Part shown: in pieces, positions 1-33,718 of the stretch
Layout of the letters: every line of letters starts with the position of its first letter
Position numbering within the stretch: the first letter of the stretch is position 1
Assembly: GCA_017449765.1 (NCBI GenBank)
Contig: JAFTFE010000060.1
Span: forward strand, 1-33,718
Direction: 5' to 3'
Source: Lachnospiraceae bacterium
GTDB lineage: Bacteria; Bacillota; Clostridia; Lachnospirales; Lachnospiraceae
Length of the DNA: 33,718 bases
The notes under the pieces: generated by a model
The model's input: only the letters and a program-made list of their open reading frames with translations
Told to the model about the DNA's origin: nothing
The model's database searches: none
Position numbers and translations under genes: made by a program

Positions 1-55
1 AGTTGATAGCATCCAACTTAAATTGTTTGGTGTGATGTGGTTTTTTTCTTGACAT
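1..55 (-). CDS. IS3-type transposase OrfA, N-terminal fragment (cut by window edge)
   Basis: Reading leftward from an ATG at 55, the first 18 residues are Met-Ser followed by RKKPHHTKQFKLDAIN. This basic start with F-K-L-D-A is typical of the helix-turn-helix OrfA protein of IS3-family elements, which binds the element ends. A GGAGGAAC ribosome site (complement of 61-68) sits six bases upstream and a TATAAT -10 box is on the complement of 80-85, so the start looks intact. The rest lies outside the window, so whether the element is complete cannot be seen. Only 18 residues support the call. Confidence 0.6.
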   Translation of the reverse strand, partial: MSRKKPHHTKQFKLDAIN

Positions 56-224
56 AATGAGTTCCTCCTATACTTGTTTATTATACAATATTTTAGGGGA
101 ATGTCTCATTTTATTTTGTACTAATTAGATGCTAACATTATGAAGGTGTAGAGAGGTTCGCGATATACCATAAGCTAACTAGATATTATCATTTGATAGT
201 ATTGAATAGAAAATCGTTTAAAAG

Positions 225-251
225 TCCTATATGTTTATATAGGATTTTTTT
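225..251 (+). terminator. Rho-independent terminator
   Basis: An 8-bp perfect stem (225-232 with 237-244) with a four-base loop is followed by a run of six T. No recognisable plus-strand gene precedes it in the window, so it may end a short untranslated or eroded transcript. Confidence 0.6.
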
Positions 252-267
252 AGTTAGAAGGAATAAT

Positions 268-444
268 ATGGGTATTACCGGCAATTTTCTGGTTATCCGG
301 CATGACGCTCGATTGGAATATCATAAAAAAGAATTGTTCGCACTGCCCTCATTTAATAAGGCATTGATTATGTCTGTAATAATTTCTATGTCTTATGTAT
401 TTGTAGGAATGATGGTATGGCATAGGGGCTTGTTTTATCCGTGA
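268..444 (+). CDS. Possible small membrane protein, 58 aa
   Basis: I do not recognise this product. The ATG at 268 follows an AGAAGGA ribosome site at a good distance. Residues 34-53 (ALIMSVIISMSYVFVGMMVW) form one credible membrane helix, and the rest is a mixed charged N-terminus. It lies just after a terminator and 85 bases before the relB-like gene. The same frame is open upstream to 193, but that would cross the terminator. The region is full of gene debris, so it may be a remnant rather than a working gene. Confidence 0.3.
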   Translation: MGITGNFLVIRHDARLEYHKKELFALPSFNKALIMSVIISMSYVFVGMMVWHRGLFYP

Positions 445-529
445 AGATGTATTGCGTTTGTCCGCACAAAAGAGCATAATGGATTTATCAGAGAATATGG
501 AATATATCTTATCGGAAGGAGTTATTATT

Positions 530-838
530 ATGGCAGCTAAATCAGCTAATTTATATGCAAGGATAGAGCCGGATGTGAAGGAACAGGCGGAAAACATACT
601 ATCGGCACTTGGAATTACTGCATCAAATGCTATTAATATGTTTTATAAACAGATTATTCTTCAAAAAGGACTTCCATTTGCAGTGAAACTTCCTGTCGAA
701 AAGCCTTTGGCAATGGCTTCCCTTTCCAAGGAGGAACTTGATGTGGAAATAGAGAAAGGGTATGCCGATATGCTTGAGGGAAGAACCGAATCTGCAGAGA
801 AGGTGTTTGCGGATATACGCAAGGATTATGGATTATGA
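530..838 (+). CDS. relB: RelB/DinJ family antitoxin
   Basis: This 102-residue protein matches the RelB/DinJ antitoxin family: an N-terminal ribbon-helix-helix segment (about residues 5-45, with LYARIEPDVKEQAENIL then GITASNAINMFYKQI) that would dimerise and bind the promoter, and a C-terminal acidic helical part (about 65-102) that would wrap the toxin. The ATG at 530 is chosen because GGAAGGAG lies just upstream and because the family usually begins with a short MA-x-SANLYARI-like start. The frame is open from 452, but that extension is not family-like. The expected RelE/YafQ toxin should follow directly, but only a broken stub is there (835-893), so this looks like an orphan antitoxin. Confidence 0.85.
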   Translation: MAAKSANLYARIEPDVKEQAENILSALGITASNAINMFYKQIILQKGLPFAVKLPVEKPLAMASLSKEELDVEIEKGYADMLEGRTESAEKVFADIRKDYGL

Positions 839-893
839 GGTACATGGTAGAGATGTTGAAAAGCAGCTCAAAGAACATACGGATTATAAATGA
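835..893 (+). pseudogene. Decayed RelE/ParE-type toxin stub
   Basis: The toxin start overlaps the antitoxin stop (ATG at 835 inside GGATTATGAGG), the normal arrangement for relBE. In that frame only M-R-Y-M-V reads like a toxin start. In the neighbouring frame the residues RDVEKQLKEHTDYK are encoded from about 849, which resembles the first helix of RelE-type toxins, and a TGA follows at 891. So there is a frameshift after about five codons and everything past about residue 20 is lost. The match is short and the assignment rests partly on its position behind relB. Confidence 0.6.
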
Positions 894-954
894 TTTTATG
901 ACGAATGATTAATAAAAGGGAATTTATAGATTTGTTATATTTGAGGGGAAAGCC

Positions 955-1569
955 ATGTTAGAGATAACAGACATATATGAAAAAATAATTAATTCAATCA
1001 ATATAAATGACACACCAATAATAGGAATTGATGGTCTTGGTGGAGCAGGCAAAAGCACAATATCCGAAAAAATGTGCCTTATATTTAAAGAAAATGATTA
1101 TCATACGGTATTACTTCACATTGATGACTTTATTCATGTGAGAGAAGTGCGATATAATGATGAATATCCCGATTGGCAGTGCTATTATGATCTGCAATGG
1201 AGATACGATTATTTTCTGGATGTTATAAATGAAATCAAAAATAGACACAGGGAATATATTGATATCGAGTTATATGATAAAGATAATGACACATATTTTG
1301 CTCAGCGGTTTGAGGCGGGTCATAGGACAATTGTGATTGCAGAGGGAATATTTCTTCAGAAAAAGGAATATAACAATATATTTGATTACATGATATATAT
1401 TGATATTCCGGAGAAAGAAAGACTTAACAGAGTGCTTAAAAGAGATACTTATATTGGTGATGAAAAGCAGATTATTGAAAAATATGAGAACAGATATTTT
1501 CCGGCGGAGCACCGATATATGAAAGAGTATCAGCCCGAAAGAAATGCGGATTTGGTTATAGGTGAATAG
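955..1569 (+). CDS. Uridine kinase-like P-loop kinase
   Basis: This 204-residue protein has a Walker A loop at residues 27-35 (GLGGAGKST) and, near 54-62, LLHIDDFIH, the acidic DDF motif typical of the uridine kinase/phosphoribulokinase group, where the Asp positions the sugar hydroxyl. The C-terminal part has an IPEKERLNRVLKRD stretch, an arginine-rich lid segment. It should be a cytoplasmic ATP-dependent kinase of a small hydroxylated substrate, but the substrate cannot be read from sequence. A GAGGGGAAA ribosome site precedes the ATG. The HAD phosphatase gene starts two bases after its stop, so the two are probably co-transcribed. Confidence 0.75.
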   Translation: MLEITDIYEKIINSININDTPIIGIDGLGGAGKSTISEKMCLIFKENDYHTVLLHIDDFIHVREVRYNDEYPDWQCYYDLQWRYDYFLDVINEIKNRHREYIDIELYDKDNDTYFAQRFEAGHRTIVIAEGIFLQKKEYNNIFDYMIYIDIPEKERLNRVLKRDTYIGDEKQIIEKYENRYFPAEHRYMKEYQPERNADLVIGE

Positions 1570-1571
1570 GA

Positions 1572-2219
1572 ATGGATATAAAATGGATTTTGTTCGATCT
1601 GGGAAACACTTTATATGATGAAACATTATCTGATCGTGAAAGGGTATATAAATTAATACACAATAACAACCTTGACATATCGGTTGATGAATTTATTGAA
1701 CAGATGAAAGTGGAGGCAAAGAATTATGCTGAGTCTCCATTTACAGCAGCAAGAAAACATTATGGTATTCGTGTCAATCAAGAGTATTCATGTGAAAAGG
1801 AGATGCTGTTTGAAGGGGTTTCAAGTGTGTTAGAGAAATTATCGGAGAGATATCATTTGGGAGTGCTGGCAAATCAGCCTGTAAGTACGCTTGACCGTTT
1901 GAAGCATGATGGAATATATACATATTTTGATGTCTGCTTATTGTCGGATTGTGTTAATATGCAGAAACCGGATATCAGCTTTTTTGAATATGCTTTGGAG
2001 AGGATACAGTGCGATTCCCAAAAGGTTACCATGGTCGGGGACAGGCTGGATAATGATATTATGCCTGCGAAAAAGACGGGGATGAAAACAGTTCGAATCA
2101 GGCAGGGATTAAATGCAGTGCAGGAGCCATTTAATAATACCTATATACCGGATTATGAGGTGTATTCTGTGCAGGAATTGTTTAGATTGTTAGGATCGAT
2201 AAATGATGATGTTTTTTGA
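1572..2219 (+). CDS. HAD-superfamily hydrolase
   Basis: This 215-residue protein has the HAD motifs in order: motif I FDLGNTL with nucleophile Asp9, motif II in LGVLANQ near 97-103, motif III lysine in MQKPDISFF, and motif IV MVGDRLDNDI. In motif I the usual second Asp (acid/base) is replaced by Gly11. The same DLGN form is known in YihX-type phosphatases, so the enzyme need not be dead. It probably removes phosphate from a small metabolite in the cytoplasm. The start lies two bases after the kinase stop, which suggests translational coupling and a linked kinase/phosphatase pair. Confidence 0.8.
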   Translation: MDIKWILFDLGNTLYDETLSDRERVYKLIHNNNLDISVDEFIEQMKVEAKNYAESPFTAARKHYGIRVNQEYSCEKEMLFEGVSSVLEKLSERYHLGVLANQPVSTLDRLKHDGIYTYFDVCLLSDCVNMQKPDISFFEYALERIQCDSQKVTMVGDRLDNDIMPAKKTGMKTVRIRQGLNAVQEPFNNTYIPDYEVYSVQELFRLLGSINDDVF

Positions 2220-2238
2220 ATAGAATGGGAGTTATGTT

Positions 2239-2581
2239 ATGATTTTATATAGACCGGTCGGAACAAAAGAATTGGAATTAATAAAACAGGACAGATATAC
2301 AGGCTTTCTGCCAAGACTTCCGGATCAGCCGATATTTTATCCGGTGTTAAATGAAAAGTATGCGACTGAAATCGGCTTCCGGCTGGAACGTTAAGTATAA
2401 TGAAGACCACAGAGGTTATGTGACAAGGTTTGAGGTGGATGATGAGTATGTTGGACAGTTTGATGTCCAACAGGTGGGAGATACACACCATAAGGAGTTG
2501 TGGATTCCGGCAGAACAGCTTGAGGAATTTAATCGGCATATTGTTGGTAAGATAGAAGTAATCTCAGAGTTTGGTGTATAA
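2239..2581 (+). pseudogene. ADP-ribosylation/crystallin J1-like protein, frameshifted
   Basis: The ATG at 2239 has a GGGAG ribosome site and encodes MILYRPVGTKELELI and PIFYPVLNEKYATEI, then runs to a TAA near 2393. The second frame, open from 2351, continues the same family with W-N-V-K-Y-N, RGYVTRFEVDDEYVGQFDVQ and ELWIPAEQLEEFNRHIVGKI up to 2581. Together they give one small protein of about 113 residues, of a family usually annotated as ADP-ribosylation/crystallin J1. The break is a single-base-type frameshift around 2365-2385. The family's function is unknown to me. A sequencing error is an alternative explanation. Confidence 0.7.
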
Positions 2582-2692
2582 TGTAGAAGATAGTTAGATG
2601 AAAAGCTTATATATGTGAGTAATAATGATATCCGCTTTTTTACTAGAAAGATATGGATTCTTGTTAATTTAATAGGAAGGGCATAGTAATTT

Positions 2693-3583
2693 ATGAAGCG
2701 AAAATGGTTAGCGGTATGTATGACATTAAGCATGATATCGGGACTTACGGCATGCGGCAGTACGGGAAGCGAAGGAACAAGAAATGTTCAGGACAGTAGC
2801 AGTGAGAAGGAGGAAAAAGCTATGAGTAATGAAGCAGACAAACAAATTAGTGATGTAGCAAAAAGTATGATCGAACACTTGGGGTATCCGCATAAGGTTT
2901 TTGCGGCGGGAACAGATTATAATGAGATCATGAAAGAATACGAGAATAGCTTGGAGCGAGGCAAGGCAGAGGGATTCATACCTGTATTGGTGCCTGCGGA
3001 TGATATATTGGACGAGTTCTTCGGAATTCTTAATGATGATGGATATTCTTATGAAGATGTGTTGAAAAAGGATATTGATGCGGCGGAGGGAGAGCGGTTT
3101 CTTGCTAAGCGCTTCGAGGAATATATAAGCGATATGGAGGAAGATTTCGATATGACGCTTGAGGACTTCATCGGTGTATATGATGATGAACCGGAGTATA
3201 TTGAAAGCTACTACTCTATACGGGATTATAGGGATAATAAAACGCTGGAGACGATAATGTTTGAGGTTCCGACTAAAAAACCATGGGAGCTTGTGGCATA
3301 TGTTCCATTCGGCGGTTGGAATGAGTGTCCTGAAGTGGAGGAAATGCTGGCTGTCTGCAAATACTGGTATGAAAAATATGGTGCAGTTCCGGTAACTATC
3401 TCTCATGATATATTGGAGATGTCAGTACCTTCCCCTGTGTCAGAATCGGATGCATTGGAGCTTGCGAAGGAGCATTATGCATTTACGCCGGATAGAGTGG
3501 ATCAGGGAACGAGTACCAATACATTAAGTGAAGTAGCCGAATGCCTGAAGGTGTCTAAGATATGGTTTTTCTGGTGGGATTAG
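2693..3583 (+). CDS. Lipoprotein with C-terminal DUF4253 domain
   Basis: This 296-residue protein has a lipoprotein signal: basic MKRKW, a hydrophobic stretch, and the lipobox LTAC with Cys21. An acidic serine linker follows. From about residue 180 it matches the DUF4253 pattern, with WELVAYVPFGGWNECP, EEMLAVCKYWYEKYGAVP and the ending DRVDQGTSTNTLSEVAECLKVS followed by KIWFFWWD. DUF4253 has no established function that I can name. Most members I know of look cytoplasmic, so the lipobox, which would place it outside the membrane, is unusual. An AGGAAGGG ribosome site sits about 11 bases upstream. Confidence 0.7.
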   Translation: MKRKWLAVCMTLSMISGLTACGSTGSEGTRNVQDSSSEKEEKAMSNEADKQISDVAKSMIEHLGYPHKVFAAGTDYNEIMKEYENSLERGKAEGFIPVLVPADDILDEFFGILNDDGYSYEDVLKKDIDAAEGERFLAKRFEEYISDMEEDFDMTLEDFIGVYDDEPEYIESYYSIRDYRDNKTLETIMFEVPTKKPWELVAYVPFGGWNECPEVEEMLAVCKYWYEKYGAVPVTISHDILEMSVPSPVSESDALELAKEHYAFTPDRVDQGTSTNTLSEVAECLKVSKIWFFWWD

Positions 3584-3605
3584 TGGACTGAAGCATGAAA
3601 AGGAT

Positions 3606-3683
3606 ATGGAGTGCTGTATGGTCTGCGGAACAAAGATACATATGATGGCATTACAGGTATTTGAGGCTTTGCAGGAGGAGTAG
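3606..3683 (+). CDS. Possible 25-residue peptide or gene remnant
   Basis: A short frame encodes MECCMVCGTKIHMMALQVFEALQEE and stops immediately before the ATG of the nucleotidyltransferase gene (3684). The CCxxCG start resembles half of a zinc knuckle. Its last codons carry the GGAGGAG ribosome site of the next gene, so it could be a coupled leader peptide or simply the eroded end of a lost gene. I do not recognise it. Confidence 0.2.
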   Translation: MECCMVCGTKIHMMALQVFEALQEE

Positions 3684-4463
3684 ATGAAAATGACAGAACA
3701 ATTATTTGCAGAATTATCAATGTTAAATGAGGTGGAGGCAATTGCACTTGGCGGCTCACGTGCCGGAGAAAATTATGATGAAAGCTCTGATTATGATGTG
3801 TATCTGTACTGCACAGCACCAATACCTGAGCAGGCAAGGAGAGAGCTTCTTGAAAAATATTGCAGTTATATGGAAATTGGGAATCATTATTGGGAATATG
3901 AGGATAACTGTACTTTGAATAATGGGATTGATATTGATATCCTTTACAGAAATCTTGACGATTTTGCCAATGGTATTGCCGAGGTGGTGGAGCAGTTTCA
4001 GGCGCATAACGGATATACCACCTGTATGTGGCATAATTTGAAAACGTGTAAGATCATTTATGATAAGCAGGGAAGATTAGAGAAAGTTAAAAAACGTTTT
4101 GATGTGCCATATCCTGAGGAATTGCGAGAAAATATTATCACACAGAATATGAATCTTCTTAACAATGCTATGCCTGCATATTCACATCAGATCGAAAAAG
4201 CGGTTTTAAGAGGTGACAGGGTCAGTGTTCTGCACAGGACAACAGCATTTTTGGAATCATATTTTGATATATTGTTTGCAGTCAATCGGCTGACGCATCC
4301 GGGAGAGAAACGGCTGGTAGGGCTGTGTAAAAAGAACTGCAGCATTTTGCCGGAACACTTTGAGGAAAATCTGAATCGCTTGTTTGATGATATGGGACGT
4401 GATGTGGTGAATGTGCGCGAAGATGTCAGGATGATTGTTGATGAATTGAATAAGCTGTTTTAG
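3684..4463 (+). CDS. Nucleotidyltransferase with DUF4037-like C-terminus
   Basis: This 259-residue protein has a pol-beta-type nucleotidyltransferase core at the N-terminus: GGSRAGENYDESSDYDVYLY (about residues 23-42), which is the GS-x10-D-x-D motif that binds two metal ions, and a third acidic strand in GIDIDILY (about 75-82). The C-terminal two thirds are helical and resemble the DUF4037 region, in which no catalytic motif is known to me. It may be a stand-alone nucleotidyl- or antibiotic-type adenylyltransferase, and the substrate is unknown. The start has GGAGGAG seven bases upstream. No HEPN partner gene follows. Confidence 0.7.
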   Translation: MKMTEQLFAELSMLNEVEAIALGGSRAGENYDESSDYDVYLYCTAPIPEQARRELLEKYCSYMEIGNHYWEYEDNCTLNNGIDIDILYRNLDDFANGIAEVVEQFQAHNGYTTCMWHNLKTCKIIYDKQGRLEKVKKRFDVPYPEELRENIITQNMNLLNNAMPAYSHQIEKAVLRGDRVSVLHRTTAFLESYFDILFAVNRLTHPGEKRLVGLCKKNCSILPEHFEENLNRLFDDMGRDVVNVREDVRMIVDELNKLF

Positions 4464-4465
4464 GA

Positions 4466-4651
4466 AAACAAATATTACTACAAGAAGATCAAACAGTTTC
4501 TCTTGATGAATTAAAGGCGAGACTTGTAGTGTGATTAATGGCTAGAATTGAATTATCGCAAATAGTGGATGAGAAATTAGTAAAATTATCTCAGAAAAAT
4601 AAATGCACAACAATACGAAGCTTTTCCGGAAGCGATGTCAGTGGGATATGA
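4466..4651 (+). pseudogene. Remnant of a second toxin-antitoxin pair
   Basis: Between the nucleotidyltransferase and the DUF4179-like gene, 4466-4534 encodes an antitoxin-like tail (QEDQTVSLDELKARLVV, then stop). The phrase SLDELKARL is common at the ends of RelB/Phd-type antitoxins. Three bases later an ATG at 4538 starts MARIELSQIVDEKLVKLSQK, which could be a toxin or small DNA-binding start, and the frame ends at 4651. Neither piece is complete, and the second frame runs over the start of the next gene. The identification is tentative and rests on short motifs and arrangement. Confidence 0.35.
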
Positions 4652-5556
4652 GAGTGGCAGAGCAGTTTGGAGTTGCAGATTCAGAGGAGAAAATGCAGGA
4701 ACTGACAGACAAGGGATTCTCTGAAAAAATAGGAGATACACAGAAGGATACCACAGTATGCACCGATAATGGAATCACTATAAGGGTAGTACAATCAGTA
4801 GCGGATGAAAAATTTATCAATCTTTTGATCGAGGCAGAAAGCGATGACACTGCAATTCTGGCTGCCGAGGATTATGGGCAGAGTGGAGAAGGGGTTTATT
4901 TTCCTGATTTTCGTCTGTACTATAACGAGAAGGATGAGGAGCATGTGTTAGGTGGAACGGGAAGCTGCCTTAAGGTGTACAGTCCGAATAAGGTTGCGTA
5001 TAAATATACCTTTGAGCCTAACAGTGGAAATTATAAGGAAGGCGATATGATCTATTTTGACGGGTATGGATTTGACATGGGCGAGGGCGGCTACAATTAT
5101 GATCCTCCTTATGAAAAGCTTGACGGTAAATGGGAGATGAACTGGACCTTATCATATGGTGATGAAAAGCGGGTGTTTGCTCTTAACAAGGAGGTGGAGA
5201 TTGAAGGCGAGAAGGTTATTGTTAAGGAGATTTCCATTACTCCGTTTTCATACAGAATTGTGACGCATACAAATGCAGATATGGATTCAGAAAGGTGGAC
5301 GTATGTTACCTGTTTCAAAGGCTTATATTATGGGGATGATTACTACGGAAACAGGTCTGTTAAAAATACTGAGCTTGATAAGAGCAGCTTGACTGATCAG
5401 GTGACGAGCGGCTTGGGCGGCACATCGGTAAATGATGAAAAAGGCGTGAGTAACGGAGAAGAATACGGAGCATTTTCAATTGCAGTTGATATTGACAAGG
5501 TTACTGCGGTTAATATCGGCGGTGTTAAGGTAGAGCTTACGGATGAAGTGAAGTAG
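4603..5556 (+). pseudogene. DUF4179-like protein lacking its N-terminal membrane part
   Basis: The 317-residue frame contains, from about residue 48, TTVCTDNGITIRVVQSVADE and further beta-rich sequence (FALNKEVEIEGEKVIVKEIS, ITPFSYRIV), resembling the extracellular half of DUF4179 proteins that pair with ECF sigma factors. Such proteins normally start with a cytoplasmic segment and a membrane helix. Here those are missing: the frame opens right after a stop codon at 4600, the ATG at 4603 has no ribosome site, and there is no signal peptide. No sigma factor gene is adjacent. It is most likely a 5'-truncated relic, though a protein starting at 4648 (MRVAEQFGVADSEEKMQEL) could still be made. Confidence 0.5.
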
Positions 5557-5607
5557 GAAAGCAGACACAATTATTTGCAGAGAGTAAAATAGGTATAATG
5601 AAATACA

Positions 5608-5649
5608 GCATATCGGCAATGAATTGAACTGATTGCCGGTATGCTTTTT
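5608..5649 (+). terminator. Rho-independent terminator after the DUF4179-like gene
   Basis: A 13-bp stem (5608-5620 with 5632-5644, one G-T pair) with an 11-base loop is followed by TTTTT. It lies 52 bases after the upstream stop. Confidence 0.85.
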
Positions 5650-5870
5650 GTATGTAGAAATATTTTATGGTATTTATAATACTAATCGGTTATAATATGC
5701 AAGAAAAACCACCGTATTTGAGAATCTTGTGGGTTCTATGATAGACAATACGAACTGTAGCCGTATCAAGGCGGTCATTGTTAATTGTGTATTCATTATT
5801 ATCGCAAGCAGGCCCTGTGTGCCCGGCTACAATGTCTGGTCTAAGGTGCATCTGATTGGGGACATGGATA
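5650..5870. other. Gene-free stretch with a weak open frame
   Basis: Between the terminator and the macrodomain gene I see no convincing gene. A plus-strand frame from an ATG at 5738 stays open for 56 codons to 5908, including NCSRIKAVIVNCVFIIIASR, but it has no ribosome site and no family match I recognise. It may be the eroded end of a lost gene. Its end overlaps the repeat at 5871. Confidence 0.35.
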
Positions 5871-5914
5871 TTTTGCGAATGTCCACATGGAGCCGGCAGG
5901 CGACATGATGTATT
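5871..5914 (+). repeat. Dispersed intergenic repeat, copy 1
   Basis: This 44-base segment runs from TTTTGCGAATG through CACATGGAGCCGGCAGG to CGACATGATGTATT. It matches 32245-32288 except for three scattered substitutions in the first 39 bases (positions 12, 13 and 26) and a diverged 3' end. Read in one frame both copies would end in similar peptides (FANVHMEPAGDMMY and FANEHMEPTGDMIC, each followed by a stop). This copy ends just before the 3' end of the minus-strand macrodomain gene. Confidence 0.7.
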
Positions 5915-5917
5915 AGA

Positions 5918-6706
5918 TCAAAATGTCAGTAAATCGGAATATATGTCTTTATCAATATCCTTAAACACATTGAAAATAACTTTCTTTATTGTCTTTGTTC
6001 TGTCCAAATAATTCTTCACGGTATCAACCGCTATACGAGCGGCTTTGTCATTAGGAAACATAAATACACCGGTTGAAATGCAGCAGAACACAATACTTGT
6101 AAGCTCATGCATTTCAGCTATCTCCAGACAGCTTCTGTAGGAGGATTCCAGCAGCCTGCAATGTTCTTCGTTCAATTTTCCTTGCACGATTGGACCGACT
6201 GTGTGAATGACATATTTGCAGGGAAGATTATACGCAGGAGTGATCTTTGCTTGTCCTGTGGGCTCTTCGTATCCCTGCTGCTCCATAATGTCATAGCATT
6301 TTAACCGAAGCCTAATTCCTGCCTTTGTATGGATGATGTTATCAATACAGTTGTGGTTCGGCTGGAAGCATCCGCACATCTGGCTGTTGGCAGCATTTAC
6401 AATTGCATCTGCCTTGAGAGTCGTGATATCGCCCTGCCAGAGAATGATCCTGTCATCGGATTTTACCGGGGACAATTCTTCGATATCTATAATACCGCCA
6501 TGTTCAATCTCTTCCTTGAGATATTCGTCCTGAATATCAAGGAAGTCACTGCTTATTGGATCAGGCATACGGACATTCATAAGGGCGCGGAGCAAAGACC
6601 TTTGCTCGTCTGTGTCTGTGGGGATTTCATATCCCTTGTATCTCTTGTTTTCATCTAATAAATATTGTATAAGATATTTTCTCTTTTCACTCTGGGACAT
6701 ATTCAT
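5918..6706 (-). CDS. Protein-ADP-ribose hydrolase, zinc-type macrodomain
   Basis: This 262-residue protein has an N-terminal helical extension (about residues 1-85) followed by a macrodomain: WQGDITTLKADAIVNAANS (about 91-108) binds ADP-ribose, and CGCFQPNHNCIDN (about 111-123) supplies the Cys/His/Cys zinc ligands of the macrodomain class found beside SirTM sirtuins. GPIVQGK and CCISTGVFMFPND form the later ligand loops. It should remove ADP-ribose from proteins in the cytoplasm. The start at 6706 or the ATG at 6700 is preferred because GGAG sequences precede both. The frame also opens at a TTG at 6727. No sirtuin, lipoyl-carrier (GcvH-like) or lipoate ligase gene is adjacent. Confidence 0.85.
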   Translation of the reverse strand: MNMSQSEKRKYLIQYLLDENKRYKGYEIPTDTDEQRSLLRALMNVRMPDPISSDFLDIQDEYLKEEIEHGGIIDIEELSPVKSDDRIILWQGDITTLKADAIVNAANSQMCGCFQPNHNCIDNIIHTKAGIRLRLKCYDIMEQQGYEEPTGQAKITPAYNLPCKYVIHTVGPIVQGKLNEEHCRLLESSYRSCLEIAEMHELTSIVFCCISTGVFMFPNDKAARIAVDTVKNYLDRTKTIKKVIFNVFKDIDKDIYSDLLTF

Positions 6707-6740
6707 TCTCCGGTTCTCCAATCTCAAATTTTTATTTTAG

Positions 6741-6772
6741 GCTCTATCATAACTTATGGTTGCTGATAGAGC
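6741..6772. repeat. Perfect 9-bp inverted repeat upstream of the macrodomain gene
   Basis: GCTCTATCA (6741-6749) and TGATAGAGC (6764-6772) flank a 14-base loop. On the plus strand an imperfect T-rich tail follows. On the minus strand it would form a hairpin in the leader of the macrodomain mRNA. It could be a weak terminator or a leader structure. Between here and the peroxiredoxin promoter I see no gene. Confidence 0.45.
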
Positions 6773-6928
6773 TTTATTTTATTATTGATTTATATATTTT
6801 TATGTTAAAAAATATTATACAATTTTTACAAGTGCGGTTCAACAGGAATAAAAGCTTTTTCTTGTAAATGTATGGCTTGAGCAGGTGACGAAATTGTTGA
6901 CGAAATAATAGTATATGAGGTAATATAA

Positions 6929-6964
6929 TTGAAGCTGTCAGAAGCTATTAGCTATAATTAATAG
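6929..6964 (+). promoter_or_regulatory. Promoter of the peroxiredoxin gene with overlapping palindrome
   Basis: A TTGAAG -35 (6929-6934), an 18-base spacer and a perfect TATAAT -10 (6953-6958) precede the peroxiredoxin gene. An inverted repeat CTATTA-N8-TAATAG (6945-6964) is centred on the -10 box, the position of a repressor operator. A peroxide or metal repressor (PerR/Fur type) would fit the gene, but the site does not closely match the classic PerR box, so the regulator is inference. Confidence 0.55.
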
Positions 6965-7024
6965 ATATCTGGGTCTACTGGTAAATACACTATAGGAAAA
7001 TTGAAAGTTATAGGAGGGATTATT

Positions 7025-7486
7025 ATGTTAGAGGTTGGAACTAAGGCACCGGACTTTGAACTTCCGGATCAGAACGGAGATATGCACAAATTATCAGATT
7101 ACAGAGGGAAAAAGGTAATTCTTTATTTTTACCCAAAGGATAATACATCGGGCTGCACGAAGCAGGCATGTGGTTTTTCGGAAAGACTTCCGCAGTTTAC
7201 CGAAAAGGGTGCAGTGGTTCTTGGTGTGAGTAAGGACACAGTGGCATCACATAAGAAATTTGAAGAGAAACAGGGGTTGGCATTTACGCTTTTGGCAGAT
7301 CCTGAACGCAAGGTTATTGAGGCATATGATGTGTGGAAAGAGAAGAAGAATTACGGTAAGGTATCCATGGGAGTTGTGCGCACGACATATCTTATTGATG
7401 AGGACGGAATTATTATAAGAGCAAATGATAAGGTAAAAGCAGCAGAGGATCCTGAAAAGATGCTTAATGTTCTTGATGAAGAGTAA
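7025..7486 (+). CDS. bcp: Thioredoxin-dependent peroxiredoxin, BCP/PrxQ type
   Basis: This 153-residue protein has the AhpC/TSA fold signatures. APDFELPDQNG comes near the start, and YFYPKDNTSGCTKQAC has the peroxidatic Cys44 in the P-x3-T-x2-C motif and a resolving Cys49 five residues later, the PrxQ arrangement. RTTYLIDEDGII near 121-132 is also typical. It reduces hydrogen peroxide and organic hydroperoxides using thioredoxin in the cytoplasm. The ATG at 7025 is chosen because AGGAGGG lies eight bases before it. The alternative at 7001 would include the ribosome site. The Cof-type gene follows after 34 bases and may share its mRNA. Confidence 0.95.
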   Translation: MLEVGTKAPDFELPDQNGDMHKLSDYRGKKVILYFYPKDNTSGCTKQACGFSERLPQFTEKGAVVLGVSKDTVASHKKFEEKQGLAFTLLADPERKVIEAYDVWKEKKNYGKVSMGVVRTTYLIDEDGIIIRANDKVKAAEDPEKMLNVLDEE

Positions 7487-7520
7487 AAAGGTATGTCGTT
7501 GTTCGGTAAAAGGAGTGTAT

Positions 7521-8345
7521 ATGAACACAAAGTATGTATTTTTAGATATTGACGGAACATTGGTTGACGGAAACGGTGTCATACCGGAAAGTGCTGCGGA
7601 AGCTATAGTGAAGGCAAGAGAGCACGGACATAAGATTTTTATATGTTCAGGACGGTCCAGATGTGAGATGCATGATAATATCATGAGTGTGCCGCTTGAC
7701 GGAATCGTAGGATCGGCAGGCGCTTATGTGGAACTTGATGGGAAGATGGTTTTTCACCGTCCCATGACACCTGAGATGAATAAGAAGCTGTTTGAATATT
7801 TTGAGCCAAAGAATATGGCTATATTCATTGAAACCAATTATGAACTGCTGGTTAATGATATCGGACTTTCCTATGTTAATGAGCATATTAAATGGTGCAA
7901 GGCACATAATGAACCTTATGACAAGCAGCTGTTTGATCTGGCAGAGCCTTTGAAGAACATAGAACATCCTGAACAGCTTGGTATCAACAAGATGCTGTTT
8001 GTGACCAATGACTATACTCTTGATCAGGTAAAGGCGGATATGTCTGGCGAGTTTACGGTGGTGGACAGCGGAATAAGACTTCCCGGAAACAGCGGTGAGC
8101 TTTCTGAACCCGGAATGAACAAAGGTGTTGGGATAGAGTATGTGCTTAATCACTTTGGCGCTGATGTGACTGATACAATCGGGATCGGTGACGGTGAAAA
8201 TGATATGGAAATGCTTAAGGCTTGCGGAGTTGGTATTGCAATGGGTAATGCCAATCCTGTGCTTAAGGAAATTGCGGATTATGTGACAACGGATGTGGAT
8301 AAAGATGGGCTTAGGAAAGCATTCGAGCATTATGGGTTGATATAG
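7521..8345 (+). CDS. Cof-type HAD phosphatase
   Basis: This 274-residue protein has HAD motif I FLDIDGTL with Asp9 and Asp11, motif II ICSGRS, and motif IV IGIGDGENDMEML near the C-terminus. The large cap inserted between motifs II and III puts it in the Cof/type IIB group, cytoplasmic phosphatases of sugar phosphates and cofactors such as pyridoxal phosphate and FMN. The exact substrate is not predictable. AAAGGAGTGTAT precedes the ATG at 7521; the longer frame from 7467 would overlap the peroxiredoxin. Confidence 0.9.
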   Translation: MNTKYVFLDIDGTLVDGNGVIPESAAEAIVKAREHGHKIFICSGRSRCEMHDNIMSVPLDGIVGSAGAYVELDGKMVFHRPMTPEMNKKLFEYFEPKNMAIFIETNYELLVNDIGLSYVNEHIKWCKAHNEPYDKQLFDLAEPLKNIEHPEQLGINKMLFVTNDYTLDQVKADMSGEFTVVDSGIRLPGNSGELSEPGMNKGVGIEYVLNHFGADVTDTIGIGDGENDMEMLKACGVGIAMGNANPVLKEIADYVTTDVDKDGLRKAFEHYGLI

Positions 8346-8373
8346 AAATATTTGTGAAAATTATTGTGTTTAA

Positions 8374-8406
8374 AGTGCATCTTACAATCAAATAGTGCAT
8401 CTTGCA
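8374..8406. repeat. Short direct repeat, 20-bp period
   Basis: AGTGCATCTTACA (8374-8386) and AGTGCATCTTGCA (8394-8406) differ at one base and are spaced by exactly 20 bases, about two helical turns. This could be a tandem binding site, but it lies 3' of a gene and before a terminator. Confidence 0.3.
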
Positions 8407-8429
8407 GGGGAAGATATTGCGTTAGAACA

Positions 8430-8484
8430 AAGCTTCGATTATAGTCGGATTATCAAAGAAGACGGCTGTAGGCGAAGCTTTTTT
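8430..8484 (+). terminator. Terminator of the peroxiredoxin/Cof unit
   Basis: AGCTTCG (8431-8437) pairs with CGAAGCT (8473-8479) around a long partly paired loop, followed by a T run. The stem is short, but the position after the Cof-type gene fits. Confidence 0.65.
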
Positions 8485-8589
8485 GGACTTATATAGGTTA
8501 ATGACTAATGTTGATAGATATTATTGATAGTCATAACTTGATATAGGCTTTCGATTTGTCTCAATAATATTAAAAAGGAGAATTAAACC

Positions 8590-9351
8590 ATGGACAAAAT
8601 TTATAAGAAAAATTAAGTAACCTTTGCGATAATATGCATCGTAATCTATGTTGTGGGAACGAGTATTATGGAATCAATAGCTGAAAGTATAGGTGTTTTC
8701 AAGCTGCCGTCAATGATATTTCACATTATATTTACAGCAGTGCTTTTTGTACGGCTTAAGAAGAATGATCTTTTTGAGAGATACGGATTTACAAAGCCGA
8801 AATATAAACTGTATAAAGCATGGTTTTTTCTGCCCCTTATAATTGTTGCCTGCTCAAAAATATTCTTTGGCGTGACACTTAAATATTCATTGTTGGAAAC
8901 GATTTTCTATATTGTCAGCATGGTTTGTGTGGGATTTTTGGAGGAGATAATATTCCGTGGCTTTCTGTTTCTTGGTATGGCAAAGGATAACATCAAGACA
9001 GCTATAATAGTTTCTTCTGTTACTTTTGGCCTCGGTCATATTGTGAATCTCTTTAACGGTCAAGATCTGGTAAAAACATTGGTTCAGATATGTTTTGCAG
9101 TTGCTGTAGGTTTTTCTCTTGTAGCATTGTTCTATAAAGGAAAAAGCTTGATTCCCTGTATTGTATTTCACAGTCTCAATAATGCACTTAGTGGTATCAG
9201 TGATGAAGCGGCATCTGCAAGATTTTTTGGAAGCGCAGATAGGGAATTGTTCATTACTGCCGGTATCAGTGTGATCCTGTTAGTCATATACAGCATTTAT
9301 CTTATGCGTTCTTCTTTGATCGAGAATGACGGCGATGCTGTGGAGGACTGA
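8590..9351 (+). pseudogene. CPBP (CAAX-like) membrane protease with early nonsense codon
   Basis: A good ribosome site (AAAGGAG) precedes the ATG at 8590, which encodes MDKIYKKN, then a TAA at 8614, and the same frame continues VTFAIICIVIYVVGTS, the first membrane helix. The rest has the CPBP motifs: EEIIFRG (EExxxR, zinc and catalytic), FGLGHIV, and HSLNNALSG. These are multi-pass membrane metalloproteases, several linked to bacteriocin maturation or immunity. Translation could restart at GTG 8653 or ATG 8668, giving about 232 residues without most of helix 1. It is either newly inactivated or expressed from an inner start. Confidence 0.75.
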
Positions 9352-9436
9352 CGGTCATTTAGGAGACAGCAGACAATCAGGTGGGAGAAATGAAAATAAG
9401 ATGATAAAGATTTTTATTCACTTTGTGGATTGCAGC

Positions 9437-9465
9437 TTGAGGTAGAAAATAAGAAATGTTATACT
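9437..9465 (+). promoter_or_regulatory. Promoter of the LytTR-DUF3021 operon
   Basis: TTGAGG (9437-9442), a 17-base spacer and TATACT (9460-9465) form a good housekeeping promoter about 100 bases before the LytTR start. Confidence 0.65.
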
Positions 9466-9570
9466 AAGAGCACTTGTTTTTTTACCATATACGACAGATT
9501 GAACTTTGGGAAATGGTTAAAATATATACAGGCATAGAAGATTTATACATATGAAAAGCGAGAGTATAAC

Positions 9571-10017
9571 ATGGAATTACGAGTAAGACAGGTGCCGAAA
9601 GAGGAGACTGAGGTTCTAGAAATAAGATATCACAAGATGACGGATGGCATTTCGGAGATAATATCCTTTGTAAAGTCCAGAGCGGGTCAGATTTCTGCGG
9701 ATAAGGAAGGACGCAGTGTTGAGATCCCGGTGATAGATATATTTTATGCAGAGTCGGTGGACAACAGATTGTTCATATATACTGCTGATGACAGCTATGA
9801 GCTTAGGTTAAAACTTCACGAGCTGGAGGAAATGATGAAGGGAAAACATTTCTTGCGAGTGCAGAAGGGAATGCTTGTCAATTTGATGAAGGTCAAGTCC
9901 ATTAAACCTGCACTTAGCGGAAGATATTCGGCTCTGTTGAAAAACGGTGAGGAGATCATCATATCAAGAAAATATGTGCCTGACCTTAAGGCTGTTTTGA
10001 AGGGCGGTGAAGTGTAA
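9571..10017 (+). CDS. LytTR-domain transcriptional regulator
   Basis: This 148-residue protein has no receiver domain. From about residue 45 it carries a LytTR DNA-binding domain, with IPVIDIFYAESVDNRLFIY, FLRVQKGMLVNLMKVKSI and ISRKYVPDLKAVL. LytTR proteins bind direct repeats upstream of target genes. In this short form, coupled to a DUF3021 membrane protein, they usually control their own operon and nearby transporters. The stop overlaps the next ATG by one base (TAATG), so the two are translated together. The leader has no clear pair of LytTR repeats that I can name. Confidence 0.9.
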   Translation: MELRVRQVPKEETEVLEIRYHKMTDGISEIISFVKSRAGQISADKEGRSVEIPVIDIFYAESVDNRLFIYTADDSYELRLKLHELEEMMKGKHFLRVQKGMLVNLMKVKSIKPALSGRYSALLKNGEEIIISRKYVPDLKAVLKGGEV

Positions 10018-10469
10018 TGAAAGATAGATTAAATGAAGCATTAAAAACTTATTTAATTCTTGTGACATTGATCACAATTTTGATGTTTGTATTAGGAACC
10101 CTCTTTGACAGTGGCAGAACATTTGGCTATGATGCTTATTTATCTCCGCTCATATATGCGGCGATAGGATCTTTGCCTAATCTTTTGTTAGGCCCTGATA
10201 AAGAGCTTTCTGTTAAGGCGCTTTTGATTAGAAGGTTATTCGAATTAATCTTTATTGAAGCTTGTGTGCTCGTCATTGCATTTTCAGTAAGCAGCATACC
10301 CACGGAGCGTACTTCAGTTGTGGCTGGAATTGCAGCCGGTATTGTGGTGGTATATATTCTGACGCTTGCTGTTGAATATATTATTGAACTTGGTAATTCG
10401 AAGAAATTAAATGAAGCACTATACAGATATCAGAATACGGATGTGGAATTTATAACAAAGCGGCGGTGA
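10017..10469 (+). CDS. DUF3021 membrane protein
   Basis: This 150-residue protein has four predicted membrane helices (about residues 12-30, 40-58, 70-92 and 98-122) and a charged C-terminal tail. Its size, topology and coupling to a LytTR gene match the DUF3021 family, proposed partners that hold or inhibit the regulator at the membrane. It overlaps the LytTR stop by one base. Confidence 0.85.
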   Translation: MKDRLNEALKTYLILVTLITILMFVLGTLFDSGRTFGYDAYLSPLIYAAIGSLPNLLLGPDKELSVKALLIRRLFELIFIEACVLVIAFSVSSIPTERTSVVAGIAAGIVVVYILTLAVEYIIELGNSKKLNEALYRYQNTDVEFITKRR

Positions 10470-10500
10470 AAGGTGAAAAAAGCACTTGACCGCCGTTTTG
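10460..10500 (+). terminator. Terminator of the LytTR operon, containing a -35 box
   Basis: CGGCGGT (10461-10467) near the gene end pairs with ACCGCCG (10489-10495), followed by TTTTGTTATTTT. Its 3' arm also carries the TTGACC -35 box of the next gene. Confidence 0.6.
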
Positions 10501-10514
10501 TTATTTTATATTAT
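10486..10514 (+). promoter_or_regulatory. Promoter of the ATPase-nuclease gene
   Basis: TTGACC (10486-10491), exactly 17 bases, and TATTAT (10509-10514). The -35 lies in the 3' arm of the preceding terminator, and the predicted transcript would begin just before the hairpin at 10527. Confidence 0.55.
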
Positions 10515-10526
10515 AGTATACAAAAT

Positions 10527-10560
10527 GGCGGTGAATGCTGTTTTTTGTGCTTTCACCGCC
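10527..10560 (+). promoter_or_regulatory. Leader hairpin before the ATPase-nuclease gene
   Basis: GGCGGTGAATGC (10527-10538) pairs with GCTTTCACCGCC (10549-10560), with one mismatch, around a T-rich loop. The 5' arm repeats the GGCGGTGAA seen at 10462 in the preceding terminator. It would be the first structure of the ATPase mRNA, about 30 bases before the ATG. Confidence 0.55.
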
Positions 10561-10591
10561 GTATAGAAAATTCTGTTATGAGGTTAATATA

Positions 10592-12031
10592 ATGGTTGGA
10601 AGAGAACGTGAAATCAAAGAGTTGAATAAACTATATGAAAAAAATAAAGCAGAGTTGGTAGCAATTTATGGCAGGAGACGTGTGGGAAAGACATATCTGG
10701 TAGATGAGACTTTTTCGGATAGGATAACATTCAGACATGCTGCACTTTCACCGGCTGATGAGGAATCACGTGGTTTATTGAAGGTACAGCTTGAACATTT
10801 TTATAACTCATTGGATTTATATGGGATGGATAAGACTGAAAAACCTAAGAATTGGTTGGAAGCCTTTCTTTTATTGGAAAAATTTCTACAAAAGATAGAT
10901 GATGGCTCAAGACAAGTAGTATTTCTAGATGAATTACCATGGCTTGACACACCACATTCAGGTTTTATGAGAGCGTTTGAAGGTTTTTGGAATAATTGGG
11001 GATGCCATCGGAAAAACCTTATGGTTATTGTGTGTGGAAGTGCAAATTCATGGATTTTAGATAATCTTATAAATAATCATGGAGGATTATATGGAAGAGT
11101 AACACGAGAAATAAAACTTTCTCCATTTAACCTGCATGAGTGTGAGGAATACTACAAAGAAAATGATGTTACATTCTCACGATATGATATTGTACAGAGT
11201 TATATGATTTTTGGAGGAATACCATACTATCTGGAGTATATGGATGGAGAAAAAAGTTTTGCGCAGAATGTAGATGATATTTTTTTTGCAAAAAAACCAC
11301 GACTTCAAAATGAATTTGAAAGACTATTTGATGCAGTATTTGTAAATTCTGAAGCGGTTAAGTCGATTGTACGTCTCTTATATACAAAAAATGCCGGATA
11401 TACAAGACATGAGATAATAGAAAAGCTTAATATTTCAGATGGAGGACGATTGTCTCGCAACTTAAACGCATTAATAGCCAGTGATTTTATAATGAAATAT
11501 GTACCGTTTGGTATGAGTAAGAGAGAGGAACATTATAAATTGATAGATCCGTTCTGCCAATTTTATTTACATTTTGTTAATTCTCATGAAAAGATCAATC
11601 ACAAATTCTGGCAGCAAAATACAACCGAGCAATCTGTTGTTACTTGGAGAGGATATGCCTTTGAAAACGTGTGCTTCAATCATATTGAACAGATAAAGGA
11701 TGCTCTTGGTATTGCCGGAGTTATCACTACAAGTTCAGCTTGGTCGAAACGAGATGATGATGAGAATGGGGTACAGATAGATATGCTGCTTTCTAGAAAT
11801 GATAACGTAATTAATATGTGCGAGATTAAATTTTATTCAGGTATTTTTGCTGTGAATAAGAGTTATTATAACTTGTTGCTGGGCAGACAGGAAACCTTGT
11901 CAAGAGAAGTATCACGCAAAATGGTGATTCATAATACTCTGATTACAACAAATGGGTTAAAGAAAAATGAGTATAGCGGAATATTTACAAATGTTATAAC
12001 AATGGATGATTTGTTCAAGGAGAGCAGGTAA
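10592..12031 (+). CDS. DUF234-like ATPase with C-terminal PD-(D/E)XK nuclease
   Basis: This 479-residue protein has an N-terminal AAA-type ATPase: VGREREIKEL box II, Walker A GRRRVGKT (27-34), Walker B VVFLDELPW with Asp113/Glu114, and the GSANSW sensor segment. A winged-helix-like part follows. The C-terminus has Asp397 in QIDMLL and Glu411-x-Lys413 in MCEIKF, a PD-(D/E)XK nuclease signature. This is the common bacterial/archaeal ATP-binding family with a DUF234-type tail. Its role is unproven, and mobile or conflict functions are often proposed. The ATG at 10592 is used because family members start MVGRE and GAGG precedes it; the frame from 10535 starts inside a hairpin. Confidence 0.85.
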   Translation: MVGREREIKELNKLYEKNKAELVAIYGRRRVGKTYLVDETFSDRITFRHAALSPADEESRGLLKVQLEHFYNSLDLYGMDKTEKPKNWLEAFLLLEKFLQKIDDGSRQVVFLDELPWLDTPHSGFMRAFEGFWNNWGCHRKNLMVIVCGSANSWILDNLINNHGGLYGRVTREIKLSPFNLHECEEYYKENDVTFSRYDIVQSYMIFGGIPYYLEYMDGEKSFAQNVDDIFFAKKPRLQNEFERLFDAVFVNSEAVKSIVRLLYTKNAGYTRHEIIEKLNISDGGRLSRNLNALIASDFIMKYVPFGMSKREEHYKLIDPFCQFYLHFVNSHEKINHKFWQQNTTEQSVVTWRGYAFENVCFNHIEQIKDALGIAGVITTSSAWSKRDDDENGVQIDMLLSRNDNVINMCEIKFYSGIFAVNKSYYNLLLGRQETLSREVSRKMVIHNTLITTNGLKKNEYSGIFTNVITMDDLFKESR

Positions 12032-12070
12032 AAACGGTGATGAAATATGGAATATACAGAATAGAAATTC
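12031..12070 (+). pseudogene. Decayed copy of the start of the 13011 gene
   Basis: Bases 12031-12070 match 12995-13034 (ribosome site plus first codons of the PD-(D/E)XK gene) at about 34 of 39 aligned positions. This copy would read M-E-Y-T-E then TAG, against MGYTEREI in the intact gene. It lies directly after the ATPase stop and nothing else of the gene is visible. Confidence 0.55.
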
Positions 12071-12119
12071 CTAACTTAATGAAGCTTCATAAATAATGAG
12101 TAATTTAAGGATAATATTA

Positions 12120-12147
12120 TTGAAAACATATGAGTTTGTGCTATACT
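12120..12147 (+). promoter_or_regulatory. Promoter of mntA-hepT
   Basis: TTGAAA (12120-12125), a 16-base spacer and TATACT (12142-12147) lie about 55 bases before the mntA start. Confidence 0.6.
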
Positions 12148-12202
12148 CTTAATAAAGATAGTTGTAAGTAGATTGTTGACGGATTGCCGGGAGGTGTTTC
12201 GC

Positions 12203-12529
12203 ATGAAGGAAGATATCTTGAAAAAATTACGACAACTTAATATGAAATCAAATTATCGTATGGGATTGGCAGGCTCTATAAGTAGAGGATGTGAAACAGA
12301 TAACAGCGATATTGATATTGTGGTTGATACGAATGATATGCCAATTTCAGATATGAATGTTATAAAGGATTTGCTAAAAGAATACAACAGAAATGTCGAT
12401 GTGCTATGTCTAGGGCTGCTAAAAGATGAGGACGAAGAACTTGATAATTTTATGAAAGAAAATGATCTGCCTGTTAATGATGAAAGTGTATATAAAACAA
12501 TAATGAAGGAAGTGATATGGGTTGCCTAA
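12203..12529 (+). CDS. mntA: MntA-type adenylyltransferase antitoxin
   Basis: This 108-residue minimal nucleotidyltransferase has GSISRGCETDNSDIDI, the GS-x10-D-x-D motif with Asp36 and Asp38, and a third metal Asp66 in NVDVL. In studied MntA-HepT pairs (type VII toxin-antitoxin), MntA blocks the HEPN toxin by adding AMP to its tyrosine. The ATG at 12203 follows GGGAGG by about nine bases; the frame opens at 12173 but lacks a site there. The hepT frame starts eight bases before this stop, so the two are coupled. Confidence 0.9.
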   Translation: MKEDILKKLRQLNMKSNYRMGLAGSISRGCETDNSDIDIVVDTNDMPISDMNVIKDLLKEYNRNVDVLCLGLLKDEDEELDNFMKENDLPVNDESVYKTIMKEVIWVA

Positions 12530-12905
12530 AAGTATTAGCCGTGATGTACAGATTTTAGGATATATACTTAAAAACCAGGATAAAATTCAAAATGTTATCA
12601 AAGACTTTCATTGTGATTTCACACAATCATCATCTGCGGTATCCAATAATACTTATGCTTTTGATCCATGTTCCATGTATATGGCTCAGATTGGAGAAAA
12701 TGTTAAATTGCTGACAGATGATAGTCAGAATGAATTATCAAAGATATTTGATTTAAATATACTAAGATATTTCAGAAATATGATTGACCATAATTATGAA
12801 AAGGTCAATAAAGTGTATTTACAAGCATATATTGAACAAGTAATCTCAAAAGAAGCATTTGATATTGTGAAACAAAGATATCGATATTGTGTAAATAACA
12901 AATAA
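12522..12905 (+). CDS. hepT: HepT-type HEPN ribonuclease toxin
   Basis: This 127-residue helical protein has RNMIDHNY at residues 85-92, which is the R-x4-H-x-Y motif of HepT toxins: Arg85 and His90 form the RNase site in a dimer and Tyr92 is the expected AMPylation target. The start is TTG at 12522, eight bases inside mntA, with AAGGAAG about ten bases upstream. The predicted effect is cleavage of RNA (tRNA in studied homologues) when MntA is lost. The motif and the tyrosine are intact, so the pair looks functional. Confidence 0.9.
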   Translation: MPKSISRDVQILGYILKNQDKIQNVIKDFHCDFTQSSSAVSNNTYAFDPCSMYMAQIGENVKLLTDDSQNELSKIFDLNILRYFRNMIDHNYEKVNKVYLQAYIEQVISKEAFDIVKQRYRYCVNNK

Positions 12906-12915
12906 TGTTTTGTAT

Positions 12916-12949
12916 AAGCGAGAAAAAATTTTTCTTGCTTTCTTTTTTA
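12916..12949 (+). terminator. Terminator of mntA-hepT
   Basis: An 11-bp stem with one G-T pair (12916-12926 with 12930-12940) is followed by a T-rich tract. It starts 11 bases after the hepT stop. Confidence 0.7.
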
Positions 12950-13010
12950 TAAAAAAGGTAAAATATAAATGCATATACGAATGTTTAATAATTGAAAACG
13001 GTGATGGACT

Positions 13011-13703
13011 ATGGGATATACAGAACGAGAAATTATAAAAATGTGTGATATGGCTATGGATAATATAGCTACTTTTTATCAGCAGGATTTTATCAACTAT
13101 CGTGGTAAGGCTTCTGATACGGATGAGTATTATACAGAAATTATAGCTGAATACATATTACAGCATATTGAGAATTTTAGAACACAGATTCCTGTGATTA
13201 CAAGAAGTAGTTCCTATGATCAAAATCATGAAGGGACTTACAAAGAGGGTACAGGAAGAGATGAAGAAGTAATAGCGATAAAGATGTTTTTGCAAAGTAA
13301 TGTGGGTGCTCCATATGACTATATAGGAAAAATAATTGATTATCAAACCCCTCTTAAATCAAAGAAGTCTGATGTTGCGGGAAAGATTGATCTGTTGTCC
13401 TATGATGGTCATATATTAAGAGTATTAGAGCTTAAAAAAGCCTCGAGCGATGAAACAATGTTAAGATGTGTGCTTGAAGGTTATACATATTTATGTACAG
13501 TGGATGTTGATAAATTGCTTGCAGATTTCAAACTGCCACCAAATACAGAAGTTTGTTCATCGCCATTTGTATTTAGGAATGGAAAACAGTGGGAGGAATG
13601 GGCAGAGAAACGTCCGATGTTAATGGAACTTATGGATAAATTGGACAGTAAGCCATTTTTTATTGAAAGTAAAGAAGGAAAATATAAGGTTACGGAGGAT
13701 TAA
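13011..13703 (+). CDS. PD-(D/E)XK nuclease-like protein, first gene of cassette
   Basis: This 230-residue protein has GKIDLL with Asp127 and VLELKK with Glu140-x-Lys142, spaced as in PD-(D/E)XK nucleases. An earlier acidic helix (TGRDEEVIAI, 81-90) could supply the first Glu. I do not recognise a named family. It may be a stand-alone nuclease or an inactive nucleic-acid-binding fold. The ATG at 13011 follows GGTGAT by five bases. The next gene starts four bases after its stop. A short broken copy of this gene's start lies at 12031. Confidence 0.65.
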   Translation: MGYTEREIIKMCDMAMDNIATFYQQDFINYRGKASDTDEYYTEIIAEYILQHIENFRTQIPVITRSSSYDQNHEGTYKEGTGRDEEVIAIKMFLQSNVGAPYDYIGKIIDYQTPLKSKKSDVAGKIDLLSYDGHILRVLELKKASSDETMLRCVLEGYTYLCTVDVDKLLADFKLPPNTEVCSSPFVFRNGKQWEEWAEKRPMLMELMDKLDSKPFFIESKEGKYKVTED

Positions 13704-13706
13704 ACA

Positions 13707-14417
13707 ATGGAAAACCTTGATAACAAAGAGAAGATTTGGGGTGGAATATTGGGAACTATCGCAATTATTTCTGCGATATGTGAAATGGTTCTTGGTGGGA
13801 TAAATGCTGCTTCTGTGGCAGGCATGATTAAGGATGTTTCGGGAACATTGGTGGTTGTGGTTGTGCTAATAGCTTTTTTGAAGTCCCTGCCTAAGAAGTT
13901 AAAGAATATCGAGGATGTGCTGGAAAATGAAGTGGAAGCATGGGGGAAGGACAACACTCCGTTTATTTTTAAAACAACAGGATATGAGCAAGCAAAAGGC
14001 TCGGAATATACCCAGGGATTTTGTCTTTTGCAAAATACAGGTGAGTATATTTCGTTAGCGACTGTATTAAATGATGCTAATGATGAGCAATGGCAAAAAT
14101 ATTCTGCGTACAGGAGTAAGCAAACGGGCAAGTTTATTGATATGCCAAGCTATCATGATATGGTATCCGACGAATTTAAGGTTGATTTTATTATGGAGCA
14201 GGAGCATTTTAAGAAAATCGAAAATATGGATAGGTATATAAATGATATGGTTAAGGCTATATCGATAAGAAAAAGAAATATCATAAATGTGAGCAGAGCT
14301 GGGGAAGCTTCTTTAAGGTTTAGGGTAACATTTAATGTAATTCAGACGAAGGAAGACGTAGATGCTTTTGTGGATGTATTGGATTTTATATTATCTTTAG
14401 TAAAGGTTATTGCTTAA
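13707..14417 (+). CDS. Two-helix membrane protein of cassette, unknown function
   Basis: This 236-residue protein has two hydrophobic helices near the N-terminus (about residues 12-34 and 40-60), then about 170 residues of soluble sequence with charged helices, probably cytoplasmic. Nothing in it is a catalytic motif that I recognise. It lies four bases after the nuclease-like gene and is followed at once by the MBL gene, so the three form one operon. The membrane location suggests an anchor or an effector, but that is inference. Confidence 0.7.
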   Translation: MENLDNKEKIWGGILGTIAIISAICEMVLGGINAASVAGMIKDVSGTLVVVVVLIAFLKSLPKKLKNIEDVLENEVEAWGKDNTPFIFKTTGYEQAKGSEYTQGFCLLQNTGEYISLATVLNDANDEQWQKYSAYRSKQTGKFIDMPSYHDMVSDEFKVDFIMEQEHFKKIENMDRYINDMVKAISIRKRNIINVSRAGEASLRFRVTFNVIQTKEDVDAFVDVLDFILSLVKVIA

Positions 14418-14418
14418 T

Positions 14419-15615
14419 ATGGTAATAGATATTCTTCGTGGACAGAATCAAATAGGTGGCTCGATAATTGCAGTTTCAACAGATAATACAAAAATAATGT
14501 TAGATGTGGGGATCAATCTGGATGAGTCAGAAAAGGTTGAAATTCCCCAAATAAAAGGCTTGTTTTGTGATGGCCAATTATATGATGCAGTTATAATTTC
14601 GCATTATCATTCAGATCATATAGGATTGCTGAATTATGTGCTGAGGGATGTTCCCATTTATATGGGGAAGCAGGCATATGAGATTGTCAAAGCATCAAAT
14701 TCATATATAGGAAAATCTATTGAGTTTTCTCATTTGGAATATGGGGATGGGGTTTCATTTCAAGTGGGAGAGCTACTCATTACACCGTATAAATGTGATC
14801 ATAGTGCTTTTGATTCATATATGTTTGCAATATCAGATGGGTATAAAACGGTGCTATATACAGGTGATTTCAGGGCTAACGGAAGAAATGATTATGAGTT
14901 ACTGCTAAGCAAATTACCTAAAGTTGATGCTTTAATCGTGGAAGGCACTATGCTTTCAAGGGAAACCTTTCAACATAATATTTATGAAGAATCGTTAGAA
15001 GATATTGCAATTGGTGCAATAAAGAAATATAACGGACCTGCATTTCTTATGGCATCTGCCATGAATGTAGATAGGATTATAACCGGTTATAATGTGGCAA
15101 GAAAGACGGGTAGACTATTTTTGGAGGATTTATATACTGCCGGTATTATGGATGCCATTGGGAAGGATGTCCCTGCTCCCGGTACAGAAGGAGTGAAAGT
15201 GTTCATGACCGGTGGGGATAAACAGTATGAATTGCTTAAGAAATATGCTCATTGCAAAATTGGGAAAAAGGGAATAGCACATACAGACTTTTTGATGTGT
15301 ATACGTCCTTCAATGATCCATTATCTAAAGAGATTAAATGAAATTTATCCGTTTGAAGATGGCATTTTATTTTACAGCATGTGGAAGGGATATCAGGAAA
15401 GAGAAGACATGAAGGAGTTTCTTGATTATATGAAATCAAAAGGTGTGAGTGTACATACACTTCACACTAGCGGACATGCGGATATTGAGACGATTAACAG
15501 ACTTTTGGATAAGGTAAAGCCTAAGATGATAGTACCGGTTCACACGGAAAATCCTGAATGGTATTTGAGATATGGAGTGCCGGTGTTGCTTAAAGATACC
15601 GGAGTTGTATTATAG
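14419..15615 (+). CDS. MBL-fold/beta-CASP nuclease (RNase J-like)
   Basis: This 398-residue protein has the full metal site of the metallo-beta-lactamase nucleases: HYHSDH (His62, His64, Asp66, His67), His128 in KCDH, Asp150 in YTGDFR, and the beta-CASP motifs HTSGHAD (349-355) and VPVHTE (His375). These predict an RNA or DNA exo/endonuclease using two zinc ions. It lacks the RNase J C-terminal domain and is shorter (about 400 against 550 residues). The ATG at 14419 is one base after the upstream stop; a TTG at 14410 is an alternative. Ribosome site AAAGG is distant, so coupling is likely. Confidence 0.9.
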   Translation: MVIDILRGQNQIGGSIIAVSTDNTKIMLDVGINLDESEKVEIPQIKGLFCDGQLYDAVIISHYHSDHIGLLNYVLRDVPIYMGKQAYEIVKASNSYIGKSIEFSHLEYGDGVSFQVGELLITPYKCDHSAFDSYMFAISDGYKTVLYTGDFRANGRNDYELLLSKLPKVDALIVEGTMLSRETFQHNIYEESLEDIAIGAIKKYNGPAFLMASAMNVDRIITGYNVARKTGRLFLEDLYTAGIMDAIGKDVPAPGTEGVKVFMTGGDKQYELLKKYAHCKIGKKGIAHTDFLMCIRPSMIHYLKRLNEIYPFEDGILFYSMWKGYQEREDMKEFLDYMKSKGVSVHTLHTSGHADIETINRLLDKVKPKMIVPVHTENPEWYLRYGVPVLLKDTGVVL

Positions 15616-15625
15616 GAGATAATAA

Positions 15626-16027
15626 ATGAGTCCATTAACAGTGGTTTTATTAGTGCTTATAGGAATTGTAATATGCTGTATATATCCATATACATTTGAA
15701 ACCAAATATGTTGATAAATTTGGCGGCAAAGGCTTATCATATATATTGGCAGGAATATTGGGAGCAAGTGTGTTTTGGTTTTCATTGGTAATTGAAATGC
15801 CTGACAGCTGGCAATACACAGCAGCAGTTGTTTTGTTTATTGTTTCAGCAGTGTTAAATTTATATTGGATATCTAAGGAGTTAAGGCGGCATACGGTTCC
15901 CATAAGCTATAAGGTACAATTCGCCATATGTCAATTATTGTTTTCCGTAGGAGTATTTGGAGTTTTGTTTATTTTACTTGGGGCACTTTATCTTGCAGGC
16001 GGAGTTTCAAGAAAGAAGAAAAAATAG
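15626..16027 (+). CDS. Four-helix membrane protein of cassette
   Basis: This 133-residue protein has four hydrophobic segments (about residues 3-20, 37-54, 62-82 and 98-124) and a lysine/arginine tail (GGVSRKKKK). AGGAGATAATAA precedes the ATG, and the gene starts ten bases after the MBL stop, so it closes the operon. I do not recognise it. A small all-helical membrane protein at the end of a nuclease operon could be an effector or an immunity-like partner, which is inference. Confidence 0.7.
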   Translation: MSPLTVVLLVLIGIVICCIYPYTFETKYVDKFGGKGLSYILAGILGASVFWFSLVIEMPDSWQYTAAVVLFIVSAVLNLYWISKELRRHTVPISYKVQFAICQLLFSVGVFGVLFILLGALYLAGGVSRKKKK

Positions 16028-16092
16028 ACCGAATTAATAATAAGTAATTCAAGGTTTAACTTGTTTCATTACGGAAAATATAGTATTATATA

Positions 16093-16119
16093 GGGGTTGA
16101 TCATATATCAACCCTTTTG
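16093..16119 (+). terminator. Terminator of the cassette
   Basis: An 8-bp perfect stem (16094-16101 with 16107-16114) with a five-base loop is followed by TTTT. It separates the cassette from gatC. Confidence 0.85.
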
Positions 16120-16219
16120 TATTGCCTGCAATATAGGGCAAATATTAGAAAACGTTGAATTTAAGATGGCATAAAAAATAGATCATGAATTAAAAGAATT
16201 TATATAGGAGGACATGAGA

Positions 16220-16507
16220 ATGCAGATAACAGACGAGACCATCGATTATGTTGGTATTCTTGCAAAGCTTGAGCTCTCTGACGAGGAGAAGGAGCAGGCA
16301 AAGAAGGATATGACCAACATGCTTGATTATGTAGGCAAGTTAAATGAGCTTGATACGGAAGGTGTGGAGCCTATGAGCCACACATTTTCAGTGCACAATG
16401 TATTCCGTGAGGATGTTGTGGTAAACGGTGATGACAGGGAGAATATGCTTTCAAATGCGCCGGAGAAGAAGGACGGAGCATATAAGGTGCCTAGAACCTT
16501 CGACTAG
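16220..16507 (+). CDS. gatC: Asp/Glu-tRNA amidotransferase subunit C
   Basis: This 95-residue protein matches GatC. It has ITDETIDYVGILAKLELSD and the ending with RED, ENMLSNAPEKKDGAYKVPR, which wraps around GatA and stabilises the GatCAB complex that turns mischarged Glu-tRNA(Gln) and Asp-tRNA(Asn) into Gln- and Asn-tRNA. The ATG at 16220 is preferred because AGGAGG ends eight bases upstream; an in-frame ATG at 16214 is too close. gatA does not follow directly: two other genes intervene. Confidence 0.95.
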   Translation: MQITDETIDYVGILAKLELSDEEKEQAKKDMTNMLDYVGKLNELDTEGVEPMSHTFSVHNVFREDVVVNGDDRENMLSNAPEKKDGAYKVPRTFD

Positions 16508-16579
16508 ATTGTGAATTTTATATCAGAGAATTCTTTTTGTTATTTTAGTATGATAAATCTGAATTTGAGGAGTAAACAA

Positions 16580-16855
16580 GTGACTGAAGAACTTGCACGC
16601 ATGAAGCATATGATTGAGAATTCAGGGGATGCGAATATTTTACTTGAAGGTAATGACTACTTGCTTGTAATGTGTATTGGACAGCGTGATGCTAATGCGA
16701 AACCTATGTATATTGAGTTCTGGTCTTTTTATCATCATGATAAAGTGATATTTGATAAACAGGGAGTATTCTCACAAAATGAAAATATAGAAGACTTCCA
16801 TAAATTATGTCGAATAATTAATGATTATGGCTATACGATATATGACTTGAGTTGA
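16580..16855 (+). CDS. Small cytoplasmic protein between gatC and gatA
   Basis: I do not recognise this 91-residue protein. The start chosen is GTG at 16580, with GAGGAG seven bases upstream. The frame is open back to 16511 but without a site. It has the mixed charged/hydrophobic composition of a soluble domain, with NILLEGNDYLLVMCIG and YIEFWSFYHHDKVIFDKQG strands followed by a helical end. It lies 72 bases after gatC, inside what is normally a tight gatCAB operon, so it was probably inserted there. Confidence 0.55.
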   Translation: MTEELARMKHMIENSGDANILLEGNDYLLVMCIGQRDANAKPMYIEFWSFYHHDKVIFDKQGVFSQNENIEDFHKLCRIINDYGYTIYDLS

Positions 16856-16944
16856 TTATACAAATACAGATTTATTGTTGTATAAGTGCGTAAAAAATAC
16901 AGAATTTATAATAAATATTGGAAAGGAGTATATATGGAAAGATA

Positions 16945-17595
16945 ATGAGTGGAAATGTGAAAAAAATAGTAATGTGTTTTTTGTTAATAATGGCTGTCGG
17001 CAGTATTATTCCGAGTATTAATTCTCAGGCGGCTAGTAAAAAGAATATAAAAAAAGCTAAGGCTGCATATGTAAAAGAATTAAAGAAAGCAAAAAAGGGA
17101 AACAGTTCATACACTTTAGGAACGGATATTAAGTTTGCACTTGTTGATATTAATATAGATGGATTGCCGGAGATGTTTATTACAGGAGATGATTTGTATC
17201 ATGGTACGTTATTAGCCTATGTTAGTGGTAAGGTTAAGCAGGTTGGATACGTTTTTAGTGGCGATGCGGCTGTATTTACCAAAAGAAAAGTATACTATAC
17301 TTCTACTATACATACGGGTGATTGGTTTGAAGAGTATTATGTTTTTAATGGCAAGGAAATGAAATTAGTAGCATCTAAGCATGGCAGTGACTATATGAAT
17401 CTTGTAAACGGGAAAATGAAAAATTATGATAATGGTGAGGAAATTACATATGAGCCCTTTTTGTACAAAGTAAGAGGTAAAAATGTATCAGAGAGTGAGT
17501 ATGATAAATATGTCGCAAGGTTGACAGAGGGTAAAAGAGCAAAAATCAATTTAAAAAAATATAATAGTCAAAATAGAAAAAAGTACTTGCAGTAG
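16945..17595 (+). CDS. Secreted protein with DxDxDG-like motif
   Basis: This 216-residue protein has a Sec signal peptide (KKIVMCFLLIMAVGSIIPS, cleavage near QAA at about 29-31), a lysine-rich start, and FALVDINIDGLPEMFI (about residues 62-77). The last is the calcium-loop-like VDIN-x-DG-xPE pattern common in exported Lachnospiraceae proteins. Function is unknown. The best ribosome site (AAGGAG) points to an ATG at 16934 that makes only M-E-R before TAATG, so this ATG at 16945 may depend on coupling to that mini-frame. The gene lies between gatC and gatA. Confidence 0.7.
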   Translation: MSGNVKKIVMCFLLIMAVGSIIPSINSQAASKKNIKKAKAAYVKELKKAKKGNSSYTLGTDIKFALVDINIDGLPEMFITGDDLYHGTLLAYVSGKVKQVGYVFSGDAAVFTKRKVYYTSTIHTGDWFEEYYVFNGKEMKLVASKHGSDYMNLVNGKMKNYDNGEEITYEPFLYKVRGKNVSESEYDKYVARLTEGKRAKINLKKYNSQNRKKYLQ

Positions 17596-17608
17596 AAAGG
17601 AGACAATA

Positions 17609-19078
17609 ATGGATCTTAGCATGACTGCCGTGGAACTCGGCAAGAAGATAAAAGCGGGAGAGATATCCGTGGTGGAAGCTGCCACCGCATATCTTGATGC
17701 GATGGAGCAAAGAGAGAAGGATATCCACGCATTTGTAACGATAGACAGAGAGGGAGCACTGAAACGTGCCGAAGAAGTTCAGAAGGGAATAGACGACGGG
17801 ACTTATGCAGGACCTCTTGCAGGTGTTCCGGTTGCAATTAAGGATAATATGTGCGTTGATGGTATGCTTACCACATGTTCATCTAAGATATTATCGAACT
17901 TTGTGCCGACATTTACCGCAACAGCAGTTAAAAAGCTTATTGATGCAGGTGCGGTTATCGTCGGTAAGGCGAACATGGACGAGTTTGCCATGGGTTCGAC
18001 AACGGAGACCTCGTATTATGGAGAGACAAATAATCCATGGGACCTGGAAAGAGTTCCGGGTGGTTCTTCGGGAGGTTCGGCGGCAGCAGTTGCAGCGGAA
18101 GAAGTACCTTATGCATTGGGTTCTGATACAGGGGGAAGTATAAGACAGCCTGCAGGATTCTGTGGCGTGGTTGGAATCAAGCCGACATATGGAAGGGTAT
18201 CACGTTACGGACTTATTGCTTACGGTTCATCCCTTGACCAGATTGGACCTCTCGCAAAGGATGTTACAGACTGTGCAACGATTCTTGAGGCAATATGCGG
18301 CAAGGATGACAGAGATTCTACATCGGTTAAGGAAGATGGAGATGACTTTACGGCTGCACTTACAGATGATGTAGCAGGCATGAAAATAGGAATACCGAGA
18401 GATTATCTTGGCGAGGGCTTGGATCCGGAGGTTAAGGATGGCATTCTTGCTGCGGCCAAAGCTCTTGAAGCAAAGGGAGCAACTGTTGAGGAATTTGACC
18501 TTTCCCTTGTGGAATATGCGATTCCTGCATATTACATCATCGCTTCGGCAGAGGCAAGCTCTAATCTTGAGAGATTCGATGGAGTTAAGTACGGATATAG
18601 AACAGACAGCTTTACCGATCTTCATAACATGTATAAGAAGACACGTTCCGAGGGCTTCGGAGCGGAGGTTAAGAGAAGGATCATGCTGGGATCATTTGTA
18701 CTTTCATCAGGATATTTTGATGCGTACTATATGAAGGCACTTAGAACTAAGGCACTTATCAAGCAGGCGTTTGATAAGGCGTTTGAAAAATATGATGTGA
18801 TACTGGGACCGGTGGCACCCACTACAGCACTAAAGCTTGGTGAGTCGCTTTCAGATCCTATCAAGATGTATCTTGGAGATATATACACGGTTTCAGTCAA
18901 TCTTGCAGGACTTCCCGGAATATCACTTCCATGCGGATATGACAGCAAGGGACTTCCTATTGGACTTCAGTTACTTGGAAAGCATTTTGACGAAAAGAGC
19001 ATTATTAGGGCGGCATATGCATTTGAGCAGACGAGGGAGTACAAGCGTCCTGAATATGCCGTAAAGGGAGGTGAGTGA
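17609..19078 (+). CDS. gatA: Asp/Glu-tRNA amidotransferase subunit A
   Basis: This 489-residue amidase-signature protein has the Ser-cisSer-Lys triad: Lys78 in VAIKDN, Ser153 in GGSSGGSAAAV and Ser177 in GSDTGGSIRQP. It releases ammonia from glutamine and passes it to GatB within GatCAB. Full length for the family. AAAGGAGAC precedes the ATG at a good distance. Its stop is two bases before the gatB ATG. Confidence 0.98.
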   Translation: MDLSMTAVELGKKIKAGEISVVEAATAYLDAMEQREKDIHAFVTIDREGALKRAEEVQKGIDDGTYAGPLAGVPVAIKDNMCVDGMLTTCSSKILSNFVPTFTATAVKKLIDAGAVIVGKANMDEFAMGSTTETSYYGETNNPWDLERVPGGSSGGSAAAVAAEEVPYALGSDTGGSIRQPAGFCGVVGIKPTYGRVSRYGLIAYGSSLDQIGPLAKDVTDCATILEAICGKDDRDSTSVKEDGDDFTAALTDDVAGMKIGIPRDYLGEGLDPEVKDGILAAAKALEAKGATVEEFDLSLVEYAIPAYYIIASAEASSNLERFDGVKYGYRTDSFTDLHNMYKKTRSEGFGAEVKRRIMLGSFVLSSGYFDAYYMKALRTKALIKQAFDKAFEKYDVILGPVAPTTALKLGESLSDPIKMYLGDIYTVSVNLAGLPGISLPCGYDSKGLPIGLQLLGKHFDEKSIIRAAYAFEQTREYKRPEYAVKGGE

Positions 19079-19080
19079 TC

Positions 19081-20511
19081 ATGGCAAAAGCATATGAAAC
19101 AGTCATCGGTCTTGAGGTTCATGTTGAGCTCGCGACAAAGACAAAGATTTTCTGTGGCTGCTCTACCGCATTTGGCGGGGCGCCCAATACACATACCTGT
19201 CCGGTATGTACCGGAATGCCGGGTTCACTTCCTGTACTTAACAAAGAGGTTGTTAACAAGGCAATTGCGGTAGGACTGGCAACGAACTGTACCATCACTC
19301 AGAATTGTAAGTTCGACAGAAAGAATTACTTCTATCCCGACAACCCGCAGAACTACCAGATTTCACAGCTCTACTATCCTATATGCAGGAACGGTAAGGT
19401 GGAGATAGAGGTGGACGGCAAGAAGAAATGGGTCAGAATCCACGAGATTCATATGGAGGAGGATGCGGGAAAGCTTATCCATGATCCGTATACAGACAGC
19501 TCTTTGGTTGACTTCAACCGTTCAGGAGTACCGCTTATCGAGATTGTGTCTGAGCCTGATATGCGTTCAGCCGAGGAGGTTATCGCATACCTTGACAAGC
19601 TCCGTATGACGATACAGTATCTGGGTGCTTCAGATTGTAAGTTAAATGAAGGCTCAATGCGTGCAGATGTGAACCTGTCGATCCGCGAGGTGGGCACAGA
19701 AGAGTTCGGTACAAGAACTGAGATGAAGAATCTTAATTCATTTAAGGCTATAGCAAGGGCGATTGAAAATGAGCGTGAGCGTCAGATAGATATATTAGAG
19801 TCGGGTGAGAAGGTTGTCCAAGAGACAAGACGCTGGGATGATACGAAAGAATATTCTTATGCAATGCGTTCTAAGGAGGATGCACAGGATTACCGCTACT
19901 TCCCTGATCCTGACCTTGTTCCTATCATCATTTCTGATGAATGGTTGGAGGATATTAAAGCTAAACAGCCCGAATTCCGTGATGAGAAGAAGGCAAGATA
20001 TCAGGAGGAGTATGGACTTCCGGAGTATGATGCGGATATTCTTACGGGAACCAAGAAGCTTGCTGATATTTTTGAGGAGACCATAGCACTTGATGCAAAT
20101 CCCAAGAAGGTTTCTAACTGGCTTATGGTGGAGACAATGCGGATCCTCAAAGAGAAGGAAATGGATCCTGAAGATATAACATTTTCTGCCGAAAACCTTG
20201 CAAAGCTGATTTCGCTTACGGAGTCACAGGCAATCAACTCAACGGTTGCAAAGGAAGTGTTCGAGAAGATATTTGAGGAGGACATCGATCCTGACAAGTA
20301 TGTTGAAGAAAAGGGTCTCAAGACCGTCAATGACGAGGGAGCACTACGTGCAACCATAGAGCAGGTTATCGCCGACAATCCTCAGTCTGTGGAGGACTAC
20401 AGGAACGGTAAGGAAAAGGCGATTGGTTTCTTGGTAGGACAGACCATGAAGGCTATGAAGGGCAAGGCAAATCCGGGTATGGTCAATCAGATACTTAAGG
20501 AGCTGCTGTAA
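19081..20511 (+). CDS. gatB: Asp/Glu-tRNA amidotransferase subunit B
   Basis: This 476-residue protein begins KAYETVIGLEVHVELATKT and has the zinc-binding cysteines CGC (25, 27) and CPVC (40, 43), the kinase-like core, and the C-terminal YqeY-type helical domain that binds tRNA. It phosphorylates the misacylated Glu/Asp and transfers ammonia to it. GGGAGGTGA precedes the ATG at 19081 and overlaps the end of gatA; the frame also opens at 19075. The codon usage is richer in G+C than the surrounding accessory genes, as expected for a housekeeping gene. Confidence 0.98.
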   Translation: MAKAYETVIGLEVHVELATKTKIFCGCSTAFGGAPNTHTCPVCTGMPGSLPVLNKEVVNKAIAVGLATNCTITQNCKFDRKNYFYPDNPQNYQISQLYYPICRNGKVEIEVDGKKKWVRIHEIHMEEDAGKLIHDPYTDSSLVDFNRSGVPLIEIVSEPDMRSAEEVIAYLDKLRMTIQYLGASDCKLNEGSMRADVNLSIREVGTEEFGTRTEMKNLNSFKAIARAIENERERQIDILESGEKVVQETRRWDDTKEYSYAMRSKEDAQDYRYFPDPDLVPIIISDEWLEDIKAKQPEFRDEKKARYQEEYGLPEYDADILTGTKKLADIFEETIALDANPKKVSNWLMVETMRILKEKEMDPEDITFSAENLAKLISLTESQAINSTVAKEVFEKIFEEDIDPDKYVEEKGLKTVNDEGALRATIEQVIADNPQSVEDYRNGKEKAIGFLVGQTMKAMKGKANPGMVNQILKELL

Positions 20512-20552
20512 AGGTATAAATACATGGGGCTTTCAGACGGCGTGTTACAGGA

Positions 20553-20586
20553 GGGTAAGGACTTGTATAGGTTCTTACCCTTTTGT
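20553..20586 (+). terminator. Terminator of the gat operon
   Basis: A 10-bp stem with one G-T pair (20553-20562 with 20571-20580) is followed by TTTTGTT. Confidence 0.85.
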
Positions 20587-20665
20587 TATGTTTGATTTGT
20601 AAGGCGCATTATTAGATGTTATAATGCATAATAATATCAATATTAGTGTAGAAGGGATATCAAAA

Positions 20666-21469
20666 ATGAAGAGTTTTAGATTGAGTATTTTTTCTATAAT
20701 ATATGAAAACATAGCAAAAATTTCTATATATATCTTTTTGACTTTTTTATTACTAGCTTTGAATGATAAAAATGATAATGAAAATACACGTCTTATAGTA
20801 ATTATATTAATTTCTTTATTACTTTTTATTATATTATTATTTGGAAAGTTGATTAAAGTAATACAGTTATATAGGCGCGGTGAAGAAAAGATACTTAATG
20901 TCAAATATGAGAACATAAGTTTTATGGAAAATCGAATTAATGGACCACATAGATTATTTGATTTTCAAGGAGCTGTTACGGTTGAAATATTGTATGGAAT
21001 TGATATTAATATAAAAGCATATATCAGGCTTGGTGCAATAGCAACATATCGTATATTGAAAATATTGAGGACAGGAAATTCTATTAATATACCTGATATT
21101 CGTATAATTATTGATCCTCTTGATCCGTATAATTATTATGTGAAGGGGTATGATTTTATTGACGAGTTGTATCTGATGAATAATAAGGGTGATGGCATGA
21201 AGTATGACCGGGTTGAAAATTTACATAATGAGAAACGTGATGCAGGGATAGAAAATATTTTTAAAGTAATCATGCTGGTATCATATATCGGTATTGCGAC
21301 ACTTATGACAATTGTGGTTGTACAAGAGTTTGCTCATATTCATAGTGAACATGAATTTTATATATCATTGGTTTTTATTGGTATATTTATGATTATGTTA
21401 TCTATTGTATCTGTTCAAATGTTGATTGAGGAATTTATTGTATATTATATACGGTTTCATAAAAAATAA
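20666..21469 (+). CDS. DUF3592-like membrane protein A
   Basis: This 267-residue protein has two N-terminal membrane helices (about residues 11-33 and 43-65), a soluble beta-rich part ending IRIIIDPLDPYNYYVKGYDF, and two more helices near the C-terminus (about 198-221 and 230-255). The IDPxDP-x-YYV ending resembles the DUF3592 pattern (a Y-D-P strand before the fold's end). The ATG at 20666 follows GAAGGG; the frame from 20624 lacks a site. Three similar proteins follow in the next 4 kb. Its AT content is very high compared with gatB, consistent with accessory DNA. Confidence 0.6.
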   Translation: MKSFRLSIFSIIYENIAKISIYIFLTFLLLALNDKNDNENTRLIVIILISLLLFIILLFGKLIKVIQLYRRGEEKILNVKYENISFMENRINGPHRLFDFQGAVTVEILYGIDINIKAYIRLGAIATYRILKILRTGNSINIPDIRIIIDPLDPYNYYVKGYDFIDELYLMNNKGDGMKYDRVENLHNEKRDAGIENIFKVIMLVSYIGIATLMTIVVVQEFAHIHSEHEFYISLVFIGIFMIMLSIVSVQMLIEEFIVYYIRFHKK

Positions 21470-21540
21470 TTAAAATCCGATGAGAATAAATTGGGAGAAG
21501 ATATACATGATCGGAATTCTAGATATTGGAGAACATATCG

Positions 21541-22077
21541 ATGGTTAATAAAGAAAGAGAAGATATGGGGAGAGGCTGCATAGAAGCATTTGGATCAGCC
21601 ATGTCATGTTTGATTGCCATTGTTTCAATTTTACTGTTGATGAATTATTTTGAAATTGTAATGGCTTATATATTTGTTGCGCTTTTTATTTTTATATTAT
21701 TACTGATTATCCAGTTGAAATTAGAGGTTATTCCGATAATACGTCATTTAAAAAGCGAAAAAATATCAGGTGATATTATTAACGGCAAAGTAGATATTAC
21801 TAAAGGTGTATTTGGTGCAGGAAAATTTGTTCATAGTTATTATTTAAAAGGGTATTACACATATGAAGATAATACATATTATTTTCAAGATTATTTTTTC
21901 TATGATGATGTAAGACTGTGGTGTGCAATTCATGATATGATTGAAAAAGAGGATGTTCCATGTGATATTGTTATTTTTGTGGATACTAAAAATCATTCAA
22001 AATATAAAGTTAAGGGTCTTGAATATATAATTAGGTTAAAAGAGTTATATCCACAGTATTTGGAACAGTATTGGTAA
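21541..22077 (+). CDS. DUF3592-like membrane protein B
   Basis: This 178-residue protein has two membrane helices (about residues 18-36 and 38-60) and then a soluble domain with YYLKGYYTYEDNTYYFQDYF and IVIFVDTKNHSKYKVKGLEY, the same order as protein A and proteins C and D. GGAGAACATATCG precedes the ATG. The function is unknown; the family often sits near exported or zinc-ribbon proteins. Confidence 0.6.
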   Translation: MVNKEREDMGRGCIEAFGSAMSCLIAIVSILLLMNYFEIVMAYIFVALFIFILLLIIQLKLEVIPIIRHLKSEKISGDIINGKVDITKGVFGAGKFVHSYYLKGYYTYEDNTYYFQDYFFYDDVRLWCAIHDMIEKEDVPCDIVIFVDTKNHSKYKVKGLEYIIRLKELYPQYLEQYW

Positions 22078-22109
22078 TTAATAATATTAGCCTCTATAAT
22101 AAAATAGCC

Positions 22110-22138
22110 TTGACAACAGAATATACAAGACTTACTAT
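22110..22138 (+). promoter_or_regulatory. Promoter before the coiled-coil PD-(D/E)XK gene
   Basis: A perfect TTGACA (22110-22115), 17 bases, then TACTAT (22133-22138). Confidence 0.65.
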
Positions 22139-22195
22139 TTCCATAGGTGCATAAAACTAATATATGTTGGTCTTTCACGTTTTGAGAAGCAGGTA

Positions 22196-22227
22196 ATATA
22201 TCGATCGATTTTAAACGATGGATATAT
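22196..22227 (+). promoter_or_regulatory. Leader inverted repeat before the PD-(D/E)XK gene
   Basis: ATATATCGATCG (22196-22207) pairs with CGATGGATATAT (22216-22227), with one G-T pair, around an 8-base loop. It lies about 60 bases downstream of the promoter and 43 bases before the ATG, with no T run, so it is a leader hairpin or operator rather than a terminator. Confidence 0.5.
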
Positions 22228-22270
22228 CTGTTTGTCGTGTGAACAATTCTACAGAATGGAAGGAGTATAA

Positions 22271-23248
22271 ATGAACACTAGAAAAATAAAGAATGCACCT
22301 ATACAGGATGAGCTTGACAATCCATCCACGGAGGATGAGCTTAAAAAGCAGTATCATCCGGCATTTTGCGCGGCGATGGAATTAGAGCTTAGAGAGGATA
22401 AGGCTCATCTCATATTTGAGGATGAATACAATCTGAATACCAAGCCAAACAAAATAGATTTTCTTGTGATAAATGTAAGTGGCAATGTCAGGGTAAAAAG
22501 CGGACTGGGAGCTATATTTAAGAAGCATAATCTATTTGAATTTAAGGGCTTTAGAGACAGCCTGAATGAAAGAGTATATCACCGTACTATGGGATATGTT
22601 CATCTATATATTACTTATGGTGATGTAAATATTCCCATTGATGAGATCACAGTGTCTTTTCTGCGTGAGGCATATCCCAGAAAGATGATGAAGTATTTTG
22701 AAGAAAATGGTTTTGCCATCACTAGCTATGATAATGGCATATATCATGTAAAGCGGTCGGGACATATAGATATGCAGGTCATAGTAACGAGCAGACTGGG
22801 GAATCCTTATGTGTGGATCAATAAGATCACAAGCAGGCTAAAGCCTGAGGATATACTGCAAATGCAGAAAGAGATAGCCGGACTTAGTGACGAAATAGAT
22901 CTTGTAAATGCAGAATCAGTAGTGGATATGAGTATATCACTAAATAAAGACAAAGAATATTTAAAGGAGATGATGGGTATGGGTGCTTTAAGAGATATGT
23001 TTAAAGAAGAGTTTGAAGAGAAGGATAGGAAGATAAGTGACTTAAGCGAGCAGCTGGAAAGCAAAGATAAACAGCTGCAAAACCAAAGCGAACAGCTGGA
23101 AAGCAAAGATAAACAGTTGCAAAACCAAAGCGAACAGCTGGAAAGCAAAGATAAACAGCTACAGACGGAGCATGAAGAGAATATTAAATTGCGAAAAGAG
23201 ATAGAAGAACTTAAAAAGCTTGTTGGTAACAAGATTGCAATGTTATAG
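22271..23248 (+). CDS. PD-(D/E)XK-like protein with repeated coiled coil
   Basis: This 325-residue protein has a nuclease-like N-terminal half: acidic residues near 50-52, Asp63 in KIDFLVI and Glu90-x-Lys92 in LFEFKG, the D...ExK pattern of PD-(D/E)XK folds. The C-terminal part (about 245-322) is a coiled coil containing three copies of the 14-residue unit SEQLESKDKQLQNQ. Close relatives in gut Clostridia are frequent multicopy hypotheticals; the function is not known to me. GGAAGGAG precedes the ATG. The gene has its own promoter and ends in a strong terminator, so it is a single-gene unit. Confidence 0.7.
   Translation: MNTRKIKNAPIQDELDNPSTEDELKKQYHPAFCAAMELELREDKAHLIFEDEYNLNTKPNKIDFLVINVSGNVRVKSGLGAIFKKHNLFEFKGFRDSLNERVYHRTMGYVHLYITYGDVNIPIDEITVSFLREAYPRKMMKYFEENGFAITSYDNGIYHVKRSGHIDMQVIVTSRLGNPYVWINKITSRLKPEDILQMQKEIAGLSDEIDLVNAESVVDMSISLNKDKEYLKEMMGMGALRDMFKEEFEEKDRKISDLSEQLESKDKQLQNQSEQLESKDKQLQNQSEQLESKDKQLQTEHEENIKLRKEIEELKKLVGNKIAML
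23045..23167 (+). repeat. 42-bp in-frame tandem repeat (about 2.9 copies)
   Basis: Units at 23045-23086, 23087-23128 and 23129-23167 are nearly identical and each encodes 14 residues of the coiled coil. Because 42 is a multiple of three, copy-number change would alter coiled-coil length without shifting frame. Confidence 0.9.
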
Positions 23249-23263
23249 TGTAAGATGCTTAAC

Positions 23264-23302
23264 AGGTCATGGGTGTTTTGAAAATACCCATGACCTTTTT
23301 TA
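23264..23302 (+). terminator. Strong terminator after the coiled-coil gene
   Basis: An 11-bp perfect stem (23264-23274 with 23286-23296) is followed by TTTTT. Confidence 0.92.
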
Positions 23303-23429
23303 TATTTGTAATAAAAAGTTAAATTAGTAAGAGATCGTATATTAAGAATGAGTATCTCCAATATTCAATTTGTAAATAGAAAATGTAGGTGTTATAATTG
23401 TTAAAAATTCTTTATGGGGGGTGAAAATT

Positions 23430-24032
23430 ATGAGCATTGGCAAATATCTTATATTATTTTTAATAGCTGTTATAATAGGGCTACCGGAACAATTAATAAA
23501 TGATTTTGGAACAAGAGAAGATAAGTTCAAATTGTTCAAGCGTGGTAATATTGAGGTTCTGATTTTTTTAGTTATGATTATAATTACCATAGCTTTGGTC
23601 ATAGGAAAGCACCTTGACTTATTGAAAAATAAACTATATTGGATAGTGATATTATTTATAATGCTTTCATTTGTAATAGTGATTTGCCAAAAGCAAAGGA
23701 AAAAGAATATACTTTTATTGAATGGGAAAGTGGTATATGCGAGAACAAAGACATGTGAAATAATACATGGTAAAAATGTTGAGTGGTATGAGTTTACATC
23801 GTATGTTGTAAACAATAATTCTCAGCATGATATGGTGGTAAATGAATATAAATGTTTAGTTAGAGATTTGCATTGTACATATAGGTTGGATATGGAAAAG
23901 ATTGTTAATAGAGGCGTTTTTCCTGATATGAAAGTATATGTGGATCCAGAGGATGAAAATAAATATTTTGTTGATAAAACAGAGTATTTTAGACAGGTGC
24001 TTGATTATAATCGTCAAATTATGGAGGCTTAG
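23430..24032 (+). CDS. DUF3592-like membrane protein C
   Basis: This 200-residue protein has three hydrophobic segments (about residues 5-20, 38-58 and 66-83), then a soluble part with KNILLLNGKVVYARTKTCE and MKVYVDPEDENKYFVDKTEY. The VYVDPEDENKYFV strand matches the DUF3592-type ending and aligns with proteins A and B. GGGGGTG precedes the ATG at 23430; GTG at 23421 is too close to it. The next gene starts one base after its stop, so it opens an operon that runs to about 27340. Confidence 0.6.
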   Translation: MSIGKYLILFLIAVIIGLPEQLINDFGTREDKFKLFKRGNIEVLIFLVMIIITIALVIGKHLDLLKNKLYWIVILFIMLSFVIVICQKQRKKNILLLNGKVVYARTKTCEIIHGKNVEWYEFTSYVVNNNSQHDMVVNEYKCLVRDLHCTYRLDMEKIVNRGVFPDMKVYVDPEDENKYFVDKTEYFRQVLDYNRQIMEA

Positions 24033-24033
24033 T

Positions 24034-24717
24034 ATGTCTTATAAAAAACAAAAACCCGTAATATTTTCAGAATACGAAGAACATAAGCAGTTGGTACTGC
24101 ATTGGTTTATTGTTTTTTTGGAAGACGCAGTACATATATTTTTAGTTACTTGTATATTAGCAGGATTCATATTATTTCCTGCAGTATTTTTGACTACTAT
24201 AATTGATGATATGAAAATTGGTTTTACTATTTGTTTTATATTAATAGGTATTATATGTATTACTTTTCTTGTAATAAGGATAATACGATTGAAAAGAGTT
24301 ATCACATATTGCAGAATTATGAAAAAGGGCAGTTGGATGAGGGCTAGGCTGGATGATTTGTGGGTAAATAGAAAAATATGGCCCGGATATGCTATGTTTT
24401 ATGTGACCTATGTATTGGATGGAAAGGAACATAAAGGCAGTTATAGGTGTGAGTGTCTAAGGGTTGACTCTGATTTATTAGGGTTAAGGGATTTTATGGT
24501 TGAACGCCTGGTCCATAAATATAAAATTCCAAATGGTACAACTGTTCCAATAAAAGTATACAATGGAAAAATGATTGTTATAAATAATGACTGTGGGTTT
24601 TATGATATGGCTCATTCTATAAGAAGAGGTGATGGGGAAAGAAAATTAATATATGGGCTTAGTAGACAGGGATCATACATTGACGATACTGATTATATAC
24701 AAGATAGCTATTGGTAG
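24034..24717 (+). CDS. DUF3592-like membrane protein D
   Basis: This 227-residue protein has two membrane helices (about residues 28-55 and 59-80), then a soluble domain with MKKGSWMRARLDDL, YAMFYVTYVLDGKEHKGSYR and TVPIKVYNGKMIVINND, the DUF3592-like layout though more diverged than C. GGAGG lies six bases before the ATG. It is coupled to protein C and followed 13 bases later by the zinc-ribbon gene. Confidence 0.6.
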   Translation: MSYKKQKPVIFSEYEEHKQLVLHWFIVFLEDAVHIFLVTCILAGFILFPAVFLTTIIDDMKIGFTICFILIGIICITFLVIRIIRLKRVITYCRIMKKGSWMRARLDDLWVNRKIWPGYAMFYVTYVLDGKEHKGSYRCECLRVDSDLLGLRDFMVERLVHKYKIPNGTTVPIKVYNGKMIVINNDCGFYDMAHSIRRGDGERKLIYGLSRQGSYIDDTDYIQDSYW

Positions 24718-24730
24718 GAGATAATAACTC

Positions 24731-26323
24731 ATGTATTCATGCAAAAATTGTGCAGGAAATTTACAATTTGATATAGGATCGGGTAAATTAAAATGTTCAC
24801 ACTGTAAGAGCCTGTTTGATCCGTATGAGGTAAGTGGTGGAAAGGAAGCAGACGAGGAACAGGAATATGAGGTTACAGTGTTTACCTGTCCGCAGTGTGC
24901 CGGGAGGATATATAGTATGGATACGCAGGCACTGGCGTATTGCAGCTTTTGTGGGGCATCTTCTGTGTTGGAGGGAAGGCTTGAGCACATGGAGCGTCCC
25001 AAGTATATTATTCCATTTACGGTGTCCAAAGAAGATTGCAAGAGATTATATAGCGAAAAGCTTAAGAAGGAGGGTTATGCACCGGACTGGCTGAAGGATG
25101 CTGAACATATTGACAGCTTTCGCGGAATCTACGTGCCGTACTGGATTTACAATGCGTCGCAAAAGGGATCTGTGGAAGTGCTTGCGACAAAAGCCATTGA
25201 AAAGACTATTGATAAGGTAAATGGATACACAGTGTATGGCGATTTGGAATGTGAGTACCGCGGAGTGGCATTTGATGCGTCGGCTGCCTTTGAGGATGAG
25301 ATAAGTGAACAATTAGCACCCTATGACATGAGAAAATTGCAGGATTTTTCACCTGCATTTCTTAGCGGCTTCTATGCAGATATAGCGGATGTTAAGGAAG
25401 ATGTGTATATGTTTCGGGCAGAAGAGATTATTAACAGGGCGACTACATCATATATTAACACACAGCCTGAGTTATACGGATATAATGTTGAGCATACTCC
25501 CTTTGCTTCGGATACATACCATACATTGATGGGAAAGGCGGAGCTTGCAATGTTTCCGGTGTGGCTGCTCACTTACAGAAGAAATGGACGGGTGGCATAT
25601 GTGGCAGTTAACGGACAATCTGGAAAGTTTGCTGCCCGGCTTCCAATTGACAGAAGGAAGTATGCAATAAGAAGTATGCTGTCGGCACTGCCATTGTTTA
25701 TTGTACTTTGTTCATTAGTGCAGCTTATAGGGGATAAATGGAATACTCTTATAACTTCATATATTATGGCTGTAGTTATTTTGTTTATTGCAGGGGTATA
25801 TTCTATCAATATGAAGCGGATGTGGGAGATAGAACATCTTACAGTTGACAGGGGCTATCGTGCAGGAAAGGGGGAGGAGGTTGATCTTTATAAGCGTAAA
25901 TTGAACTTTCAGAGTGTAACTTCCATGTGGGTGTTGGCAGGAGGTCTTTTTGGGGTAATAGCTAATATAATTGCATTGCAATTTGTTACTGATAGAGAAG
26001 TGGGAATGCCGGGGGTTGGGCATTTTCTTGTGGCGCTTGGATTAGCATTTTTTGCTGTACCTGTTTTTGTATGTATTAAAGAGACTTTTAAAGAAATATA
26101 TGATCCGGTCATAGTTAAGGAAATATGGTGGCTGCTATTAGCATTTATAGTAGAATTAGTGTGCTTTATGTTAGAGCCGACACAGATCATAAGCTATGTA
26201 GTGATAATTATTAATGCTATTATATGCGAAGGAGCCAGCCTTAAGCTTGTCAGATTTCATAACCGTATGACAACACGAAAGCTTCCTCAGTATAAATACG
26301 AAGGAGGTACCGATAATGATTGA
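24731..26323 (+). CDS. Membrane protein with two zinc ribbons
   Basis: This 530-residue protein starts with two zinc ribbons, CKNC...CSHC (residues 4-26) and CPQC...CSFC (about 53-74). A globular region follows to about residue 310, then six hydrophobic segments from about 315 to 505. It resembles the TFIIB-type zinc-ribbon membrane proteins of Lachnospiraceae, whose function is unknown. TAGGAG precedes the ATG. Its stop overlaps the next gene start by eight bases. A broken copy of its start lies at 27546. Confidence 0.75.
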   Translation: MYSCKNCAGNLQFDIGSGKLKCSHCKSLFDPYEVSGGKEADEEQEYEVTVFTCPQCAGRIYSMDTQALAYCSFCGASSVLEGRLEHMERPKYIIPFTVSKEDCKRLYSEKLKKEGYAPDWLKDAEHIDSFRGIYVPYWIYNASQKGSVEVLATKAIEKTIDKVNGYTVYGDLECEYRGVAFDASAAFEDEISEQLAPYDMRKLQDFSPAFLSGFYADIADVKEDVYMFRAEEIINRATTSYINTQPELYGYNVEHTPFASDTYHTLMGKAELAMFPVWLLTYRRNGRVAYVAVNGQSGKFAARLPIDRRKYAIRSMLSALPLFIVLCSLVQLIGDKWNTLITSYIMAVVILFIAGVYSINMKRMWEIEHLTVDRGYRAGKGEEVDLYKRKLNFQSVTSMWVLAGGLFGVIANIIALQFVTDREVGMPGVGHFLVALGLAFFAVPVFVCIKETFKEIYDPVIVKEIWWLLLAFIVELVCFMLEPTQIISYVVIIINAIICEGASLKLVRFHNRMTTRKLPQYKYEGGTDND

Positions 26324-27005
26324 AATATGGCTATATGTGTTAAGATATCTTGCAATGTTTTTTCTTGCATTTACAATTATGCTCCCGTATGTATTTCATG
26401 TGTTGAAGAATAGGGCGATAACAGGCAAGGGAGAACAGAGGGATAATCTCATATGGGGACATAATCGCAAAAGGATATCTAATATAAGAGTGGTGTTTGA
26501 CAAAGTGTTAGACGCACCTATCCGCTATGAAATGCCTGAGGAATACACTGTATCCCAATATGGTGATAATTATCCGACACCAAAGGATAAGGAGAGAGAA
26601 CGGGTATATGTGGATATCATCGACAGTGCTGAAGATTACGTACACATAATGACGCCCTTTTTGCAGGTTGGTGATGAGATGGAAAATGCACTATTAAATG
26701 CGGTAAAGCGAGGAGTAGATATTAAGCTTATTCTTGCAGGATCAGGAAATCAGAAATCAGCATTTACTATTACTGAGCATCAAATCAAGATATTGATTTC
26801 ATTTGGTGTGGAGATTTATGAATATCGTAATGGAATCATTTATGCCAATATATGCACCAGTGATAATGATAAAGCTGTGGTGGATTTTGCAAATCGCGGC
26901 TTATATCATCAGATGCCCGGACGTGAAGAAAAGCGGAGAAATGGGAGCATTGCGGAGATAGAAGGGGACTTTGAGAGAACACTTAAGAAATGTGTGAGGC
27001 TGTAG
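26316..27005 (+). CDS. Inactivated phospholipase D-like protein (cardiolipin synthase-like)
   Basis: This 229-residue protein has one N-terminal membrane helix (about 7-30). From about residue 97 it has a segment that matches the second half of cardiolipin synthases: VYVDIIDSAEDYVHIMTPFL and NAVKRGVDIKLI. Where the HxKxxxxD motif should be, the sequence reads Y176-A-N178-I-C-T-S-D183, so His and Lys are replaced (each by a single base change) and only the Asp remains. The first HKD half is missing. Catalysis is unlikely; a binding or scaffold role is possible. It overlaps the zinc-ribbon stop by eight bases. Confidence 0.7.
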   Translation: MIEIWLYVLRYLAMFFLAFTIMLPYVFHVLKNRAITGKGEQRDNLIWGHNRKRISNIRVVFDKVLDAPIRYEMPEEYTVSQYGDNYPTPKDKERERVYVDIIDSAEDYVHIMTPFLQVGDEMENALLNAVKRGVDIKLILAGSGNQKSAFTITEHQIKILISFGVEIYEYRNGIIYANICTSDNDKAVVDFANRGLYHQMPGREEKRRNGSIAEIEGDFERTLKKCVRL

Positions 27006-27340
27006 AGAATATGAAGAAGTGGTTATTTGATAAGATAAAGCTTATTTTTATAGGAGTGCTGGTTACTTTTGGATTGGTTGCATTTATTTTTTCAACAGAA
27101 TTGGAGTGGTTATGGCTTGCAGCACTGGGGGATTTTATTGTATCTTTCGCAGCAGTATGGATTGGTGTTTCCCTTTCTAAAGTGCAATATCCGGATTTTT
27201 TTGAAAGCAGTTCAGACGATAAAATAAAACAAAAAGAATCGAGTAGAAGCAATGTAAAAATGATTGCAACATTCATTTTTGTGTTTATAGTCATTTATTT
27301 GTCGATGTTAGGAGCATATTTTGCAAGTATCAACAGATAG
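26990..27340 (+). CDS. Small three-helix membrane protein
   Basis: This 116-residue protein has hydrophobic segments at about residues 17-36, 43-60 and 91-110 and a charged loop. ATG at 26990 overlaps the PLD-like gene by 16 bases; ATG at 27011 is an alternative (MKKWLFDKIK). No function is recognised. The same frame continues after its TAG stop for another 61 codons (27341-27526). Confidence 0.55.
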   Translation: MCEAVENMKKWLFDKIKLIFIGVLVTFGLVAFIFSTELEWLWLAALGDFIVSFAAVWIGVSLSKVQYPDFFESSSDDKIKQKESSRSNVKMIATFIFVFIVIYLSMLGAYFASINR

Positions 27341-27526
27341 GTGGATACTAGTAGAGAGGAAAAGGCAGTTTCGCTTATTTTAGTCATGCCAAGTAAAGCA
27401 GCCTGTTACATTGATGAAGATGAGGCGTACAGACTCATTTATGGAAAAACTAAGGAAGAAATTGAGCAGGAAAACACATTGGCGCAGCAACAATATTATG
27501 AGAAGATGAAAGAACTTCATAGGTAG
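27341..27526 (+). pseudogene. In-frame continuation beyond an amber stop
   Basis: Directly after the TAG at 27338, in the same frame, 61 codons stay open with a charged, protein-like sequence (CYIDEDEAYRLIYGKTKEE then a helical end) before TAG at 27524. There is no ribosome site before the GTG at 27341. It is more likely the severed tail of the upstream membrane protein than a separate gene, or a stop read through at low level. Confidence 0.4.
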
Positions 27527-27545
27527 GAGGATGATGGGAGATTTA

Positions 27546-27612
27546 TTGGTAGGAGAAAAACATTACTGTATTCATGTAAAAATTGTGTGAGAATTTAGCA
27601 GATTGACATCTA
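27546..27612 (+). pseudogene. Dead copy of the zinc-ribbon gene start
   Basis: Bases from TTGGTAGGAGA through TATTCATG and AAAAATTGTG match the ribosome site and first codons of the zinc-ribbon gene at 24711-24775, including the tail of the preceding stop context. Here the start codon context is changed and a stop appears after about ten codons (YSCKNC is still readable). The rest of the gene is absent. Confidence 0.6.
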
Positions 27613-27711
27613 CAAAACATATTGCTATAGTGGGTATTGGTTAAAAAATGAGAGGGTAGAGCATTAGGGAAAGATACTTAAATTTTAGGCATAACGAAAG
27701 GACAAGGGAAA

Positions 27712-28110
27712 ATGGGAACATTTAAGAGTTCAGAAGAAGCAAGAGAATATTTCAAGGGAGACCGTTTTGCAACAGAAAACGGAATGCAGGTGGATGAGCT
27801 GACAGAGGAGTACAGCGTGTGCAGCATGACACTTACGGACAGGCATAAGAATGCTAATGGCGGGATCATGGGTGGAGTTATATTCACACTGGCTGACCTC
27901 GCATTTGCGTCGCTTACGAACCAGATTCATATGCCTTCAGTGGCACAGCAGGTAAGCATTAATTACCTTAGTGCTCCCAAGGGTGAAAGATTGATCGCTA
28001 AGGCTGTCATCAAGAAAAGTGGCAGAAGCTCAACAATTATAAATGTTGATGTGACTGATGATACCGGACGTGATGTTGCACAGTTCATAGGAACAGGCTT
28101 CAAATTGTAA
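27712..28110 (+). CDS. PaaI-type hotdog thioesterase
   Basis: This 132-residue protein has the hotdog-fold signature NANGGIMGGVIFTLADLAFA (about residues 43-63) and the second half QQVSINYLSAPKGERLIAKAV. PaaI-type enzymes hydrolyse acyl- or aryl-CoA thioesters in the cytoplasm; the substrate is unknown. AGGACAAGGGAAA precedes the ATG. It stands alone between the accessory module and the GGDEF gene. Confidence 0.9.
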   Translation: MGTFKSSEEAREYFKGDRFATENGMQVDELTEEYSVCSMTLTDRHKNANGGIMGGVIFTLADLAFASLTNQIHMPSVAQQVSINYLSAPKGERLIAKAVIKKSGRSSTIINVDVTDDTGRDVAQFIGTGFKL

Positions 28111-28219
28111 ATGGCTGTTGTGGAATAATAGCATTCATGTTAAGATATACATGTTTGTAATGTACACTTTATAAATGAGCGTTTTATGGGGATGATGTGT
28201 TGTTTATGGGGGATTTGGC

Positions 28220-29674
28220 ATGAAGTTTTCACTTAGAAGAAAGACAGCTTTACTGATCGTGCTTATCGCGATCATATTAAGTGGTACTTCAATCGCAGTA
28301 AGCGGCAATATTATTAAGGGCATGATAGATGAGCAGTATAAGTCCAAGGCTAATGATATTGCGAATACTATTGCGGTTACTATTGACGTTGAGAATACAA
28401 AGCAGGTTACACAAGCTGTCATGGAGATTTATGATTCAACTGAGAACAGGGTTGGCAGTGAGTATTGGGGAACACCGGAATTTGATGAATATATAGCTTT
28501 GTTCTCTCAAATTGAGGATGAGGATTATTTCAAAAAAGCGTTGAGTGAACTTAGAAGAATACAGGATGTCAATGATGTCGACTGTGTATATCTGATGGCA
28601 GTGGACAGTGCTTCCGCTTCCGGTATCTATATTGTTGATGCAGCCCTTGAGGATGCATGTCCGCCGGGGTGTTTTGATCCCATTTACGAGGTCAATGGCA
28701 GATTATTAGATGATCCGACGGTGGGATTTCCGGCATACATTACCAATACTGAAGAGTATGGCTGGCTTGTAACTGCAGGAACGCCTATATATGATGAGGC
28801 GGATGATGTGGTTGCCTATGCAATGGTTGATATATCCATGGATGATATCAGGGCGCGCCAGAATGGATTGATCGGCACACTTATTGTTGTGCTTGCAATA
28901 CTTACCATAATTATTATCTCGGTTGCTTTGTATATGGTTGATAAGACGGTAGTCAATCCGATTAATACCTTATCCCAGGCAGCATCAAAGTATTGCCGGG
29001 AGCAGGATCTGACACAGGCCAGGATCGACTTTGCAAGCATTGATATTCACACAGGTGATGAGGTTGAGATACTTGCTGACTCAATGAAGCGAATGGAGCG
29101 GGATATCAATGATAATATAGCCAATCTTATGGCGGTGGCCGAGGAGCTTTCCACTACAAGAAAGCAGGCAGACATAATGAATGAGCTGGCAACAAAGGAT
29201 GCTCTTACAGGCGTCCGTAATAAGATGTCATATGATATGGAGGTTGAGCGCCTGGCCAGGGAGCTTGAACAGGGTAAGATAGCATTTGGCATGGCAATGA
29301 TAGACCTTAATTTCCTTAAGAGAATTAATGATAACTATGGCCATGAGAAGGGCAACGTAGCGATTCAGAAGCTATGCCATATAATATGTGCCACCTTCGT
29401 ACATTCTCCTGTATTCCGTGTTGGCGGTGATGAATTCGTTGTAATATTACAGAATAATGATTACGAGAATGTGAAGGAGCTTGTGGGATCGTTTAATGTA
29501 ATAATTGAGGACATGGCTAATGATGAAGAGCTGGAGCCTTGGGAGAGGGTTTCTGCGGCTATCGGATACGCGTTGTTTGACCAGAGAAGGGATGTGTCTG
29601 TGGAGGATGTATTTAAGCGGGCGGATGGCGCAATGTACATAAGGAAGAAGGAGATGAAATCGTCAAGAGTGTGA
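28220..29674 (+). CDS. Membrane diguanylate cyclase with extracellular sensor
   Basis: This 484-residue protein has a membrane helix (about 8-28), an extracellular sensor of about 190 residues with a dCache-like layout (VYLMAVDSASASGIYIVDA, TAGTPIYDEADDVVAYAMVDI), a second helix (about 216-237), a HAMP-like linker (about 240-310) and a GGDEF domain with the intact GGDEF at 402-406. It should make cyclic di-GMP from GTP in response to a small external ligand. The inhibitory RxxD site before GGDEF is missing, so product feedback is probably weak. Confidence 0.92.
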   Translation: MKFSLRRKTALLIVLIAIILSGTSIAVSGNIIKGMIDEQYKSKANDIANTIAVTIDVENTKQVTQAVMEIYDSTENRVGSEYWGTPEFDEYIALFSQIEDEDYFKKALSELRRIQDVNDVDCVYLMAVDSASASGIYIVDAALEDACPPGCFDPIYEVNGRLLDDPTVGFPAYITNTEEYGWLVTAGTPIYDEADDVVAYAMVDISMDDIRARQNGLIGTLIVVLAILTIIIISVALYMVDKTVVNPINTLSQAASKYCREQDLTQARIDFASIDIHTGDEVEILADSMKRMERDINDNIANLMAVAEELSTTRKQADIMNELATKDALTGVRNKMSYDMEVERLARELEQGKIAFGMAMIDLNFLKRINDNYGHEKGNVAIQKLCHIICATFVHSPVFRVGGDEFVVILQNNDYENVKELVGSFNVIIEDMANDEELEPWERVSAAIGYALFDQRRDVSVEDVFKRADGAMYIRKKEMKSSRV

Positions 29675-29747
29675 ATGAGTATGTTATTATTTTTGAGATG
29701 AATTCATATAATATTTGTGAATATTTTGTTATTTAATTAAATATTGC

Positions 29748-29777
29748 TTGACTTGTGGTATTGATATATTTTATCAT
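29748..29777 (+). promoter_or_regulatory. Promoter of the rubrerythrin gene
   Basis: TTGACT (29748-29753), 18 bases, then TATCAT (29772-29777), about 110 bases before the rubrerythrin ATG. The implied mRNA would start just before the hairpin at 29798. Confidence 0.6.
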
Positions 29778-29797
29778 AAAGCCAGCTTAAACATAAT

Positions 29798-29827
29798 AAC
29801 ACTTAGGTATTAAATGACCTAAGTGTT
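29798..29827 (+). terminator. Hairpin: GGDEF-gene terminator or rubrerythrin leader
   Basis: AACACTTAGGT (29798-29808) pairs perfectly with ACCTAAGTGTT (29817-29827) with an 8-base loop. The following T run is weak and interrupted. It lies after the GGDEF gene but also inside the predicted rubrerythrin leader. Confidence 0.55.
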
Positions 29828-29887
29828 TGAATTTTATGTGAGATGCGATAATAAAATTAAGTATGCACTTAAAAGGAGGATGAAAGC

Positions 29888-30544
29888 ATGGCAAAATTTA
29901 GATGTAAGGTATGTGGTGAGGTTTTTGAGGCAGACAGCATCGAAGAGGCAGTATGCCCTAAGTGTAAGATGACAGGAGACAAGCTTGAGGAGATCAAGGA
30001 AGAGAAGAGTAATCCTTATGCAGGTACACAGACAGAGAAGAATCTTCAGGCAGCATTTGCAGGTGAGTCTCAGGCAAGGAATAAATATACATATTTTGCT
30101 TCTAAGGCTAAGAAGGAAGGCTTTGAGCAGATTGCAGCGCTTTTCTTAAAGACTGCTGACAACGAGAAGGAGCATGCGAAGATGTGGTTTAAGGAGCTTA
30201 ACGGAATTGGCTCTACAGCAGAGAATCTTGCAGCAGCTGCTGATGGTGAGAACTATGAGTGGACTGATATGTATGAGGATTTTGCAAAGACTGCTGAAGC
30301 AGAGGGCTTCCCTGAGTTAGCAGCAAAGTTCCGCGGAGTTGGCGAGATAGAGAAGCACCATGAGGAGCGCTACCGTGCACTTCTCAAGAATGTTGAGATG
30401 CAGGAGGTATTTGCAAAGAGCGAGGTTAAGGTTTGGGAGTGCAGGAACTGCGGTCATATCGTTGTTGGAACTAAAGCTCCTGATGTATGTCCTGTATGCG
30501 CACATCCACAGTCATACTTCGAGGTTCATGAGGAGAACTATTGA
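29888..30544 (+). CDS. rbr: Rubrerythrin with two rubredoxin-like centres
   Basis: This 218-residue protein has an N-terminal CxxC pair (Cys6, Cys9) and CPKC (Cys23, Cys26), then a di-iron four-helix domain ([30 protein letters not shown]) and a C-terminal rubredoxin with CRNC and CPVC. Rubrerythrins reduce hydrogen peroxide at the di-iron site with electrons passed through rubredoxin iron, protecting anaerobes from oxygen. Most have only one rubredoxin; two are a known but less common layout. AAAAGGAGGATGAAAGC precedes the ATG. The codon choice suggests high expression. Confidence 0.95.
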
Positions 30545-30588
30545 TCAATAACAGATAGAGGCTGATACTCTTAAAGTATATTTTTAGG

Positions 30589-30640
30589 GAGGCAGTATGC
30601 ATATATTATGGATATGTGATACTGCCTCTGTCTTATTGTT
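30589..30640 (+). terminator. Terminator of rubrerythrin
   Basis: GAGGCAGTAT (30589-30598) pairs perfectly with ATACTGCCTC (30619-30628), and the stem continues inward through CATAT/ATATG. A T-rich tail follows. Confidence 0.75.
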
Positions 30641-30700
30641 CATTTACTTATTAAGTGTTAGAATTGAGTATAGGATAAAAATATAAAGGAGATATTTGTT

Positions 30701-31546
30701 ATGAAGGTTAAATGTCGGGAATGCGGAAAAAGGTACGACTATGATGTATATTCCGGAATCTGTCCGAAATGCTCCACATATAATGCAGCAGGCGGTGATA
30801 ACAGGTCTCAGGATTATTCGGAGAAAGGCACGGATAAATCATTATCCCCGAAGTCCTTTGTGGATATGACAGGGGAGCTTGGGAAGAAGGAATATGAAAA
30901 AAGCGAAGCCTATAAGATGGCAGAGGTGTCAGGGAAGCATTTTGTAAAAGGATATTATGTGGCTACTGTAATATTAGCTGTTATTATGGTACTTGTTTTT
31001 GTGGTACCGACATTCATTATTCCATTTGCTATTAAAGCGGACAAAGCGGGAAAGAGGCTGTCACAGGATGTGGAACCCATACAAATTGATTTTGGAAAGA
31101 AAATAAATGTGGCAGATGCTTCATCATCAATGGCAGTGGTGATAGACGGTATTGGGGTGGATGAGGAAGCTGATTATAAGCTTACAAAGGAGTATGAGAT
31201 GCTTAGGATTGATTTCCATGTTGAGAATGATATGGAAGAAGCCTCTGAGTATGACAGCAATTATATGAGTACAGCTGATATGGCAGTAAAGCTTGATATG
31301 TATATTAATACTGAAGGCAACAGGTATCTTGAAGCCGTGAGCAGATTTGATATACAGGAGGCATTGGGAATTTCTTATGAAGAGGGCGAGGATAGAGGCA
31401 TAACTGAAATATTTGATGTAAGGAACGGACACATGTATTATATCGTTAAGAAGGGGGATGCAAAGGGGATATGGATATCCTGTGTTGACGGAGAGGACAA
31501 GGTTTCTGCTTATTATATTGATACCCAGGAGGTGACAGGCTCATGA
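30701..31546 (+). CDS. Zinc-ribbon membrane protein
   Basis: This 281-residue protein begins with a zinc ribbon (CREC, residues 5-8, and CPKC, about 21-24), a charged linker, one membrane helix (about 87-111) and an extracellular beta-rich domain of about 165 residues (MAVVIDGIGVDEEADYKL, YEMLRIDFHVENDM) resembling immunoglobulin-like DUF4352 domains. Function is unknown. AAAGGAGATATTTGTT precedes the ATG. It overlaps the next gene by four bases (ATGA). Confidence 0.7.
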   Translation: MKVKCRECGKRYDYDVYSGICPKCSTYNAAGGDNRSQDYSEKGTDKSLSPKSFVDMTGELGKKEYEKSEAYKMAEVSGKHFVKGYYVATVILAVIMVLVFVVPTFIIPFAIKADKAGKRLSQDVEPIQIDFGKKINVADASSSMAVVIDGIGVDEEADYKLTKEYEMLRIDFHVENDMEEASEYDSNYMSTADMAVKLDMYINTEGNRYLEAVSRFDIQEALGISYEEGEDRGITEIFDVRNGHMYYIVKKGDAKGIWISCVDGEDKVSAYYIDTQEVTGS

Positions 31547-32139
31547 GTATTATTCTTAGAATTCTTAATGCAATAAGATTGTTTTTCGTCTTTATATACA
31601 GAAAGGTAGGCATACTGGGTGTTCTTATCCTATTGTTTGTAGTTGAATGTATTATAATGCGTACATATGGGATGAGCCGAATAATAACTGCATTGGATGC
31701 GAGCCAGTATTCGGCTGAGGTCATAGAGGATCTTAGGTTTGCAGAAATAGATGAGATAAAAAAAGAGCTGTCATATGAATTTGAAAAAAATGATGAGTAT
31801 GCTGCTGATGTGTGGAAGGATGGAGGATATAGGGCGGTTATTCGTATTCACAATATCGGAACTTCGAAGATGTGGTCTGTTCCCTATCTCGATGCTAAGC
31901 CTGTAGGAATTAGCAGGCATAATATATTTATGTACTATGAGGATGAATATTACAGTGACGAGATCAATAAGAATTATATTTTAAGAACCCAGCTTCCGCC
32001 CGGAGCCTATACAGATGTTGTTGTATATATTGAGAATAATAAATATTTTTTGGATGGGGTTGAACAGCTTGAGATATACTCAGATTATGAGGGAGAGCAT
32101 GTTGAGGGAAAAGCAATATTGAATTTGCCGGCAAAATAA
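31543..32139 (+). CDS. Membrane-anchored protein coupled to the zinc-ribbon protein
   Basis: This 198-residue protein has an N-terminal basic/hydrophobic region with one or two membrane helices (about residues 5-18 and 22-40) and an extracellular beta-rich domain (about 70-198), including AVIRIHNIGTSKMWSVPY and LPPGAYTDVVVYIENN. No family is recognised, but the domain layout echoes its coupled neighbour. The ATGA overlap implies translational coupling, so the two probably act at the membrane together. Confidence 0.65.
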   Translation: MSIILRILNAIRLFFVFIYRKVGILGVLILLFVVECIIMRTYGMSRIITALDASQYSAEVIEDLRFAEIDEIKKELSYEFEKNDEYAADVWKDGGYRAVIRIHNIGTSKMWSVPYLDAKPVGISRHNIFMYYEDEYYSDEINKNYILRTQLPPGAYTDVVVYIENNKYFLDGVEQLEIYSDYEGEHVEGKAILNLPAK

Positions 32140-32209
32140 ATGTTATTATTACGGAAGTAATGAGTGTGCTTTCAAAAACTGCATTAAATATATGATATAA
32201 TGGGCAAAG

Positions 32210-32248
32210 GTGTTTTTTCTCGTGCTTGCACGAAAGAAAAACACTTTT
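32210..32248 (+). terminator. Hairpin, probable terminator, attached to repeat copy 2
   Basis: GTGTTTTT...TCGTGC (from about 32212) pairs with GCACGAAAGAAAAACAC (ending 32244), with a short mismatch, a tight loop and TTTT after it. It lies 70 bases after the upstream stop and runs directly into the repeat. Confidence 0.75.
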
Positions 32249-32288
32249 GCGAATGAACACATGGAGCCGACAGGCGACATGATATGTT
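32245..32288 (+). repeat. Dispersed intergenic repeat, copy 2
   Basis: This segment matches copy 1 (5871-5914) at 36 of the first 39 positions. Here it follows a strong hairpin; copy 1 has no equivalent hairpin upstream, but GGACAT...ATGTCC could pair across its own start. Confidence 0.7.
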
Positions 32289-32293
32289 AACAG

Positions 32294-32344
32294 AAAAGAG
32301 GCAATGCAATTGTTATAATACAATCAATCTGCACCGCCTCTTTT
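32294..32344. terminator. Bidirectional terminator
   Basis: AAAAGAGGC (32294-32302) pairs with GCCTCTTTT (32336-32344), with further partial pairing inside. T runs occur on both strands, and it lies between convergent genes. The remaining bases up to 32448 hold an imperfect hairpin (32352-32388) and no gene. Confidence 0.7.
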
Positions 32345-32425
32345 TGGGATGTGTCTCTGTTCCAATATATGGCTGATTTGGCAGAGACTAAAATATAATT
32401 ATAAAGTGACACACACACTTACTGA

Positions 32426-32450
32426 GAATGCCCTCACGGAGGCGCCATTC
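32426..32450 (-). other. Hairpin at the end of the minus-strand lipoprotein gene
   Basis: GAATG...CATTC with an inner CCTC/GAGG pair overlaps the lipoprotein stop. There is no T run in the minus direction, so it is more a 3' stabilising structure than a terminator. Confidence 0.4.
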
Positions 32451-33354
32451 AACGTGATTCTGAGTTTACAGTTTCATTACCGGATTGGCTGTTATTATTG
32501 CTGTCCTTGCCGTTTCCGAAATTTCCGTCAGATTTGTTTCCACGTTTTCCATCAGGTCTTCCATTACCGTCAGCCTTACCGTTGCCGTCAGCTTTACCGT
32601 TACCGTCAGGTCTTTCACCCTTGCCTCCCGGTCCGAAATCCTCACTTGCCTTAGTAACAGATGTAACGTTGCCATCATCATCGAATGTAACTGTAAGACG
32701 TGTTCCTTCTGTTATGTCTGAAAGACTTATGTCCTGGAGAACTGCTTTGTCATCGATTGTAATTACTACAGTTTTGCTTTCGTGTTTTTTATCTGTATTC
32801 TTTTTGTTAGTATCCTTTTTGTCAGATGTACTGTTGCTGTTGTCATTTGTATCCTTAGAGTCTGTTGAAGCATCACTGTCAGCAGAATTCATGTCCGGAG
32901 GAGTCTGGTTGTCACCGTTGCTGCCAGGGAGATCCGGAGGAGTCTGGCTGTCGCCGCTGCCCTCAGGGAGATCCGGAGGAGTCTGGTTGTCACCGTTGCT
33001 ATCAGGAAGCTCCGAAGGAGTATTGGTGTCTGAGCTGTCTGTGCCAGACTGATTATCAGTGCTGTCAGCTTCTTTGTTGAAATCAGGTCTGCCCTTTCCA
33101 TCTCCCGGAGAGCCACCAGGACCGCCAGGTCTTCCGCCTATGGACAATGTAATTGTATTGCCATCTACTACAGTTACTTTTCCAATAACAGTTGATCCCT
33201 TGTAATCTGAAGTGCTTCCTGCCTCGGCAGAGGATTGTGTCTGCTCTGCAGTGTTGCCTGATGAAGCAGTATTGGCTGCCCCACACCCTGTAAGCAGTGC
33301 AGCTGCTAAAGCTGTCGATAAGGTTAGTGCCAAAAATCTCTTGTTTACTATCAT
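32449..33354 (-). CDS. Repeat-rich lipoprotein
   Basis: This 301-residue protein has a lipoprotein signal (MIVNKRF, hydrophobic run, lipobox LTGC with Cys24). Residues about 52-73 (KGSTVIGKVTVVDGNTITLS) and about 193-233 (KTVVITIDDKAVLQDISLSD then RLTVTFDDDGNVTSVT) form beta-rich segments like those of DUF5666-type proteins. Between and after them lie low-complexity Pro/Gly/Asp/Asn tracts, with three GDNQTPPDLP-type units and GNGKAD units. It should be anchored outside the membrane; a binding role is possible but not shown. GGGGAAATGACTT precedes the ATG. Confidence 0.75.
   Translation of the reverse strand: MIVNKRFLALTLSTALAAALLTGCGAANTASSGNTAEQTQSSAEAGSTSDYKGSTVIGKVTVVDGNTITLSIGGRPGGPGGSPGDGKGRPDFNKEADSTDNQSGTDSSDTNTPSELPDSNGDNQTPPDLPEGSGDSQTPPDLPGSNGDNQTPPDMNSADSDASTDSKDTNDNSNSTSDKKDTNKKNTDKKHESKTVVITIDDKAVLQDISLSDITEGTRLTVTFDDDGNVTSVTKASEDFGPGGKGERPDGNGKADGNGKADGNGRPDGKRGNKSDGNFGNGKDSNNNSQSGNETVNSESR
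32561..32614 (-). repeat. 18-bp coding repeat in the lipoprotein tail
   Basis: Three diverged 18-bp units (32561-32578, 32579-32596, 32597-32614) encode the DGNGKA-type repeat near the C-terminus. Confidence 0.75.
32897..33013 (-). repeat. 39-bp coding tandem repeat in the lipoprotein
   Basis: Three units of exactly 39 bp (32897-32935, 32936-32974, 32975-33013) encode 13-residue TPPDLP-containing blocks. The period keeps the frame, so copy number can change length only. Confidence 0.85.
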
Positions 33355-33588
33355 AAGTCATTTCCCCTTTCATTAATGTTTTGTTTATTCAGCTTTCGGA
33401 CTATATATAAATCCGGATAAAGCATTTATTTGTTATGGGTACATCATAAGGTTAAAACCTTAAATTAAAATTGAAAAATAGTGACTGAATTGTGAAAATA
33501 ATAATTATTGATACTCCTTCCTTAATTAGGCAATAGCATTTTTCATTGTTTAGTGGTATATTATACGTAAATGTACTTTAATTACTGT
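33355..33588. other. AT-rich gene-free leader of the lipoprotein gene
   Basis: I see no gene here. Near 33391-33424 a bulged hairpin (GCTTT-CGGA with TCCG-GAT-AAAGC) would lie in the lipoprotein mRNA leader. A GGAAGGAG on the minus strand near 33516-33523 is not followed by a start codon. Confidence 0.5.
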
Positions 33589-33718
33589 TTAGTTAAATTT
33601 TGAAACCGTACGCCGTCTGCCTTGCACAGATACCCTCAGGTCAGATGGCGGATTGGACGGGATAAGAACTTCTAGATGTCTCGGATAGACTTTGGTACCG
33701 TCCGTGGCAAGGTGCTTA
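33589..33718 (-). other. GC-rich end segment, possible C-terminal coding fragment
   Basis: The last ~120 bases have clearly higher GC than the AT-rich DNA before them. On the minus strand one frame is open from the window end for 42 codons (including VYPRHLEVLIPSNPPSDLRV) to a TAA at 33589-33591. That length alone is not significant. Imperfect complementarity (for example CCTTGC near 33618 with GCAAGG near 33708) also allows a structured RNA or an element end. I cannot identify it. Confidence 0.25.

Follow-up and report, generated by a model that had tools for sequence, protein, structure and literature searches.

What do two unrelated nuclease folds and two membrane proteins do in one short run of genes, and do they form a single system? 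The genes lie in what we call the window, the whole stretch of 33,718 nucleotides that was analysed, which is positions 1 to 33,718 (forward strand) of contig JAFTFE010000060.1 in the Lachnospiraceae bacterium assembly GCA_017449765.1; the host is a gut bacterium. An earlier note, made from the letters alone, had described a four-gene cassette at 13011..16027, and we confirmed its genes, their coordinates and the gaps of 3, 1 and 10 bases between them. All four are on the plus strand. The first (13011..13703) encodes PDD, a 230-residue PD-(D/E)XK nuclease-fold protein of a family that we call P1, with an N-terminal helical part (residues ~1-60) and a nuclease core (~61-230). The second (13707..14417) encodes TM2, 236 residues that form two membrane helices and a soluble alpha/beta domain in an AF2 model. 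The third (14419..15615, with an alternative TTG start at 14410) encodes MBL, a 398-residue beta-CASP metallo-beta-lactamase-fold nuclease of the RNase J/CPSF type, and the fourth (15626..16027) encodes TM4, a protein of 133 residues with four membrane helices by hydropathy and a lysine-rich tail. Terminator-like hairpins, recognised by consensus match only, lie on the plus strand 3' of the cassette (16092..16116) and in the interval between a HepT-like gene and the cassette (12916..12940). Upstream, model matches identify PDC-S27, a PADLOC candidate, and an MntA-like nucleotidyltransferase.

The catalytic residues that the same note had listed are all present: H62, H64, D66, H67, H128, D150, H349/H353 and H375 in MBL, and D127, E140 and K142 in PDD. 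MBL has the features by which beta-CASP enzymes are recognised, namely the HxHxDH motif, the further H and D ligands, an acidic residue at what we take to be motif A and histidines at what we take to be motifs B and C; its metal ligands are invariant in 40 of 40 aligned sequences. A motif C histidine marks the RNA type among beta-CASP enzymes. The window protein matches the RNase J family at 1.4e-23 and RMMBL at 1.6e-7, and a profile of the MBL family matches RNase J at 1.4e-31, spanning nearly the whole length. It shares with RNase J the beta-CASP fold, the ligands and the C-terminal HxSGH and PvH motifs, but it is shorter (398 against about 555 residues) and falls below the curated RNase J cut-off (TIGR00649; 83.1 bits against 400). 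It also resembles a phage protein family, PHROG 392 (1.1e-17). Three further MBL-type relatives, at 27-29% identity, are encoded in the window's assembly. PDD has the core fold and all of the E, D and ExK catalytic residues of the PD-(D/E)XK superfamily, to which it belongs, and its catalytic site is complete in all 62 aligned members (alignment A4; a reduced alignment of 56 rows, A5, omits L008 together with L056, L069, L070, L074 and L076, these five for odd length or distance).

Beta-CASP nuclease-type and PD-(D/E)XK nuclease-type genes form a recurring co-directional pair. Scanning a species-genome collection (84,980 species by its own description) with a profile of the PDD alignment gave 69 PDD loci, and in 49 of them an MBL gene, in some cases truncated, lies within 3 kb, always on the same strand. 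These 49 loci comprise 46 from Bacillota, 2 from Bacteroidota and 1 from an unassigned bin; PDD loci without MBL also occur in Spirochaetota, Cloacimonadota and one Myxococcota bin. Within the window's own family, PDD was found in 3 of 299 genomes, the window's genome counted among them, and no PDD relative was confirmed in the viral collection and phage records searched. PDD and MBL have also diverged together (r 0.75 over 47 loci, with 0 of 2000 permutations as high). In 23 three-gene loci the correlation is 0.66 for PDD and MBL, against 0.21 for PDD and TM2 and 0.26 for MBL and TM2. The near-duplicate loci L031, L046 and L050 are retained in the 69-locus count and omitted from the tree, the first two being omitted also from the correlations and exchange tests. 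The earlier note had proposed checking whether the four genes stay together across distant genomes; PDD and MBL do, but TM2, which many Bacillota encode between these two, was found only in that phylum (28 of the 69 loci, 25 of the 28 also with MBL; it is missing from 42 of 71 PDD loci), and the full four-gene set is rare.

A search from the MBL side, independent of PDD, returned 16 carriers among 392 genomes of the order and 14 among 391 genomes of the class, the window's own excluded; several of these 30 are fragments or interrupted genes. Judged by eye, 12 of the 16 and 10 of the 14 neighbourhoods (22 of 30 together) place a PD-(D/E)XK-type gene next to MBL. Restricting the count to P1 homologues by HMM and to a second family, F2, leaves 16 of 30; in the remaining six the neighbour is of family F3 or F4, putative PD-(D/E)XK families by their invariant D and ExK residues and weak profile matches. 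F2 is homologous to P1 by profile comparison (97.5% probability, E 6.1e-12). F3 (alignment A11) has invariant D203, E216 and K218, and F4 (A12) has invariant D164, E181 and K183; both give weak, motif-placed matches to the P1 profile (P 0.0014 and 0.0081; two unrelated profiles gave 0.07 and 0.4). The carriers lacking such a neighbour are L078, L091, L092, L093, L125, L128/L134, L130 and L133, with L125 and L130 near contig ends. The pair is also found on plasmids, in 6 of the 8 records examined (8 of 10, with H4 left out and H6 repeating H5), the exceptions being L096 and L098; in L097 the neighbour was assigned to PD-(D/E)XK by eye. The hosts are Ochrobactrum, Rhizobium, Cupriavidus, Cereibacter, Sphingomonas and Butyrivibrio, and the Pseudomonadota plasmids carry other PD-(D/E)XK-type genes. 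On the L095 plasmid, about 630 bases with one small open reading frame separate the PD-(D/E)XK-type gene from MBL.

In sister cassettes, the PD-(D/E)XK gene has been swapped together with the last ~30 residues of MBL. L086 and L089 are 97.8% identical in DNA over a WYL regulator gene and MBL until about 30 codons before the MBL stop; past this break one has an F3 nuclease gene and the other a P1 gene, and 97.5% identity resumes at the next gene. The pairs L085/L087 (91%) and L085/L090 (82%) break close to that point. For MBL proteins whose cores are at least 75% identical, mean tail identity is 72% where the two share a partner family (26 pairs; about 64% without 6 that are nearly identical cassettes) and 26% where their partner families differ (5 pairs, which share members and are not independent). 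At core identities of 60-75% the values are 39% and 27%, and at 45-60% there is no difference (21% and 25%). Single pairs also run contrary to the trend, in both directions: L083 and L090 have the same partner family and a tail identity of 14%, and L129 and L027 have different families and a tail identity of 68%. The pattern may reflect docking of the partner nuclease, but it also fits a crossover placed where strong homology ends.

The TM2 gene, too, is replaced while the flanking nucleases stay. In L014 and L016, which come from two separate assemblies, PDD is 96% and MBL 98% identical, but TM2 only 27%; the DNA is 95% identical up to 18 bases inside TM2, and where MBL starts the identity returns, at 96%. 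No plus-strand similarity was found between these loci 5' of the cassette, and the downstream comparison is short, as L016 soon ends. Because each of the two TM2 versions has close relatives in other assemblies (L014/L029 76%, L016/L010 73%), an assembly error is unlikely. A second pair, L011 and L012, has 89% identity in PDD, 92% in C3 (a conserved 130-residue gene, upstream in 15 of the 69 PDD loci), 92% in MBL and 33% in TM2, about the last 50 bases of TM2 being common to both. The converse also occurs: L015 and L026 have TM2 at 81%, PDD at 63% and MBL at 45%, and TM2 of L014 and L029 keeps its 76% although a different gene replaces MBL in L029. The window's own nucleases group with those of L009 (SH-aLRT 99), and its TM2 is nearest to L040 and L020 (49 and 44%), with 23% identity to L009. 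On the two-nuclease tree, TM2 type, whose type 0 is a broad single-linkage cluster that includes pairs as unlike as L011 and L012, needs 10 changes (minimum 4), against a mean of 9.6 and a lowest value of 7 in 300 shuffles, and is therefore no more clustered than shuffled labels. Pairs without exchange exist as well (TM2 89% in L012/L017 and 82% in L011/L013).

The hairpin region of TM2 has a mean identity of 42%, and the soluble part, which is probably cytosolic, one of 23%; K42 and D43 are invariant in 27 sequences. No recognisable fold emerged when the soluble domain was compared, so the label of sensor for TM2 draws solely on its variability. The earlier note had cast the membrane proteins as effectors, and here we depart from it, since the way in which TM2 is exchanged is better explained by a role in sensing or specificity. 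Of the specific roles, the one that we infer most strongly gives TM2 the input or specificity and leaves the output to the nucleases. In type I restriction HsdS and other exchangeable specificity subunits, one gene is exchanged and the enzymatic partners stay. TM2 is like these in that a single subunit gene changes beside constant enzymes; the cassette differs in that no methylase is found among its proteins and that the exchanged gene encodes a membrane protein.

Other positions also vary. TM4 is an optional member: homologues occur in two other loci only, L009 and L040, and four-helix genes of different sequence lie directly 3' of MBL in L028, L044 and L078. In L043, a KAP-family NTPase occupies the TM2 position. 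In L029, L037 and L038, the MBL position is taken by a further family, whose D/ExK motif was read by eye and for which profile comparison did not support a relation to PDD. Some relatives have, in the same gene string, an FtsH-like AAA gene with a HEAGH motif (by eye), and WYL regulators stand beside MBL in 8 of the 16 order carriers (by eye).

We read the cassette, with moderate confidence, as a conflict system, modular and tethered to the membrane, in which two nucleases act, most likely against phages. An anti-phage function is plausible, and defence against phages or other elements is put first because variable presence, differing contexts, gene-border exchange with conserved enzymes and WYL regulators mark conflict systems. 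TM2 would keep the nucleases at the inner membrane and would recognise an infection cue through its variable soluble domain, so that changing TM2 would change what is recognised. On recognition, PDD would cut DNA, and MBL, of the RNA type if its motif C histidine is read by the rule given above, would degrade RNA or the cleaved nucleic acid, whether locally where the DNA is injected or throughout the host as a shutdown; the MBL tail would dock the partner nuclease. A bolder version, which we offer only tentatively, is a plug-and-play platform with a constant beta-CASP core that degrades RNA or DNA, a C-terminal tail as socket for one of several PD-(D/E)XK nucleases and another socket that takes an interchangeable input unit, in which the TM2 soluble domain would evolve and recombine as the phage-recognition part and DNA and RNA would be attacked simultaneously at the membrane. 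Input units in that version would include the two-helix membrane sensor, the KAP NTPase of L043 and WYL with the FtsH-like protease.

Genomic context bears on this reading in two ways. At five gat loci of the same genus, one of them a second gat locus of the window's own assembly, gatC, gatA and gatB are consecutive and the cassette is present in none; nor did the upstream sequence available (~13 kb in four, 3.6 kb in the fifth) hold any of the genes tested from the stretch before gatC in the window. The stretch is therefore accessory. The proposal that such cassettes lie near known defence genes was borne out in the window and, by eye, on 3 of 8 plasmids (McrC in L008, DNA methylases in L097, DUF262 genes in L098), but there was no clear enrichment over control regions: 42 PADLOC families were hit near the loci against 63 in control regions of related genomes, with 150 proteins in each sample (of 450 neighbour and 229 control proteins). 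WYL had 3 members near the loci and none among the 25 control families listed. Because the neighbour test gave no clear excess, we hold our confidence in the anti-phage reading where it is.

The rival that survives best, itself an unlikely one, is a membrane-bound exclusion system that destroys the incoming DNA and transcripts of plasmids and conjugative elements. The same anatomy would serve, members are found on plasmids, L100 lies beside Tn3 and TniB/TniQ genes, and some loci are near integrases or recombinases (clusters c6 in 6 loci and c7 in 5, named by eye; Phage_integrase). However, anti-phage systems are also commonly plasmid-borne, and the present data fit an anti-phage role equally. 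Next, and likewise improbable, comes an accessory module for nucleic-acid repair or stress, in which PDD would nick or trim DNA, MBL would clear RNA and TM2 would be an anchor; the best structural neighbour of PDD is EndoMS. Less likely still is a toxin-antitoxin-like or interbacterial polymorphic system with TM2 as the variable toxin or immunity part under the control of the nucleases: toxin/immunity loci typically exchange alleles at gene borders, and small membrane proteins such as TM2 and TM4 could be toxic, but both catalytic sites are complete in all aligned members (MBL 40, PDD 62), which better suits effectors, and the 24 of 49 PDD-MBL loci without TM2 would lack the toxin. That MBL and PDD are mere neighbours in accessory islands with no joint function is very improbable, for although 20 of the 69 PDD loci show no MBL (6 reach a contig edge, and 14 have enough downstream sequence), the close co-directional placement of the rest and the correlated divergence largely refute it; the presence of several PD-(D/E)XK-type families besides P1 next to the same MBL family also speaks against it.

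If the anti-phage reading is right, a widespread unnamed immune module would be added to gut Clostridia and other bacteria, and beta-CASP nucleases would gain a role in non-CRISPR defence. Cassettes that are 96-98% identical in both nucleases and differ only in the membrane gene would be natural experiments on whether a membrane protein sets infection specificity, a question that membrane-localised systems raise in general.

The claim that no named system has this gene set stood up: no Pfam, NCBIfam or PADLOC model covers it. In PADLOC-DB 2.0.0 there was no significant match, the best being Cas4 for PDD (0.00098), JukA for TM2 (0.0065) and LmuA for MBL (6.8e-5), with none for TM4; seven partner or accessory proteins of relatives gave either none or 0.0098. 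Kiwa, SNIPE and Zorya are anti-phage systems that are localised to the membrane and act there, and the cassette is like them, as the cited portion of the source describes them, in combining a membrane-embedded component with partners that act on nucleic acids (PMC12904381). According to the same review, just how KwaA senses is unknown (PMC12904381). However, no KwaA, KwaB or Zor (ZorA-D) model matches the four window proteins at PADLOC E values up to 1, and here, unlike in all three systems (SNIPE being compared by description), one cassette pairs two unrelated nuclease folds and the membrane gene moves between cassettes. MBL nuclease-protease pairs are known in Hachiman, AVAST, Lamassu, DRT and canu, and the present MBL shares with them the repeated recruitment of an MBL-fold nuclease into otherwise different immune systems (PMC12799240, in part). 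The cited part of that paper compares their MBL with ComEC, with beta-CASP unmentioned there, and gives the partners as trypsin-like or caspase proteases (PMC12799240); by contrast, the window MBL has RMMBL/beta-CASP motifs and pairs with PD-(D/E)XK proteins, and none of the four cassette proteins gave a protease match of the kind that defines HamM-type pairs, the FtsH-like AAA gene that recalls such a partner being present in some relatives only. The window MBL matches LmuA, as given above, and RTasMBL (0.014) only weakly. Assignment of the cassette to Kiwa, to Zorya, to Lamassu or to the MBL-protease systems is not supported, and the resemblance concerns how the cassette may work. Cas14, described in the cited part of its source as the beta-CASP effector of type VII CRISPR (PMC10910872), is likewise a beta-CASP nuclease of prokaryotic defence, and the MBL family profile reaches it at 4.9e-14; but the window MBL scores 30.9 bits against a cut-off of 800, and no CRISPR-like array was found among the window's close direct repeats (3 families of longer repeats).

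Finally, the regulators beside MBL are of more than one kind. A WYL factor has been associated with CBASS (PMC9122588, in part). HTH regulators also occur beside MBL, and the one scanned, in L127, has weak WYL, CasR and CARF3 matches. Those of L084, L124 and L126 look like it by eye.

Immediately 5' of the gene for the PD-(D/E)XK nuclease-fold protein (PDD), 15 of the 69 PDD loci from the species-genome scan carry C3, which encodes a strongly conserved 130-aa protein of unassigned family; an example, directly upstream of PDD, is L017:7612-7998 (L numbers denote loci of relatives with PDD, the beta-CASP metallo-beta-lactamase-fold nuclease MBL, or both). Another small protein, recognized by eye from a PRGR...HY-type signature, adjoins MBL or is fused with it at five loci. 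Its copies lie at L055:7580-7990, L095:5549-5953 and L096:7256-7630 and upstream in L090, and that of L058 is joined to the MBL N terminus. Scans of the L096 copy against Pfam, NCBIfam and PADLOC gave no clear match.

Other enzymes are also found near MBL. An ADP-ribosylglycohydrolase-like protein, identified by eye, adjoins it at L091:1878-2945, as do two metallophosphoesterases, known from annotation, at L098:7449-8018 and L100:7209-7865. Genes of DEDD-type 3'-5' exonuclease-like kind lie close to MBL in L098 (from annotation) and in L027, L082 and L134 (by eye). In three Veillonella species (L069, L070 and L073), the PDD reading frame is longer, at 335-358 aa, and genes that we named by eye as aminotransferase-like and rpsF-ssb-rpsR-like are close to PDD and MBL.

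Downstream of the cassette, at 16511-17595, gatC and gatA are separated by two additional genes. The first encodes 114 aa and the second 225 aa, the latter product having, by eye, a signal-like N terminus. In all five same-genus gat loci examined, gatA comes directly after gatC. The window's own assembly contains two gat loci, whose GatA proteins are 81% identical, and its contamination is 5.29%; the bin may therefore combine two genomes, which makes the host of the window uncertain.

Elsewhere in the window, overlapping genes at 24731-27002 encode a 530-aa protein, with no match in a Pfam comparison, and a nuclease-like protein of the PLD family (229 aa; match to PLDc_2 at 1.7e-11), a pair that is possibly a further conflict cassette. 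Finally, tandem repeats spaced at 42 and 39 bases, both multiples of three, lie inside coding-size ORFs at 23006-23163 and 32894-33037, respectively.
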